From Chloroflexota bacterium (lineage in GTDB: Bacteria; Chloroflexota; Dehalococcoidia; Lucifugimonadales; UBA3495), in the NCBI GenBank assembly GCA_009840165.1, contig VXOG01000111.1, positions 21,649-85,648 on the forward strand: DNA of 64,000 nt, read 5' to 3'. This document shows positions 1 through 64,000 of this stretch, in pieces. The position numbers and the translations under genes are program-made. Numbering within the stretch: position 1 is the first letter of the stretch; the number at the start of each line of letters is the position of its first letter. A model generated the notes under the pieces. It was not told the origin of the DNA, ran no database searches, and was given only the letters and a program-made list of their open reading frames with translations.

Positions 1-607
1 CTCCGGGTTCTCCGACGGTGTCCACTTCGGCGATGGTGATGCGGGCAGCCGGGGCCATGACGGCATTCCAGCCGCGCTGCCGGCCCTGATATGCCAAGTT
101 GCCCAGGGCATCGGCGCGGTCGGCTCGTATCAGGGCGAAATCGGCGCGTAGCGGGGATTCCAGTACACACTCCACGCCGTTGATGGTGCGCGTCTCTTTG
201 CCGTCGGCAAAGCGCGTGCCCAATCCCACCGGAGTGAATACCCCGGCGATGCCGGCGCCGGCGGCGCGGAGCCTTTCGGCCAGAGTGCCCTGCGGTATGA
301 CTTCGACGGAGAGAGCGCCGGCCTGCCATTGTTTCTGAATTACGCCGCTATCCTCGCCCACGAAAGGAAAAGGCGAGATGATTCTGTCGATACGCTCGGC
401 GTGGACCAGTCTCAGGATACCTTCGGAACCGTCCCAGTCGGCGAAATCGCAGACGCACGTCAAATCCCGGACGCCAGCCGCCAGCAAGGCGGCCAGCAGC
501 GCGGTTGGTTCGCTGCTACGTGTTGCACCGCCGATGAGCAAAGTTGCGCCGTCGTGGATATCTGCGACGGCGGTGGCGGGAGTGTCGTATAATTTGCTGA
601 ACGTCAT
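1..607 (-). CDS. 3-oxoacid CoA-transferase subunit A (partial, runs off left edge)
   Basis: Reverse-strand reading from ATG at 607: MTFSKLYDTPATAVADIHDGATLLIGGATRSSEPTALLAALLAAGVRDLTCVCDF...NGVECVLESPLRADFALIRADRADALGNLAYQGRQRGWN, typical of family I CoA-transferase alpha subunits. Not in ORF track because it is open at the edge. Confidence 0.88.
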   Translation of the reverse strand, partial: MTFSKLYDTPATAVADIHDGATLLIGGATRSSEPTALLAALLAAGVRDLTCVCDFADWDGSEGILRLVHAERIDRIISPFPFVGEDSGVIQKQWQAGALSVEVIPQGTLAERLRAAGAGIAGVFTPVGLGTRFADGKETRTINGVECVLESPLRADFALIRADRADALGNLAYQGRQRGWNAVMAPAARITIAEVDTVGEPG

Positions 608-670
608 GGGCGGTTCTGAGAACTAAGCGCATTTTAACCGAATTTCGGGCGGGGATAAAGCAGCCCCAAA

Positions 671-1453
671 ATGATATACCGTAAGATCAGTTGCGAGATC
701 ACCGAGTTTCGCGCGGCGATCCGCTTGCCGCCGCCCAAGGGCGGATGCACCGTCGATGAGGATACGGCTGCCGAGTTGCGCGACTGCTGCTACGAACTGC
801 TCTTTGCGGACTCCGTTAGGGTAGTTACCATTGCCGGATCCGGTGACGTTTTCGCGACCGGACGGTTGCAGGCGTCGGCGGAGATAGCCGCCGCTCCAAT
901 GCCGGACCGTATTGATTGGCTAACCCGAATGGGCGCTGCCTCCTCAATCGCCAAGCTTCCGATGCCCACCGTGGCGGTACTGAACGGCGATGCCGTGGCC
1001 CACGGATTGGAAGTCGCCCTGGCCGCGGACCTGCGAATCGCCGTGGATACTGCGCGTTTGGGGATGGGAAGTCTGCGGGATTGCGGGTTTCCCTACGATG
1101 GCGGAACGCAGCGACTGCCCCGGTTGGTTGGTCCCGGCATGGCGCGCGATATGTTGTTCACCGGACGGACGCTCTCCGCTCAGGAAGCATTGGCGGCGGG
1201 ATTGGTGAATCGCGTCGCGCCACCGGAGCAGTTGGAATGGGTGGCTGCGCAACTGGCGCAACAGATTGGGTCGGCGGCGCCCATCGCAAGCAGGTACGCC
1301 AAAGAAGCGGTATGGGCTGCGGGGGATTTGTCGATGACCCAAGGGCTTCGGCTGGAAGCGGATCTCAGCGTTATCCTGCACAGCACAGAAGACCGGGCGG
1401 AAGGGCTGCGTTCGTTCGCTAAAAAGCGCGCCCCGCAATTCGAGGCAAGGTGA
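671..1453 (+). CDS. enoyl-CoA hydratase/isomerase family protein
   Basis: Crotonase fold motifs: AVLNGDAVAHGLEVALAADLRIA, GGTQRLPRLVGPGMARDMLFTGRTLSAQEALAAGLVNRV. Confidence 0.88.
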   Translation: MIYRKISCEITEFRAAIRLPPPKGGCTVDEDTAAELRDCCYELLFADSVRVVTIAGSGDVFATGRLQASAEIAAAPMPDRIDWLTRMGAASSIAKLPMPTVAVLNGDAVAHGLEVALAADLRIAVDTARLGMGSLRDCGFPYDGGTQRLPRLVGPGMARDMLFTGRTLSAQEALAAGLVNRVAPPEQLEWVAAQLAQQIGSAAPIASRYAKEAVWAAGDLSMTQGLRLEADLSVILHSTEDRAEGLRSFAKKRAPQFEAR

Positions 1454-1998
1454 ACATGAAGGTACGTCTGGACCTCCACACCCACGTGGGCGAAATGTTC
1501 GGTTTTCAGCCGCCGACGCCTGAAATCGCCGAGACGGTGATCGCGCAGATCCGGGACGCAGGTTTGGACGGCATTGGTGTGACCGACCGTTGGCGTATAG
1601 ACTGGGGACTGGATTTGCACCGGGTCGTTGAACGACACTTCCCTGATCAGGTCTTGATTATTCCGGGGCGCGAGATCGACGTTCGACCGGCAAGCAGTCC
1701 ATTCGACGGTTATCACTGCGTGGAACTGTACCTGCCGGGTGGACGGTTGTTCCGGAACTACTGCCATCCGGGGTACTACACCCCCAACGTCGTGATCGAA
1801 GAGGGTGTGCACGGAATCGAAATTGGCAATTTTCATCACGATTGGCACATCCGCCGGCCCCAGGTGGAAAAGGTGGCGAAGCAGCACGATCTCTTGACGT
1901 TTTCCGTGAGCGACGCCAACGTTCTGCACGAAATTGGCGCCCAGAGCACCGAGGTGGACCTGGATGAGATGATCCGGCGGGCCATCCCACTGGACTGA
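1450..1998 (+). CDS. PHP-domain-like metal-dependent phosphoesterase
   Basis: LDLHTHVGEMFG ... IRDAGLDGIGVTDR; overlaps previous stop by 4 nt. Confidence 0.6.
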   Translation: MNMKVRLDLHTHVGEMFGFQPPTPEIAETVIAQIRDAGLDGIGVTDRWRIDWGLDLHRVVERHFPDQVLIIPGREIDVRPASSPFDGYHCVELYLPGGRLFRNYCHPGYYTPNVVIEEGVHGIEIGNFHHDWHIRRPQVEKVAKQHDLLTFSVSDANVLHEIGAQSTEVDLDEMIRRAIPLD

Positions 1999-2012
1999 AT
2001 TAGACCGCAGCC

Positions 2013-2753
2013 ATGGCGTCTTTCTCTACTATCATTTACGAGAAAAGTAGCGGGGTTGCCCATTTGTCGTTGAACCGGCCACGGCAACTGAACGCCTACT
2101 CAGTTGCCATGAGGGATGACTTTGCTCAAGCCCTGGATGCGGTTGCCGAGGATCCGGAAGTGAAATCAGTTCTGATCAGCGGACGAGGCCGGGCGTTCTG
2201 CGCCGGGGCGGACCTGAGCGAGTTCGGCACCGCTCCTTCCCAGGTAATCGCGCGCAACGTGCGCTGGCAGCGGGACGTGTGGGGCCAGTTGATAGATCTG
2301 CCCAAGCCCATAGTGGCGGGCATCCACGGCTATTGCATCGGCTCAGGATTGGAGATAGCGCTGCTGGCCGACGTCAGGATAGCTACGGAGGACACCGTAT
2401 TTTCGATGCCCGAAGTTCGTTTGGGCATGATCCCGGCGGCCGGTGGCTCGCAGACAATGCCGCGGCACGCCGGACCATCGAGGGCATTGGATTTGCTGTT
2501 CACGGGCCGGCGGTTCGATGCGCTTGAAGCGATGCAGATGGGCCTGGTCAGCCGAACGGCTCCAGCTCAAGATCTGTTGGGCCTGGCCTGGGATTTTGCC
2601 GTCCGGTTAGCGGAAATGCCCTCCGGCCTGTTGGCGGCGTTGCGGACCGCTTTGCGCGACGGCGCCGATTTGCCCATGCCAGAGGCGCTGGAACACGAGA
2701 GAAGACTGGCGGCGGCGATGATGGACATTGACCGCCAACCGGAGACAGGATGA
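2013..2753 (+). CDS. enoyl-CoA hydratase/isomerase family protein
   Basis: SGRGRAFCAGADLSEF, IHGYCIGSGLEIALLADVRIA, crotonase signature. Confidence 0.92.
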   Translation: MASFSTIIYEKSSGVAHLSLNRPRQLNAYSVAMRDDFAQALDAVAEDPEVKSVLISGRGRAFCAGADLSEFGTAPSQVIARNVRWQRDVWGQLIDLPKPIVAGIHGYCIGSGLEIALLADVRIATEDTVFSMPEVRLGMIPAAGGSQTMPRHAGPSRALDLLFTGRRFDALEAMQMGLVSRTAPAQDLLGLAWDFAVRLAEMPSGLLAALRTALRDGADLPMPEALEHERRLAAAMMDIDRQPETG

Positions 2754-4315
2754 ATACCACTGAAATTCTGATGATAGCGGCGGCCATCGTACCCGACCGA
2801 ACCGCAATCGTATTCGACGGACAGCGTTTCAGCTTTGAGGCGTTGCAGGAGCGGGTCAACCGCCTCGCCAATGCCATGTCCGACCTGGGCGTCGGCAAAG
2901 GCGACCGGGTGGCGGCAATGCAGACCAACTGCAACCACCTGGTGGAAATCTACTTTGCGGCCGCGCAGTTGGACGCGGTGTACGTGCCGATCAACTTCCG
3001 GGCCAAGGAAGAAGAACTGGCGATAATGCTGGGCATTGTCGATCCGAGTTTCCTGTTTTTGGGCCAGCGGTACCTGTCGCTGGTTTCCGGCGGAACGTTG
3101 CCCAACGACCGGATCGTAATGCTTGACGCCCCGCCGTCGGACGGGAAGCACGGATATGAGGATCTGCTGGCGGGCGCCGACGCCGAGCAGCTCCATTTCC
3201 CGGAGGACGATGAGGACGCCACCACCGTCATCATGTTCACGTCCGGCACCACCAGCATCCCCAAAGGAGCGCAACTGACCCACGACAGTTTCGCCACCTT
3301 CTTGCTGACCAACGTGGAACCCGCCGACCCGGACGTGGCGGAAACCAACCTGCTCACGGTGCCGATGTACCACGTGGCCGGGCTGCAAGCGGCGCTGGCG
3401 GCGGTATTCGGGGGCCGCACCCTCATTGTCATGCCTCAATTCGACGAGGAGGAGTGGATGTCCCTGGCGGTTGAGCATCGGGCGAACCGGGCCATGCTGG
3501 TTCCGACCATGCTGAAGCGGGTGATGGATCATCCGAATTTCGCCAACTACGACCTCTCATCGCTGGGAGTAATCACTTACGGGGCGGCGCCGATGCCTTT
3601 GCCGGTGATCAGGGACGCCATCGAGAAGTTTCCCAACACCCGTTTCATCAACGCTTTTGGGCAGACGGAAACGGCTTCCACTATCACTATGCTGCCGCCG
3701 GACGATCATGTGCTAACCGGAACGCCGGAAGAGGTTGAGACCAAGCTGCGAAGGCTGACTTCCATCGGCAAGCCGCTGGACGACGTTGAGGTGATGATCG
3801 TAACGGAGGACGGTGAACCCGTGACCGAAGGCGAGGTGGGGGAGATAGTGGCTCGCGGGCCGCGCATGATGACGGGATACTGGGGGCAGGAAGAAGCCAC
3901 CGGCGACACCATCCGGTCGGGCTGGCTCTACACCGGCGATCTCGCCTGGCAGGACGGGGACGGTTACATCTACCTCTCCGGACGGGCGCGCGATTTCATC
4001 AAGCGCGGCGGCGAGATGATTTCGCCAGAGGAAGTAGAGCAAACCCTGGCGGAACACTCCGGCGTTGCCGAGGCCGCGGTGATCGGCATACCCGACCTGG
4101 AATGGGGCGAAGAAGTCAGGGCAGTGGTGGTTCCCACCAACGAATCGGTGACCGAGGAAGATCTGATTGAGTTTTGCCGTCAACGTCTGGCGGGGTTCAA
4201 ACGGCCGCGCTCGGTGGTTTTCATCGACGCCTTGCCCCGCAACGTGATGGGCAAGGTAATGAAAAGAGACTTGCGGGAGCAATTTGATTCCCCGGTTGAA
4301 TCATCAGGGAGGTAG
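2750..4315 (+). CDS. acyl-CoA synthetase (AMP-forming)
   Basis: MFTSGTTSIPKGAQLTH, GYWGQEEAT, YTGDLAWQDGDGYIYLSGRARDFIKRGGEMISPEEVE; 4-nt ATGA overlap with upstream gene. Confidence 0.93.
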   Translation: MNTTEILMIAAAIVPDRTAIVFDGQRFSFEALQERVNRLANAMSDLGVGKGDRVAAMQTNCNHLVEIYFAAAQLDAVYVPINFRAKEEELAIMLGIVDPSFLFLGQRYLSLVSGGTLPNDRIVMLDAPPSDGKHGYEDLLAGADAEQLHFPEDDEDATTVIMFTSGTTSIPKGAQLTHDSFATFLLTNVEPADPDVAETNLLTVPMYHVAGLQAALAAVFGGRTLIVMPQFDEEEWMSLAVEHRANRAMLVPTMLKRVMDHPNFANYDLSSLGVITYGAAPMPLPVIRDAIEKFPNTRFINAFGQTETASTITMLPPDDHVLTGTPEEVETKLRRLTSIGKPLDDVEVMIVTEDGEPVTEGEVGEIVARGPRMMTGYWGQEEATGDTIRSGWLYTGDLAWQDGDGYIYLSGRARDFIKRGGEMISPEEVEQTLAEHSGVAEAAVIGIPDLEWGEEVRAVVVPTNESVTEEDLIEFCRQRLAGFKRPRSVVFIDALPRNVMGKVMKRDLREQFDSPVESSGR

Positions 4316-4320
4316 CGGAA

Positions 4321-5252
4321 TGGATATTGCCGTGATGGGCGCCGGTGGCGTCGGAGGTTATTTCGGGGGATTGCTGGCCCGAGTCGGACACAACGTTACG
4401 TTTGTCGCCCGGGGCGCGCACCTGGAAGCCATGCGCCGCAACGGGCTGCGGGTGATCAGCAGCAACGACGGCGATTTTACGGTGGCCGGCAAAGCGACGG
4501 ATCAGCCCGGCGAAGTCAATACGCAGGAACTAATCCTGTTCACGGTCAAGATGTACCACAACGACGACGCCATTCATGCCATCGCGCCGATGGTTGGGCC
4601 TAACAGCATCGTCCTGACGTTGCAGAACGGGGTCGACAACGGCGACCGGCTGGTGGACGTTTACGGGGCGGAGCGGGTGATGATCGGATCTGCTTACCTG
4701 GAAGGACGGATCAGCGAACCGGGGGTCGTGACTCAAGGTGGGCCGGGGGCAGCGTCTTTCGGCGAGCGGACGCCCGGCATAACCGAGCGGGGCGAGCGGC
4801 TGCTGGAGGTGTTCCGGGGAGCCAATTGGCGGGTGGAACTGCTTGAAAACATGACCGGGATGCTGTGGAAGAAGTTTGCCTACCTGTCGGGTTCCGCCGG
4901 AGTTTGCGCGGCCAGCGGCTGCACCTATGGGGAGTTGCGCACCGTTCCAGAAACGCGCGCTGCAATTGAAGCGGCGATTGCTGAGGCGCTGGCGGTGGGC
5001 GAGGCGTCCGGCGCGCCATTGGAACCTGACTCCCTGGAATGGTCCATGAACGCGCTGGACAATTTTCCGGCCACGGGCATGGCATCGCTGGCAAAGGACT
5101 TCGCCGAGGATCGTCCGGTGGAACTGGAAGGGCTGACCGGTACCGTGATCCGAATGGGCGAAGAATACGGAGTGCCGACACCGGTGAACAACGCTTTGTA
5201 CGCAGTCCTGAAGCCCCGAGCGAACCGGATTGAGGCGGCTTTGGGTGGTTAG
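4321..5252 (+). CDS. panE: 2-dehydropantoate 2-reductase (ketopantoate reductase family)
   Basis: MDIAVMGAGGVGGYFGGLLARVGHNVTFVARGAHLEAMR; NGVDN motif; start moved from 4284 to internal ATG 4321. Confidence 0.85.
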
Positions 5253-5256
5253 TTCT

Positions 5257-5292
5257 CCTCACCCCAACCCTCTCCCACAATGGGGAGAGGGA
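5257..5292. repeat. intergenic palindrome, CCCTCTCCC/GGGAGAGGG family
   Basis: CTCACCCCAACCCTCTCCCACAATGGGGAGAGGGAG; 9-bp inverted arms; further copies at 5691 and 12897. Confidence 0.75.
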
Positions 5293-5300
5293 GCGGCTGG

Positions 5301-5666
5301 TCAGGATTCCGGGTAGGTTAACTTCATCAGGACGTGGCGACGGTTCTTGGTGTAGGGGCGGACTTGCTCGGGCCAGCGGCCGGAGTCCACGGCTTCGGCC
5401 CACTCGGGGCTGGTGAGCACGTCGGGGCTTTCGATCTGGTACACCGCGTGGTGCTTGGGCGTGCCTGGGATTTCGATTTCCCTGACTTCGCCGCCCATGG
5501 CCATGACAAGGCGCTGGGTTTCGTAGCGGGTTACTCCGATCACGCCGGGAGCCTGGTTGAGCAGCGGGCAGTGTTCGCTGTTGTACACGTCGTTGAACAG
5601 AGCCTCACGGTCGGGGTCGATGTCCATGCTGGCGATGAACAGGTAGCGGGATTTCAGTTCGGTCAT
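5301..5666 (-). CDS. hypothetical protein, possible dimeric alpha/beta barrel (EthD/DUF4286-like)
   Basis: 121-aa ORF MTELKSRYLFIASMDIDPDREALFNDVYNSEHCPLLNQAPGVIGVTRYET. Confidence 0.6.
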   Translation of the reverse strand: MTELKSRYLFIASMDIDPDREALFNDVYNSEHCPLLNQAPGVIGVTRYETQRLVMAMGGEVREIEIPGTPKHHAVYQIESPDVLTSPEWAEAVDSGRWPEQVRPYTKNRRHVLMKLTYPES

Positions 5667-5690
5667 TTTGGGCCTCCGGATGGATTCCCC

Positions 5691-5723
5691 TCACCCTAAC
5701 CCTCTCCCACCGGGGGAGAGGAG
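5691..5723. repeat. intergenic palindrome, CCCTCTCCC/GGGAGAGGG family
   Basis: CTCACCCTAACCCTCTCCCACCGGGGGAGAGGA. Confidence 0.75.
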
Positions 5724-5734
5724 ATTGATAGGGG

Positions 5735-6322
5735 TTAGTGGGATTGGTGCAGCATCTGGGCGGCTAGCGCCCAATCAGAGCGGGCGGCGCTCATATCACC
5801 CAGGTTGGCATAAGCCTTGCCGCGCGCTACGTAAGCTTCGGTGTAGCGCTCGTACAGCGTGATGGCGGCGGTGAAATCTGCGACGGCCCGGTGGTTGTCA
5901 CCGGCATCCCGCAAAGCCAGGCCGCGCCGGTAGAGGGTTTCGGCGTTGTCGGCGGACAGGGACAGGGCTTGCGTGAAATCGGCAACTGCGGCCTCCAAGA
6001 GACCCAGCCGGTAGCGCGCGACGCCCCGCGTTTTCCAAGCGTCGGCATGACCGGCGCCGAGAGCAAGGGCGCGGGTGCAGTCGGATTCGGCGTCTGACCA
6101 GCGGCCCAGCTCGAGGTTGACCGCGCCACGCAGGGACCACGCCGACGGGTCATCCGGGTTCATACGGAGGGCGATGTCCAACTCAGCAATGGCGGCTTGC
6201 CAGCGACGCAACCGGGACAGGGCTTCGGCGCGGCAAGTCCGCACTGCTGCGTCATCGGAATCGATGAGCGCGGCTACGTCCAACTCGGCCAGGGCCTCGT
6301 CAGAGCGGTTCAGATTGAGCAA
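5735..6322 (-). CDS. tetratricopeptide (TPR) repeat protein
   Basis: Repeated TPR units: AIAELDIALRMNPDDPSAWSLRGAVNLELGRWSDAESDCTRALALGAGHADAWKTRG; true start uncertain (TTG in the track). Confidence 0.75.
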   Translation of the reverse strand: MLNLNRSDEALAELDVAALIDSDDAAVRTCRAEALSRLRRWQAAIAELDIALRMNPDDPSAWSLRGAVNLELGRWSDAESDCTRALALGAGHADAWKTRGVARYRLGLLEAAVADFTQALSLSADNAETLYRRGLALRDAGDNHRAVADFTAAITLYERYTEAYVARGKAYANLGDMSAARSDWALAAQMLHQSH

Positions 6323-6365
6323 GTCCCTGGCCCGGTCGATGTAGGGCGCAACGGAGCGGCCGGCA

Positions 6366-8012
6366 TTAAAACGCGCGCTTGTGGGAATAGTCTATCTCCT
6401 CGTTGGTGATGAATTCCAGCAGGACGGCGTTGCCGTCTTCATTCTGGCGGCGGGCGCGCTGGAATGCGGGGATGATTTCGTTAGGATCGGTGATGCGCTC
6501 GGCGTATCCGCCCATGGCCCGGCCCATGTCGGCGTAGTTGCCGCCCAGGTCGCGGGTGTTGTAGAGATCATGGGAACGCTGCATCGCGCCGGTTTCCACG
6601 GCCATGGTGGAGTTGTTGAGCACGACGGTGGTGATGGGCGCGCCGCTGCGCACGGCAGTCTCGAAGTCCAGGCCCACCATGCCGAAAGCGGCGTCGCCCA
6701 TAAAGTTGACGCACATCTTGTCGGGCGCGGCCAGTTTCGCACCGATGACCAGGCCCAAGCCGGTACCGAGGCCGTGGGATTTGCCCCAACCCAGATAGCT
6801 GCGCGGCCCGCCGGAGCGGTAGAAGGGAGTAATCTGATCGCGGGGGCTGCCGGAGTCGTGGGTGATGATGGCTTGGTCTGAGGGTACAGCCTGCTGAAAG
6901 TCGGTGATGACTCGGTAGGGGTTGACCAGCGGGCCGGCATCGGTGGTCTTGTGCCGCCACTCGGCTAGCCAGGCATTGCGGACGGACTCGATCTCGCCGG
7001 TGACTTCGGCGTTGTTGCGGCGGTTGTCGCCGATGATTTCGCGGCACGCTTCGATCATCTGGCGGAGGGCCAGCTTGGCGTCGCCGATTACGGGGAACTG
7101 AACGTCGTAGTCCTTGTTGAGGTCGCGGGGATCGTTGGTGTTCTGGATCAGGGTGCGGCCGGCCGGCAGGTTCATGGACATGCCGTGCTTTGTGAAGCTG
7201 CAGCCCACGCCGAAGATTACGTCCGCGCGGCGCATGAAGTGATACACCGTCCCCGACATCACGCCGGAACCGCTGCCCAGGGCCAGGGGGTGATGTTCCG
7301 GGAATCCGCTCTTGCCCAGCAGGGTTGTCATAACCGGAACCGACAGCAGTTCGGCCAGCTCCACCAGTTCGTCGGTGGCCTCGGCGTACATGACGCCCTG
7401 GCCGGCGTGGATGACCGGGTAGGTGGCGGAGCACAGGGCGCGGGCCGCGGCTTCAACGTCGTCGGGGTCGGCCTGGGAGGCGGAACGGCGCACGTTGCCG
7501 CCCCAGTAGAACGCTTCCTCGGACACCTCTTCCAGCGCCACGTCGGCGGGAATCTCGATCATGGAGGGGCCGGGCCGGCCGGTGTAGAGGGCGTTAACGG
7601 CGCGGCGCATAACCTGGCTGGTGCTGCCAGACAGGTTGAGGCGTTCCAGGTGCTTGGTGACACTGGCAAAACTCTCTATGGAGTCGAACATGGGAAAGAC
7701 GCCCTGGCGTTCGCGGGGGTGTCCCAGGGGAAGCAGCAGGATGGGCACGGAGTCGGAGAATGACGTAGCCACGCCAGAGTAGGCGTTCTCGGCGCCGGGA
7801 CCGTACTGCATGGCGAACACGCCGGGCGGCCGGCCGTTGGTTACGCGGCTGTAACCGTCGGCGATGCCAACGCCCACGCGCTCCTGGCGGCAGATGACGG
7901 GACGGATGCCGGCGGCGGCGCAGGCCTCGATTACGGGAGTGGTGGGGAAGCAGGACAGGTATTCAACACCCTCCCGTTTCAAAATTTCTGCGATAGCGTC
8001 AATGGTCTGCAC
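6366..8012 (-). CDS. thiamine pyrophosphate-requiring enzyme (acetolactate synthase / 2-hydroxyacyl-CoA lyase superfamily)
   Basis: TPP enzyme layout: VICRQERVGVGIADGYSRVTNG N-terminal domain and GDAAFGMVGLDFETAVRSGAPITTVVLNN C-terminal GDG-type motif. Confidence 0.85.
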   Translation of the reverse strand: MQTIDAIAEILKREGVEYLSCFPTTPVIEACAAAGIRPVICRQERVGVGIADGYSRVTNGRPPGVFAMQYGPGAENAYSGVATSFSDSVPILLLPLGHPRERQGVFPMFDSIESFASVTKHLERLNLSGSTSQVMRRAVNALYTGRPGPSMIEIPADVALEEVSEEAFYWGGNVRRSASQADPDDVEAAARALCSATYPVIHAGQGVMYAEATDELVELAELLSVPVMTTLLGKSGFPEHHPLALGSGSGVMSGTVYHFMRRADVIFGVGCSFTKHGMSMNLPAGRTLIQNTNDPRDLNKDYDVQFPVIGDAKLALRQMIEACREIIGDNRRNNAEVTGEIESVRNAWLAEWRHKTTDAGPLVNPYRVITDFQQAVPSDQAIITHDSGSPRDQITPFYRSGGPRSYLGWGKSHGLGTGLGLVIGAKLAAPDKMCVNFMGDAAFGMVGLDFETAVRSGAPITTVVLNNSTMAVETGAMQRSHDLYNTRDLGGNYADMGRAMGGYAERITDPNEIIPAFQRARRQNEDGNAVLLEFITNEEIDYSHKRAF

Positions 8013-8072
8013 GATAAAACCTCAGTTGCGGCGCCGGCGGGCGAATTCGCAGCCGGCGTTCGGATACCCAAG

Positions 8073-8081
8073 AGTATAGCA
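8073..8081 (-). promoter_or_regulatory. extended -10 element TGCTATACT
   Basis: Minus-strand GGTGCTATACTC about 60 nt upstream of the TPP-enzyme start at 8012. Confidence 0.45.
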
Positions 8082-8179
8082 CCGCAGCGGGATTGGTCTG
8101 GTTGCAAGGGCAGCCAATGTAACCGCCCCTGCCAGATCATTGACAGCGAGTGATCGCAGGACTTTACGGGGGAATTTCG

Positions 8180-8219
8180 ATAGGGATTCCTCCTATTAGA
8201 TAGGGATTCCTCCTGTTAG
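8180..8219. repeat. two tandem 20-bp units ATAGGGATTCCTCCTRTTAG
   Basis: ATAGGGATTCCTCCTATTAG ATAGGGATTCCTCCTGTTAG, one mismatch. Confidence 0.85.
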
Positions 8220-8619
8220 GGTGTTAGTGTCTGCCAGAGGTGATGTTTCCGGTGGTCGTTGTCAGCCCCACGGCCGAGGGGTTACGCATGGGTTTTTGCT
8301 CACTCAAGGTTTGGCGGACGGCGCACGGGCAAGGAAGGAATCCCTCACCCAATCCTCTCCGGGAGTAGATGGAGAGGCGAATGCGACGGACGCCCAGCGT
8401 GTGAGCAGGCGCTGGCCCCGTTGCGACCACGCCGGTTAGATATTGACCGGACGCTGGTCCTGGCGAGAGCGGGTATGCGATTTCGGATTCTGACGGGTTG
8501 GCCGTGTACGACCTTGGTTATCACCTCTGGACAGGACAGAATAGACTATAAGTTCCAACGCGCGTGTCGCCATTATGGACTCATACGTTCGGCATTGTCA
8601 AGAGGGTGATCCAGTTTGA

Positions 8620-8764
8620 CAGGGCCTTTTCAAAGTTAATCCGTCATTCTCGCGCAAGCGGGAATCCAGAAAGCCGTTGTGCTCAGGATGTCCTGGATTC
8701 CGGCTTTCGCCGGAATGACGGGTTTGGATGAAAGTCCGCCGCCCTCGACTTTGAAAAGGCCCTG
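8620..8764. mobile_element. MITE-like 145-bp non-coding element with 17-bp perfect terminal inverted repeats
   Basis: CAGGGCCTTTTCAAAGT (8620-8636) and ACTTTGAAAAGGCCCTG (8748-8764) enclose two inverted CCGTCATTC...GGAATCCAG palindromes. Confidence 0.6.
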
Positions 8765-8832
8765 CCACCTTGATTGTGCCGGCAGGGATACAGGGCTAGA
8801 ATGACTGCGAAAATCGAAATGGGAGTTTGATA

Positions 8833-10029
8833 TTGACCAGCGGAGCTTTGGCCGGCGTCAGGGTTATCGACCTGACCCACCACATCGCCGGCCCATACGC
8901 CACCAAGCTGTTGGCCGATTTCGGGGCCGACGTGCTGAAGATCGAGAGGCCCGGCGGGGATCCAGCTCGCCGGTTGCCGCCGTTCTTCCACGACGAACCG
9001 CACCAGGAAAAGAGCCTGCCGTTCCTGTACCTGAACACCAACAAGCGCAGCATCACGCTGAATCTGAAATCGGAGGAGGGGCGCGGTATTCTGCTGGAAC
9101 TGCTGGCGGACGCCGACGCTTTGGTGGAGAATTTCGCGCCTCGCGTGATGCCATCGCTGGGGTTGGATTACGAGACGCTACGGGGGCACAATCCGCGCCT
9201 GGTAGTAGCGTCGGCGTCCAACTTCGGCCAGACGGGGCCGTGGCGGGATTATCGGGCGACCGAGATTGTAGAGTACGCGCTGGGCGGGCTGATGTATATC
9301 TTCGGGGCTTACGACCGGGAACCGTTGAAGCACGCAATGAACCAAGCGCAGTTCAAGGCGGGCACCAACCTGGCGTCGGCGACGCTGATGGCGCTGTACC
9401 ACCAGCGGCTCACCGGTCAAGGGCAACGAGTGGACGTGTCCATTCAGGAAAGCATCGCATCGGCGCTGCGGGACGTCATCAACAACTACACCTACCTGGG
9501 CGCGGTACGGCGCCGGCAGCCCAACCACACCGGCGACCTGACGCGGCTGCGCGCGGTGTCGGATGGGTACGTGCTGCCTAACCCGGGAATCGGCGCCGGG
9601 TTGAACTGGCAGATCCTCGTAGATTTCCTTGATGCTCCCCAGTTGGACGATCCCCGGTTCGAGAACGCATCGGCACGGCTGGTAAACGCCGAGGCGTTGG
9701 GCGAGATACTGGACGAGATATTCGCCACTAAGCAGAAGCGGGACATCTTCTATGCGGCCCACGAGAAGCGGTTCATTTACGGCGTGATAGACTCGCCCGC
9801 CGAAACCATTGAGAACCCACAGATACAGGCGCGCGGTTACTACCAGCCGGTGGAGCATCCGGAACTGGGTGAGATTACGTTCCCGGGCGCGCCTTTCCTG
9901 ATGAGCAGTTCGCCCTGGGCGGTGAATTCGACCGCCCCGGCGCTCGGCCAGCACAACGGTGAGGTGCTGGGTTCGTTGGGGTACGACGCACAGGGAATGG
10001 CTTACCTGGCCGCATCGGAGGTGATCTAA
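8833..10029 (+). CDS. CaiB/BaiF family (family III) CoA-transferase
   Basis: GALAGVRVIDLTHHIAGPYATKLLADFGADVLKIERPGGDPAR; TTG start preceded by GGGAG (track starts at 8827). Confidence 0.93.
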   Translation: MTSGALAGVRVIDLTHHIAGPYATKLLADFGADVLKIERPGGDPARRLPPFFHDEPHQEKSLPFLYLNTNKRSITLNLKSEEGRGILLELLADADALVENFAPRVMPSLGLDYETLRGHNPRLVVASASNFGQTGPWRDYRATEIVEYALGGLMYIFGAYDREPLKHAMNQAQFKAGTNLASATLMALYHQRLTGQGQRVDVSIQESIASALRDVINNYTYLGAVRRRQPNHTGDLTRLRAVSDGYVLPNPGIGAGLNWQILVDFLDAPQLDDPRFENASARLVNAEALGEILDEIFATKQKRDIFYAAHEKRFIYGVIDSPAETIENPQIQARGYYQPVEHPELGEITFPGAPFLMSSSPWAVNSTAPALGQHNGEVLGSLGYDAQGMAYLAASEVI

Positions 10030-10030
10030 C

Positions 10031-11383
10031 ATGGCTGGACCGTTGCGGGGTGTACGCATCGTCGAGATGGGGCAGCTGATCGCCATACCGTCGGCAATGA
10101 AGTGGCTGGCCGATATGGGCGCGGAAGTCATCCGCCTGGAGTCGGTGCAACGGCTGGAAAGCTACCGTACGGACTCGCTGTATCACAACGACGTGGATGG
10201 GGAGTTTTGGAATCGAGGCGCGAACTTCTACGAGCAGAACCGCAACAAGCTGGGGCTAACGCTAGATTTAAGCCGCGACGAGGGGAGGGAAGTGCTGCGC
10301 GACTTGATCGCCGTCGCCGACGTGTTCGCCGAAAACTTCACGCCGCGGGTAATCCGCAACTTCGCGTTGGAATACACGGACCTGAAGAAGATCAGGTCTG
10401 ACATAATCATGGTGTCGTCCACCGGATACGGATTCGATGGGCCGTGGTCGAACTTCGGCGCGACCGGGCCGGCCACCGAAGGCGCGGCGGGTCTGGCTTA
10501 CATGACGGGCTACAAGGGCGGCGGGCCGATGATGTCGGAAATTCCGTACACCGACTACACCGCCGGAGAGCACACGGTTGCCGCCGTGATGCTGGCGTTG
10601 ATGCACCGGCTGAACACGGGACAAGGCCAGTTCATCGACGTGTCGCAGACGCAGACGTGCAGCGCGACGATTCCAGAGGCCCTATTGGACTGGACAGTGA
10701 ACGGTCGGGTGGAAGAACGGATGGGCAACGAGGACCCGGCCATGTCTCCCCATGGATGCTACCCGTGCGCCGGAGATGACCGGTGGATTGCCATCGCCAT
10801 TGGCAGCGACGAGGCGTGGTATGCGTTGTGTCGCGTCATGGGACGGCCGGACTGGGCGGCGGACGAACGGTATAGCGACGTGCTGCGCCGAATTCGGCAT
10901 CGGGAAGAGTTGGACACGATGCTGGCGTTTGAAACCCGGACCCACGACAACCATGAGTTAATGGCGAAGTTGCAGGCCGAAGGTGTCGCCGCCGGCGCGG
11001 TGATGGACAGCGAGGACCTGCTGTTCAATGAACACCTGAAGGAGCGTGGATTCTACGAAGTGGTGGAGCATCATCCCGATACCGGGATGCCGCCGCTGCC
11101 TTACGCGGGCCGCCCGTGGAAATTGTCGGACACGCCGGCGGGCCCGCCCCAAGCGGCGCCGATCATGGGTCAGCACAATCGGCAGATACTCGCGGGGCTG
11201 CTGGGCAAAACGGACCACGAAATCGTGGCGCTCGAAGAGTCCAACGTGATCGGCTACACGCCGTTGACGCCGCGCGGCGTGCGTCGGCCGTCGCTGGACG
11301 AGCAGGTGCGGCAGGGCAGGATGCAGAGGTATGAAACGAACTACGCCGAACGAGTGCGGGAGCGGTTCGGAATTGGAGAGTAA
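10031..11383 (+). CDS. CaiB/BaiF family (family III) CoA-transferase
   Basis: GPLRGVRIVEMGQLIAIPSAMKWLADMGAEVIRLES...TGYGFDGPW...QHNRQILAGLLG. Confidence 0.93.
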   Translation: MAGPLRGVRIVEMGQLIAIPSAMKWLADMGAEVIRLESVQRLESYRTDSLYHNDVDGEFWNRGANFYEQNRNKLGLTLDLSRDEGREVLRDLIAVADVFAENFTPRVIRNFALEYTDLKKIRSDIIMVSSTGYGFDGPWSNFGATGPATEGAAGLAYMTGYKGGGPMMSEIPYTDYTAGEHTVAAVMLALMHRLNTGQGQFIDVSQTQTCSATIPEALLDWTVNGRVEERMGNEDPAMSPHGCYPCAGDDRWIAIAIGSDEAWYALCRVMGRPDWAADERYSDVLRRIRHREELDTMLAFETRTHDNHELMAKLQAEGVAAGAVMDSEDLLFNEHLKERGFYEVVEHHPDTGMPPLPYAGRPWKLSDTPAGPPQAAPIMGQHNRQILAGLLGKTDHEIVALEESNVIGYTPLTPRGVRRPSLDEQVRQGRMQRYETNYAERVRERFGIGE

Positions 11384-11400
11384 GCAAAGGGAGTTGCGCA

Positions 11401-11766
11401 ATGGCTATACAGAAAACCGAGACAGTATCAGCGGAATATATGTCGCCTATGGCAATCGCGAACCGGGGGATTGACCTGGCCGCCGCTTTGTATCCCGTAG
11501 AGCCGGACCGGGCGGCAGAAATCGTGAAGGAAACGATAGAGTGGTACGCGGATACGGTGTTGAACGCGGGAGGCGATCCGCAAACTGCCATCGTCAAACT
11601 GGCAAAGAAACGCGAGGATGACTCACTGGTTGCAGGCTACAAGTCGGTAACCGACCTGGGTGACGGTTGCTGGTCAAAGTTGTGGCTGTCGGAGGACCAG
11701 GATGATGCGTGGTACTGGCACATGGCTTGCGCGCGCAAGATAGTGAAGGGAATTGCTGCGCCCTAG
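11401..11766 (+). CDS. hypothetical protein
   Basis: 121-aa ORF with GGGAG-type RBS, co-directional with upstream gene. Confidence 0.5.
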   Translation: MAIQKTETVSAEYMSPMAIANRGIDLAAALYPVEPDRAAEIVKETIEWYADTVLNAGGDPQTAIVKLAKKREDDSLVAGYKSVTDLGDGCWSKLWLSEDQDDAWYWHMACARKIVKGIAAP

Positions 11767-12214
11767 AGAGTTACTAGCGTCAACGTTCGCAAACATCGCT
11801 GAGACCTGTTTGCAAATCGCGCAGGATATTGAAAGCAGCATCGCCTACACTGATACGTACAAGCGTCCGGCGGTCGGCGGGTTGGTATGGGACGCACTGG
11901 TGGCTATGACTACCGCTATCGGTGTGATTGAGAGGGGTAACAGCGATTTCGTTACTGGGCGAGCCAACGTCATGAATCCGATCATCGGACGTTTGGATGA
12001 AACCCGCCCTGAACTCAAGATAGCGGAACGGTTACAGTACGTTCGAGACCTGCACACGCTGGAACACGCCGGGCAGATGCGCAGAGGCACGTATGAGGAA
12101 GCCTGCCTAGAGGCCGGGCAGTTACTGGTGACGCTGAATTCCTTGCTGCCGATAGGGATGAGGATTGAATCGCAGCGGTTAACGTGGTTGAGGGATGCAG
12201 CCGCAACGCAGTAG
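11753..12214 (+). CDS. hypothetical protein
   Basis: 153-aa ORF overlapping 11401-11766 by 14 nt. Confidence 0.45.
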   Translation: MLRPRELLASTFANIAETCLQIAQDIESSIAYTDTYKRPAVGGLVWDALVAMTTAIGVIERGNSDFVTGRANVMNPIIGRLDETRPELKIAERLQYVRDLHTLEHAGQMRRGTYEEACLEAGQLLVTLNSLLPIGMRIESQRLTWLRDAAATQ

Positions 12215-12270
12215 GAGCGGATCCGCCAAAGAGGGATTCGCCCCTGCTGATTTCAGGCTTGCCGCTTTAT

Positions 12271-12861
12271 TCAGCTTTGCTGGGCTTCGAAGGCGGCGAT
12301 GGCGCCCTCATGCTGCAAGGTTAGCCCGATGTCGTCCAGGCCGTTGAGCAGGCAGTAGCGGCGGAATTCGTCAACCTCGAAATCGACCACGATTTCCTCG
12401 TCGCCGTCGCGAACCTGCATGCCTTCCAGATCGACGGTGATCTGGAAACCAGGGGCCTCCTTGGCCTTGTCCATGATCCGGCGCACGTCAGATTCGGGCA
12501 GGATGAGCGGCAATACGCCGTTCTTGAAGCAGTTGTTGAAGAAGATGTCGGCGAAGCTGGGAGCTATGATGCAGCGGATGCCGTAGTCTTCCAACGCCCA
12601 GGGTGCGTGTTCCCGTGAAGAGCCGCAGCCGAAGTTGGGGCCGGATACCAGGATTTTGGCGCTGCGGTAAGCGTCCTGATTGAGTAGAAAATCGGGGTTC
12701 TCAGACCGGTCGTCGTTGTACCGGTAGCGGTCGAACAGATATTGGCCGAAGCCAGTGCGCTCGATGCTCTTCAGGTACACGGCCGGAATGATCATGTCGG
12801 TGTCAACGTTGACGGCGTCCAGGGGCGCTACAACGCCTTCCAATTTGACGAAGGGTTCCAT
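12271..12861 (-). CDS. leuD: 3-isopropylmalate dehydratase small subunit
   Basis: [25 protein letters not shown]...[46 protein letters not shown]. Confidence 0.96.
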
Positions 12862-12896
12862 TTGTCTTTACCTCTGTTTTGGTAGATCATCCTCAG

Positions 12897-12926
12897 CTCG
12901 ACCCTCTCCCATCGAGGGAGAGGGAG
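12897..12926. repeat. intergenic palindrome, CCCTCTCCC/GGGAGAGGG family
   Basis: GCTCGACCCTCTCCCATCGAGGGAGAGGGA, between leuC and leuD. Confidence 0.75.
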
Positions 12927-12941
12927 ACAGGCGCATGGTGT

Positions 12942-14351
12942 CTAGAAATCGCGCACATCCACGAAGTGGCCGGCGATGGCGGCGGCGGCGGCCATTTCGG
13001 GGCTGACCAGATGGGTACGGCCGCCTCTGCCCTGCCGACCCTCAAAGTTGCGGTTGGAGGTCGAAGCGCAGCGCTGGCCGGGATCCAGAATGTCGGGGTT
13101 CATGCCGAGACACATCGAGCAGCCCGCCACGCGCCAGTCGAAACCGGCGTCCTTGAATACTTGGTCGAGCCCTTCCGCTTCGGCCTGTGCTTTGACCCGC
13201 GCGGAGCCCGGGACGACCATGGCGTACACGTCGGAATTGACCTGCCGGCCCCGAATCACGTTGGCGGCGGCGCGCAGGTCGTCGATGCGAGCGTTGGTGC
13301 ACGCGCCCAGGAACACGCGGTCGATCCTGATGTCCTCAATGCGCTGGTTAGGCTCCAAGCCCATGTACTCCAGCGCGCGCTCGGCGGCCTCGCGTTCTGC
13401 GGTGGTCTCAAAGGAAGCAGGGTCGGGGACCCGGTCGGTGATCTGCGCCACCATGTCGGGCTTGGTGCCCCAGGTGACGAAGGGCGCCAAGTCGGCGGCG
13501 TTGATTACAATGGTACGGTCATAGCTTGCGCCGGAGTCGGTGGGCAGTCCGCGCCACTCTTCGATCTTGGCCTCAAGCTCCGCGCCCTTGGGGGCGTAGG
13601 GTCGGGTGCGGACGTACTCGAAGGTGGTTTCGTCGGGGGCGATCATGCCGGCGCGGGCGCCGCCCTCGATGCTCATGTTGCAGACCGTCATGCGCCCGTC
13701 CATGGACAGGTTGCGGATGGCCTCGCCGGTGTATTCGATGACGTGTCCGGTGCCGCCGTTGACACCCATGTGGCCGATGATGCCGAGGATGACGTCCTTA
13801 GCGGTCACGCCGTGGGGAAGTTCTCCGTCCACGCGGACTTCCATCGTATTGGGTTTGAACTGCCGCAGGGTTTGGGTCGCCAGCACGTGCTCCACTTCGG
13901 AGGTACCGATGCCAACAGCGAAACAGCCCAGGGCGCCGTGGGTGGAGGTGTGGCTGTCGCCGCACACCACGGTCTTGCCGGGCAGCGTGTAGCCGAGATC
14001 AGGCCCGATGACGTGGACGATGCCCTGGTTCTCGCTGAAACGATCGTAGTAGAAGGGCAGGTTGAACTCGGCGGCGTTGCGGTCCAGCGCATCGAGTTGG
14101 GCCTTGGAGATCTGGTCCTCGATGGGGCGGGTCAGTTCCCAGGTGGGGGTGTTGTGGTCGGCGGTGGCGACGGTGAGATCGGGGCGGCGCACCTGTCGGC
14201 CGGCCATGCGGAGGCCATCGAAGGCCTGGGGCGAAGTTACCTCATGGACCAGATGCAGGTCGATGTAGATGAGCGACGGCTGCCCCGGCTCTTCGTGTAC
14301 GACGTGGGCATCCCAGATTTTTTCGAACATGGTTCGGGGGGCCAATTTCAA
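12942..14351 (-). CDS. leuC: 3-isopropylmalate dehydratase large subunit
   Basis: Aconitase-family motifs: [65 protein letters not shown]. Confidence 0.97.
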
Positions 14352-14409
14352 TCCTCCTCAAACAGGGGACACGCGACCGCGCGCCCGAAAATCACAATAC
14401 GGCGCGAGT

Positions 14410-14418
14410 ATTATAGCA
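14410..14418 (-). promoter_or_regulatory. extended -10 element TGCTATAAT upstream of leuCD
   Basis: Minus strand CAGTGCTATAATACTC, 59 nt upstream of leuC start. Confidence 0.5.
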
Positions 14419-14500
14419 CTGCGAAGAATTAGGACCGGCTGAGGCTGCGGGCTGACTTGCGGTGGTAGAGTCGTCGCCTATTTGCCGTTTGGGTTTCGGT

Positions 14501-17085
14501 TCACTGGCAGAAAGGCAAGCCGAGCCCGTCGAGGTCGTTATTCTCCACTTCCTGTAATGGTATGGGCACACACCCGGTCAACCGATTGCCGCCGAGCCAC
14601 AACACTCGTAAATACGAGAGGTTGCCTAGCTCAGGGGGGATAGAGCCAGTTAACTCGTTGCGATGGAGGAACAGCGATTCCAAGTAGGTGATATCGCCTA
14701 ACTCTGGAGGAATTGCGCCGGTTAACTGGTTGTTACTGACGGACAACTCCCGCAGGTAGGCAAGGTTGCCTAATTCTGGGGGTATAGGGCCGGTCAGCTG
14801 ATTGTATGCGAGCTGTAACGTTCGCAAATTGGCAATGTCGCCTAGTTCCGGAGGTATCGAACCGGCAAGCCCATTGCTGGTGTGACTACCATTACCCGGG
14901 TAAGGCTCGTTTCCGTTCAAGGTATAGAGGTGCAGTTCGGTTACTCGCCCATTGGAGTCGGTGGTTACGCCGTACCATTCGCCCAGTGGGCGGTTGCTCA
15001 GCCAGTTGGTGTTGAACACCCAATTCGGCCCATCCGTGGCATGGTAAAGAGCGATCAGAGCGTCGCGGTCAGTATCGGTGTCCCCTGACGTTCCAGTAAA
15101 CACGGACTGGCAAAAAGGCAGGCCGAGTTGGGTGAGGTCGCTACGCTCCACGCTCCTTAAACTCCCCGGTATGCACCCGGTCAGTAAGTTATTGCTTAGG
15201 TGCAGCTGTTCCAAGTAGGGTAGGTTACCCAACTCTGCGGGTATGGAACCGGTCAACTCGTTCCAACTGAGATTCAGAGACTCCAAGTAGGCTAGGTTGC
15301 CCAGCCCCGGCGGTATGGGACCGGTCAACTGGTTAACGTTGAGGCTCAACTCTCGCAAGTTGAAGAGCTTGCCAAACTCCGTAGGTATCGGGCCGGTCAA
15401 TTGATTGCCGCCAAGGCTCAGGATGCTCAAGCTAGATAGGCTGCCTAGCTCCGGTGGGATCGGGCCAGTCAATTGGTTGCCAAAGAGGTAAATGCTGTTC
15501 AAGTTGGGGAATCTCCCCAACTCGGGAGGGATCGGCCCGGTTAACTGGTTGGCATAGAGAGACAGGTTGCTCAAGTTAGGCAGGTTGCCTAATTCGGGGG
15601 GTATAGCGCCAGTCAAGCGATTGTCACCGAGGTACAGGCCGCCAAGTTTAAGGAGATTGCTCAACTCCGGGGGGATCGAACCAGTTAGCTGGTTGCCATG
15701 TATGACCAGATGGTCCAAGTTGGGTAGGTTGCCCAGTTCCTGGGGTATTGAGCCAGTTAGCTGGTTGTTACTGAGGTTCAAGTTCTTCAAATTGTAGAGG
15801 TTGCCAAACTCCGGGGGTACGGGGCCAGTCAGCCGGTTGTTACCGAGGAACAGCCATTTCACCTTGGTGAGGTTACTCAATTCCGTAGGAATAGGGCCGG
15901 TCAACTGATTGCCACTCAAGACCAGATTCTCAACGTCAGCGAGGCTTCCTAGTTCCGGAGGTATCGGGCCGCTAAGCTGATTGTTGCTGAGGTTCAGATC
16001 CTTCAAGTCATGGAGGTTGCTCACCTCCGACGGTATCGGGCCGCTCAACTGGTTGGTTTGCAGGGACAGTTGCTTCAAGTTGGTAAGATTGCCTAACTCC
16101 GTGGGAATGGAACCATTCAGTTTGTTGTTGGATAGGTATAAAGTTCTCAGGTTGGCAAGGTTGCCCAATTCGGGCGGTATCGTGCCGGTCAATCCGTTGC
16201 CGCCAAGTTCCAGCCGTTCCAGTTTGGAGAGATTCGCCAGCTCCGGCGGTAAATAGCCGGTCAATCCGCTGCCATTGGTTTCGCCTGGCAATGAGAAAGG
16301 AGAAGGTAACGAGTCCTGACTATAGAGTTTCAGGGCGATTACGCGCCCGTTAGCGTTGGCGGTCACGCCGTACCATTCGTCCAACGGACGGTCGCTTAAC
16401 CAGTTGGTATTGTCCGTCCAGTCTGGTCCGCCAGTAGCATTGAACAGAGCGATCAAGGCGTTGCGGTCAGCTGTTGTTGCGCCGTTCTCGGCGAGTTCGA
16501 ACTGGCAGAAGGGCATACCAAGTTGCATGAAGTCGTTGAACAACACATCCTGCAATTCTGAAGGTATGCACCCGGTCAGTTGGTTGTTGCTGAGGTACAG
16601 ACTCCGCAAGTTGGAGAGATTCGCCAAGTCTAGCGGTATCGGGCCGGTCAACTGGTTGTTGAGGAGGCGCAGATTACGCAAGTCGGCGATGTTGCCCAGT
16701 TCCGCAGGGATCGGGCCAGTTAGTTGATTGCCGCTGAGTTCCAGATATGCCAAGTTGTCGATGTTGCCAAGTCTCATTGGTATTGGGCCGGTAAACCGGT
16801 TGTAACCAAGGTCTAGATACTCCAAGCTATAGAGGGTGCCGAGTTCATCTGGCATCGGTCCGGCCAACCAATTTCCTCTGAGGTCCAGCCGATGCAAGCT
16901 GACGAGGTTGCCCAGCTCCCGAGGAATGGGACCGGTCAACTGGTTGCTCTCGAGATCCAGGGTCTCCAACTCGGTAAGGTTGCCCAGTTCCCTGGGTATA
17001 GAGCCCACCAAGCCGTTTCCGGTATGGCTACCATTCATGTCGTACCAAGGCTTGCTTCCGTCAAAAGTGTAGAGGTGCAGTTCGG
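14501..17085 (-). CDS. leucine-rich-repeat protein, main portion (25 plant-type LRRs in three modules)
   Basis: Consensus xLxxLxLxxNQLTGPIPPELGNL repeated; in-frame remainder of a protein whose N-terminus is 17086-17664. Confidence 0.85.
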
Positions 17086-17664
17086 TCACTCGCCCGTCGC
17101 GTTGGTGATTACGCCATACCATTCGTTCAGCGGAAGGTCGCTTAACCAGTTGGTATTGATTATCCAATTCGAGCCGTCGGTAGCATTGTAGAGAGCGATC
17201 AAAGCTTCGCGGTCGGTTTCGACGGACCCGGTTGTCCGGTAGGCAGGACAGGCCAATGGATGGTCGTCAAGCAGGAGGGTTCGCCAGTCGGAGCAGGCGA
17301 GGGAGTCATCCGCGGCTTTCCGGCACACGATGAAGTAATATTCGATACCGGGAGTCAGACGGGCGACGGTGTAGGTGGAGGCGGCTATGACGTCCGAGTA
17401 GGCGAATTTCTGCTTCCAGACGTCATTGTCGCGGTAGTCCTGGTAATCCTCAACGGCCAGCCAACCGACGCGGTAGGTGGATACGCCGGCAACTTCGGTC
17501 CAGGTAAAGACGACTTCGCCGGGGTACGGGCCGTTGGCGACGTTTACATTCTGGGGCGCTGCCGGCGACGGCTGAGCCGACGCGGTTCCGCCCGCTGCGA
17601 TCAAGGCGGCGATTATGGCGAATAGCGCCGGGATGGGCAGCAGTCGGGAGATGATGGCGTTCAT
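17086..17664 (-). CDS. N-terminal part of the LRR exoprotein (signal peptide, Fn3-like domain, LRR N-cap)
   Basis: MNAIISRLLPIPALFAIIAALIAAGGTASAQ signal; PQNVNVANGPYPGEVVFTWTEVAGVSTYRV; VETDREALIALYNATDGSNWIINTNWLSDLPLNEWYGVITNATGE*, stops where paralogous modules read GRVTELHLYT. Confidence 0.75.
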   Translation of the reverse strand: MNAIISRLLPIPALFAIIAALIAAGGTASAQPSPAAPQNVNVANGPYPGEVVFTWTEVAGVSTYRVGWLAVEDYQDYRDNDVWKQKFAYSDVIAASTYTVARLTPGIEYYFIVCRKAADDSLACSDWRTLLLDDHPLACPAYRTTGSVETDREALIALYNATDGSNWIINTNWLSDLPLNEWYGVITNATGE

Positions 17665-17715
17665 GTTCACTTGTTGGCAAAGTGGGTGTCTGGGCACTCT
17701 ACCGGAACGCCGGAG

Positions 17716-19356
17716 CTAGTGCGCACCCGTTGCTTCCTGGGTCATCAGCTCTACGATGTCGTTACTGGTGACGGCTCCTAAAAATTTGTCCGAATCTTCT
17801 TCCACGATAGGAATTACGGAGACGGAATTCTCTGACATGCGGTGCAGGACGTCCTCGACGTGCTCGTCGGGGCCCGCCGTGGGAGACTGCGTCCGCAATA
17901 CGTCGTTGAGAGGGGTCCTGCCCCAAGCGCCCTTGGGCAAGTATCGCAACATTTCCAGCGAAACTACTCCCACAAAAGCGCCTTTTTCCGCCACCACGTA
18001 GTCGTGCTGATGCGGCACAATCCATCGCTCGGTGAATTCGCGAACCGTGACTGAAGGGCCAGGATGGTTGTGAGAACGGTCCAGGATGTGATCCACGGTG
18101 ATGTTATCCAGGGCGAATCCGACCACACCAGAGGGAATATCGTCCAGGTGGGTCGGGAGATCGGGTTTGCGGCTGGCGCGGCCGACGGCGAAAGTGATGA
18201 CCGGAGGCATAAATAGAATGTAGCAGAACATCACCAGCACCAGGAACGAGAACACAACCTCGTCGATGGTTCCGGTTTCCCACAGAACCAGCAACAAAGC
18301 GATTTCCGCCACGCCCTTGCCCATAAGGCCGGAAGCCACGGCATACGGCACGGTGAGACGGGCTACGTATGCGCCGATGAAGGCTCCGATAAAGTTGCCG
18401 ATGAGCGGAACCAGCGCAAGCGCAAGCATTGTCCACGGATTCAGAGTTACGAACGAGAAACTGAAATGGAGTCCCGCAGACGCGAAGAACAGGGGAACGA
18501 AGAATCCTTCGGCGACGCTGCGGAGTCCGGGAATGATCTCGCGACGGGCCTGGTAGGACAGTCCAGAGAGCGCAGCGCCAAACAGAAGGGCACCCAGGGA
18601 ACCGTGCAGGCCCATTAGCTCCGCGCCGTACACCATCAGGAACAGAATGCCGATCAGCAGCCCGAGGGATAACTGGGGCACCTGAATCAAACGCTGGAGC
18701 AGAGAGACCATAGGCGGCAGGACCCGGGAGGACAATACCCACGAAACCACTGCAAAACCCGCGATTTTGCCCAGCAAAATCAGAATGCCGGTGACCGACA
18801 ACTCGTGAGCGTGCTCACCGATGCTGAACCCAATAAGCAGCAGAGTGATCACTTCCGCGATGACCACGACGGTAAAGATCTGTAGGCCAAGCGGTTCCTT
18901 GAGGCGACCTTCATCGGAGAGCACTTTGGCTACTATGCCGAGGCTGGTCATGGACAAAACCCCGGCCAACGCCACGGCTTCTGTAAAGTTCAGGCTGAGT
19001 CCAAAGTCAAAAACCCAATCAGTGGTTACCAGCATGGAGATACCCATGGACAGGATCACCGAGAGTATGGCGGTCAGGAAATAATGGCCCCGGAGGGTTG
19101 CCATAAAGCTGGATATGTCGATTTCGTCGAGTCCGATCAGGAAGAAGAATATAAACACTCCGAGGGTGAGCAGCAGTTCCAGGTGGCCGGAGGAGTCAAT
19201 GGACCAAACGCCCGACAATTCCATAACCGGACCCAGCAATAATCCGGCGGTTACGTAGGCGACAATTGCATTCAGCCGCAAGCGGCGGAAAACGCCCTCC
19301 GCAAGCTTTGTTACGATCACCAAAAGACCCAGAGACAGCAATGCTTCGTGGTGCAT
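17716..19356 (-). CDS. Kef-type cation:proton antiporter (CPA2) with C-terminal CBS-domain pair
   Basis: MHHEALLSLGLLVIVTKLAEGVFRRLRLNAIVAYVTAGLLLGPV; HGSLGALLFGAALS; CBS-like C-term. Track start 19494 judged over-extended. Confidence 0.85.
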   Translation of the reverse strand: MHHEALLSLGLLVIVTKLAEGVFRRLRLNAIVAYVTAGLLLGPVMELSGVWSIDSSGHLELLLTLGVFIFFFLIGLDEIDISSFMATLRGHYFLTAILSVILSMGISMLVTTDWVFDFGLSLNFTEAVALAGVLSMTSLGIVAKVLSDEGRLKEPLGLQIFTVVVIAEVITLLLIGFSIGEHAHELSVTGILILLGKIAGFAVVSWVLSSRVLPPMVSLLQRLIQVPQLSLGLLIGILFLMVYGAELMGLHGSLGALLFGAALSGLSYQARREIIPGLRSVAEGFFVPLFFASAGLHFSFSFVTLNPWTMLALALVPLIGNFIGAFIGAYVARLTVPYAVASGLMGKGVAEIALLLVLWETGTIDEVVFSFLVLVMFCYILFMPPVITFAVGRASRKPDLPTHLDDIPSGVVGFALDNITVDHILDRSHNHPGPSVTVREFTERWIVPHQHDYVVAEKGAFVGVVSLEMLRYLPKGAWGRTPLNDVLRTQSPTAGPDEHVEDVLHRMSENSVSVIPIVEEDSDKFLGAVTSNDIVELMTQEATGAH

Positions 19357-19617
19357 TCGACCTTTGCTCCGTTGAACCGAACATGTTCGCGAGTTTATCG
19401 CGGTTTGGCTGTTCCTCAGACGCTTATGGCAAAGTGAACATAAGCGATTATGGCCGCGCCTATTATTCCCTAATAGCAGGCGGCGCACAAGCAAAAGGTG
19501 GAAGGCTCACGGGGTGGACGGGAGCGCCCAATCTCGCCGGCGTTGGGTGTCCGGAGCAGCCGTTATGATAAACTGGCGCGGCATTCCCGAACAAACAGCA
19601 ATCCCGGAGGAAACCCC

Positions 19618-22233
19618 ATGCCGTCCGCTGAAGCCGTTGTGCTGCCCGACAACGTTCGCCCTACTCATTACGATCTTACTTTGACGCCGAATTTCGATGA
19701 TTTCACGTTCGCAGGCGATGTGGACATAACGGTAAATATGGAGCCCGGCACCACGGAAATACTTCTGAATTGCGCTGAGATCGACATCGAATCGGCGTTG
19801 GTGGGTTGGACGGACGGCGACGGGGAGCACGAACAAGCGGCATCCGGTATTTCCTACAACGCGGACGCAGAAACGGCCACGATCACCTTGGCCGAAACAG
19901 CTCCCGACGGATTGGTCGGGCGCCAGTATCTGCGCATGAAGTTCACCGGCGAGTTAAACGACAAGCTGCGCGGGTTCTACCGCAGCCAATACACCAACCC
20001 AGAAGGAGAAACCGCCTACCTGGCCACCACTCAATTTGAGGCAACCGACGCTCGCCGGGCGTTGCCCTGCTGGGACGAGCCGGCCGTGAAGGCCACGTTC
20101 CAGGTTACTTTGAACGTGCCTGAAGACATGGAGGCAGTTTCCAACACTCCGATCATCGAGGAACGGGGCGGAGACTCGCCCGGCGTCAAGACGGTGAAGT
20201 TTGATACCACTCCGATAATGTCCACCTACCTGCTGGCGTTCGTCATCGGAGATCTCACGCATATTGAGAAAGAAGCGGCGGACGGCACCGTGGTCGGGAT
20301 ATGGATGACCCGGGGCAAGGAAGAGCAGGGGCAGTTCGCGCTGGACACGTCGGTCAAGCTGCTGTCGTTCTTCAACGATTACTTCGGGATTCCGTACCCG
20401 CTGCCCAAGCTGGATCACCTGGCTATCCCGGACTTCGCTGCCGGCGCGATGGAGAACTGGGGTTGCGTAACGTACCGGGAGACGGCGCTGCTGGTGGACC
20501 CGGCCAACTCGTCGGCGGGGACGCGGCAGAGGGTGGCCGAGGTGGTGGCCCATGAGATGGCTCACATGTGGTTCGGCGACCTGGTGACCATGGAGTGGTG
20601 GGACGACCTATGGCTCAACGAGAGCTTCGCCACGTGGGTAGGCACCAAGGCGGTGGACTGGCTTTTCCCCGAATGGTCGATGTGGACCCAGTTCGTCAAC
20701 ATGGATACCAACCGGGCCTTCAACCTGGACAGTTTGAAAAACTCGCATCCCATCGAGCAGGAGGTGGTGAATCCGGCGGAAGTGAGCCAACTGTTCGACG
20801 CCATCAGCTACAGCAAGGGCGGCTCGGTGCTACGGATGCTGGAGCACTTCCTGACCCCCAGCAGTTTCCGAACCGGGTTGAATATCTACCTGAATCGTCA
20901 CTCCTACGCCAATGCCCGCACCACCGACCTTTGGACGGCGCTGGAGGAGTCTTCGGGCCAGCCGGTGAACACCATTATGAGCAGCTGGACCGGCCAGATG
21001 GGCTACCCGGTGCTGGACGTTGCGGCAACCGCTACGGATAGCGGCCTCACGCTGGAGGTGAAGCAGGAACGGTTCGTGTTCGATTCGGTGTTGGGGGACG
21101 GCGATGACGGAGAGGACGAGGAGCAGGTCTGGCCGGTTCCGCTGACGGTTGCGGCCGAAGGAGCCGGGCTTACGGCCACGCTGGTCAACGCCGCTACCGG
21201 AACGGTTGGGGTGGAAACGCCGTCCGAACCGGACTGGTTCAAAGTGAACCCGGAGCAAACCGGGTTCTATCGGGTCAACTACACCGATGCAGACTGGGAC
21301 AGGCTGGTTCCGGTGATAGAAAACCGGATACTGCCGGCTACGGACCGTTTGGGGATTCAGAACGATGCTTACGCATTGGCCAAAGCCGGCTTGCTGCCGG
21401 TAACGCGGTTCCTGACGTTGGCAGAAGCGTATCAAAACGAAAGCGACGCCTCGGTATGGAGCGATCTGGCGACGAACTTGCGGGAGATTGAGGGTCTAAT
21501 TGCTGATGAGCCCTGCCTGGATGCTTTCCGGGCTTTCGGTCGCCAGTTGTTCGCCCCCGCCGCGCAGCGTTCGGGTTGGGAGCCACAACCCGGCGAAGGG
21601 CACCTTGACTCGCTGCTGAGATCCACTGTGCTTAGCCAGGCCGGTGTTTACGGCGACCCGGCGGTTATTACGCAGGCCCAGGAGTTATTTGACCGGTACC
21701 AGGCTGACGCGGCCAATGTGCGCCCCGACCTGCGTGGCGTCGTGTTCAGCCTGGTGGCGCAGGAAGGCGACCAAGCCGTGTACGACCGCATTTGGGAGTT
21801 GGAGCGGGCGGCGGAGTTGCACGAAGAGAAGATTCGTCTGTTGATGTCGTTGGCCCGGTTCCAGCAGCAGGACCTTTTGAGGGAGACGCTGGACCGCTCG
21901 CTGAGCGACGACGTGAGGTTGCAGGACACTATTTTCGTGGTGTCGGCAGTGGCGGCCAACAACCAGGGTCGGGACCTCGCCTGGGAATTCCTGAAAGAAC
22001 AATGGGATGAATTTGACCGGCGCTACGGCGGCGGCGGATTCGGATTGATGCGGTTGGTTGCCATCACCAATTCATTCACCACCAACGAGAAGCGAGACGA
22101 CGTCGAGGCGTTCTTTGAAGCGCATCCGACGCCGGCGGCCGAGCGAACGATCCGACAGGCGTTGGAGCGCATCGCGCTGAACGTGGCCTGGCTGGAACGG
22201 AACCGGGAGGAACTGGCGCGGTATTTCGGGTAG
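19618..22233 (+). CDS. pepN: M1 family metallopeptidase (aminopeptidase N type)
   Basis: GAMENWG, HEMAHMWFGDLVTMEWWDDLWLNESFAT (HExxH-E); GGAGG RBS before ATG 19618. Confidence 0.93.
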   Translation: MPSAEAVVLPDNVRPTHYDLTLTPNFDDFTFAGDVDITVNMEPGTTEILLNCAEIDIESALVGWTDGDGEHEQAASGISYNADAETATITLAETAPDGLVGRQYLRMKFTGELNDKLRGFYRSQYTNPEGETAYLATTQFEATDARRALPCWDEPAVKATFQVTLNVPEDMEAVSNTPIIEERGGDSPGVKTVKFDTTPIMSTYLLAFVIGDLTHIEKEAADGTVVGIWMTRGKEEQGQFALDTSVKLLSFFNDYFGIPYPLPKLDHLAIPDFAAGAMENWGCVTYRETALLVDPANSSAGTRQRVAEVVAHEMAHMWFGDLVTMEWWDDLWLNESFATWVGTKAVDWLFPEWSMWTQFVNMDTNRAFNLDSLKNSHPIEQEVVNPAEVSQLFDAISYSKGGSVLRMLEHFLTPSSFRTGLNIYLNRHSYANARTTDLWTALEESSGQPVNTIMSSWTGQMGYPVLDVAATATDSGLTLEVKQERFVFDSVLGDGDDGEDEEQVWPVPLTVAAEGAGLTATLVNAATGTVGVETPSEPDWFKVNPEQTGFYRVNYTDADWDRLVPVIENRILPATDRLGIQNDAYALAKAGLLPVTRFLTLAEAYQNESDASVWSDLATNLREIEGLIADEPCLDAFRAFGRQLFAPAAQRSGWEPQPGEGHLDSLLRSTVLSQAGVYGDPAVITQAQELFDRYQADAANVRPDLRGVVFSLVAQEGDQAVYDRIWELERAAELHEEKIRLLMSLARFQQQDLLRETLDRSLSDDVRLQDTIFVVSAVAANNQGRDLAWEFLKEQWDEFDRRYGGGGFGLMRLVAITNSFTTNEKRDDVEAFFEAHPTPAAERTIRQALERIALNVAWLERNREELARYFG

Positions 22234-22302
22234 GGACTGATAGCCGTAGCACTCGCCTATCAAGCGACAGGTACGCTACTTTAAAATCCCGACGACCTTC
22301 AA

Positions 22303-22536
22303 ATGCCTCGTTTTGAAATCATCGGCCCAATAACGGATATTGAAACAATAGCAACTGGCAACTCTATCCGTGTAATTGGGAGCTTGCGCCGTAGCTATGG
22401 CCACGGCAACTGGCGCAAGCGAAAAGGAATTGCGACGGTGCGTTTGAGCGATGGTACAATTCACGACGCTGAGGTGCATTGGTACGAAGCCCATGGTATC
22501 GGCAGGCGGCGCATTAAAGTCAAGCGATTATTCTAG
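22303..22536 (+). CDS. hypothetical small basic protein
   Basis: 77 aa MPRFEIIGPITDIETIATGNSIRVIGSLRRSYGHGNWRKRKGIATVRLSDGTIHDAEVHWYEAHGIGRRRIKVKRLF. Confidence 0.6.
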   Translation: MPRFEIIGPITDIETIATGNSIRVIGSLRRSYGHGNWRKRKGIATVRLSDGTIHDAEVHWYEAHGIGRRRIKVKRLF

Positions 22537-22773
22537 GTGATTACTATGGTCACAAAGTTCGTTCTCTGTATAGACAGTGGCGACTGGCCGGAAGATTTGG
22601 TGGTTCACAAAATCTACCGGACGCTTCCCGATGACGATGCGGCATCATTCAACTGGATTCGGGTTATCGATGAGTCCGAGGAAGATTACTTATTCCCCGC
22701 CGACTGCTTCATTGCAATCGATCTGCCGGAAGAAGTCCAGCAGGCGTTTTACGCAACCGCACCGCTTGCCTAG
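22537..22773 (+). CDS. hypothetical small acidic protein
   Basis: 78 aa ORF immediately following 22303-22536 (0-nt gap); LVVHKIYRTLPDDDAASFNWIRVIDESEEDYLFPADCF. Confidence 0.6.
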   Translation: MITMVTKFVLCIDSGDWPEDLVVHKIYRTLPDDDAASFNWIRVIDESEEDYLFPADCFIAIDLPEEVQQAFYATAPLA

Positions 22774-22847
22774 CCGGATTCATAGCCGGCAAACCATTTT
22801 CCAGCGCCTTGACGCGTTGCGCTAGGATGCCAAGTTTGACACGTTTG

Positions 22848-22894
22848 CCCAATCACGGTAGCCTTGATTGTGATTTACCGCACAAAAGATTGGG
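22848..22894 (+). promoter_or_regulatory. possible structured 5' leader of metH (nested inverted repeats next to start codon)
   Basis: CCCAATC (22848-22854)/GATTGGG (22888-22894) enclosing CGGTA (22856-22860)/TACCG (22876-22880), ending 4 nt before ATG 22899. Confidence 0.35.
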
Positions 22895-22898
22895 ATTT

Positions 22899-25514
22899 AT
22901 GGACTCTTTAGAACGTATCAATGAACTGAAATCGCTCCTTCAGAAACGGATTCTGATCATCGACGGGGCGATGGGAACGCAAATTCAGGCGAGGGGTTTG
23001 GGCCCGGATGATTTCGGAGGCGCCGACTACGAAGGCTGCAACGAATACCTGAATATCACCCGTCCGGATGTGATCGCCGACATCCACCGAGGCTACCTGC
23101 TGGCGGGCGCGGACATCGTGGAAACTAACACCTTCGGCGGCACGGCCCTGGTGCTCGGGGAATACGACCTGGCGGAATACGCCCGTCGGATCAATCGGGA
23201 AGGGGCCGAAATCGCCCGCCTTGTCGCAGACCAGATTACGGTGTCGGAACCGAAAAGACCCCGGTTCGTGGCTGGCGCCATGGGCCCTACCACCCGCACC
23301 ATTTCGGTGACGGGTGGGATGACGTTTGATGAGTTGGCCGCCGATTACCACCAGCAGGCAGCCGGCTTGATTGAGGGCGGGGCGGACGTGCTGCTCCTGG
23401 AAACCAGCCAGGACACCATCAACATCAAGGCGGGGCTGGAAGGCATCGACCGCGCGCAGGCCGAGCTGAACAGCGATGTGCCGGTCGCCGTGCAGGGCAC
23501 CATCGAGCCGATGGGCACGCTGCTGGCCGGGCAGGATGCAGAGGCGCTCTACACGTCGTTAGCGCACCGGGAACTGCTGTGGGTCGGTTTCAACTGCGCC
23601 ACCGGGCCGGAGTTTATGACCGACCACCTACGCACGCTGCAAGAACTATCGCGCTTCAGCATCGCCTGCATCCCCAATGCTGGCCTGCCCGACGAAGACG
23701 GTAACTACAATGAAACACCGGAGATGCTGGCCGGAACGTTGCAACGCTTCGCTGAAAACGGTTGGCTCAATCTCGCCGGCGGTTGTTGTGGAACCGGCCC
23801 GGAACACATCCGTCGGATAGATGAAGCGATGGCCGGCAAGTATCCGCGAGAGGTGACGGCTCTCCTGGAAACTCGGGTATCTGGCATTGAGGCGGTGGTG
23901 GTCAACGAGGACACGCGGCCTACGGTGGTGGGAGAGCGCACGAATGTGCTGGGCAGTCGCAGGTTCAAGCGGCTCATCAGTGATGACCGATTTGAAGAGG
24001 CGGCGGAAATCGGCCGGCGGCAGGTGCGGAACGGAGCGCACGTGCTGGACGTATGCCTACAGGATCCCGACCGAGACGAGACGGCAGACGTTATTAAGTT
24101 CCTTGACCAGTTGAACCGCCGCGTCAAAGCGCCGATTATGATTGACTCAACGGACGCTGCTGTCATTGAAGAGTCGTTGAAACGGTTGCAGGGGAAGTCG
24201 ATCATCAACTCCATCAACCTGGAGGACGGCGAAGAGAGGTTCCAGCGGGTCGTGCCGCTGGCGCGGCGCTACGGCGCGGCGCTGGTGGTGGGCTGCATCG
24301 ACGACGATCCAAACCAGGCCCAGGCAATCACCCGCGAGCGCAAGGTGGAAATCGCGCAACGTTCCCACCAGCTGCTTACCGAAAAGTACGGCGTTCCCGA
24401 ACAGGACATAATCTTCGACCCGTTGGTATTCCCGGCCGGCACCGGAGATGAAAACTACATCGGTTCTGCTGCGGAAACTATCGAGGGGGTGCGCCTGATC
24501 AAAGAGGCGCTGCCCAAGACCAAGACCGTCCTGGGAATCTCCAACGTATCCTTCGGGTTGCCGGCCGCCGGGCGCGAGGTATTCAACTCGGTTTTCCTGT
24601 ATCACTGCACGCAGGCTGGCCTGGACATGGCCATCGTCAACTCGGAAATGATGCAACGGTATGCCACCATTCCCGAAGAAGAGCGGAGGTTATCCGAGGA
24701 TCTGATCTGGAATCGAGGCGAGGATCCCGTGGCCGCGTTCGCCGCGCACTTCCGTGACCGCGCGCCGCGCGCCACCGCCGAAGAGCGCTCTGCGCTGCCG
24801 TTGGACGAGCGGCTGGCCCAGTGCATCATCGAGGGCAGTAAGGAAGGTTTGACCGACGACCTAGACCTGGCGCTCCAAGGGCGGGAACCGCTGGAGATCA
24901 TCAACGGCCCGTTGATGGCCGGCATGGACGAGGTGGGCCGGCAATTCAATGCCAACCAGCTCATCGTAGCGGAGGTGCTGCAAAGCGCCGAGGCAATGAA
25001 GGCTGCCGTCGCGCATCTGGAACCGCACATGGAACGCAGCGACGCGGCGTCCCGGGGCTGCGTGTTGCTGGCTACAGTGAAAGGCGACGTGCATGACATC
25101 GGCAAGAACCTGGTCGAGATCATCATGTCAAACAACGGATACCGTGTGGTGAACCTGGGCATCAAGGTGCCGGCGCAGGAACTGATCGCCGGCTACCGGG
25201 AGCACCAGCCGGACATCATCGGACTATCGGGCCTGCTGGTGAAATCGGCACAAATGATGGTGGAAACGGTGCAAGACTTCCGAGCCGCCGGCATCAGGGC
25301 CCCGGTGTTGGTGGGCGGCGCTGCGTTGTCTAATCGGTTCACGCGCCTGCGCATCGCTCCCGAGTACGACGGATTGGTGGCCTACTCGCCGGATGCCATG
25401 AGCGGGCTGGCGCTGGCCAACACGATTCAGGACGCTGATGAGCGCGAGCGCCTGGCGGCGCAGTTGGCATCGGAAAGCGTTGATTTGGAACGTGAAGTTG
25501 CGGCGCGGAGCTAG
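22899..25514 (+). CDS. metH: cobalamin-dependent methionine synthase core (Hcy, pterin and B12 domains; no reactivation domain)
   Basis: ILIIDGAMGTQIQARGL; GGCCGTGPEHI; GERTNVLGSRRFKRLI; DVHDIGKNLVEIIMSNNGYRVVNLGIKVP. 871 aa from ATG 22899. Confidence 0.93.
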   Translation: MDSLERINELKSLLQKRILIIDGAMGTQIQARGLGPDDFGGADYEGCNEYLNITRPDVIADIHRGYLLAGADIVETNTFGGTALVLGEYDLAEYARRINREGAEIARLVADQITVSEPKRPRFVAGAMGPTTRTISVTGGMTFDELAADYHQQAAGLIEGGADVLLLETSQDTINIKAGLEGIDRAQAELNSDVPVAVQGTIEPMGTLLAGQDAEALYTSLAHRELLWVGFNCATGPEFMTDHLRTLQELSRFSIACIPNAGLPDEDGNYNETPEMLAGTLQRFAENGWLNLAGGCCGTGPEHIRRIDEAMAGKYPREVTALLETRVSGIEAVVVNEDTRPTVVGERTNVLGSRRFKRLISDDRFEEAAEIGRRQVRNGAHVLDVCLQDPDRDETADVIKFLDQLNRRVKAPIMIDSTDAAVIEESLKRLQGKSIINSINLEDGEERFQRVVPLARRYGAALVVGCIDDDPNQAQAITRERKVEIAQRSHQLLTEKYGVPEQDIIFDPLVFPAGTGDENYIGSAAETIEGVRLIKEALPKTKTVLGISNVSFGLPAAGREVFNSVFLYHCTQAGLDMAIVNSEMMQRYATIPEEERRLSEDLIWNRGEDPVAAFAAHFRDRAPRATAEERSALPLDERLAQCIIEGSKEGLTDDLDLALQGREPLEIINGPLMAGMDEVGRQFNANQLIVAEVLQSAEAMKAAVAHLEPHMERSDAASRGCVLLATVKGDVHDIGKNLVEIIMSNNGYRVVNLGIKVPAQELIAGYREHQPDIIGLSGLLVKSAQMMVETVQDFRAAGIRAPVLVGGAALSNRFTRLRIAPEYDGLVAYSPDAMSGLALANTIQDADERERLAAQLASESVDLEREVAARS

Positions 25515-25520
25515 TCGGCC

Positions 25521-26438
25521 ATGTCTGTAGAGCAAACGCTGACTGCCGTGGCGGCGTTGGAAGATTCCCCCCATCCGCCCGATCTGCGCCTTCACGTCCT
25601 GGAGGACTACGACCTGGACGAGATTTTCGGGTATATCAACCCGCAGATGCTTTACGTCAGGCACCTGGGCTATCGGGGTCGTTTCTGGGAGTCCCTGCGC
25701 AACGATGAACCGAAGGCCGTGGAATTGCGGAGGCAGGTTCAGAAGGTCGAGGACATCATGCTGTCCCGCTCCGACATAACGGCCAACGCTGTGTTCAAGT
25801 TTTTCCCGTGCCGGTCTGAAGGGCGGTGGCTGATCGTTTACGAAGCGGACGGCGCGACGGAACTGGAACGGTTCTACTTCGGTCGGCAACAGGGCAAGGA
25901 CGGCTTGTGCCTGACCGACTACGTGCGCCCGGTGGGAGAGGGACCCAACGACTACATGGCTATGTTCGCGACGACTGTGGGTCCGGGGGTACGCAATCTG
26001 TCGGAACGATGGAAGAACGTCGGGCGCTACCTCGACTCTCACACCCTGCAAGCCCTGGCGATTGAATCGGCGGAAGGGTTCGCGGAGCTGCTGCACAAGC
26101 GCATCCGCAGCATGTGGAACATCGGCGAACCGTCGGGCTTGAAGGTCAACGGTGAGGAAGAACTGCGGGACTTGTTCCGCGCCAACTACCGGGGCAAACG
26201 TTATTCGTTTGGGTACCCGGCGTGTCCACGTCTTGAGGACCAGGAAAAGCTGTTTCGGCTGTTGGACGTAACCGAGAATATCGGCGTGGAACTCACTGAC
26301 GGTTACATGATGGACCCGGAAGGGTCAGTCTCCGCCATCGTTTTACACCATCCGGACGCCAAGTATTTCAACCTGGATGAGGCGGACATCGAACGGTTGG
26401 AGTCGGAAATCGCCGCCCTGCCAGTAGCGGAGCGATAG
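25521..26438 (+). CDS. stand-alone MetH reactivation (AdoMet-binding activation) domain protein
   Basis: AEGFAELLHKRIRSMW; RYSFGYPACPRLEDQEKLFRLLDVTENIGVELTDGYMMDPEGSVSAIVLHHPDAKYF; CLTDYVRP. Confidence 0.88.
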   Translation: MSVEQTLTAVAALEDSPHPPDLRLHVLEDYDLDEIFGYINPQMLYVRHLGYRGRFWESLRNDEPKAVELRRQVQKVEDIMLSRSDITANAVFKFFPCRSEGRWLIVYEADGATELERFYFGRQQGKDGLCLTDYVRPVGEGPNDYMAMFATTVGPGVRNLSERWKNVGRYLDSHTLQALAIESAEGFAELLHKRIRSMWNIGEPSGLKVNGEEELRDLFRANYRGKRYSFGYPACPRLEDQEKLFRLLDVTENIGVELTDGYMMDPEGSVSAIVLHHPDAKYFNLDEADIERLESEIAALPVAER

Positions 26439-26466
26439 CGGTGACGAGGAACCCACTCATTGAGCG

Positions 26467-26500
26467 GCCCGTACCCTTTTCGGATACGGGCATTATTTTT
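26467..26500 (+). terminator. Rho-independent terminator after metH pair
   Basis: GCCCGTA-CCCTTTTCGGA-TACGGGC followed by ATTATTTTT. Confidence 0.75.
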
Positions 26501-26529
26501 GCCGGATTGCCGGCGCAAACGGTTTTGCC

Positions 26530-26558
26530 GAGATTGCCGCGCTACGCTCGCAATGACA
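26530..26558. repeat. dispersed intergenic repeat, GTCATTGCGAGCG type
   Basis: GAGATTGCCGCGCTACGCTCGCAATGACA; reverse complement TGTCATTGCGAGCGTAGCGCGGCAATCTC resembles a motif common in many genomes (from memory). Confidence 0.5.
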
Positions 26559-26671
26559 AAGCGGAGCTGCTGAAACAACTTTGTGATTCGCGGATTACAG
26601 CATCGCCCCCGTATAGGCATTGAAACCCGCAACGATGTCGCCCGACAAGACCGTAATCAGGAGCCACAACA

Positions 26672-28306
26672 ATGACGGCGCCTCCACAAGCTGATGCTCT
26701 TTCACGCGCCTTGGCTGGGCTGCATGACGGCGGATCCCTGGATTGGGAAGCCGTCTCAACACACCCCAACACCTACGGCGACTATGAAACGCGGTACACG
26801 GCGATCATCGACATCGGTTCCGGGTCTGCGAGGGCGGTGGTGATGCAGGTGAACCCCGGCGGCGGCATCGAAATGGTGGCTCAGCAGCGTTTGAACCTTA
26901 ACCTCATGAGTCACGTTGGAATCGATAGTGTGCTGGATGCCTCAGGCGTAGCGAGCACGTTGGACGCTCTGGAAGATTTCGCCCAGGTAGCCCGCGGTTT
27001 TGGAGTCGATTCTATTCATGCCGTGGGCACAGCGGCGCTCCGGGAATCGGCCAACGCCAGCGCGGTGCTTAAGGCGGCGGAAGATCGTTTCGGCATAAAC
27101 CTTGAGATCATAGACGGCGGTGACGAAGCGGCGCACTGTTTCATAGGAGCCATACACGGACTACCGGTATCCGATGGAATGCTGGCCGATATCGGCGGAG
27201 GCAGTACGGAGATTGTGCAGTTCAACGGGCGCGCCATGGGCTCCAGCGTCTCCCTGCCGCTGGGAAGCCTGCGAATTGCCAACCAGTTCCGACTGACAGA
27301 TCTGCCGAAAGCCGAGGACATGGACGACGCCCATGAGTATATACACGCAACGCTGCACGAGGCCGGGGTTCCGCGATTGTTGCCGGGGGAGTCACTGGTA
27401 GGTTCTGGTGGATCCGTGCGTCTGCTGTCGCGGTTGGACCGGGGCCGGGAACCCTATCCGATCATCAAGGTGCATGGGTATCAAATCGAGGCCAATAATC
27501 TGGCGGAACACGCCCGAGGACTGGCCTCGATGTCCTGTGTTGAGCGCGCCGGGACCAGCGGAATGAACCCGGAACGCAGCCATTCCATCGTGGGCGGCGC
27601 AGTGGTGGCCCATGCTTTGGCGCAATACGTCAACGCCGATAGCATTCTGGTGTCCGGCCAGGGTCTGCGGGAGGGGTTGGCGCGCCAGTCGGATTGCCTG
27701 TTCACCGAAAACGCGGTGAGTGTGCCGCCCGTTGCGTCGGTGCGAATTGCATCGCTGACCGACTTGGCCAGTCGGTTCGTTCCACGGTTCCATCTGCGTG
27801 GCCGGCGTCGCGCAGCGCTGGCGTCCAGAGTCGGAGCGTCGGCGTGGGAATCCGGAGAGCGCCACATGCGCTGGCCGCTGGAGTGCGCGGCGTACCTACT
27901 GGATATTGGCAATGCGATTGACTTCTACAACCGGCTGAACCGTACCGCCAGTATAATTGTGCGCACAGATTTGCCCGGCTTCACGCATCGAGAATCGGCA
28001 TACGTGGCCGCCATTTTGCTTACGGCGGATCGGGGACGGGTTCCCGCTCGCTTCCGACGTTCCAGGCTGCTGTCGGGGAACGACGCCAATCTAATCGAGC
28101 AAGCCGCCGCCGCGCTGACGCTGGTCGATGAGTTAGACAATCACCTGCCTCTGGAGTGTCCGGCCAGCGTAGTGCAGGTTGGGCGGCAACATGGTATTTT
28201 TACTGTGGCAACGCCGGTGTGGTCGCGAGTGGCCGGTCCGCAAATAAAGGAATGGTGGGACGCGGCATTTGGGGAAGAAATAAATATAATGAGGTGTGAA
28301 TCATGA
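26672..28306 (+). CDS. Ppx/GppA phosphatase family protein with C-terminal helical domain
   Basis: TAIIDIGSGSARAVVMQV; VGTAALRES; GMLADIGGGSTEIVQF; LPLGSLRIAN. Confidence 0.88.
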   Translation: MTAPPQADALSRALAGLHDGGSLDWEAVSTHPNTYGDYETRYTAIIDIGSGSARAVVMQVNPGGGIEMVAQQRLNLNLMSHVGIDSVLDASGVASTLDALEDFAQVARGFGVDSIHAVGTAALRESANASAVLKAAEDRFGINLEIIDGGDEAAHCFIGAIHGLPVSDGMLADIGGGSTEIVQFNGRAMGSSVSLPLGSLRIANQFRLTDLPKAEDMDDAHEYIHATLHEAGVPRLLPGESLVGSGGSVRLLSRLDRGREPYPIIKVHGYQIEANNLAEHARGLASMSCVERAGTSGMNPERSHSIVGGAVVAHALAQYVNADSILVSGQGLREGLARQSDCLFTENAVSVPPVASVRIASLTDLASRFVPRFHLRGRRRAALASRVGASAWESGERHMRWPLECAAYLLDIGNAIDFYNRLNRTASIIVRTDLPGFTHRESAYVAAILLTADRGRVPARFRRSRLLSGNDANLIEQAAAALTLVDELDNHLPLECPASVVQVGRQHGIFTVATPVWSRVAGPQIKEWWDAAFGEEINIMRCES

Positions 28307-29127
28307 CTAGGCTGCAAGGACATCTCGCATACAAGATGGGCGAACGGTTCGGGCAACATCCCGATGACGGGGAATATCCGGGCACGCTGATTATCGTGGA
28401 GGGGATCGACGGATCGGGTAAAAGCACACAGATTGACCTGCTGCAGAAGTGGCTGAATAGCCGGAACCTGGTGACGGTCTTCACCGAGTGGAATTCGTCG
28501 CCGATAGTTCGGCGCACCACAAAGCGCGGAAAAACGGAAGAATTGCTCACCCCAATGTCGTTCAGCCTGATACATGCTGCCGATTTCGCGAACCGGGTCC
28601 ACGCCCAGATATTGCCAGCGTTGCGTGCCGGAGCTACAGTGCTTGCTGACCGGTACGTGTACACGGCGTTCGCGCGCGATTCGGCCCGGGGGGTGAATCG
28701 GGATTGGCTGCGCCGTATCTATTCGTTCGCGGTGCAACCTACTCTGGGCCTGTATTTCAAGGTTCCATTGGACGTTTCCATCCAACGGATCAATTCGGGT
28801 CGTGAGGAACTTGGTTTCTACGAATCCGGTCAGGACATGGGCTTTTCAAACGACCGGGAGGAGTCCTTCCGCATATTCCAGGGCCGGCTGCTGGACGAGT
28901 ACGACGCCATGACCGAAGAATTCGGCCTGACGACCATTGATGCGACGCAACCCATCGCGGTGCAGCAACAGCAGGTGCGCCGGTACGTGGAACCGTTGCT
29001 CGAAAACGCAATCTCAGTACGCGGCCAAAGCGTCCCTGAAGCCCTGGGCAAAGCCGGTCTGACCGGACGCTACATCAGGCCGCCGATGACCCGTCGGCCT
29101 ACGGAGCAGGAAGTGGCGGACCTCTAA
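28303..29127 (+). CDS. thymidylate-kinase-like P-loop protein (copy 1)
   Basis: LIIVEGIDGSGKSTQIDLLQKWL; VLADRYVYTAFARD; overlaps Ppx stop by 4 nt. Confidence 0.8.
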   Translation: MTRLQGHLAYKMGERFGQHPDDGEYPGTLIIVEGIDGSGKSTQIDLLQKWLNSRNLVTVFTEWNSSPIVRRTTKRGKTEELLTPMSFSLIHAADFANRVHAQILPALRAGATVLADRYVYTAFARDSARGVNRDWLRRIYSFAVQPTLGLYFKVPLDVSIQRINSGREELGFYESGQDMGFSNDREESFRIFQGRLLDEYDAMTEEFGLTTIDATQPIAVQQQQVRRYVEPLLENAISVRGQSVPEALGKAGLTGRYIRPPMTRRPTEQEVADL

Positions 29128-29175
29128 GACTCTCCTTCAGCGCATCCAATACTTCTGTCGAACCGGAGCCGCAAA

Positions 29176-29874
29176 ATGGACGAAATACAGTTTTTTGGAC
29201 ATACGCCGCCCAGCGTAGCCGGAGAGCCCACGCCGGGCAGGCTGATCGTGATCGAAGGCACCGATGGCGTGGGCCGTTCCACGCAGATCGGGATGCTCCA
29301 AGAATGGCTGGAAGCCGAAGGCTATGCCGTCACGGTCACGGGTTTCCGTCGCTCCGAGTTGGCCGCTACGGGCATCAACCGGGCCATGCGGGGCAACACG
29401 CTTGACGCCCTTACGTTGAACCTCTTCTACGCGACCGATTTCTGGGACCGGTTGGAAAAGAGTATTGTTCCGGCGTTGCGGACGGGCATGGTAGCGCTGG
29501 TGGACCGCTACATATTCTCCATCATCGCGAGGGCGAGGGTGCGCGGCGTTCCCGCTCGATGGCTGAACGACGTGTTTGAGTTTGCGGCGGTGCCGGACCG
29601 TGTACTCTATATGGATGTGGACGTGGAACAACTGCTTCCCCGGGTGCTGGCGGTACGACAGCTCGATCATTGGGAGTCGGGCGAAGACTTCCTGCGGGGC
29701 CCGGACCTGCACGATAACTTCATCAGGTATCAAAGCGCGCTGCTGGAGGAGTTCCGTACCCTGGCAGAGGAACATAACTTCGTGACCATAGACGCTCGTG
29801 GTAGCGTAGGCGACGTGTTTGAAGCCCTGCAAGCCGAGGTTCGAGAAGCCCTCAAGGGGATGGGCGACGCCTGA
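29176..29874 (+). CDS. thymidylate-kinase-like P-loop protein (copy 2, degenerate Walker A GVGRST)
   Basis: LIVIEGTDGVGRSTQIGMLQEWLEAEGYAV; ALVDRYIFSIIARARVRG. Confidence 0.8.
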   Translation: MDEIQFFGHTPPSVAGEPTPGRLIVIEGTDGVGRSTQIGMLQEWLEAEGYAVTVTGFRRSELAATGINRAMRGNTLDALTLNLFYATDFWDRLEKSIVPALRTGMVALVDRYIFSIIARARVRGVPARWLNDVFEFAAVPDRVLYMDVDVEQLLPRVLAVRQLDHWESGEDFLRGPDLHDNFIRYQSALLEEFRTLAEEHNFVTIDARGSVGDVFEALQAEVREALKGMGDA

Positions 29875-29880
29875 ACAGGG

Positions 29881-31023
29881 TTACAGGCCCAACGCGTCAG
29901 CCAGCCGGCGGCGGTGGAATTTGGGATCGCCTAGGAATTGGTACAGCGTGCGCGAGGCGGTGGTGTGCAGGGTTAGGCCATACTCGGTAGTGCTGCCGAC
30001 GCCAGCGTGTACCTCGTGGGCATGGTTGCAGGCGTTGTAGTAGGCAGCGCTGCTCACGGTTTTGGCAAGGTGGACGCTGTCAGCGGCTTCCCGTTCGGTG
30101 TCCAGCTTCCACAACGCTTCGTAGGTAGTCCATCGCGCTGAGTCCAGTTCGTTGACCAGGTTGATGATGTGGTCCTGTACCCGCTGGAACCTGCCGATGG
30201 GCGTGCCGAACTGGATTCGGGTTCGGCTGTATTCCACAGACATTTCGTACACCTGCTGGGAACCCCCGACCTGGTAGGCACACAACAGCGGTATGGCGGT
30301 AGCGACGGCCTGCTCCAGGGCCAACCATCCTCCTGAGAACGGGCTGGAGCCGGGCATGGCACGTCCCGACAAAACCGCCGACTCCCCGATCTGCACTCCA
30401 TCCAGCCGAACCTCGGCGAGGTTCCACGCAAAACCTTCCAGCTTTCGAATAGAAACGCCGGGCGCGTCTGCGGGAATCAGCGCGAGTCCTACGTGCTGTC
30501 GGTTCTCGGTACGCACGGCGCAGATGAGATCGGTGGCAGCAGCGGCATCGTACACGTACACCTTGGTGCCGGATATGCGGTAGCCGTCGCCGTCGGGAGT
30601 CGCGATGGCCTGCACGTCTGATTCGTCCCACTGATAATCGGCCTCGGTGATGGCGAGGGCGATGGTGCGTCGTCCGGCGGCGACGTCGGGAAGCAGAGAC
30701 CGTTTCTGTTCCTCGGTTCCCGCTTCCAATATGGCCAAGGCGCCCAGGGCCGCGCTGCTGAGATGGGGGCCTGGCACCGGCCCGCGTCCCAACTCTTCAA
30801 AAAGCACTCCGGCATCCGTAAAGGAGCCGCCTTCGCCGCCGTACTCGGTCGGAATAATAATGCCCAGCCATCCGGTGGCGGCGAGTTTGGACCAGGGTTC
30901 TGAGGGGGCGTTCTGGCCCGTGGCGGCCAGTTCCAGCAGCGTCTCCTTCGGGTATTCGGTGTCCACGAAGCGACGCACCGCCGTTTTCAGCATTTCCTGT
31001 TCTTCGGTCAGGGACAAGTCCAT
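29881..31023 (-). CDS. acyl-CoA dehydrogenase
   Basis: MDLSLTEEQEMLKTAVRRFVDTEYP; RTRIQFGTPIGRFQRVQDHIINL; start trimmed from 31086 because the extension reads through a palindrome. Confidence 0.9.
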   Translation of the reverse strand: MDLSLTEEQEMLKTAVRRFVDTEYPKETLLELAATGQNAPSEPWSKLAATGWLGIIIPTEYGGEGGSFTDAGVLFEELGRGPVPGPHLSSAALGALAILEAGTEEQKRSLLPDVAAGRRTIALAITEADYQWDESDVQAIATPDGDGYRISGTKVYVYDAAAATDLICAVRTENRQHVGLALIPADAPGVSIRKLEGFAWNLAEVRLDGVQIGESAVLSGRAMPGSSPFSGGWLALEQAVATAIPLLCAYQVGGSQQVYEMSVEYSRTRIQFGTPIGRFQRVQDHIINLVNELDSARWTTYEALWKLDTEREAADSVHLAKTVSSAAYYNACNHAHEVHAGVGSTTEYGLTLHTTASRTLYQFLGDPKFHRRRLADALGL

Positions 31024-31049
31024 TGCCGGTTTACTCCTGAATTTCGTAG

Positions 31050-31077
31050 GTAGGGGCGACTCATGAGTCGCCCCTAC
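31050..31077. repeat. 28-bp perfect palindrome, GTAGGGGCGA..TCGCCCCTAC family
   Basis: GTAGGGGCGACTCATGAGTCGCCCCTAC. Confidence 0.9.
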
Positions 31078-31099
31078 GACAGTCACGTAATGTGGCGGT

Positions 31100-32332
31100 C
31101 TATGCCAACGCGCCAGCGCGCTCCCGTTGCTGACGACCGATGCCGATGCGGCGGGACATGATCACCTTCTGGATGTCAGTGGTACCGCCAGGATGCAGGG
31201 CAATGATGGCCGCGCGCTGGTGGGCTTCGATATGCCCTTCACCGGCACCCCACTGCGAGTCCTTAGTCAGTGCCGCAGGACCGAGGATGTCGAGAATTCC
31301 GGTGGCAATTCGCAGGCCCGACATCTTACGGAAGTACGACGCTTGCGGGCCTTCGTAGGTGATATGCGCGCCGCTGTGCCGCATCCAGTAGTTGCGCATC
31401 TGGAACAGCCGACCGATCTCGGCGTCAATGTAGATGTCGATGAGCCGTTCGCGGACGTCCGGATCCTTGCTCAAAGGCTCCCCGCGGCGGTTGTTGGCTT
31501 GACAGTAGTCGAAGATACGGTCAACGATCCAGTTGCGGCCAATTTTGCCGCCAGTGCCGTGCTCCAGTTCCAGGTGGGTGGTGGCGACTTTCCAGCCCTC
31601 GTTCTCGCCACCGATCAGGTTACGGGCCGGCACCCGGACGTTGTCGAAATAGACGATGTTCTTGACGCCGGAACCGGCGCCGGACTCGCCGGCCGACGAC
31701 AGCAGGTCCATGGGAAACACGCTGATGCCAGGCAGGTCGGATGGGACCATGAACCAGCTCAGGTTGTGGTGGCGGTCGCCCTCAGGATCGGTGCAGGTGA
31801 TGGTCCACATGTAATCGGAGCCGTGGGCGCTGCCGACGTACACCTTCTGCCCGTTGATGACGTAATCGTCGCCGTCGCGCCGGGCGGCGGTCTTGGCATT
31901 GGCGAGGTCGGAGCCGGCCTCCGGTTCGGTGAGGAGCTGCCAAGTACGGATTTCGCCCTTGAAAATCTTGGGTAGGAATTCCTGCTTCTGCTCTTCCGAA
32001 CCCCACACCAGTATCGAATTTCCGCCCAAGCGTCCGCCGGAGTCATAGTAGGGCGGCAGCGACAGGTTGTAGCCGTCGATTTCTTCTTCCAGCACTACCG
32101 AGTGATCGACTGTCAATCCGCCGCCGCCGTACTCCTCGGGCGCCGTGGGCCACAGCCAGCCTTTCTCACCCAACTTGCGCCCCAGGTCGCGGCGCAGTTG
32201 GTACTGCTCATAGGTCAAGTCAATGGAATCGGCAGGATGCTCGATGCCGGTCGGGATGTTCTCGCGCAGCCATCCCTGCACCTCGGTGCGGAACGCCTCC
32301 TGCTCAGCGGTATAACGGGGTTCAAAGTCCAT
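31100..32332 (-). CDS. acyl-CoA dehydrogenase
   Basis: QLLTEPEAGSDLANAKTAARRDGDDYVINGQKVY; GAGEGHIEAHQRA. Confidence 0.92.
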   Translation of the reverse strand: MDFEPRYTAEQEAFRTEVQGWLRENIPTGIEHPADSIDLTYEQYQLRRDLGRKLGEKGWLWPTAPEEYGGGGLTVDHSVVLEEEIDGYNLSLPPYYDSGGRLGGNSILVWGSEEQKQEFLPKIFKGEIRTWQLLTEPEAGSDLANAKTAARRDGDDYVINGQKVYVGSAHGSDYMWTITCTDPEGDRHHNLSWFMVPSDLPGISVFPMDLLSSAGESGAGSGVKNIVYFDNVRVPARNLIGGENEGWKVATTHLELEHGTGGKIGRNWIVDRIFDYCQANNRRGEPLSKDPDVRERLIDIYIDAEIGRLFQMRNYWMRHSGAHITYEGPQASYFRKMSGLRIATGILDILGPAALTKDSQWGAGEGHIEAHQRAAIIALHPGGTTDIQKVIMSRRIGIGRQQRERAGALA

Positions 32333-32429
32333 GATGCGCCTCGCGGCCGGCCACAGCCGGCGTTATGCTTGCGTAAATTCAAGGCGCAATTATGCCCTAT
32401 GGGGCGGGGAGGGGCAACCGTACGAGACC

Positions 32430-33992
32430 CTACCGGCTACGCAGCGCCCGCCCCGGTAGCGCTCCCGTGTGCTGGCCGTTGTCGATGACGAGGGCGCCGT
32501 TGACGGCCACGTAGTCTATACCGAGCGGGAATTGAACCGGGTCGTCGAAGGTGGCCGGCGTATCCACCGTTTGGGGGTCGAACAGGACCAAGTCCGCCTT
32601 TGCGCCGTCTCGTATTACGCCGCGGTCGGTCAGGCCGAGACGTTGGGCCGGCGCGCCGGTCATCTTGCGGATGGCGCTTTCCAACGAGAATAGCCCCTCG
32701 CCGCGCACGAATTGGGCCAGCACGTAGGGATAGGTGCCATAGGTGCGAGGGTTGGGCCGGCCACCGGTCAGGATGGCGTCGGTGCCGATCATCTGGGCCG
32801 GGTGGGACGCGATTTCGCGGATGTTTTCCAGGTTGCCGGTGCGGGCCACGAACGCCACCTGCAAGTCCTCTTCCAGCAGCAGATCGCAGACGGCGTCCAC
32901 CATTCGACCGCCGCGATGCAGAGCCAGTTCTTCCAGGGAGCGGCCTTCCCACTCCTTGTTCTTGTCCGAGGCGATGTGCGCGAAGATGTAGTTGTCCAGC
33001 GTCTGGCCTCCCCATTGGGGTTCCACGGCCTGCACCATCAGAGCGCGAACATCGGGATCAGCGATGCGGTTCAACAGGGCCTGCGGTCCGCCGGCGTGGA
33101 CCCAATAGGGCAGCAGGGAGTGCAGAATGGTGCTTGCCGCCGGGTACGGGTATTGGTCGTAGGTGACGTCCTGGCCCCGGTTGCGCGCGTCGTCCACCAG
33201 CGCCGTCATCTGTGTTCCCAGGCCGGCGACCGGGCTGTGGTAATGCGAGATATGCACCGGCGCGCCGGAACGCCGGCCGATTTCTACTGCTTCACGGAAT
33301 GGGTCAAGCAACCGGTCGCCCAGCGTGTAGCGGGAGTGGGTGCAATAGAAGCCACCCTCCTCAGCGGCGACAGTGGCGATGGCCGCGAGCTCATCCGTGT
33401 TGCTGTACGCGCCGGGAGCATAGGTGAGCCCGGTAGTGAATCCGAAGGCTCCGTCGCGCATACCCTGACGGGTAAGCTCCTGCATCTGGGACAGTTCGGC
33501 GTCGGTGGGCAGGCGCGACGACCAACCCATGACGGCGACCCTGATTGCGGCATGGGGCACGAAGTGGAACACGTTGCAGGACGAGTTGCCGTCGAACAGC
33601 GCCAGGAAATCGGCAACGCTGCTCCACCGCACGCCATCCGGCGCGGTCCCGTTCACTGCGGCCAAGTACACCAACAACTGTTCCAGCGCGCGGGGCGTGG
33701 TGGGAGCATAGGACAACCCGTCCATACCCAAGCCTTCCGTGGTGACTCCCTGTCGGATTTTGGCGTCGTGGTTGGGTTCGGTGAGCAGTTTCAGGTCGGA
33801 ATGGGAGTGCATGTCAATGAAGCCTGGGCAGATGACATAACGGCTCGCTTCAATAACGCGGCCGGCTGCCACAGCGGATACATCACCCGTAATTACCTGT
33901 ATCGAGTCCCCGGTAACGGCTACGCTGCCACGGAACCCGTTAGAACCCGTGCCGTCAATGATAGTTCCGTTGGCAAACAGCAAGTCAACCAT
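32430..33992 (-). CDS. amidohydrolase, N-acyl-D-amino-acid deacylase (D-aminoacylase) family
   Basis: DLLFANGTIIDGTGSNGFRGSVAVTGD; YVICPGFIDMHSHSDLKLLTEP; GTDAILTGGRPNPRTYGTYPYVLAQFVR. Confidence 0.9.
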   Translation of the reverse strand: MVDLLFANGTIIDGTGSNGFRGSVAVTGDSIQVITGDVSAVAAGRVIEASRYVICPGFIDMHSHSDLKLLTEPNHDAKIRQGVTTEGLGMDGLSYAPTTPRALEQLLVYLAAVNGTAPDGVRWSSVADFLALFDGNSSCNVFHFVPHAAIRVAVMGWSSRLPTDAELSQMQELTRQGMRDGAFGFTTGLTYAPGAYSNTDELAAIATVAAEEGGFYCTHSRYTLGDRLLDPFREAVEIGRRSGAPVHISHYHSPVAGLGTQMTALVDDARNRGQDVTYDQYPYPAASTILHSLLPYWVHAGGPQALLNRIADPDVRALMVQAVEPQWGGQTLDNYIFAHIASDKNKEWEGRSLEELALHRGGRMVDAVCDLLLEEDLQVAFVARTGNLENIREIASHPAQMIGTDAILTGGRPNPRTYGTYPYVLAQFVRGEGLFSLESAIRKMTGAPAQRLGLTDRGVIRDGAKADLVLFDPQTVDTPATFDDPVQFPLGIDYVAVNGALVIDNGQHTGALPGRALRSR

Positions 33993-34126
33993 GATCCAGC
34001 TCCTGATTGCGCCTCATTTTGCACCGGCATGATACACCGCCAACAGGAAGATTCCCATGCGCACCCCGAAGGGACGGGATTTCGGATATAATGACTTATC
34101 ACATCGCGAAACGCAGGAGGCCCAAA

Positions 34127-34435
34127 ATGCCGGCGACGGTCGATAGAGAAGAAGTTTACGAAGCCCTCAGAACCGTGTATGACCCGGAAATTCCGGTCAA
34201 CGTCGTGGACCTCGGCCTGATTTACGACGTACAGGTAAGCGACGCCAACGATGTTTTCGTACAGATGACACTCACCTTCCCCGGCTGCGGGATGGGCCCC
34301 CATATCGCGCAGCAGGCCGAATGGGCGGTGCAGGACGTGGAAGGCGTCGAGGAAGTCAACATCGAATTGACCTTCGATCCGCCCTGGTCGCCCGACCTGA
34401 TCAGCGAAGAAGCCCGCAATATGCTGGGCATCTAA
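34127..34435 (+). CDS. metal-sulfur cluster assembly factor (MIP18/DUF59, SufT/PaaD-like)
   Basis: VYEALRTVYDPEIPVNVVDLGLIYDVQV; MTLTFPGCGMGPHI; AGGAGG RBS. Confidence 0.88.
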   Translation: MPATVDREEVYEALRTVYDPEIPVNVVDLGLIYDVQVSDANDVFVQMTLTFPGCGMGPHIAQQAEWAVQDVEGVEEVNIELTFDPPWSPDLISEEARNMLGI

Positions 34436-34490
34436 GCAGCGCCGCTATACTCTATAAAAAGATAAAAAGCCGGATTCCATGACGTGATCT

Positions 34491-34516
34491 GGATTCCGGC
34501 GAAAGCCGGAATGACG
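34491..34516. repeat. GGATTCCGGCGAAAGCCGGAATGACG intergenic palindrome
   Basis: TTCCGGC-GAAA-GCCGGAA core; related copies inside 8620-8764, at 41050-41065 and 63955-63984. Confidence 0.85.
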
Positions 34517-34544
34517 CAAACCGCACCCGGAGACCGAAGGCACG

Positions 34545-35366
34545 ATGGCAACCCCACAGCAGCCCAACGCGCAGCAAAACGCCCGTTTGCAACAGATACG
34601 CCGCCAATGGGAGCAGAAGCGTCAGATAACCGATCGCCTGGCGTCGGTACGCACCAAGATCGGAGTTTATAGTGGCAAAGGTGGAGTGGGCAAAACCACC
34701 GTCGCCTGCAACTTGGCAACGACTCTGGCCACCCAGGGCGAACGGGTCGGGCTGCTGGACGTGGATATCGACTGTCCGAATGTCACCCGAGTTATGGGCA
34801 TCCTGGATAAGCCGGACTACCGGGAAGGGCAGATCACTCCCGCCCAAGGGCACGGGGTCAAGGTGGTTTCGATGGCGTTCTTCCAGGAGAACGAGGACGA
34901 GGCCATCATCTGGCGCGGGCCGATGATTCACAACGCCATCAACCAGTTCTTACAGGCGACAGACTGGGGCGAACTGGATTACCTGATCATCGACCTGCCG
35001 CCGGGCACCTCGGACTCACCGTTGACGGTAATGCAGACCCTGCCGATGGATGGGTTTATCGTGGTCAGCACGCCGCAGGATCTGGCGATAATTGACGCCA
35101 AGCGCTGCATCAACATGATCCGCAAGCTAAACCTGAACGTGGTTGGCGTGGTGGAAAACTACTGCGGCGAGATTTTTGGCGAAGGCGCGGGGAGGCAGTT
35201 GGCGGAGGACATTGACGCGCCGTTCCTGGGCAGCATGTCGTTGCGTCCATCCTACCGCGATACCAGCCAGCCTACCGTGCTGCTAGACTCCACCGTAGGA
35301 GCGGAATACGCCACGGTAGCCGACCAGCTGCGCGGGAGCCTGAGAGCCCACGGACTGGAAGCCTGA
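34545..35366 (+). CDS. Mrp/NBP35-family ATP-binding Fe-S carrier protein
   Basis: IGVYSGKGGVGKTTVACNLATTLA; DYLIIDLPPGTSDSPLTVMQ. Confidence 0.92.
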   Translation: MATPQQPNAQQNARLQQIRRQWEQKRQITDRLASVRTKIGVYSGKGGVGKTTVACNLATTLATQGERVGLLDVDIDCPNVTRVMGILDKPDYREGQITPAQGHGVKVVSMAFFQENEDEAIIWRGPMIHNAINQFLQATDWGELDYLIIDLPPGTSDSPLTVMQTLPMDGFIVVSTPQDLAIIDAKRCINMIRKLNLNVVGVVENYCGEIFGEGAGRQLAEDIDAPFLGSMSLRPSYRDTSQPTVLLDSTVGAEYATVADQLRGSLRAHGLEA

Positions 35367-35370
35367 CCGG

Positions 35371-37236
35371 CTACGAGGCTTCGCGTTCCAAGCCTTCCGA
35401 CAGCGCCAACGCTTGCCTCGAACCGCCGGCAAGCGCCAAATCTTCATAGCTGCCGGCTTCGCCGGCCCAATGCATTTTCAGCAACGCTGAAACTTCTTGC
35501 TGCATGGCCTCGTGGGCAAATGGATTCAGTTCGCCCATCTGACGGAACTTCCGGTAGCGATGCTTTAAGAGTTTCCCGGTCGAGACGCGATTGATCTCCG
35601 CCAGGTGCCTGTAGATGGAGTACTCCAAGTCGGTGGCAGACTGACGTGGATCAAGATGGGATCCGCCGCCGGGTTCGGGCACAATCTGATCGATGATGCC
35701 CAGTTCCTGGCAATCTCGTGCAGTCATCATCAGAACCTCGGCGGCTTCCCGGGTGAGGTAGCGCTCACGGGAAGGACCTCCGACCGTATGGTGTAGCGAA
35801 ATGGGAGAATAGATCGCGTACTGCTGCATGAGTATGCGGTCGGACAGGCTCATGGCCAACGCGGCTTCGTTGCCAGCCTCGCCGATGATCACCGACACCA
35901 TAGGGATGGGCGCATTCAACATCATGGAGAGGTTCATCGCGATGGCATTGCCGACACCTTGCTCCTCAGACTCCAGCCGGGGATCCGCCCCCTGCGAATC
36001 GATCAGGGCCAGCAAGGGCAAGCTGAAACGGGCCGCTAGGCGCATCAACCGTTGCGCCTTTCTCAGTCCTTCGGGGCGGACGTGGTAGCGTCCTCCGTCC
36101 AAGTCTCCCGCATGGGTTCTCTGTTGACCGATGGCGACTACGGGATGGCCGCGCAGCGCGCCCAGGCCGCCCACCACAGAACGGTCGTCTCCGCTCACCC
36201 GGTCGCCGAAGAGCTCAAAGAAGTCGTCAAGGATGTGCCGCATGTAGTAAAGCGCGTCGGGCCGTTCGTCGTGTGTAGCAGCCGCCAGGGATTCCCAGGT
36301 TTCGGTATCCTCCACCGGAGGAGCCTGGAGTCTGGATATGGCGCGACGTCCGAGCTTGATGCCCTCGGGTTCAACCAGAAGGTCCAGCAGTTTTCCCAAC
36401 CGATCGCGCAGGCTTTCGCGGTCCACCACATTGTCCAGCAGACCGCAGCGTAGATGGTACTCCGCAGTATGGACATCAACCGGCAATTGGCGCCCGGTGG
36501 CTTCAATCATGGTTCTGATGGGAGACAGTCCTACCACCGAGCCGGGCTCGGCGATGATGATGTCGGCCAAATTGGCGAAGCTGGCGTAGGCCTGACCGGT
36601 GGATGGGTTGGCCAACACCGCGATGAAAGGCACGCCCGATTCGCGCAGACGATTGACGGCGGTAACCGTTTTCGCCATTTGCATCAACGAAAGAACGCCT
36701 TCCTGAGTACGGGCACCGCCGCCGGTGACGACGGCGACCATCGGCAGGCCTCGTCGCGCGGCCAATTCAAAGGCCAAGGCGACTTTTTCACCCACCACGC
36801 TGCTCATGCTGCCGCCCATGAATCCGTAATCCAGGACGGTCAGGACAACGCTCCTGCCGGCGATACGGCAGGTTCCCGTCACCGCCGCCTCAGTCAAGCC
36901 GGTGCGGTCCTGATTTTTCGTCAACTCAACGTCGTACTCAGTAGGATTTGACTGGCGGCGGTTAGAAAAAGCGAGAGGAGCCAAAGAACTCACGTAGCGA
37001 TTATGCTCGCGAAAACTGCGCCGATCCGCGATCATCTCGATCCGTTGGCGCGCCGACAGCGTGTAGTGGAATCGGCAAAAGGGGCAGACGCGATATTCCA
37101 GATACGCCCTGGAATCGCTGATCGGTTCGTGGCAGAACAGACAGTGGTCGTGCGTCGCCGACAGGTACACCTCCGCCAACTCATCGCCGTCGCCGAAGAG
37201 ATGTACCAGAAAGTTCGTCAGGTTGCGAACCGACAC
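35371..37236 (-). CDS. accDA: acetyl-CoA carboxylase carboxyltransferase, AccD-AccA fusion
   Basis: N-term zinc ribbon CLFCHEPISDSRAYLEYRVCPFC and AccD core (GARTQEGVLSLMQMAKT); C-term AccA core (DDFFELFGDRVSGDDRSVVGGLGALRGHPVVAIGQQ...RPEGLRKAQRLMRLA); GTG start. Confidence 0.88.
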   Translation of the reverse strand: MSVRNLTNFLVHLFGDGDELAEVYLSATHDHCLFCHEPISDSRAYLEYRVCPFCRFHYTLSARQRIEMIADRRSFREHNRYVSSLAPLAFSNRRQSNPTEYDVELTKNQDRTGLTEAAVTGTCRIAGRSVVLTVLDYGFMGGSMSSVVGEKVALAFELAARRGLPMVAVVTGGGARTQEGVLSLMQMAKTVTAVNRLRESGVPFIAVLANPSTGQAYASFANLADIIIAEPGSVVGLSPIRTMIEATGRQLPVDVHTAEYHLRCGLLDNVVDRESLRDRLGKLLDLLVEPEGIKLGRRAISRLQAPPVEDTETWESLAAATHDERPDALYYMRHILDDFFELFGDRVSGDDRSVVGGLGALRGHPVVAIGQQRTHAGDLDGGRYHVRPEGLRKAQRLMRLAARFSLPLLALIDSQGADPRLESEEQGVGNAIAMNLSMMLNAPIPMVSVIIGEAGNEAALAMSLSDRILMQQYAIYSPISLHHTVGGPSRERYLTREAAEVLMMTARDCQELGIIDQIVPEPGGGSHLDPRQSATDLEYSIYRHLAEINRVSTGKLLKHRYRKFRQMGELNPFAHEAMQQEVSALLKMHWAGEAGSYEDLALAGGSRQALALSEGLEREAS

Positions 37237-37324
37237 TTACTCCCCCTCAGTACTCGGAAACTGGTTAGGACGGGCCATGCTGTCTATTTATAATGCGGGC
37301 GATCGTTCCGCTAAAGGTAGGAAT

Positions 37325-38866
37325 TTAATTGTACACAATTTGAAACGTCAACCGTACTGCCTCTGACTCACCATTTTCGTCCCTTTGAACCCCTGCCCAG
37401 TTCGCTAACCGCAATCCGACTGCCCATGCGATTCCCTCAGGGGTGACGACCAGGGGGATCCTGTCCCGCCAGTTCCGGGGCAACCCGGCATCCGCGAACA
37501 AGTCCTGCAACTTGCGCCGGCCGGGCATGCCCAGCGGCTGCATCCGATCCCCAGGCTGCCAGGTTCGAACCGTCGCGCCTTCTGCCAGGGCAGACGGCGA
37601 AAGGTATGCCTGCATCGGGTCGCCGGTGTCTAGAGACGCGCCTGGCAGCAGCTTCGCGGTTTCCGCCGTAACCTCCCAGCCGCCTCGCCTGGTTACGCCG
37701 ACGGCTATGGGACCCCAGGGCAGGGTAATCCTGAAGTCGCCCGGCCAGTCCGGGTACGGGCAGTCATCGGGAATTTCCGCAGGTTGAATTTTCAACCATT
37801 CGCCATCCGCGCGGGCTGTGTAGCTGCCGGGCAGCATTACGGTTTTGCCGGATGCGTTCCCCCTGGCGATGTGCGCCATGTGTTGCAGGTGGCCTTCCGT
37901 CAGACGCTTGCTGTCGCCCGTTACCGATGTCCATGCTCGTCGCAAAAGGAGCGCTTGCAAGGCGGGATGCAGGTCGGTAAGTCTGCCTCGGCGCAACCGC
38001 AGCATCCCGTTTGCATCCACTCCTTCGGGCGCAACGGCCGGCCAATGTTCTTCGGTGCACGCTTCCAGAAAATCCAGTTGTGTGGCGGCGGTTCTAGCCA
38101 GCCGCCCCAGCGCGTGGACTATGCGCGGATTCAGTTGTTCCGCCAATGCGGGCATCAGGTTCATCCGCACCCGATTGCGCGCAAAATCCTCCATGTAGTT
38201 GGTAGAATCGTCCCGGTAGCCGGCGTGCGGCATCGCGCTGTATGCGATGGTGTCGGCCCTTCGGACTCCAAGCAGCGGTCGCCACAGTCGCGGCGCCGGA
38301 TCGACTCCGGGATACGGCCATGGGGAGATTTCAGTCATCCCCCGCAGCCCGTGCATCCCGCTGCCCCTGGCAATATGCAGCAGGATTGTTTCGGCCAGGT
38401 CGTCGGCGGTATGGGCCACTGCGACGAATCTCGCGCCGGTTTCACGGGCGACCCGCTCCAGGAACTGGTAACGCAGATCCCGCGCCGCCTGTTCGAAAGA
38501 GCTTACGCCACGCTCCCGCTGATATGAAGCAACGTCCACCTCTTCGACCGTTAATTCAAGGCCCCTATCGGCACATAAATCCCGAACGAATTGGGCGTCG
38601 TCATATTTCTCTTGACCCCGGAAGTCGTGAATCAAATGCGCAGCGTGCCGTTGGAAGCGGATTCGCAGTGTCTGCTGGATTCTCCCCAACATGTCCAACA
38701 GGGCGGTGGAATCCGGCCCTCCCGATACGCCCACCACCACCGTGTCGGTTGGGAGCAGGTCCAGGCGACGGGCTGACTCCAGCACCTGGAAGTGCATTCT
38801 TATCACCGGGCTTGGCCGGGGAAACGACTCGCGGAACCCTCGATATCGGCGGCTTCGGCGCGACAT
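37325..38866 (-). CDS. tilS: tRNA(Ile)-lysidine synthetase
   Basis: VVVGVSGGPDSTALLDML PP-loop; ARNRVRMNLMPAL; C-terminal TilS domain WQPGDRMQPLGMPGRRKLQDLFADAGLPRNWRDRIPLV. Confidence 0.93.
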   Translation of the reverse strand: MSRRSRRYRGFRESFPRPSPVIRMHFQVLESARRLDLLPTDTVVVGVSGGPDSTALLDMLGRIQQTLRIRFQRHAAHLIHDFRGQEKYDDAQFVRDLCADRGLELTVEEVDVASYQRERGVSSFEQAARDLRYQFLERVARETGARFVAVAHTADDLAETILLHIARGSGMHGLRGMTEISPWPYPGVDPAPRLWRPLLGVRRADTIAYSAMPHAGYRDDSTNYMEDFARNRVRMNLMPALAEQLNPRIVHALGRLARTAATQLDFLEACTEEHWPAVAPEGVDANGMLRLRRGRLTDLHPALQALLLRRAWTSVTGDSKRLTEGHLQHMAHIARGNASGKTVMLPGSYTARADGEWLKIQPAEIPDDCPYPDWPGDFRITLPWGPIAVGVTRRGGWEVTAETAKLLPGASLDTGDPMQAYLSPSALAEGATVRTWQPGDRMQPLGMPGRRKLQDLFADAGLPRNWRDRIPLVVTPEGIAWAVGLRLANWAGVQRDENGESEAVRLTFQIVYN

Positions 38867-38876
38867 CGCAGTCGCC

Positions 38877-39503
38877 CTAATACCCGACGCGAATGGCCGG
38901 GCTCAGGTGGTCAACGGCGTTGTAGCCGTTCAGGCGTCGCCCACGTCTCCCGGTGGTGATGGTGGTCCGGCTGCCCAGCGATAGGTCCATGTGGTTGATG
39001 TTCGCCAGCGGCAGGTCCAGCACGGCAGCAACGATGCAACGGATGGTGAAATTGTGCGTAACGGCGATAACCGTGTCGTCGGCGCCGTATCGCTCGTCAA
39101 ATTCGTCAATGGCCGCCACTGCTCGCTGTTGAACGTCGCCCAGCGACTCGCCGTTGGGCATGGTTACGCTGCTGGCATCGCGCCGCCAGCCCTGGTACAA
39201 ATCGGGCCATCCGTCGCGCATCTGCTGAATGGTCACGCCTTCCAGCGCGCCCATATCCATTTCGGTGATGCGTGGCTCTATGGTAATCGGCAGGCCGGTG
39301 AATGAACTGATCTGGCAGGCTACGTCCCGCGCCCGAGACAAGGGGCTTGAATAAATAGCCGACGGACTCCACGCGAGGCTTGCAATGCCCAGCTCCCGGG
39401 CCTGGCGGCGACCCAACGGTGTCAGCGTGGAATCCGTGGAACCTTGCAGCCGGCCGGCCGCATTGATGTCAGTTTCGCCGTGGCGCAGCAGGTGCAGCCT
39501 CAT
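38877..39503 (-). CDS. histidine phosphatase family protein
   Basis: MRLHLLRHGETDINAAGRLQGSTDSTLTPLGRRQA; VIAVTHNFTIRCIV. Confidence 0.9.
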   Translation of the reverse strand: MRLHLLRHGETDINAAGRLQGSTDSTLTPLGRRQARELGIASLAWSPSAIYSSPLSRARDVACQISSFTGLPITIEPRITEMDMGALEGVTIQQMRDGWPDLYQGWRRDASSVTMPNGESLGDVQQRAVAAIDEFDERYGADDTVIAVTHNFTIRCIVAAVLDLPLANINHMDLSLGSRTTITTGRRGRRLNGYNAVDHLSPAIRVGY

Positions 39504-40882
39504 TCCGCAGAATCTCCATTGGGCTGGGCAATTCGCTCCAGACGAACGCGGTTGATCCGGGCGCCGACCATCTCGGTGACCGTCACCGCCAGCCCCGCCG
39601 TGCGCACAGTATCGGAGACCCTGGGAATTTCACCCTCACGTTCGTACAGTATGAGTCCGGCGATGGTTTTGTACTCGCCCTCCGGCAACGCAATACCCGA
39701 GGCCTCTAGTCGATCGTTGATTTCGATGATGGTTACTCCACCGTCCATGACGTATCCGCCATCATCCAGTTCCACGATGCTGGATTCCGCTTCCTGGGAT
39801 GGCGGGTCGTCGTCCACCAGGGTGCCGACGATAACGCTGGTCAGTTGTTTCAAGGTCACCAACCCGGCGATGCCGCCGTACTCATTAGTGACGAGCATCA
39901 TGGACAGCCGCTTATCCTGCATGGTGTCGAAAGCGTCAGATACCGTCACGGTCTCGGGGATGAAATCGACGTCGCGCATGGTTTCGGTAACCGGATCCCC
40001 AAGACTGATTTGTCCCCGGCCTTGCGCTATCAGCACTTCCTTATTGGACAGGACTCCCAGCACCGTTTCCTGGCTGCCTTCATAAACCGGAAACCTGGTG
40101 TGGCTGTGCTCCGCATACAGCTCAAGGAACTGCTGCATGGTGGTTCCTCTTTCGATCCACACGATTTCCGTGCGCGGCGTCATAATTTCGCTGAGCCGTC
40201 GGTCTCGGAAGTGAAACACCCGGTTCAACCGTTCCGCCTGCTCAGACTCCACCGTCCCCTGCTCCCGGGACAGGTCGATCATCATGCGCAATTCCCCCTC
40301 GGTGAAGGTGGTTTGCCACCCGTCCTGTTCGGTGCGCAGAATTTTGTAGATGAGCTTCGGCGCCGCCGTAAAAAAGTATATGAACGGGGTGCATGACCAC
40401 ATGGCCCAGCCAACGGGCCGTGCGGCAACCAACGACCACCGTTCGGAGTAGGTAGCGGCAAGGGTTTTGGGAGTGATTTCGCCAAAGATGGAGATGACCA
40501 CCGTCATTATCACACTGGTCAGCAAGGCCGCGTATGCCGAACCCTGTAGAGCTTCCGTAGCCAAAGCGGTTCCGATGGCGGTGGCGAAGATCGTGAAAGC
40601 GTTTTGACTAAGCAGGATGGTGGCGAAGAACTTTTCGTGTTGGGAGAGTACCCGGTCCACCGCCCTCGCTGCCGCATTGCCCTGTTCCACCAGGAAACGG
40701 ACGCGGATTTTATTGACCGCGATTAACGCAGACTCGGCGCTGGTAAAGAAGGCTACCCCGAGGAAGCTGACGAAAAGCAGTGCGACCTGGACGCTCAAAG
40801 GGATGACGAACTCACCATCAACAAGGCCAGCCTGCAAAAAAACGACGCACCAGGATAAACCATCAGGCGCAATGTCCAACAT
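39500..40882 (-). CDS. CNNM/HlyC-CorC family protein (DUF21, CBS pair, CorC_HlyC domain)
   Basis: FFTSAESALIAVNKIRVRFLVEQGN; IMTPRTEIVWI; TRFPVYEGSQETVLGVLSNKEVL; 4-nt overlap with 38877-39503. Confidence 0.9.
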   Translation of the reverse strand: MLDIAPDGLSWCVVFLQAGLVDGEFVIPLSVQVALLFVSFLGVAFFTSAESALIAVNKIRVRFLVEQGNAAARAVDRVLSQHEKFFATILLSQNAFTIFATAIGTALATEALQGSAYAALLTSVIMTVVISIFGEITPKTLAATYSERWSLVAARPVGWAMWSCTPFIYFFTAAPKLIYKILRTEQDGWQTTFTEGELRMMIDLSREQGTVESEQAERLNRVFHFRDRRLSEIMTPRTEIVWIERGTTMQQFLELYAEHSHTRFPVYEGSQETVLGVLSNKEVLIAQGRGQISLGDPVTETMRDVDFIPETVTVSDAFDTMQDKRLSMMLVTNEYGGIAGLVTLKQLTSVIVGTLVDDDPPSQEAESSIVELDDGGYVMDGGVTIIEINDRLEASGIALPEGEYKTIAGLILYEREGEIPRVSDTVRTAGLAVTVTEMVGARINRVRLERIAQPNGDSAE

Positions 40883-41000
40883 CGGGGCGATCTACCTCCC
40901 TGCGCTGTATTGGGTCCGGGGATGGGTTCATCCACCGAACCCGATTTTGATTATTCACGCGCAACATATCATAGCCAATCCCCAGGCGCAAAATCGCCCC

Positions 41001-41009
41001 TGCTATAAT
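41001..41009 (+). promoter_or_regulatory. extended -10 element TGCTATAAT upstream of tsaD
   Basis: CCCCTGCTATAATCG, 83 nt before tsaD ATG. Confidence 0.5.
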
Positions 41010-41091
41010 CGTAGGACTTTCGGTTTTTCCAAAGCCCTTACTCATCATACCGGCGAAAGCCGGAATTTAAGAAATCTTTGCGGCACAAACT

Positions 41092-42192
41092 ATGCTCATT
41101 CTAGGGATCGAAACATCCTGCGACGAAACGGCGGTCGGCATTGTCGAAGACGGTCGAACTTTGCGTTCCAACGTGATGGCCTCACAGGCGGCCATCCACG
41201 CTGCTCACGGCGGCGTCGTGCCAGAACTCGCTTCGCGCCAGCATATCCGGGATATGCAACCGACCCTAAACCGGGCGCTAAGTGAGGCCGGCGTGACCCT
41301 CGACCAGATCGACGCTGTCGCCGTAACCCATGGGCCGGGCCTGGCCGGCGCGCTCATCAGCGGAGTCAACACCGCAAAGTCTCTCTCCCTCACGCTGGAT
41401 CTGCCCCTGATCGGTGTCAACCACCTGGTGGGCCACATCTATGCCGGGTGGCTGGCTGCGGTTGACCGGGCGCCATCGGAAGACCCGGGGTTCCCCCTAG
41501 CCTGTTTGGTGGCTTCCGGGGGCCATACGGACCTGGTGCTCATGGAGGGACACGGCAAATATCGGCTGGTGGGACGCACGCGCGACGACGCGGCCGGCGA
41601 AGCTTTCGACAAGGCTGCCCGCATCCTGGGCCTGGGGTTCCCCGGCGGCCCGGAAATTCAAAAGGCTGCTGAATCGCTGGCGGATTTTGAGGAATACCGC
41701 GGCGGCGCTGATGAAGCCCTGACCTTGGCATCAACTCCGTTGCCGAGGGCCTGGATGCGGGGGACTCTGGACTTCAGCTTCAGCGGCGTGAAGACGGCCA
41801 TGCTGCACCGTGCCCAGGATACCGGATTATATCCTCCACCGGAGCTCGATTCGCCGGAGTCCGACTCGCCGGACGCTGCGCGCCTGGTAGCCCTCTTGTC
41901 CGCTGAGTTTCAGGAATCACTGGTGGATGTAATGACCGCCAAGTTGCTGACGATGGCGGAGCAGTATGGGGCCCGGGGCCTGGTGTTGGGCGGGGGAGTT
42001 ACGGCCAACGCGCGACTGAGGCAGCGTGTCCTATCCGATTCCCCGCTCCCTGCCGTCATCCCACGCCCGGCGCTTTGCACCGACAACGGAGCGATGATTG
42101 CCGCCGCCGCGTTCTACCAATACCAGCGGGGAGACGTATCGGATCTCACGCTGGACGTTGACCCTTCACTGGGTTTCGACTTGGCTGCCTGA
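41092..42192 (+). CDS. tsaD: tRNA N6-adenosine threonylcarbamoyltransferase
   Basis: MLILGIETSCDETAVGIVEDGRTLRSNV; GVNHLVGHIYAGWL; LVLGGGVTANARLRQRV. Confidence 0.96.
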   Translation: MLILGIETSCDETAVGIVEDGRTLRSNVMASQAAIHAAHGGVVPELASRQHIRDMQPTLNRALSEAGVTLDQIDAVAVTHGPGLAGALISGVNTAKSLSLTLDLPLIGVNHLVGHIYAGWLAAVDRAPSEDPGFPLACLVASGGHTDLVLMEGHGKYRLVGRTRDDAAGEAFDKAARILGLGFPGGPEIQKAAESLADFEEYRGGADEALTLASTPLPRAWMRGTLDFSFSGVKTAMLHRAQDTGLYPPPELDSPESDSPDAARLVALLSAEFQESLVDVMTAKLLTMAEQYGARGLVLGGGVTANARLRQRVLSDSPLPAVIPRPALCTDNGAMIAAAAFYQYQRGDVSDLTLDVDPSLGFDLAA

Positions 42193-42780
42193 ACGTTCCC
42201 CCGGTCTTCCCGAACTTTCCCGATCTTGCCATTGCGATTGCATCGACGACACGGAGTGCGCGAAGGCCAACAGATCGGCATTACGGGTGGAACACTCCAT
42301 TTCAATGTTCCAATTGGCGCCGTAGATGTGTATAGCGGCGCCTCCCGACTGGGTAAATCCCCGCCAGAACAGCCAACCGGCCAGCACCACCAACAGCATG
42401 ATGGCGAGTGCGAAGGCATGGAGGTTGATGCCGGGGATAATGATGTAAGGCAGCCGGTCAACCAGCCAGTAGGCCAAAGCTAGATATACGAAGACTCCAC
42501 CGGCGACCAGCAACGCCCATTGTTTCCAGGAAAACCCGCGAGGCACGTTGTTGCGCACGCTCACCCCGGAAACGGAACCGATTGCGAAAGTGTCCCAGGT
42601 TTGTGTCGTGCCGTTATCCAGCACGCCCACGATGCGCTGGTCGGTCGCCACCAGCAGTTGCCCATCCTTCAACGGCTCTGCGATCAGGCCGTTTTCGGGA
42701 CTGAAGATGGCGTTGACTCGTTCGCCGGCAAGTAGCTCGACGCCGCGTATGCGCGACAGATAAGAGGTGCCAGGTTGCAT
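42166..42780 (-). CDS. membrane protein of unknown function
   Basis: Two hydrophobic segments (WALLVAGGVFVYLALAYWLV, LHAFALAIMLLVVLAGWLFW); start trimmed to ATG 42780; convergent 27-nt overlap with tsaD. Confidence 0.6.
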   Translation of the reverse strand: MQPGTSYLSRIRGVELLAGERVNAIFSPENGLIAEPLKDGQLLVATDQRIVGVLDNGTTQTWDTFAIGSVSGVSVRNNVPRGFSWKQWALLVAGGVFVYLALAYWLVDRLPYIIIPGINLHAFALAIMLLVVLAGWLFWRGFTQSGGAAIHIYGANWNIEMECSTRNADLLAFAHSVSSMQSQWQDRESSGRPGERSGSQVETQ

Positions 42781-42948
42781 TGAAAAGCTTGACCAGAGGG
42801 TTGCGAAGAGAACTGACTGATAAGATGCTATCACAATGCCGGGAACGATTCGGTTGCCTATTTTCCTGTATCGTGTTAGCCTGTCAGTGCATTAACGAAT
42901 CAACGCAATGTGGGAAATGATCCAAAAAGGCAAGGTACGCAAGCAGTA

Positions 42949-43215
42949 ATGTTGGACGCTGACGTCAAGCAGAAAATCATCGAAGAATATCGCACCCACG
43001 AGTCTGATACCGGTTCCACCGAACTGCAAGTAGCGATGCTCACCGAGCGCATACGCCAGGTGACGGACCACCTCAGAACCCACCGTAAAGACGTACATTC
43101 CCGCCGTGGCTTGGTGACGATGGTGTCGAAGCGACGCCGCTTGCTCAACTACCTGAGCCGCGAAGACGTGGGCCGGTACCAGAGCCTCATCGGAAGGCTG
43201 GGTCTGCGCCGGTAA
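42949..43215 (+). CDS. rpsO: 30S ribosomal protein S15
   Basis: [82 protein letters not shown]. Confidence 0.96.
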
Positions 43216-43234
43216 CCGAGTCGCTCTGATTGCT

Positions 43235-43273
43235 GTCCCGGTCGTCGATTCCTTTATGCCAACCGACCGGGAC
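43235..43273 (+). promoter_or_regulatory. hairpin in rpsO-pnp intergenic region
   Basis: GTCCCGGTCG (43235-43244) / CGACCGGGAC (43264-43273), 10-bp perfect stem, no U tract. Confidence 0.5.
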
Positions 43274-43576
43274 CCTAACGCTCCGGCGCGCCCAGATAGG
43301 CTCCGAGCTATCGTGGGTCGCCCTGCTTCCCGGCCGACTGGAATCCGGCTGGCAGTACACAACGTACCGAACCCGTAGCATTGCAACCTGGCCGAAGATT
43401 GAAGCGAACGGTGAGCGAGGGAGGAGGGTCACAAACGCCTGCGGGCAATTCTAGGAAGCGCACTGCGCAACCGCCGGCCTCCGTTTTAGCGAGTACACCC
43501 CTGCCGAATGGGAAACGGAATTGCGCGGCGGGCCAGCATCACGTACCGGAAGAGAGAGGTAGAAAAAACTCCTGTT

Positions 43577-46120
43577 ATGACCACGATTGAAAATACCAAC
43601 GCGCTGATGAATCCCTTTGTTGTTGAAGGCGAAATTGGCGGATATCCCATCACCCTTGAGACCGGACGGTTGGCGCAGCAAGCCCACGGCTCCGTTACCA
43701 TCACGTGCGGCGAAACCATCCTGCTGGCGACGGCAGTCATGTCTGAGCAAGCCCGGGAAGGAATTGACTTCCTGCCGCTGACCGTAGAATTTGAAGAGCG
43801 TCTATACGCGGTGGGCAAGATTCCCGGCAGCTTTTTCCGGCGCGAAGGGCGGCCCGGCACCGAAGCGATCCTGTCCGCCCGTCTCACCGACCGCAGCATC
43901 CGCCCACTGTTCCCCAAGGGCCTGCATAACGAAGTTCAGGTCATCATCACCGTGCTCTCGGTTGATGAAGATCACCCACCGGAAACCCTGGGCATGGTTG
44001 CCGCCTCCGCGGCGTTGTCCATCAGCCAAATCCCGTTCGATGGCCCCATTGGAGCCTGCCGAGTTGCCTGGGACGGCAAAGACTACAGCATCAACTCCAG
44101 TTTTCAGCGCAGCAGTTCCGCCGACCTGAACATGGTGGTCGCCAGTAATCGGGACGCCATAATGATGGTCGAATCCGGTTCGGTGGAAGTCTCAGAAGAA
44201 GTTATCCTGGAAGGCATCAGGCTGGCCCACGAGAGCAACGTAAAGACAATCGAGCTCATTGATCGCCTGGTGTCGGAACGCGGAGCGGAAAAGACCGAAA
44301 TCCACGTTGACTACGCCAGCGCTGATGAACGGCAGAAGAAGATCGACGCTTTGGTCAACGGCCGCATCGCCGAGGTCCTGGAACGCAATTCGTTCAAGAG
44401 CGAGCGAGACTCCAGCCTGGACGCCATTGAAACGGAAGTGGCCGCGCAGTTGGCCGACGACTACTCGTCGGGCGAGATCGCCGAATCCTTCAAGAACCTC
44501 GTCAAGGCTGAGGTCAGGGGACGGATTCTAAACCTCAACGTGAGGCCCGACGGAAGAAAGCTGGACGAAATCCGCCCCATAACATGTAGCGTCGGCGAAT
44601 TGCCGCGCGCCCACGGCAGCGGCCTGTTTACGCGAGGCCAGACCCAGGTGCTTTCCATCGCCACTCTCGCATCGCTGGCAATGAAGCAAACACTGGACAC
44701 CGTCGGCCCCGACAACACCAAGCAGTTCATGCACCACTACAATTTCCCGCCCTACAGCGTCGGGGAAGCGCGGCGCGTCGGTTCCCCGGGCCGCCGGGAA
44801 ATCGGGCACGGCGCACTGGCGGAGCGGGCCATTCTGGCCGCGATGCCCCCTGAAGAGGATTTTCCCTACACGGTTCGCGTGGTCAGCGAAGTCTTGGCAT
44901 CCAACGGTTCCACTTCCATGGGGAGCGTCTGCGGATCGTCCATGGCGTTGATGGATGCCGGAGTGCCTCTGGTGGCGCCGGTGGCCGGCATTGCCATGGG
45001 TCTCATCACTGACGGCGATGGCGACCAATACGCCATCCTGAGCGACATCCAGGGAATCGAAGACTTCCTGGGCGACATGGACTTCAAGGTGGCGGGAACG
45101 GAACGGGGAATCAATGCTTTGCAGATGGACGTCAAGATTGATGGCCTGACGCAGGAGCTGTTGAGCGAAGCGCTGGAGCAGGCCCGCGTCGGACGCCTGC
45201 ATATCCTGGATCGCATGGCTGAGGCCATCACCGAGCCTCGCTCGCAAATGAGCAAGTACGCGCCGAAGCTGGTGAAGATGCAAATTCCTGTCGAGAAGAT
45301 CGGCGCGCTCATCGGGCCCGGCGGTCGGGTCATCCGCGCCATCCAGGAAGAGACGGGCTGCGGCATTGACGTCTCAGACGATGGCGGCGTCATCATATCC
45401 TCCAGCGACCAGCCGATGATCGAACTGGCGCGCAGCCGCGTGGACAGCCTGACCCGAGATCCGGAAGTCGGTGACATAATCACCGGCAAGATCACCCGCA
45501 CCACCAACTTCGGGGTGTTTGTTGAACTATCTCCGGGCGGCAAGGACGGATTGGTCCGCAACGAAGAGCTGGGTGATCTGGCTTACGAAGACGTGGACAT
45601 CGGCCAGGAAATCACCGTAATGATCCACGAAATAGACCACATGGGCCGCATCAATATGTCCCGCAGGGTCTTGATGGGCGACACTGAGCCGCCCCCGGCC
45701 CGGCCCGAACGCCCTAACTACGGCGAGCGCGACCGGGATCGCGGGCCACGAGGCGGCGGCTACGGGCGGGGCGGATTCGACCGGGATCGCGGAGGAGACC
45801 GTGGCGGTCGCGGCGGCTACGGCGGCGGCGGTGGACGAGACCGGAACAGCGGCGGACGTGGCAGCTACGGCGGCGGTGGCGACCGGGATCGCGGCGGACG
45901 CGGGGGTTACGGCGGTGGTGGAGATCGTGACCGCGGTGGCCGCGGCGGTGACCGTGGAGGTCGCGGCGGTCAGGGCGGCGAGAGAGATCGCAATTCCATG
46001 CTGGGCAGCGACCCCAACGACCGCGACCGTGGCGGGCGCAGGCCCTCCGGACGCCCCCAGGGCGGCAATCGCAACCCATCTGACCGGCGCTTCCTGGGCG
46101 GTGGCGGAGCTCGCCGCTAG
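43577..46120 (+). CDS. pnp: polyribonucleotide nucleotidyltransferase with RGG-rich C-terminal tail
   Basis: Two RNase PH domains, KH ([30 protein letters not shown]), S1 ([20 protein letters not shown]); start at ATG 43577. Confidence 0.96.
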
Positions 46121-46151
46121 GTCAAGGCGACGGAGTTGAGGAGGCCACGTT

Positions 46152-46841
46152 ATGCCAGTGATTACCATTAATGGTCCCATCGGCGCCGGTTCCATCGCCG
46201 TCGGCCAGCAGGTTGCGCGCGACCTGCACCTCAACTACGTTGACCGCATGGTATTTGCGGAAGCGGCCCGAATCATTGGCTCGCCGGTATCCATCCTGAT
46301 GGCCAAGGAACAGCGGGTGGAACGGTTCGGGGACCGGGTTACCGCGCTGCTGGGTCGTGTTCTGGAACGGGCCGCCGTTTCCGGCGACTACGACCTGGGC
46401 GTCGGAATCGAGACGCTGCCGGAAACATACCATGAACTCGCCGGCGAGTCCTCATCACGGGTCCAGCGGGTCAACGACCAACTTTTCATTGATACCACGC
46501 GGGAGGTTGTACGAAATCTTGCTCAGGCCGGCCATGTGGTTATTATCGGACGCGGGGCAAACGTGATTTTGGGCGATACTCCCGGTGTGCTCCACGTGGG
46601 CATGCTGGCGCCCATGTCCAGACGGGTGGAAACCATCATGGAAAGGGAGCACCTCGGCGAGGAGGAAGCTCGCACCTACCTGGAAGGGCTGGAAGAGGCA
46701 AGGGTCAAGTTCTTCGAAAAGTTTTTCAAGGTGTCGCCGCAAGACCCGACGCTCTATCACATGATGCTGGATATGGGGCACATGAGCGATGACACAGCGG
46801 CGAAAATCATCGCGCACGCCACTGGCGATCTGGAACACTGA
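46152..46841 (+). CDS. cytidylate kinase-like family protein
   Basis: MPVITINGPIGAGSIAVGQQVARDLHLNYVDRMVFAEAAR; VIIGRGANVIL; MSRRVETIMERE. Confidence 0.75.
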   Translation: MPVITINGPIGAGSIAVGQQVARDLHLNYVDRMVFAEAARIIGSPVSILMAKEQRVERFGDRVTALLGRVLERAAVSGDYDLGVGIETLPETYHELAGESSSRVQRVNDQLFIDTTREVVRNLAQAGHVVIIGRGANVILGDTPGVLHVGMLAPMSRRVETIMEREHLGEEEARTYLEGLEEARVKFFEKFFKVSPQDPTLYHMMLDMGHMSDDTAAKIIAHATGDLEH

Positions 46842-46936
46842 CGGCGGCAAATTGCTTCGGGACGTTTCGGAAGCGAAGTAAAAGAACGCTGAAACAGGCG
46901 CGTATCTCCGCGCATCTCTAAGGAGGTCACTACGAA

Positions 46937-47230
46937 ATGTTCATCCGAATGGTCTGGGGAAAGCTTCGAGCCGGTTGCTGGGAAGAGTTCGAGCGACACT
47001 ACCACGAGCGCGTAGCCGCCGGCGTCAAGCCCAAGGGACTGCACGAACGGCAGTTGATCCGCAGCACCGAGGACCCCGATGAAGGTATCAGCGTCAGCGT
47101 GTGGGAAACGCTGGGTGATCTGCGAGCGTACGAGACCAGCGATTTTCGGGCCAACACCGCTCGGGAAGTGGAGCACCTGTACCGCGGCGAGTACTGGGTC
47201 AAGCATTTCGAGGTTTCTTCAACCGACTAG
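46937..47230 (+). CDS. antibiotic biosynthesis monooxygenase-like (ABM) domain protein
   Basis: MFIRMVWGKLRAGCWEEFERHYHERVAA, dimeric ferredoxin-like barrel pattern; AAGGAGGT RBS. Confidence 0.7.
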   Translation: MFIRMVWGKLRAGCWEEFERHYHERVAAGVKPKGLHERQLIRSTEDPDEGISVSVWETLGDLRAYETSDFRANTAREVEHLYRGEYWVKHFEVSSTD

Positions 47231-47253
47231 CCTCAGGTTCCATTCTGAAAAAG

Positions 47254-47290
47254 CTGGCCCCGCAATTAATACTTGCGGGGCCAGGATTTT
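47254..47290. terminator. bidirectional Rho-independent terminator
   Basis: CTGGCCCCGCAA-TTAATAC-TTGCGGGGCCAG then GATTTT, preceded by GAAAAAG; lies between convergent genes. Confidence 0.82.
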
Positions 47291-47330
47291 AGCGGTGAGG
47301 TATAGAGGCGAGGCATGCCTCGTCCCGGCA

Positions 47331-47750
47331 TTACCGACTGGCAGATGCGCCGGAGAGCCGAGCGATCCCGGCGCGGGAACAGTCCTCGTCCTCCTGCGCC
47401 GTGCCGCCGCTGCCGCCTACCGCCCCAATCAATTCGCCGTTCATGTAGATGGGTAGCGCGCCCTGGCCGGGAACGAATTCGCCACGCTCCACTTCCATCA
47501 CCGCCCGCATGATGGGCGTAGTGGACCGCTCGGTAAGGTCGCCGCTGGGTTCACCAAAGCAGGCAGACGCGCGGGCCTTGCCCCGAGACACGTAGGGGGT
47601 CCGCCACGCCGACCCGTCCATCTTGCACATGGTGATGAGATCGCCGCGGGCGTCCACGACGGAAAAACTGAAAGCCTTGCCCAGTTCAAGGGCGGCGGTT
47701 TTGGCTCCGGCGAGGACAGCTTCGGCTTGTTCCAGAGTGATATTTGGCAT
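47331..47750 (-). CDS. GlcG/HbpS-type heme-binding domain protein
   Basis: MPNITLEQAEAVLAGAKTAALELGKAFSFSVVDARGDLITMCKMDGSAWRTPYVSRGKARASACFG; GGSGGTAQEDEDCSRAGIA; start trimmed to 47750. Confidence 0.85.
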   Translation of the reverse strand: MPNITLEQAEAVLAGAKTAALELGKAFSFSVVDARGDLITMCKMDGSAWRTPYVSRGKARASACFGEPSGDLTERSTTPIMRAVMEVERGEFVPGQGALPIYMNGELIGAVGGSGGTAQEDEDCSRAGIARLSGASASR

Positions 47751-47831
47751 TGCAGCAGGACTCCTTGAGATGGATATAGTTTCATTACAAACGGGCGTTG
47801 CTCCGGTTGAGCGCGCTCCATCGGCTGCGCT

Positions 47832-47840
47832 ATTATAGCA
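47832..47840 (-). promoter_or_regulatory. extended -10 element TGCTATAAT
   Basis: Minus strand CCCTGCTATAATAGCG, 82 nt upstream of 47750 start. Confidence 0.5.
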
Positions 47841-47900
47841 GGGCTGTCCGCTGATCAATTGCGCCCTGCCCGGGGCCGGCAATGCGAGAGGCGCTTCAAC

Positions 47901-48026
47901 ATGATGGGTTTTTTTGAAGGATTCAACAAGGGCTGCGGCTGCGCTATCGGTTTGGTAGTGGGCTTGGTGATTGCCGCCATAGTTCTTACTCTGTTGTTTG
48001 GCACTTGTGGAGTGGAGGTTCGATAG
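47901..48026 (+). CDS. 41-aa single-pass small membrane protein (not in ORF track)
   Basis: MMGFFEGFNKGCGCAIGLVVGLVIAAIVLTLLFGTCGVEVR*; clear TM segment. Confidence 0.5.
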   Translation: MMGFFEGFNKGCGCAIGLVVGLVIAAIVLTLLFGTCGVEVR

Positions 48027-48064
48027 CGGCGCGGTGGACATCCCAACTTGTCAGGAGTAGCGTA

Positions 48065-49009
48065 ATGCAATTCGGATTCTATCTACCCAACCACGGCCCC
48101 AACGCCCAGCCCGGGGCCCTAGCCCAAATCGCGCAAACCGGGGATCGCCTCGGTTTCTATTGTATGGTGGCCGGTGATCACGTCCTTGTCCCCAGTCGAA
48201 TCGATTCGCCTTACCCGTACACTGTCGGCGGCGAGTTTCCCACTGGAGAGAGCGGCGAATACTTCGAACAACTCACGCTGCTGACCTACTTGGCCGGCGT
48301 TACGGAAAACATACGCCTGGTGCCCAGCGTGATGATCGTGCCGTATCGCCCGCCGATCCTAGCGGCCAAGATACTGGCCACGCTGGACGTGTTGTCACAA
48401 GGCAGGCTGATCCTCGGCGTGGGTGTGGGCTGGATGGAAGAGGAATTTGAGGCGCTGGGAACGCCGCCCTTCGCCGAACGTGGCCCGGTTACGGACGAAT
48501 ACCTGCGCGCCTATAAAGAGTTATGGACCAGCCCGAACCCCCAATTTGACGGTAAGTACGTCCAGTTTTCCGACATTCAGTTTCTGCCCAAGCCGGTGCA
48601 GAAACCCCACCCGCCGATTTGGGTGGGCGGTCAGAGCCGTCCGGCGATCCGGCGGGCCGCCACCCTGGGCGACGGCTGGCATCCCGTAGGAACCATACCC
48701 GCGGCGACGCTGGAGCCGGAAGAATTGGCGGGCGATCTTGTTACTCTGAACCGCTTTGCCGAGCAAGCCGGCCGTGAACCGGCCGAGATCCAGATCTCCA
48801 TGAAGGCACCCCTCTATGATCCCGCCACCATGCAAACTGGCCCGCGCCGGCGGTTCTCGGGTTCGCCAGACGCGATCCTGGAAGACGTTCACACGTACTC
48901 CGAAATCGGCGTTTCCCACATCATTTTCGACATTCGAGGTAGCGAACTCAACCAGTCGCTGGAACGGCTGGACTGGTTTGCGGGCGACATAATGAGCCAG
49001 GTTGATTGA
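48065..49009 (+). CDS. LLM class F420/flavin-dependent oxidoreductase
   Basis: MQFGFYLPNHGP...PILAAKILATLDVLSQGRLILGVGVGWMEEEFEALG; start at ATG 48065. Confidence 0.92.
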   Translation: MQFGFYLPNHGPNAQPGALAQIAQTGDRLGFYCMVAGDHVLVPSRIDSPYPYTVGGEFPTGESGEYFEQLTLLTYLAGVTENIRLVPSVMIVPYRPPILAAKILATLDVLSQGRLILGVGVGWMEEEFEALGTPPFAERGPVTDEYLRAYKELWTSPNPQFDGKYVQFSDIQFLPKPVQKPHPPIWVGGQSRPAIRRAATLGDGWHPVGTIPAATLEPEELAGDLVTLNRFAEQAGREPAEIQISMKAPLYDPATMQTGPRRRFSGSPDAILEDVHTYSEIGVSHIIFDIRGSELNQSLERLDWFAGDIMSQVD

Positions 49010-49035
49010 TTCGGCATCGGATTCGATGCCTCCTA

Positions 49036-49071
49036 AACCGTAGGGGCGACGCATGCGTCGCCCCTACGGTT
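49036..49071. repeat. 36-bp perfect palindrome, GTAGGGGCGA..TCGCCCCTAC family
   Basis: AACCGTAGGGGCGACGCATGCGTCGCCCCTACGGTT. Confidence 0.92.
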
Positions 49072-49091
49072 CTCGGCCTGATGCGCCGCGG

Positions 49092-50306
49092 CTAGCCGGG
49101 TATTTCGTCGTAGTGGTCGAAGTTCCCGATAACGTTGGCCTCGTACAGAGCCTGCACCTCGTCCTCGGAGTAATCCAGGAGGCCCGTGAGCACGTCTTCG
49201 TTGTGCTCCCCGACGCGCGGCGTGGTTCCGACGACGGCGGGCGTGCGGCTGAAGTGCCAGAAGTCGCCGGACACGGCAATGGTGCCGGCTAGGAAGTCGT
49301 CAACTTCGACCATGGCCCGCCGCTCCCACGGATGCGGATCGGCGGCCGCCTGCGCGATGGTATTTACCGGGGCAGCCACCACGTCATGGTGCGTAAAGTG
49401 CGCGATGGCTTCCCGCATGGTCATGTCGGCCATCAGGTCGCGCATTGCCTGGTTGACGGCCTCGCCATTGCGGCCTCGCTCGTGCCGCGTGGTGAAACGC
49501 GGATCTTCCAGCCACTCGGGCTTACCCAAAGCGTTGCACACGCGATGCCAGTGGTGCTGGTCGCCGGCGGAGATGAGCACCCAGCCATCCTTGCACGGGT
49601 AAGTTCCCGACGGCGGCGCGGCGGACTCGCCGCGACGCGGTTCGATGCCAGCGCCATGGTAGGCGGTGACCGGGATCTCGGTGTAACTATAGCCGGTGTC
49701 CGCGAGACAGGCGTCAATGGTCTGGCCTACACCGGAGGACTCACGCTCGTGCAGGGCGGCCAGGGTGCCGATGGCAGCGTGGAGGGCGGTGGTCCGGTCG
49801 ATGATGGGCACGCCGGCGCGGATGGGCGGCATTCCCTCTTCACCGGTTACCATGGCGATACCGGACATGGTCTGCCCAATGGGGTCGTAGCCGATCTGGT
49901 CCCGGTACGGACCGAATTGGCCGTAGGCCGACACATTGACCATGATGATGCGCGGGTTCAGTTCGTAGAGCACGTCGTAGCCGAAGCCCATGATGTCGAT
50001 GGTTCCGGGCCGGAAGTTCTGCAACAGGACGTCGGATACCTTCACCAGTTTGCGGAGAACCTCCTTGCCGTCCTCTTTGCGGAGGTCAATGCTCAGGCTC
50101 TTCTTGCCGCTGTTGTACTGCACCCAGTAGGCGGACTGCTTGCGCACCCAGGGAGCGTGGTAGCGGGTCTCTTCGCCGCCCAGTCGCTCTACCTTGATGA
50201 CCTCTGCGCCCAGGCGGGCCAGCACTTGGGCGCAACGAGGGCCGGCCTGGTGCCGACCCAAGTCAATTACTCGTATCCCGTTCAGGGGGCCATTCGCTTC
50301 TGCCAT
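49092..50306 (-). CDS. CaiB/BaiF family CoA-transferase
   Basis: [40 protein letters not shown]; start trimmed to ATG 50306. Confidence 0.92.
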   Translation of the reverse strand: MAEANGPLNGIRVIDLGRHQAGPRCAQVLARLGAEVIKVERLGGEETRYHAPWVRKQSAYWVQYNSGKKSLSIDLRKEDGKEVLRKLVKVSDVLLQNFRPGTIDIMGFGYDVLYELNPRIIMVNVSAYGQFGPYRDQIGYDPIGQTMSGIAMVTGEEGMPPIRAGVPIIDRTTALHAAIGTLAALHERESSGVGQTIDACLADTGYSYTEIPVTAYHGAGIEPRRGESAAPPSGTYPCKDGWVLISAGDQHHWHRVCNALGKPEWLEDPRFTTRHERGRNGEAVNQAMRDLMADMTMREAIAHFTHHDVVAAPVNTIAQAAADPHPWERRAMVEVDDFLAGTIAVSGDFWHFSRTPAVVGTTPRVGEHNEDVLTGLLDYSEDEVQALYEANVIGNFDHYDEIPG

Positions 50307-50461
50307 AACCGGTTCTCCTAAACTTTTGGATTCATTTGCCCCGGCTTTGACCAACGGAAAGCGCGGGCGACAATAGCGTCGCGGCTCCAATCAGACGCGG
50401 CGTTTTCAAGTGTCGCCATTCTACGCCGCAAGTGCAGGATGGGCAAGCGCGAGGAAATGGG

Positions 50462-51721
50462 TCAGACCGCCCCTTCCGCTGCCAGTTCCGATAGCTGTTC
50501 CGGCGTTAGTCCGCCCAACGTGCAGAGGATCTCGGCGTTGTGTTCGCCCAGGGTGGGAGGAGCGCCGGCCGGCGCCGATTCGCAACCAGTGAGCCGGATT
50601 GGTGTAGCCAGCGACCGGAACGTTCCGCCCAGAGTGTCCTCGGTGTCCGTGTACATCCCCCGCGCCTCAAGCTGCGGGCAACCAGCCAAATCCGCCACGC
50701 TTTGCGTTACACCCATGGAAAACCCGATTTCGGTGAGCTTGCCGGCCACTTCCCATTTAGGACGTACAGATGACCAGGATTCTATAGCCGGGATCACCTG
50801 ATCAAACACAAAATCTGCGTCGGGAAACTGTTGCAGGTAGCGTTCATCCTGTGTTGGCAGATCAGATCGCTCAACCAGGTCCCACAGCGCTGCCAGGCGT
50901 TGTGGACTGCGCACGCCGGCCATGATGACGTAGCCGTCAGCCGCCCGAAACACCAGGCCGGGCCCCAGTGATCCCTGTCGGGTACGCCCCGGAATTTGGC
51001 CAGTAGCCTGATATGCGTTCATGTTGCTGATCACATGGGAGGCCATGCAGTCGTACATTGCCACGTCAACGTGTTGCCCCTGGCCCGTCTGGCGCCGGGT
51101 TTCTAATGCCAGGACGATGCTCAACGCGGCCCAAACCCCCGGCACTGAGTCGCCCATGTTGTCGCCGACCGCTTGCGGCCTGCCGTCGGGCTCGCCGGTA
51201 ATCTCCATCCAGCCCGACATGGCCTGGATTGCCAGGTTATTCGCTGGCCAGTTCGAGTAAGGGCCGCGCGCGCCGTCGCTGTCTCCGTACCCGGTGATCT
51301 CGGCGTAGATCAAGCGTGGGTTGATTTCGCCCAGCCGGTCATATCCCAGGCCCAGCCGCCGGAACGCGCCCGGCCCCCAGTTGTCCAACAACACGTCGGA
51401 GTTGGCAACCAGATTCTCAAAGGCCGTCTTGCAGACCGGATTTCGCAAGTCCAGGGTAACGGATTTCTTGTTGCGGTTGACGCCAAGGAACCGACTGCTG
51501 ACCTGCCCGGTTTCAGCATCGCCAATGAACGGGCCACGGCCGCGCGCCAGGTCACCGGTGCGAGGCCGTTCAATCTTGATGACCTCCGCGCCCATGTCCG
51601 CCAGGATCAGCGAGCAAAACGGCCCGGCAACGATGTGCGTGGCATCCAGAACGCGGACGCCATTCAGGGGTAAGGGCAGAGTCGCCGCGGGCTTGGCCGT
51701 GGGAATTTCGGAATCAGGCAT
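50462..51721 (-). CDS. CaiB/BaiF family CoA-transferase
   Basis: NGVRVLDATHIVAGPFCSLILADMGAEVIKIERPRTGDLARG. Confidence 0.93.
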   Translation of the reverse strand: MPDSEIPTAKPAATLPLPLNGVRVLDATHIVAGPFCSLILADMGAEVIKIERPRTGDLARGRGPFIGDAETGQVSSRFLGVNRNKKSVTLDLRNPVCKTAFENLVANSDVLLDNWGPGAFRRLGLGYDRLGEINPRLIYAEITGYGDSDGARGPYSNWPANNLAIQAMSGWMEITGEPDGRPQAVGDNMGDSVPGVWAALSIVLALETRRQTGQGQHVDVAMYDCMASHVISNMNAYQATGQIPGRTRQGSLGPGLVFRAADGYVIMAGVRSPQRLAALWDLVERSDLPTQDERYLQQFPDADFVFDQVIPAIESWSSVRPKWEVAGKLTEIGFSMGVTQSVADLAGCPQLEARGMYTDTEDTLGGTFRSLATPIRLTGCESAPAGAPPTLGEHNAEILCTLGGLTPEQLSELAAEGAV

Positions 51722-51772
51722 AGTGAATCATCCCCAAGTTTTGGTTTTTCTCCATGCCAAGTTTACGACAAA

Positions 51773-52558
51773 TCACGACACGTACTCTGCCAGTGACCGC
51801 AGCGCCGCCCGCGCACCCTTTCGCATCGGCTCGAAGTGGCTGAAACAAAGTATCTCGAAATCCAGTGAGGCCAGCTTTTGCACCGATCTTTTCGCCGCTT
51901 CCATATCGCTGGTGAACCAACGCGACGGCAGCGTTAGTCGTCCCTGGTATCGTTGTATCGCATCGGCCACCAGCAGCGCCCCCTCGTTAGGGAAATGCAG
52001 ACTGATACTCCCGGGGGTATGACCCGGCGTGTGGACCACTCTGGCCCCGCCCAATAACGGCAGGCAATCCCCATCATCCAGCTCGGTCGCCACCGGAAAA
52101 TGAGGGGGTGTCATCGGAGCCATCAGCGGCCACATCAAAGGACGTAGCCAGCGTGGTTCGACCGGATTCGGAATGACCTTTCCCGGCTTGCCGGCCAGGT
52201 ATGGCGCCTCCAGCCAGTGTGCTGATACCGGGGCGCCGGTCGCCCGCCGCAGCCCGGCCATTCCTCCTACGTGGTCCGGATGGTAGTGAGTGGAGATCAA
52301 CCGCTCCACTGAGTCCGCGCCATACCCCAGCCCTCCCAGGTAGCTCAACAGAGGACGATTGTGGAAGCGCCGCCACCCCGAGTCAATCACCGTTACCGAT
52401 GCTTCGCCGCTTTCAGCATCAGGCGTGATTACGATAAAAGCGCTGGTGACGCCCAGCGAGCGTTGGTGAAGTCCCGGCAATACCTCTCCTACCCCAACCC
52501 GCGGCCCGGGTATGCTGGGCGGACGGTATATCAACTCGTCGGGAATTGGCCAATCCAT
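51773..52558 (-). CDS. MBL-fold metallo-hydrolase
   Basis: STHYHPDHVGGMAGLRRATGAPVSAH; VVHTPGHTPGSISLHFPNEGALLVADAI. Confidence 0.92.
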   Translation of the reverse strand: MDWPIPDELIYRPPSIPGPRVGVGEVLPGLHQRSLGVTSAFIVITPDAESGEASVTVIDSGWRRFHNRPLLSYLGGLGYGADSVERLISTHYHPDHVGGMAGLRRATGAPVSAHWLEAPYLAGKPGKVIPNPVEPRWLRPLMWPLMAPMTPPHFPVATELDDGDCLPLLGGARVVHTPGHTPGSISLHFPNEGALLVADAIQRYQGRLTLPSRWFTSDMEAAKRSVQKLASLDFEILCFSHFEPMRKGARAALRSLAEYVS

Positions 52559-52588
52559 ACCTCAAGTACATCCGATGCAGCGACGAAA

Positions 52589-53986
52589 TCAACTTCGCAG
52601 GTCAATGACCCGCCGGGCTTTGACCTGTGTACGCTCAAACTCCCCTTCCGGTTTGAGCTCCACCGAAACCCCAACGCCCAACGCCCGTCGCAGCGTGTCG
52701 CCAACCTGGGCGCGTAAGGACTCCAATGCCTGCGGCCCACCTTCGCCGGCGGCCCATACCTGAGCCGAAACTTCCGTCTGCACCGTCAAGCGGTCAAGAT
52801 AGCCGCGCTCCCGTTCCACCACGAGCCGGAATTCGCCGCCAAATTCGTCCCACCCGCGTAGTACGTCCTCCACCCGCGAAGGAAATACGTTCTGGCCTCG
52901 TATGATGAGCATGTCGTCGGCCCGGCCGTAGATCCCCAGCGGCAGGGTGGGATAAGTGCGCCCGCACGGACAGTCGATCATGTCCCAACGGGCAATGTCC
53001 CCCGACCAGTACCGGATCATGGGCTGGGATTCCCGCTCCAGGTGCGTGTACACGGGTACGCCCTCCGCACCCATGGGAACTACTTCGTGGCTCTCGGCAT
53101 CCATCAACTGCGTGTACACGATGTCCTGCCACAGGTGCATCCCCCGCTCCAGGTGGCGACATCCCCCGTTGGTCATCCATGGCGTCATTTCCGCCATGCT
53201 GCCTTGATCCACTACGTAGCATCCGAAAGCGTCCTCAATCGCCTGCCGGGTGGTTGGGACACTCGCTCCGGGTTCGCCGCTGAAGAACATCAGGCGAAAC
53301 GCGAAATCGGACCGCGGGTCAACCCCCATCTCCCGCGCGGTTTCCGCCAGGTAGAGCGCATACGACGGCGTGGCGTACAGCGCCGCAGGCTTGACCATCT
53401 GCGCCCACTCCACAGCGCGCTCCGTCTGCCCCGGCGTGCCGGCGCCAAACGGGAAGCACGCCGCGCCCAGCCGCTCCGCGCCGACCAGCGCGCCCCAACT
53501 GCCCACGTACAGGCTGAAAACCGCCGCCACCATTACCGTGTCGCCGGGCCGGACGCCGGCGGCCCACAGGATGCGCGCGTGGGCCTCCCCGATACGTTCC
53601 CAATCACCCCGACTGATACCAAATACCGTAGGCCGGCCCGTGGTGCCTGACGTGCCGTGAATCCGGTACACCTGGTCGGGAGGCACGCACAGGAACCGTC
53701 CGTATGGGGGGTATTCCTCTTGCTCCCTGCGGACTTCTTCCTTGGTGAGGATGGGCAGTTGCTCGAACTCTTCCAAGCTTCTGATGTTGGACGGGTCAAC
53801 CGGCGCATCCCGCCAGAATTCCCGGTAGAAACCCGAACGCTCCCAAGCGTACCGAACCTGGCCCTGAATCTTCTCCAAGACCACCGCATCCCGGTCCTCA
53901 GGAGCCATGGATTCCAAGTGACTGTCCCAGTGTTCCGCCTCACCGGGAGGGACATAAGCGGGATCGTATCTTGGCGGCCAGGGCAT
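52589..53986 (-). CDS. phenylacetate-CoA ligase (PaaK)-family AMP-forming ligase
   Basis: HGTSGTTGRPTVFGIS; TYPTLPLGIYGRADDMLIIRGQNVFPSRVEDVLRG; FERTQVKARRVIDLR. Confidence 0.92.
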   Translation of the reverse strand: MPWPPRYDPAYVPPGEAEHWDSHLESMAPEDRDAVVLEKIQGQVRYAWERSGFYREFWRDAPVDPSNIRSLEEFEQLPILTKEEVRREQEEYPPYGRFLCVPPDQVYRIHGTSGTTGRPTVFGISRGDWERIGEAHARILWAAGVRPGDTVMVAAVFSLYVGSWGALVGAERLGAACFPFGAGTPGQTERAVEWAQMVKPAALYATPSYALYLAETAREMGVDPRSDFAFRLMFFSGEPGASVPTTRQAIEDAFGCYVVDQGSMAEMTPWMTNGGCRHLERGMHLWQDIVYTQLMDAESHEVVPMGAEGVPVYTHLERESQPMIRYWSGDIARWDMIDCPCGRTYPTLPLGIYGRADDMLIIRGQNVFPSRVEDVLRGWDEFGGEFRLVVERERGYLDRLTVQTEVSAQVWAAGEGGPQALESLRAQVGDTLRRALGVGVSVELKPEGEFERTQVKARRVIDLRS

Positions 53987-53992
53987 CGCGGA

Positions 53993-54430
53993 TTACCTGC
54001 GGAGATTGTCGTTGATGAACTGCACCATCTCGCCGGTGAACGTTCCCACCGGAAACACGCCGTCCACTCCGATAGCCTTCAATCCGGCAACATCGCCATC
54101 GGGTATTGTACCGCCTACCAACAGCGTAACGTCGCCGGAACCGAGGTCGCCACGTAGCCCATGCCGCTCCAGCGCTCCCACCATGCGCGGCATCAGCCGC
54201 ATGTGGGCGCCAGACAGGATGCTGATGCCAACCACGTCCACATCTTCCTGAGCCGCCGCCGCCGCCACCTGGTCCGCCGTAACCCGCATTCCCAGATAGA
54301 CGACTTCCATCCCGGCATCGCGCAGGGCGCGTGCGATGACCTTGATGCCCCGGTCGTGTCCATCCAGCCCCAGCTTGGCAAGCAGCACACGGGGAGGGTT
54401 GGCAGGCGTTTGATGAACTTGCGAGGTCAT
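53993..54430 (-). CDS. B12-binding small subunit of acyl-CoA mutase
   Basis: RVLLAKLGLDGHDRGIKVIARALRDAGMEVVYLGMRVTADQVAAAA (DxHxxG motif). Confidence 0.93.
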   Translation of the reverse strand: MTSQVHQTPANPPRVLLAKLGLDGHDRGIKVIARALRDAGMEVVYLGMRVTADQVAAAAAQEDVDVVGISILSGAHMRLMPRMVGALERHGLRGDLGSGDVTLLVGGTIPDGDVAGLKAIGVDGVFPVGTFTGEMVQFINDNLRR

Positions 54431-54475
54431 TGCTTTCTGTCCGCAAACACTATACCTCAGGCGCGCAAATGTCGT

Positions 54476-56098
54476 TTAAAACACCCCCGGGTCCACGTAC
54501 TCACCCCACTCGTCGCGCAACGCGCCCATGATCTCCCCTTCCGTAACGCCTGATGCCACGGCGGCGAGGATGGACGGCATCAGGTTCTCGTCCGCTCGCG
54601 CCGTCTTAACGATGTTCCGCAGGCCCGCCGTCGCGTCCGACTCGCTCCGTGCCTGCCGCGCGGTCGTGAGCCGCTCAATCTGCCGCTCCTCCTCGGCATA
54701 GTCGAACTCGAACAGCTCCAGCGACCCGGTGGACGCTGCCTCGTCGCGGTATTCGTCGTTCACACCAACGATGGTGTAGTCTCCGGACTCCACGCGCTGT
54801 TGGTAGCGGTATGATGCCTGGGCGATTTCGCTTTCGATATACCCGTTCCCGACGGCCTCCAGCATCCCTTGCAGCATACTGCCGTTGCCCATCCCGTCGA
54901 TCCGCTCGATATAGGCCATGGCCGCCTCTTCCAGCCGATTGGTCAGTGTCTCCAGGTAAGCCGACCCGCCCAGCGGATCGGGCGTCGCCGCCACTCCCGA
55001 CTCGTGCGCCAGGATCATCTGAGTCGCCAGCGAAATCCGCATCGCCTCTTCTGACGGAATGTCGTAAGCCTCGTCGTAGCCGCTGACGTGTAGCGACTGG
55101 GTTCCGCCCAGCACCGCCGCCAGCGCTTGCAGTCCGCCGCGCAGGATGTTGTTCAACGGGTCCTGCCGAACCAGCGTTGACCCCAGCGTCTGCGTATGGA
55201 ACCGCATCCGCATGGATTCGGGCCGCGTTGCCCTGTAGCGGTCCCGCATCAATCGCGCCCACATGCGCCGCGCTGCCCGGAACTTCGCGATCTCCTCGAA
55301 AAAGTCGTTATGCACGCCGAAGAAGTGCGACAACCTAGGCGCGAATGCGTCCACCGGAAGCCCGCGCCGTTGCGCCGACTCGACGTAAGCCATACCCTGC
55401 GCTATGGTGAACGCCAATTCCTGAATTGCGTCGGATCCGGCCTCCCTAGTGTGGTACCCGCTGATGGATATGGTGTACCAGTTGGGCACGTGTTTGGTGC
55501 AGAACTCCACCACGTCGGTGGTCAGTTTCAATGCAGGACCCGGCGGCAGGGCAAAGGTCTTCTGCCCGTGAAACTCCTTCAGCGAGTCGTTCTGCACCGT
55601 ACCGCGCAGCGACTCCCACGGCGTACTCCGCTTTTCGGCGGTGTGCAGGAACATCGCCAACAGCACGATGGCCGGGTGGTTGATGGTCAACGACACACTG
55701 GCCTGGTCCAGCGGTATTCCGTCGAACAGCTCCCCCATGTCGGCGGCCGAGTCGATGGCTACCCCCAGCCGTCCCACTTCGCCCTCGGCCAGCTCGTGGT
55801 CGGAGTCATAGCCGGTCAGCGTCGGATGGTCAAAGTCGGTGCTCAACCCGGTCTGCCCGTGGGCCAACAGAAACCGATAACGCTCGTTCGTCGCCCGCGC
55901 CGTCCCGAAACCGGCAATCTGCCGCCGCGTCCACAACCGGCCGCGGTACATGGTGGGGTAGGCCCCTCGCGTAAACGGAAACTCGCCGGGGTTGCCCAGG
56001 TCCGCCGTAGGGTCGAAACCGTCGGCGCCGAGCTGCGCCGGAGAGTACAGAGGCTCAATGGGAACGCCGGAGAGAGTGTGGAGGTCGCTGCTAGTCAT
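54476..56098 (-). CDS. acyl-CoA mutase large subunit, predicted 2-hydroxyisobutyryl-CoA mutase type
   Basis: MCM-family framework (GAYPTMYRGRLWTRRQIAGFGTARATNERYRFLLAHGQTGLSTDFDHPTLTGYDSDH; SISGYHTREAG); pocket residues I61, D88, Q179. Confidence 0.9.
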   Translation of the reverse strand: MTSSDLHTLSGVPIEPLYSPAQLGADGFDPTADLGNPGEFPFTRGAYPTMYRGRLWTRRQIAGFGTARATNERYRFLLAHGQTGLSTDFDHPTLTGYDSDHELAEGEVGRLGVAIDSAADMGELFDGIPLDQASVSLTINHPAIVLLAMFLHTAEKRSTPWESLRGTVQNDSLKEFHGQKTFALPPGPALKLTTDVVEFCTKHVPNWYTISISGYHTREAGSDAIQELAFTIAQGMAYVESAQRRGLPVDAFAPRLSHFFGVHNDFFEEIAKFRAARRMWARLMRDRYRATRPESMRMRFHTQTLGSTLVRQDPLNNILRGGLQALAAVLGGTQSLHVSGYDEAYDIPSEEAMRISLATQMILAHESGVAATPDPLGGSAYLETLTNRLEEAAMAYIERIDGMGNGSMLQGMLEAVGNGYIESEIAQASYRYQQRVESGDYTIVGVNDEYRDEAASTGSLELFEFDYAEEERQIERLTTARQARSESDATAGLRNIVKTARADENLMPSILAAVASGVTEGEIMGALRDEWGEYVDPGVF

Positions 56099-56163
56099 AG
56101 CCGTTTCCTCGGAGAAGAGCGAGTTTAAGGTTCAAGCACTATTACCCGCCAATGGTGTTAATG

Positions 56164-56943
56164 TTATGGGTCACGCTCGATGATGGCAATGTGCTCCACC
56201 GCATCGTCGCAAAGCTCTGGTAATAGGTTCTGTATGAGCGGGTTCATCTGACTGGTGCTCATCGGTCCGTTTTGGCGCAACACGTACCTGACCGCGTCGC
56301 AAAATTGAGCGGTGATTGACGCCCTGGGGTTAGTAGCAAACGCTTCGCCCGTCGTTCGCAGTTCCACCAGTCGCTCGTTCATGTTGTTGCGAATTGCGTA
56401 GTGGGCCGCCACCGCTCTATTTGACGCCGACCTTGCAACCGTAGCTTTGCTCGCCTGCGCTTGTTGCGCCATCGCGTCGAGTTCGGTCAGCGCGTCCGCG
56501 GGTACTAGAACCCCGAGATTGCCATACTCCCGTAGGTCCTGCGCGATGTCTTTCACTCCGCCCGGGTCGGTAATGGAAACTCCTAATTCGTGATTCCTGA
56601 ACAGACCGCCATTAGTGAGATTCGATGAGGTCACAATTGCGGTATGCTCATCTGCCACGTAGGCTTTGGCGTGCAGATAGCGCAGGTGACGAACCGTCGT
56701 ACCAGGAATTTGCTCACACAGCCACGCCAATGCCCCGATGTCCAGCGAGCCGTCAATCAGGCTATCCGCGTGCAAGTTAGTCAGCACGTCAACCCGCACC
56801 GATGCTCGCCGTGAACGCAATTTGCTTGCCAACCGTTCAACCGGCTGGCGAGTGATGTACGGCGCGGCGATGATTGCCGACTCTTGGATTGAGCCGGCGA
56901 ACCGGTCAAACGTGGCGCCCCATGGCGATTTGATGCTCTGCAC
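56164..56943 (-). CDS. phospholipase D-like (HKD) nuclease-type protein
   Basis: LHAKAYVADEHTAIVTSSNLTNGGLFRNHELGV; C-terminal winged-helix-like AVRYVLRQNGPMSTSQMNPLIQ. Confidence 0.75.
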   Translation of the reverse strand: MQSIKSPWGATFDRFAGSIQESAIIAAPYITRQPVERLASKLRSRRASVRVDVLTNLHADSLIDGSLDIGALAWLCEQIPGTTVRHLRYLHAKAYVADEHTAIVTSSNLTNGGLFRNHELGVSITDPGGVKDIAQDLREYGNLGVLVPADALTELDAMAQQAQASKATVARSASNRAVAAHYAIRNNMNERLVELRTTGEAFATNPRASITAQFCDAVRYVLRQNGPMSTSQMNPLIQNLLPELCDDAVEHIAIIERDP

Positions 56944-57056
56944 TCGAATCCCTCATCCCTGATGACGTGCCATTATTGAGCTAACGTAATCCGGTGCGCA
57001 AGCTGCCAGCGGCACTTTCCGGGATTACGCCTGCCTGAAAGCGCTTTACACGAACG

Positions 57057-57098
57057 AATATGAAAATGGCTGCCGCCCTCGAAACTAGAGCGACAGCC
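57057..57098 (-). terminator. Rho-independent terminator after TA module
   Basis: Minus strand GGCTGTCGC-TCTAGTTTCGAGG-GCGGCAGCC followed by ATTTTCATATT; 9-bp stem with one G-U. Confidence 0.6.
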
Positions 57099-57121
57099 GT
57101 TCAGTGTTCTGCCAATGCTTT

Positions 57122-57514
57122 TCAATCTGATGCAGCAACCGACGGATGCGCTTCTACTCTAATCAGAACCTCGACCGGGATTCCAAAGCGTTGGTGTAGT
57201 AATTGCGCCACTCCGTGCGTAATCGCTGTCTGCCCGGCTAACATCGCGTCAAGACTTTCCGCGTCTCCAGCCAATGAAATCAACTGCTCGCGCGTCACCA
57301 TTTGCTGGTCCAGCATGAACTCAAGCATTGAATGAGGATTGGGGGCGCCATTCATGGGATAGTGCTCGTCCTCATACTCTATGACCATCGCTGAGATGCG
57401 GATTAATTCCGCTTCCTCCGTACTGCCAGGAGCGCAATTTATCAAGTCATCGATTCTGGCTAGCGCTGCCTCGAACTCCGCTTCGGTTCGGATCTGCTTG
57501 ATTTCCAGCATCAC
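57122..57514 (-). CDS. higA: HigA-like antitoxin
   Basis: IRTEAEFEAALARIDDLINCAPGSTEEAELIRISAMVIEYEDEHYPM...MLEFMLDQQMVTREQLISLAG; directly downstream of HigB-like gene. Confidence 0.82.
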   Translation of the reverse strand: MMLEIKQIRTEAEFEAALARIDDLINCAPGSTEEAELIRISAMVIEYEDEHYPMNGAPNPHSMLEFMLDQQMVTREQLISLAGDAESLDAMLAGQTAITHGVAQLLHQRFGIPVEVLIRVEAHPSVAASD

Positions 57515-57819
57515 TAAACCTCCTCTGCATCGATTCTGTCGTATTCGGCGTGCGTGCCAATGAACCGGACAAAAACCATGTGGTACCGGTATCGGATGTG
57601 AACCACCAGCCGATAGGTATTACCCTTGATGTTAAACACTACCCGGTCGTTAGCGATGATACTCGCAGTGGGATAGTGCTGCTTCACGCAGGCCGGTGAA
57701 TCCCAATTTGCCTTTTCGGCATCCTTATGCCATGCGTCTAACGATCGTTCGGCGTCGGGGTATCGTTCCCAAAACTCCTGAAGCGTCCTTCTCTTAACGA
57801 CCCACACTACACCCTCCAA
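57514..57819 (-). CDS. higB: HigB-like type II toxin (RelE/HigB superfamily)
   Basis: RRTLQEFWERYPDAERSLDAWHKDAEKANWDSPACVKQHYPTASIIANDRVVFNIKGNTYRLVVHIRYRYHMVFVRFIGTHAEYDRID. Confidence 0.88.
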   Translation of the reverse strand: MEGVVWVVKRRTLQEFWERYPDAERSLDAWHKDAEKANWDSPACVKQHYPTASIIANDRVVFNIKGNTYRLVVHIRYRYHMVFVRFIGTHAEYDRIDAEEV

Positions 57820-57828
57820 GTGCTTAGG

Positions 57829-57837
57829 ATTATACCA
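57829..57837 (-). promoter_or_regulatory. extended -10 element TGGTATAAT upstream of higBA
   Basis: Minus strand GATGGTATAATCC, ~10 nt before the ATG at 57819. Confidence 0.45.
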
Positions 57838-57919
57838 TCAACGCTCCAATGGACTGCCCGGCCGGTGATTCGTCCAACAAGTCTAGAATCCCAAAACCGG
57901 CGAATCCTGATTCTGACGA

Positions 57920-58966
57920 TCACTTCTCAAGCGCAGGAATGATGTGCTTGGCGAAGGCTTGCACTTCGGCTTCGGGCGGGGCGAAGGTCAGGCAGGGCAT
58001 GAGGTAAATCTGGTTCACGCCGTGCTGCGCCATCTCGCGGATGCGCTGGGTGCAGTGTTCCGGGGTGCCGACCAACCCCATGGCGTCGCACAGTTGGGTG
58101 TTCACGTCGTCGCTGACGAACCTGGTCAGGTCGATGGCTTCCTCCCAATTGGGGGCATGGCCCAGGTCGGGATAGACGTCGCGCACCGCCTGGGGAATTT
58201 CGTAGTCAGGCAGGTCGATGTCCGAGTAGGGCAGCCAGTTGGGGCCGCCCCACAGCAGGGCCCAATGTACCGATACAGGCCGGGCCAACCGCCGGGCTTC
58301 GTCGTTTGAATCGGCGATACAGGTCCGCACTGCGAACACCACGTCCAGGTCGTCCAACGTGCGCCCGCTGCGCTTGGCACCCGTTTCCAGGTGCTCCAGG
58401 GCTTTGCCGACGATGCCAGGCGTGTATCCCACCAGCACCAGCGCGCCGTCGGCAACCTCGCCGGCCAGTTCCAGCGAGCGCGGCCCCGATGCCGCCATCA
58501 GTACCGGTACACCGGCGCCTCCGTCGCTGCCCGCAAAGTCCAGCCGGTTGGAAAGCCCGCCGTAGTCCACCGATTCGCCGGCCAGCAGGGCCTTCACTTC
58601 CGTGATGCAGCGGCGCATCTGCCGCAGGGTCGCCGGACGCCGTCCGATGGTAGTGGCCGAGGTGTAGCCGGTGCCGATGATGAACTTGGTCCGCCCCGGC
58701 GCGATTTCCGCGACAGTCTGCGCCGCTCCGGCAAGCACCGACGGAATCCGCCCGAAGGGGTTGGTAACGGCGGGGAACAAGCGCAGCCGGCTGGTCGCGC
58801 TGGCCGCCAGTCCCATGGTGACGAACGTGTCCCGGCAAATCATCTGGCTGTCCAGGATGCCTGCGCCGTCGAACCCCGCGTCTTCAATCTTCCCGATGAG
58901 TTCCAGCAACTCCGGCATGGGGGACGTGCCCGGCACCCGCATGGAAATCTTGATATTTTCCGACAT
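57920..58966 (-). CDS. LLM class F420/flavin-dependent oxidoreductase
   Basis: MSENIKISMRVPGTSPMPELLELIGKIEDAGFDGAGILDSQM...GRTKFIIGTGYTSATTIGRRPATLRQMRR; start trimmed to 58966. Confidence 0.9.
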   Translation of the reverse strand: MSENIKISMRVPGTSPMPELLELIGKIEDAGFDGAGILDSQMICRDTFVTMGLAASATSRLRLFPAVTNPFGRIPSVLAGAAQTVAEIAPGRTKFIIGTGYTSATTIGRRPATLRQMRRCITEVKALLAGESVDYGGLSNRLDFAGSDGGAGVPVLMAASGPRSLELAGEVADGALVLVGYTPGIVGKALEHLETGAKRSGRTLDDLDVVFAVRTCIADSNDEARRLARPVSVHWALLWGGPNWLPYSDIDLPDYEIPQAVRDVYPDLGHAPNWEEAIDLTRFVSDDVNTQLCDAMGLVGTPEHCTQRIREMAQHGVNQIYLMPCLTFAPPEAEVQAFAKHIIPALEK

Positions 58967-59015
58967 GAGAATCTTCTCTCCGTAAAGTAGGCTTTCGCGC
59001 AAAATTGTCGGTTTC

Positions 59016-59024
59016 AGTATAGCA
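59016..59024 (-). promoter_or_regulatory. extended -10 element TGCTATACT
   Basis: Minus strand GGTTGCTATACTG, 50 nt upstream of 58966 start. Confidence 0.45.
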
Positions 59025-59114
59025 ACCGAGGACTAACGGGTTACTCTGGCGGATTCCGGCCGGGCCCGTTCCGACATTGACCCATTTGATCGGATCACGC
59101 CATTGCCGACAAGG

Positions 59115-59142
59115 GTAGGGGCGAATGATTATTCGCCCCTAC
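59115..59142. repeat. 28-bp near-perfect palindrome, GTAGGGGCGA..TCGCCCCTAC family
   Basis: GTAGGGGCGAAT-GATT-ATTCGCCCCTAC (12-bp arms). Confidence 0.88.
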
Positions 59143-59179
59143 GATCGAGATACCACCCGAACCTGCATCGTCTCTTTGA

Positions 59180-60073
59180 CTATCTCAGCCGCCGCAGCCT
59201 CGGATCCAGCGTGTCGCGCAACCAGTCGCCGAAGAGGTTGAGCGCGATTACCACGGTGGTGATCGCCAGACCCGGCATTAGCGACAGCCACCACAGGTCC
59301 AGCAGGTTGTTCCGGCCTTCCGACACCATGATTCCCCACGCCGGTTCACCAGGGGGAACGCCTACGCCCAGGAAGCTCAGCGAGGCTTCCAGCAGGATGG
59401 TCTGGCCAACCAGCAGGCTGATGATTACCAGCACCGTGTTCACGACGTTGGGGAATATATGCCGCCACATGATCACGTGAGGCGGAACACCGGCGACCAC
59501 CGCAAGGGTCACGAAATCCCTTTCTTTGATGCTGAGCACCTCGCCGCGAACCTGCCGGGCGAACCGAGCCCACACGGTCGCCATGATGGCGATCACCACG
59601 TTCTGGATGCCCGCGCCGCCCTGGATCGCCACGATGATGAGCGCCAACAGAATCGTCGGGAACCCCATCACGCCGTCGCACACTCGCATGAGTATCGCGT
59701 CGGTTTTGCCGCCCAGGTAGCCGGAAGCCACTCCAAGAGCCGTGCCCACCAGCGCTCCGAAACCCAGGGAAATCAGGCTGATGAACGCGGAGATACGGGC
59801 GCCGTAGATGAGGCGACTCAATATGTCCCGCCCAAGCAGGTCAACCCCCAGGATGTTTTCCGAGTTCTGGAAAGGCGCGATCCGCTGCACCCCCTTGAGG
59901 ACGTCCGGTTCCTGTGGGTCGTAGGGCGCCAGCAGAGGCGCGAACAGCGCGCAAATCAGTAGCACCAGCAGGGCTACAACCGGTATCCATGGAATCCGCG
60001 CTTCTCTAACCTTTGACAACCCGCGCCATGCCGTGTCCAGAGTTGACCTGGTAGTTGCCGTTTGTACTGCCAT
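59180..60073 (-). CDS. dipeptide/oligopeptide-type ABC transporter permease (DppC-like)
   Basis: HILGVDxxGRDILSR equivalent (ENILGVDLLGRDILSRLIYGARISAFISL); RQVRGEVLSIKERDFV; EASLSFLGVGVPPGEPAWGIMVSEG. Confidence 0.92.
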   Translation of the reverse strand: MAVQTATTRSTLDTAWRGLSKVREARIPWIPVVALLVLLICALFAPLLAPYDPQEPDVLKGVQRIAPFQNSENILGVDLLGRDILSRLIYGARISAFISLISLGFGALVGTALGVASGYLGGKTDAILMRVCDGVMGFPTILLALIIVAIQGGAGIQNVVIAIMATVWARFARQVRGEVLSIKERDFVTLAVVAGVPPHVIMWRHIFPNVVNTVLVIISLLVGQTILLEASLSFLGVGVPPGEPAWGIMVSEGRNNLLDLWWLSLMPGLAITTVVIALNLFGDWLRDTLDPRLRRLR

Positions 60074-60085
60074 GTCCAGGCCCCC

Positions 60086-61003
60086 TTACTGGTACCGGAT
60101 CCGCGGGTCCACGTATGCGTACAGGATATCGACCACGGTGGACAGGAAGACGTAAATGAACCCGGACGTGAGGATGGTCGCCATAATCACCACCGTGTCC
60201 CGTTCCCGTATTGCGTCCAGCATCAGCCGACCCAGACCCGGCCAGGCGAATACGACCTCAACGACTATGGCCCCGTTCAGCAAACCGGCGAAGCTCACGC
60301 CGCCGAAGGTAAGCACCGGGATGATGGCGTTCTTCAGCGCGTGCTTGAAGATCACCAGCCGTTCCTGCAAACCCTTGATACGGGCAAACTTCACAAACTC
60401 GCTGTCCAGCACTTCCAGCATGCTGGAGCGGGTAAGGCGCATGAACCCTGCCATCACGAACAATGAGATGGCGATGCCGGGCAAGATGTAGTGATCAATT
60501 CCGCCGCGCCCGTATGTGGGCAGCCACTTCAGCTGCGCACCGAAGAACATGATCAGCATGATGGCTACCCAGAACTGCGGCGCTGACATCCCGACGATGG
60601 CGAAAAGCTTGGCCAACTGGTCGAGAATGGTGTTCCGTTTCACTGCCGCCAGCACGCCTAACGGTATGCCGAGCAGCATAGCCAAGAACAGGCCGACCGC
60701 CGCCAACTGAAGCGTGGGCGGGATGCGCTCCACCATCATGTCGCTGACCTGGCGGCGGCTGGTTCCGGACACGCCCAGGTCACCCTGGACCAAGTTAAAG
60801 ATGTAGCGACCATACCGCTCATACGCCGGGCGATCCAGGCCAAACTTGCGCCTGATCTCCTCCAGCTCCGCCTCAGTGGTGTCTGCTGTGGCCAAAGAAA
60901 GCGCCAGGTCGCCCGTCAACTCGGACCCGAAAAACACCACAATGCTCAGGATAAGCAGGGTGATAATTGACTGTGCGATGCGGGCTGCGGTAAAGCGAAG
61001 CAT
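60086..61003 (-). CDS. dipeptide/oligopeptide-type ABC transporter permease (DppB-like)
   Basis: MLRFTAARIAQSIITLLILSIVVFFGSELTGD; RLTRSSMLEVLDSEFVKFARIKGL; VVEVVFAWPGLGRLMLDAIRERD. Confidence 0.93.
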   Translation of the reverse strand: MLRFTAARIAQSIITLLILSIVVFFGSELTGDLALSLATADTTEAELEEIRRKFGLDRPAYERYGRYIFNLVQGDLGVSGTSRRQVSDMMVERIPPTLQLAAVGLFLAMLLGIPLGVLAAVKRNTILDQLAKLFAIVGMSAPQFWVAIMLIMFFGAQLKWLPTYGRGGIDHYILPGIAISLFVMAGFMRLTRSSMLEVLDSEFVKFARIKGLQERLVIFKHALKNAIIPVLTFGGVSFAGLLNGAIVVEVVFAWPGLGRLMLDAIRERDTVVIMATILTSGFIYVFLSTVVDILYAYVDPRIRYQ

Positions 61004-61081
61004 CGGTTCACGTCCTTAGGGCCGTCGGGTAGAGGTTGGGGTGGGTATCAACCCACCCCATTGCGCTTGACCCTGGAGAGC

Positions 61082-62899
61082 TTACTGGTTGACTTCCACA
61101 GTCCACAAGGCGCTCATGTACGGCGCCAGAGGCCAGGGAGTCCAACCGGCGACCCGGTCGCTTACCCCATAGGGCTGGTTCAGGAATCCCGGCGTGAAGT
61201 CATAATGCTTGTCGTGGATGAGCCGCAACGCCTCGTAGTAGGCCTGGTGCCGCTCTTCCTGGGTGCCGATCATGGCGCCGGCGGCCAGCACCTTTGCGGC
61301 GATGTCCGTGTCGTAGGCAATGTAGGCGCCTTCGCGGGCGTAGCGGCCCAGCATCCGGCGGCCACCGTCGTAGGTGTTCTCGTTGGTGCGCACCAGATAC
61401 TGCCCGGCGATCTCGCCGGCGTACTGCACTTCCTTCAGGCTCACTTCCTCGCCCACGTTCACTTCGCATTCAATGTTCAGAACTTCCTTCCAACCCTGAC
61501 AGATCAGCGTGGAGAGTTCCACCGTAAGCGGAGCTCCCGCGCCCGTCCACGTGTGGATTGGGAAGACGCGGCCTTCGTTGAACCCGGCTCCGTCCGGATA
61601 ACCGGCGTCGGCCAGCAACTGCTTGGCCTTGTCGGGTTCATAGGGCAGCGGACCCAGGTCGGGCTCGAAGCCAATACCCGAGGGGCTGCCGATCCCGTGC
61701 ATCCCGTCAATCTGGAAGGCGTCGGAGCCGCCGTACAGGGCTTGGATCTTGGTCTTGTCGATGGCGTAATCCAGCGCCTGACGGACCCGGAGGTCGTGAC
61801 ACATGATGGGCAGGCCGTCGTTATCGGTTTCGCGGTCGCAGCCATTGGCATTGATCCAGATATGCACCGATTCGGGAGCGTAAACGATACGTCCACCGGC
61901 GTCCTGGATCTGATTGACGACGGTGTTATCGGCCTCGATGATGTCCACTTCTCCCGCCTGCAACGCGGCCACGCGGGTGGACAATTCCGGCACCACACGG
62001 AGAGAGAGGGACTGGAACGGGAATGGCCGTTGGTCTCGCAGGAAGTAATCCTCAAAGCGCTCGTAGAGAATTTCTTCCTCGTAGCGGTGACTCATGACTT
62101 TGAAGGGTCCTGGCAAGCCGGGGTCAGGGTTCTCTTCAAAGGCCTCCGCTTGCTGGCACACTTCGACAGGCGTGCAGTTCTCGATGGTCTGGCCCAGCGG
62201 GAGGCTCGCCCAGTAGTCCGATGAAATCACGGTGCCGATGGCGGTGTTGTCCACTTCGGAGACTGCCGCCCCGAAGAACGCCAGCGGTTCCTTGAACGTG
62301 TACTTGAACGTGTCGGGACCGGTCACCTCGCGGTTGGTAATTTCCCGTGCGATCCGCACCGTGGACACGCCGGCGGCTTCCTCGGTTATGGACCAATTCG
62401 CCATGAAGGCCACGTCATTGACGTCAAGTTCCTCGCCATTGTGGAACTGGATGCCGGGCCGTATGGTGAATTCCCACGCCAGGCCGTCGTCCACAATCTC
62501 CCACTTGCTGGCGATTCCGGTGGCGGGATCCAGCACCAAGCTGCCGTCTTGCAAGCTGCCGCCCACCAGCCAAACCTGCGCCATCCGGTGCCACAGATTG
62601 TTCTCACCGGCAGCATACTTCGAGTTGAAGAGCTCGTTGCCCTGGGTGGTCACCATCACCGTGAACTTGTCGATGTCCTTCGACTCCATCATGGCCGGGG
62701 CTTCGGTAGGCGAGGGCACAGCAGTCGCCGCGGCAGCTGCCGGAGCCTGGGAAACCGCCGTCGCCGGAGCAGCCGGTGCGCTGCTGGCGGCTTCCGGTTC
62801 CCCGGCGCCTCCACAAGCGATCCCAACCAGCATCAGCATAGCGGTCGCCGCGGCCAGCAGAGGCAATGGCAACACTCGTGTGAATAACTTCGTTGTCAA
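61082..62899 (-). CDS. family 5 extracellular solute-binding lipoprotein
   Basis: Lipobox VGIAC; WEFTIRPGIQFHNGEELDVNDVAFMANWS; VRQALDYAIDKTKI; TTG start behind GGAGGA. Confidence 0.92.
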   Translation of the reverse strand: MTTKLFTRVLPLPLLAAATAMLMLVGIACGGAGEPEAASSAPAAPATAVSQAPAAAAATAVPSPTEAPAMMESKDIDKFTVMVTTQGNELFNSKYAAGENNLWHRMAQVWLVGGSLQDGSLVLDPATGIASKWEIVDDGLAWEFTIRPGIQFHNGEELDVNDVAFMANWSITEEAAGVSTVRIAREITNREVTGPDTFKYTFKEPLAFFGAAVSEVDNTAIGTVISSDYWASLPLGQTIENCTPVEVCQQAEAFEENPDPGLPGPFKVMSHRYEEEILYERFEDYFLRDQRPFPFQSLSLRVVPELSTRVAALQAGEVDIIEADNTVVNQIQDAGGRIVYAPESVHIWINANGCDRETDNDGLPIMCHDLRVRQALDYAIDKTKIQALYGGSDAFQIDGMHGIGSPSGIGFEPDLGPLPYEPDKAKQLLADAGYPDGAGFNEGRVFPIHTWTGAGAPLTVELSTLICQGWKEVLNIECEVNVGEEVSLKEVQYAGEIAGQYLVRTNENTYDGGRRMLGRYAREGAYIAYDTDIAAKVLAAGAMIGTQEERHQAYYEALRLIHDKHYDFTPGFLNQPYGVSDRVAGWTPWPLAPYMSALWTVEVNQ

Positions 62900-63094
62900 T
62901 TTGTCCTCCTCAAGACGGCTGTTGTGTCACGGCGCCCTTATCCGCCGAATTCCAACCTCATCCCCCGCGCGATTTGCCGTCCACGCAAAACTAAGAGATA
63001 CGGGTACGTGTGTCAACGTACAATTGCACAATACTAACGCTTTACGATATTGTAATCTACGATATTTGTCGTTAATCGCAATGGCCGAGTGAGG

Positions 63095-63886
63095 TCAGCA
63101 AGCCAGTTGATGGTTTTCAGGGAGTTTGATGCGGAAGGTCTTTTCCAGGGCTTTGCGCCATAGCGGTGAGAGGGTGATTTGGGAAGGTTCCGGACCGGAC
63201 TCACGCCAGAGGTGGGAGTGGCAGGGACAGGGTCGGGGTTGCTCACCGCGGGCGTAGCGGTCGTGGGGGTCTGGGTAAGCTGAGAGGCTGATGTCGTGCA
63301 GACCGAATCGCTGCCGGATGGCCTGGAAGTTGGACAAGGAGATGACGTCCCGGACGTGAGTGAAATCGGGCGTGTCAGCCAAGTCAGGGTGACGCTGCCA
63401 CAGTTTGTTGCGACGGATGGGTTTGGGGTCGCCGAGGAGGATGGCTTTGACGTGGGTGATCAGGGCCGAGACACGGCGGCGCATGCGACGGAGTTCGCAC
63501 TTACATCGATGCACAGAATTTACGGGATGATTGGATTGGATGGGGTGGGTGGCGCGTCCTTCGACAGGCTCAGGATGATCGGGTGAGGTCGGCACAGGAT
63601 GAGCGAGCAGCGCAGCCAGGCGTTGAGGCAAGGTGTAGGTTTGGCGAAAGGTTTTCAGATGGCTGCGGGCGAGGCAATCATCGGTGATGGCGGCATGGAG
63701 CGCATACTCCAACCGAGTACGGGAGTTGTGCTTACAGCCGTAGTGGACGGCCAGGGCCGTGGTGACGTGCGAGGCGGCGCGGCAGAGCGCGGAGGCGGCC
63801 TCGGTGGGGTCGCGCGATGCGATGACGCGGTCGGCGCGGTGCAGAAACTCGGCGGCCTTGTGGCTATGGTAGGGGACGGTTCCCAT
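63095..63886 (-). CDS. hypothetical protein, possible HEPN-like helical N-terminus; contains a repeat-derived segment
   Basis: 263 aa; SHKAAEFLHRADRVIASRDPTEAASALCRAASHVTTALAVHYG; internal PDHPEPVEGRATHP. Confidence 0.5.
   Translation of the reverse strand: MGTVPYHSHKAAEFLHRADRVIASRDPTEAASALCRAASHVTTALAVHYGCKHNSRTRLEYALHAAITDDCLARSHLKTFRQTYTLPQRLAALLAHPVPTSPDHPEPVEGRATHPIQSNHPVNSVHRCKCELRRMRRRVSALITHVKAILLGDPKPIRRNKLWQRHPDLADTPDFTHVRDVISLSNFQAIRQRFGLHDISLSAYPDPHDRYARGEQPRPCPCHSHLWRESGPEPSQITLSPLWRKALEKTFRIKLPENHQLAC
63555..63586. repeat. dispersed CCTTCGACAGGCTCAGGATGA-type repeat inside an ORF
   Basis: CGTCCTTCGACAGGCTCAGGATGATCGGGTGA; encodes PEPVEGR on minus strand. Confidence 0.65.
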
Positions 63887-63954
63887 GTTGGCGATGGCTC
63901 CTTTTGACGGTGGTGCGGTTCTCCGTAATGTAATGTTGCTGGGTAGTAGGATTT

Positions 63955-63984
63955 TCTGGATTCCCGCTTTCGCGGGAATGACGG
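63955..63984. repeat. TCTGGATTCCCGCTTTCGCGGGAATGACGG palindrome
   Basis: TTCCCGC-TTTC-GCGGGAA core, same family as the 8641-8670 arm. Confidence 0.85.
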
Positions 63985-64000
63985 TAGGGGAGCGGGAACG

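Follow-up and report, generated by a model that had tools for sequence, protein, structure and literature searches.

An HCM/HCL-type operon of a predicted new lineage in an uncultured SAR202-type Dehalococcoidia bacterium

The host is an uncultured Dehalococcoidia bacterium (SAR202-type Chloroflexota) that encodes a B12 enzyme pair and a matching CoA ligase. In the window, that is, the whole 64,000-nucleotide stretch of DNA analysed, six ORFs lie on the minus strand exactly where an earlier note on this sequence had placed them, with intergenic gaps of 45, 6, 30, 51, and 71 nt; the range of 6 to 51 nt given there for the first five genes was correct. The first gene (54476..56098) encodes the 540 aa large, catalytic subunit of a B12 acyl-CoA mutase of the 2-hydroxyisobutyryl-CoA mutase (HCM) type, which matched PF01642 at 644 bits and carries I61, D88, and Q179 as well as a catalytic-type H216. 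It is followed by a small B12-binding subunit of 145 aa (53993..54430; PF02310), a 465 aa AMP-forming ligase of the 2-hydroxyisobutyrate-CoA ligase (HCL) type (52589..53986), and an MBL-fold hydrolase of 261 aa (51773..52558; PF00753, 98 bits). Two CaiB/BaiF (family III) CoA-transferases complete the row, namely CaiB1 of 419 aa (50462..51721; PF02515, 332 bits) and CaiB2 (49092..50390; PF02515, 378 bits). The listed TTG start of CaiB2 is probably too early, the likely start being at about 50306, and the domain begins after Met29. Promoter and terminator scans of the operon gave nothing clearly above chance. As had been stated before, there is no MeaB gene within the window, and the sole MeaB of the assembly sits on another contig. 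Neither a MeaB/MeaH nor a GntR gene, which are usual but not essential in HCM operons, was found in the operon.

The three residues singled out earlier in the large subunit, I61, D88, and Q179, sit in the motifs RQIAGF, STDFD, and HGQK and are spaced 27 and 91 residues apart. MAFFT placed them in exactly the same columns as Ile90, Asp117, and Gln208 of HcmA (PDB 4r3u), in agreement with HMMER, and in the columns of Tyr89, Ala116, and Arg207 of methylmalonyl-CoA mutase (MCM). We take Ile90 and Asp117 to have an active-site role in HCM, as in the paper describing 4r3u. The I/D/Q match was not a chance one, because every orthologue examined in the host's order kept these residues and the genome's two mutase paralogues have Y/A/R and F/A/Q instead. 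The suggestion that Ile, Asp, and Gln together mark HCM held for Ile and Asp. However, Gln alone has no power to tell HCM, since the F/A/Q paralogues, which resemble isobutyryl-CoA mutase (ICM), carry it too. The MCM residues Tyr89 and Arg207 are absent, with I61 and Q179 in their place, and so are the ICM pocket residues Phe and Ala at the first two F/A/Q positions, where the large subunit has I and D. These active-site residues, together with the Y/A/R and F/A/Q paralogues, speak strongly against an MCM or ICM identity. As the genome already has mutases of both these types, a third specificity is expected for the I/D/Q mutase. Also counted against an MCM identity was the score of the large subunit with NF006944, 527 bits where the cut-off is 876.

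The best PDB match by sequence was the HCM 4r3u (505 bits), compared with 431 bits for MCM. The same entry was the top fold match of the predicted large-subunit structure (E 9.7e-38). The AlphaFold model is only moderately confident (pLDDT 70) and is weak around the active site, where parts of the pocket fall below 50 pLDDT; no pocket geometry is therefore claimed. As in HCM, the enzyme is split into a large catalytic subunit and a small B12 subunit with a DxHxxG motif. The B12 subunit matched 4r3u_C at 113 bits and 2yxb at 137 bits, and its base-off/His-on motif, D23-x-H25-x-x-G28, was invariant among the B12 subunits compared.

HCL is a known operon partner of HCM. The ligase had been described earlier as PaaK-like; it is indeed an acyl-CoA ligase beside the mutase, but an HCL homologue instead of a generic PaaK. 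Its best PDB match was the HCL 6hdw at 522 bits, with 51% identity over 463 columns, nearly the full length, whereas true PaaK reached 226 bits and all PaaK NCBIfam models were far below cut-off. In the HCL tree, the ligase fell into a different subclade from 6hdw, grouped with haloarchaeal HCLs, and its substrate is a predicted one. In other bacteria, L/L/S mutases have HCL-like ligases as partners too; the substrate can therefore not be read from the ligase alone.

The mutase was carried by 31 of the 197 sampled genomes of the host's order. A mutase-seeded search located HCL near the I/D/Q mutase in 30 of these 31, and the other locus was cut by a contig end; loci ending at a contig edge were counted as HCL unresolved and not as HCL loss. 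At the six mutase loci without I/D/Q that were examined, no HCL gene lay nearby. The pairing of I/D/Q mutase and HCL recurs in haloarchaea, Rokubacteria, Acidobacteria, and Proteobacteria, and also in a 43-genome phylum including one MAG titled Bacillota and one titled Armatimonadetes. The conserved core is only the trio of mutase large subunit, B12 subunit, and ligase. For the full set of six genes, a functional role was not supported. The MBL hydrolase and CaiB genes were ruled out as parts of the core pathway, because in the neighbourhoods of relatives the hydrolase and CaiB1 were conserved only within the genus, as genus-level additions, CaiB2 was sporadic, with few relatives having it close to the operon, and CaiB is massively expanded, with 47 CaiB/BaiF genes in the genome. 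The hydrolase had no close relative among solved structures and is possibly a thioesterase-type accessory; CaiB2 resembles formyl-CoA transferases.

Among known systems, HcmAB of Aquincola tertiaricarbonis and Methylibium petroleiphilum (4r3u; PM1 plasmid) is likewise a two-subunit B12 mutase with identical I/D/Q columns and HCL in its operon. However, its large subunit is of a separate lineage, 46% identical to that of the window, and has Met120 where the latter has His91. The gene order is A-B-ligase in the window, whereas the HcmAB operon reads B-ligase-MeaB-A. The gene set of published HCM/HCL operons equals the window trio plus MeaB and GntR (PMC7176365). RcmAB, the (R)-3-hydroxybutyryl-CoA mutase of Kyrpidia tusciae, is HCL-linked and only distantly related to HcmAB (PMC7176365), and the window system resembles it in being HCL-linked and far from HcmAB. 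The haloarchaeal plasmid HCL-HCM clusters of Natrinema zhouii and Halomarina sp. PSR21 contain an I/D/Q mutase and an HCL that are 54-55% and 56-57% identical to their window counterparts, and His91 is common to the mutases of both; these clusters hold a TPP enzyme and MeaB, both lacking in the window operon.

The HCM-type reading is thus supported by the alignment of the residues as predicted, by 4r3u as the best match in both sequence and fold, and by the retained HCL neighbour. We estimate at roughly 0.72 the probability that this three-gene HCM/HCL operon takes 2-hydroxyisobutyrate, or a branched hydroxy acid closely related to it, to 3-hydroxybutyryl-CoA. The ligase would use ATP to form the CoA thioester of a short tertiary 2-hydroxy acid, with 2-hydroxyisobutyrate as the likeliest one, and the two-subunit adenosylcobalamin mutase would then shift the CoA-carbonyl group to give 3-hydroxybutyryl-CoA. 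Asp88 (HcmA Asp117) would hold the substrate hydroxyl, and Ile61 and Gln179 would shape the pocket. The product would enter central metabolism, presumably via a dehydrogenase outside the 3HCDH family, no member of which was found in the genome. The MBL hydrolase and CaiB transferases of the genus may recycle or exchange CoA. Judging from sequence, the locus appears to be a real, well-supported HCM/HCL operon and a new lineage of a known system, with predicted substrate, stereochemistry, and direction. Among the points counted against the HCM reading were the 46% identity to HcmA, which is below that to some Chloroflexota MCM/ICM-like paralogues, a weak deep node in the tree, the lack of MeaB and GntR in the operon, and the lack of a 3HCDH.

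Near the key residues, the large subunit differs from HcmA in having His91 for Met120, Thr181 for Glu210, and Arg165 for Ser194, which could mean another substrate. It is possible, if rather unlikely, that an HCM-like enzyme acts here on a different tertiary or branched 2-hydroxyacyl-CoA (e.g., 2-hydroxy-2-methylbutyryl-CoA or lactyl/3-hydroxypropionyl-CoA), with the same Asp-hydroxyl contact in a remodelled pocket. Consistent with this, the Dehalococcoidia clade retains His91, Leu111, Arg165, Gly178, and Thr181 where HcmA has other residues, the identity of the ligase to 6hdw is modest, L-lactyl-CoA is a side substrate of a characterised HCM (PMC11599936), and the natural origin of 2-hydroxyisobutyrate is not known (PMC7176365). 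However, both the I/D/Q triad and the HCL partner match the 2-hydroxyisobutyrate system. Besides the His91/Met120 column, about 25 further clade-diagnostic columns set the large subunit apart from HcmA. Neither the window enzyme nor its relatives from haloarchaea fall within the HcmA lineage; they form lineages of their own, marked by conserved differences, above all His91. A more speculative and less probable idea is convergence: the Dehalococcoidia enzymes, with or without the haloarchaeal ones, would have gained the I/D/Q pocket and the link to HCL on a path separate from that of HcmA and, having His91, would act on some other tertiary hydroxy acid found in nature, a candidate source being sponge or marine dissolved organic matter. 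They would then make up a mutase subclass with a new function.

In a quick tree the window clade stood apart from HcmA, but in a careful one it did not. The clade of all I/D/Q enzymes was supported at 89/85 with the motif columns and 55/31 without them. Grouping with MCM or ICM, named earlier as what would refute the HCM assignment, was seen in neither careful tree, although the deepest node was weak without the motif columns. In AU tests, neither grouping with MCM (p-AU 0.10) nor with ICM (p 0.05) was firmly rejected, and the large subunit is 53-55% identical to some Chloroflexota MCM/ICM-like paralogues. Still, a divergent isobutyryl-, pivalyl-, or methylmalonyl-CoA mutase with incidental I/D/Q is improbable, given that I/D/Q is invariant in the orthologues examined, the MCM pair is missing, the genome encodes its own Y/A/R and F/A/Q mutases, and HCL accompanies the I/D/Q enzyme. 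Least probable of all is reverse operation, from 3-hydroxybutyryl-CoA to 2-hydroxyisobutyryl-CoA (or the free acid via MBL/CaiB), or feeding of a TPP lyase that yields acetone and formyl-CoA: the mutase can catalyse its reaction in both directions (PMC7176365), haloarchaeal relatives have the TPP enzyme in their cluster, the genome has 16 matches to it, and CaiB2 has its formyl-CoA transferase likeness, but the ATP-using ligase points to catabolic activation, no TPP gene lies beside the trio, and the best genome match is 33% identical.

As far as could be found, the HCM/HCL pathway is known from a few other bacteria, with no earlier report for SAR202-type Dehalococcoidia. 2-Hydroxyisobutyrate catabolism is documented in few bacteria, and where the acid comes from in nature is an open question (PMC7176365). 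The presence of the HCM/HCL operon across a large uncultured Chloroflexota order, and of the pair in many phyla, points to short tertiary hydroxy acids as ordinary substrates in nature and not a fuel-additive oddity. More natural HCM diversity is wanted for engineered B12 mutases (PMC11599936), for which the new lineage would offer fresh scaffolds. SAR202 bacteria are regarded as likely degraders of recalcitrant dissolved organic matter (PMC5395668), and the HCM/HCL operon offers them a concrete, testable candidate substrate.

The six open reading frames that the earlier note had assigned to one operon were all found on the minus strand: the mutase large subunit (54476-56098; Pfam MM_CoA_mutase), the small subunit (53993-54430; B12-binding), the ligase (52589-53986; AMP-binding and AMP-binding_C_2), the MBL hydrolase (51773-52558; Lactamase_B), and CaiB1 (50462-51721) and CaiB2 (49092-50390), each with CoA_transf_3. 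The intergenic gaps were 45, 6, 30, 51, and 71 nt, in that order. The TTG start of CaiB2 is probably too early, and its family domain starts only past Met29. At 56164-57819, a PLD-like gene, DrmC-related but below the cut-off, is adjoined by two small ORFs that resemble a toxin-antitoxin pair by eye and matched no NCBIfam family; these genes lie upstream of the operon in several members of the genus. The assembly is 3.76 Mb and 96% complete, with the window on its contig 62. All named relatives of the ligase with 85-91% identity were MAGs whose titles give Dehalococcoidia, Chloroflexota/Chloroflexi, or SAR202 cluster, indicating that the host is a SAR202-type Dehalococcoidia.

The active-site proposal for the large subunit held in both HMMER and MAFFT alignments, in which Ile61, Asp88, and Gln179 shared columns with Ile90, Asp117, and Gln208 of HcmA, the 2-hydroxyisobutyryl-CoA mutase (HCM) of PDB 4r3u, and with Tyr89, Ala116, and Arg207 of methylmalonyl-CoA mutase (MCM). 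An offset of 11 was applied to convert PDB chain numbers, which brings all three residues onto what we take to be the published HcmA numbers. Pocket residues common to MCM and HCM were kept, e.g., R59, T167, Q169, Y215, H216, R255, H301, and Q303. Since Gln also occupies the third position in F/A/Q (isobutyryl-CoA-mutase-like) enzymes, it is Ile and Asp that carry the information in the I/D/Q set. In work by Kurteva-Yaneva et al. from 2015, Asp117 of HCM reportedly binds the substrate hydroxyl and sets stereospecificity. Twenty-six columns set the Dehalococcoidia enzymes apart from HcmA relatives; three residues past the key Asp, the former have His (His91) whereas the latter have Met (Met120), and the haloarchaeal enzymes likewise carry His.

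By sequence, the best solved structure for the large subunit was 4r3u (505 bits, versus 431 for human MCM), although identity to HcmA was 46% versus 53-55% to some Chloroflexota paralogues. The predicted fold also matched 4r3u first (E 9.7e-38, TM 0.82), which confirms the fold only, because the model has a mean pLDDT of 70 and a low-confidence active-site region. The small subunit contains the D-x-H-x-x-G motif and matched 4r3u_C and 2yxb. The ligase, previously called PaaK-like, scored only 226 bits as PaaK and proved to be of the 2-hydroxyisobutyrate-CoA ligase (HCL) type, with 6hdw (2-hydroxyisobutyryl-CoA synthetase) best at 522 bits and 51% identity across 463 columns; it fell inside the HCL group of a PaaK-rooted tree.

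In the maximum-likelihood tree, all I/D/Q enzymes and one V/D/Q row formed one group (support 89/85) with two parts: one (100/100) held HcmA and its relatives, the other (96/95) Dehalococcoidia and haloarchaea. With a seven-column block around each motif residue excluded, the HcmA, Dehalococcoidia, and haloarchaeal clades stayed solid (each 100/100) and grouped with one haloarchaeal F/A/Q row at 97/89, while the I/D/Q node itself fell to 55/31. In AU tests, joining the Dehalococcoidia to MCM (p 0.10) or to isobutyryl-CoA mutase (p 0.05) was not firmly rejected. Given this node and these p values, the best tree favours one origin of the HCM pocket without proving it.

A mutase-seeded search found a copy with at least 64% identity in 31 of the 197 genomes of the host's order, the window's genome included. 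I/D/Q was invariant in every copy examined from them; the residue-column comparison comprised 33 Dehalococcoidia rows besides the window, a few of the 31 genomes being near-identical duplicates or having no separate row. HCL and the B12 subunit lay near the mutase, in unchanged order, in nearly all 31 genomes; in one (G130) they were ~8 kb away on the opposite strand, and in another (G151) the contig ended before any ligase. No HCL was seen near non-I/D/Q mutases, at four loci of relatives and two other mutase loci of the window's genome, these pairing counts being phylogenetically non-independent. MBL and CaiB1 accompany the first three genes solely within the host genus, CaiB2 in just some of its members, and the remaining neighbours vary from family to family; the conserved unit is thus the trio of large subunit, B12 subunit, and ligase. 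CaiB adjacency is weak evidence of function, since the genome contains 47 CaiB/BaiF genes and earlier work has described an expansion of this family in SAR202 (PMC5395668, PMC6306507). Elsewhere in the window (6366-11383), a TPP enzyme above the NF004807 cut-off is divergent from a tandem CaiB/BaiF pair (8827-11383), possibly a separate acyl-CoA pathway. In Dehalococcoidia of families f8/f19 (L055-L064), the mutase (~65%) grouped with the window's and the ligase (54-57%) with another HCL subclade, which suggests ligase exchange. A gamma-carbonic-anhydrase-like hexapeptide gene lies divergently near HCM in f19 (L056, L057, L058, L059, L061, L062, L064), and such a protein is also encoded near HCM genes in Proteobacteria (L075, L076).

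An HCL-seeded scan of genome contigs from 84,980 species gave 338 relatives. The best 80 included Dehalococcoidia, haloarchaea, Rokubacteria, Acidobacteria, Methylomirabilota, Nitrospinota, and Desulfobacterota, and a mutase adjoined HCL in most of these 80 loci, as it did in a small phylum searched on its own. HCL-paired mutases were I/D/Q throughout, except for Desulfobacterota-type loci and a few others with L/L/S or similar. At ten loci (L110, L122, L129, L150-L152, L156, L158, L160, L161), an HCL-like ligase (53-57% to the window's) adjoins an L/L/S B12 mutase; L151 additionally encodes a molybdopterin oxidoreductase, a TPP enzyme, and a pair of 2-hydroxyglutaryl-CoA dehydratase-type proteins, a gene content similar to that of the Desulfosarcina cetonica cluster for ketone degradation (PMC7888143). 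The closest pair found outside Chloroflexota was on plasmids of Natrinema zhouii (L073) and Halomarina sp. PSR21 (L074), with mutase identity of 54-55% and ligase identity of 56-57%; these clusters and that of Haladaptatus halobius (L121) read TPP enzyme, HCL, HCM large subunit, HCM small subunit, MeaB. Asp at position 117 can also occur without HCL, as in Sinorhizobium plasmid pC101c (L083), where a V/D/Q mutase on a long branch near HcmA is accompanied by MeaB and adjoins an aminotransferase and an enoyl-CoA hydratase.

In known operons, hcl partners a TPP lyase gene or else hcmAB or rcmAB; in the mutase operons, meaH is also present, as is, in most cases, a gene for a GntR regulator (PMC7176365). 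Most of the features tested, namely residues, two-subunit form, and ligase partner of the predicted products, place the operon in the known HCM kind, but it has neither of the usual MeaB and GntR genes, and the deep placement of its mutase in the tree weakens without the motif columns. The single MeaB of the genome lies on another contig and may serve all three of its mutases. No report of HCM in SAR202 or Dehalococcoidia was found in the searchable literature, most subscription papers being outside the search; two SAR202 papers (PMC5395668, PMC6306507) mention methylmalonyl-CoA mutase or no mutase, and no HCM.

As to stereochemistry, Asp88 would fit the (S)-type logic of HcmA. Set against this, a 3HCDH-family dehydrogenase is absent from the genome (no PF00725, and only short fragments of PF02737), unlike the PM1 plasmid cluster of Methylibium petroleiphilum (L075), which has an annotated 3-hydroxybutyryl-CoA dehydrogenase. 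The step after 3-hydroxybutyryl-CoA would need an enzyme from another family. Judged from homology, residues, and synteny, a ligase-plus-mutase route to 3-hydroxybutyryl-CoA is most likely: the CoA thioester of 2-hydroxyisobutyrate, or of a closely related tertiary acid, would be formed by the ligase and then isomerised by the mutase to 3-hydroxybutyryl-CoA via the 5'-deoxyadenosyl radical.
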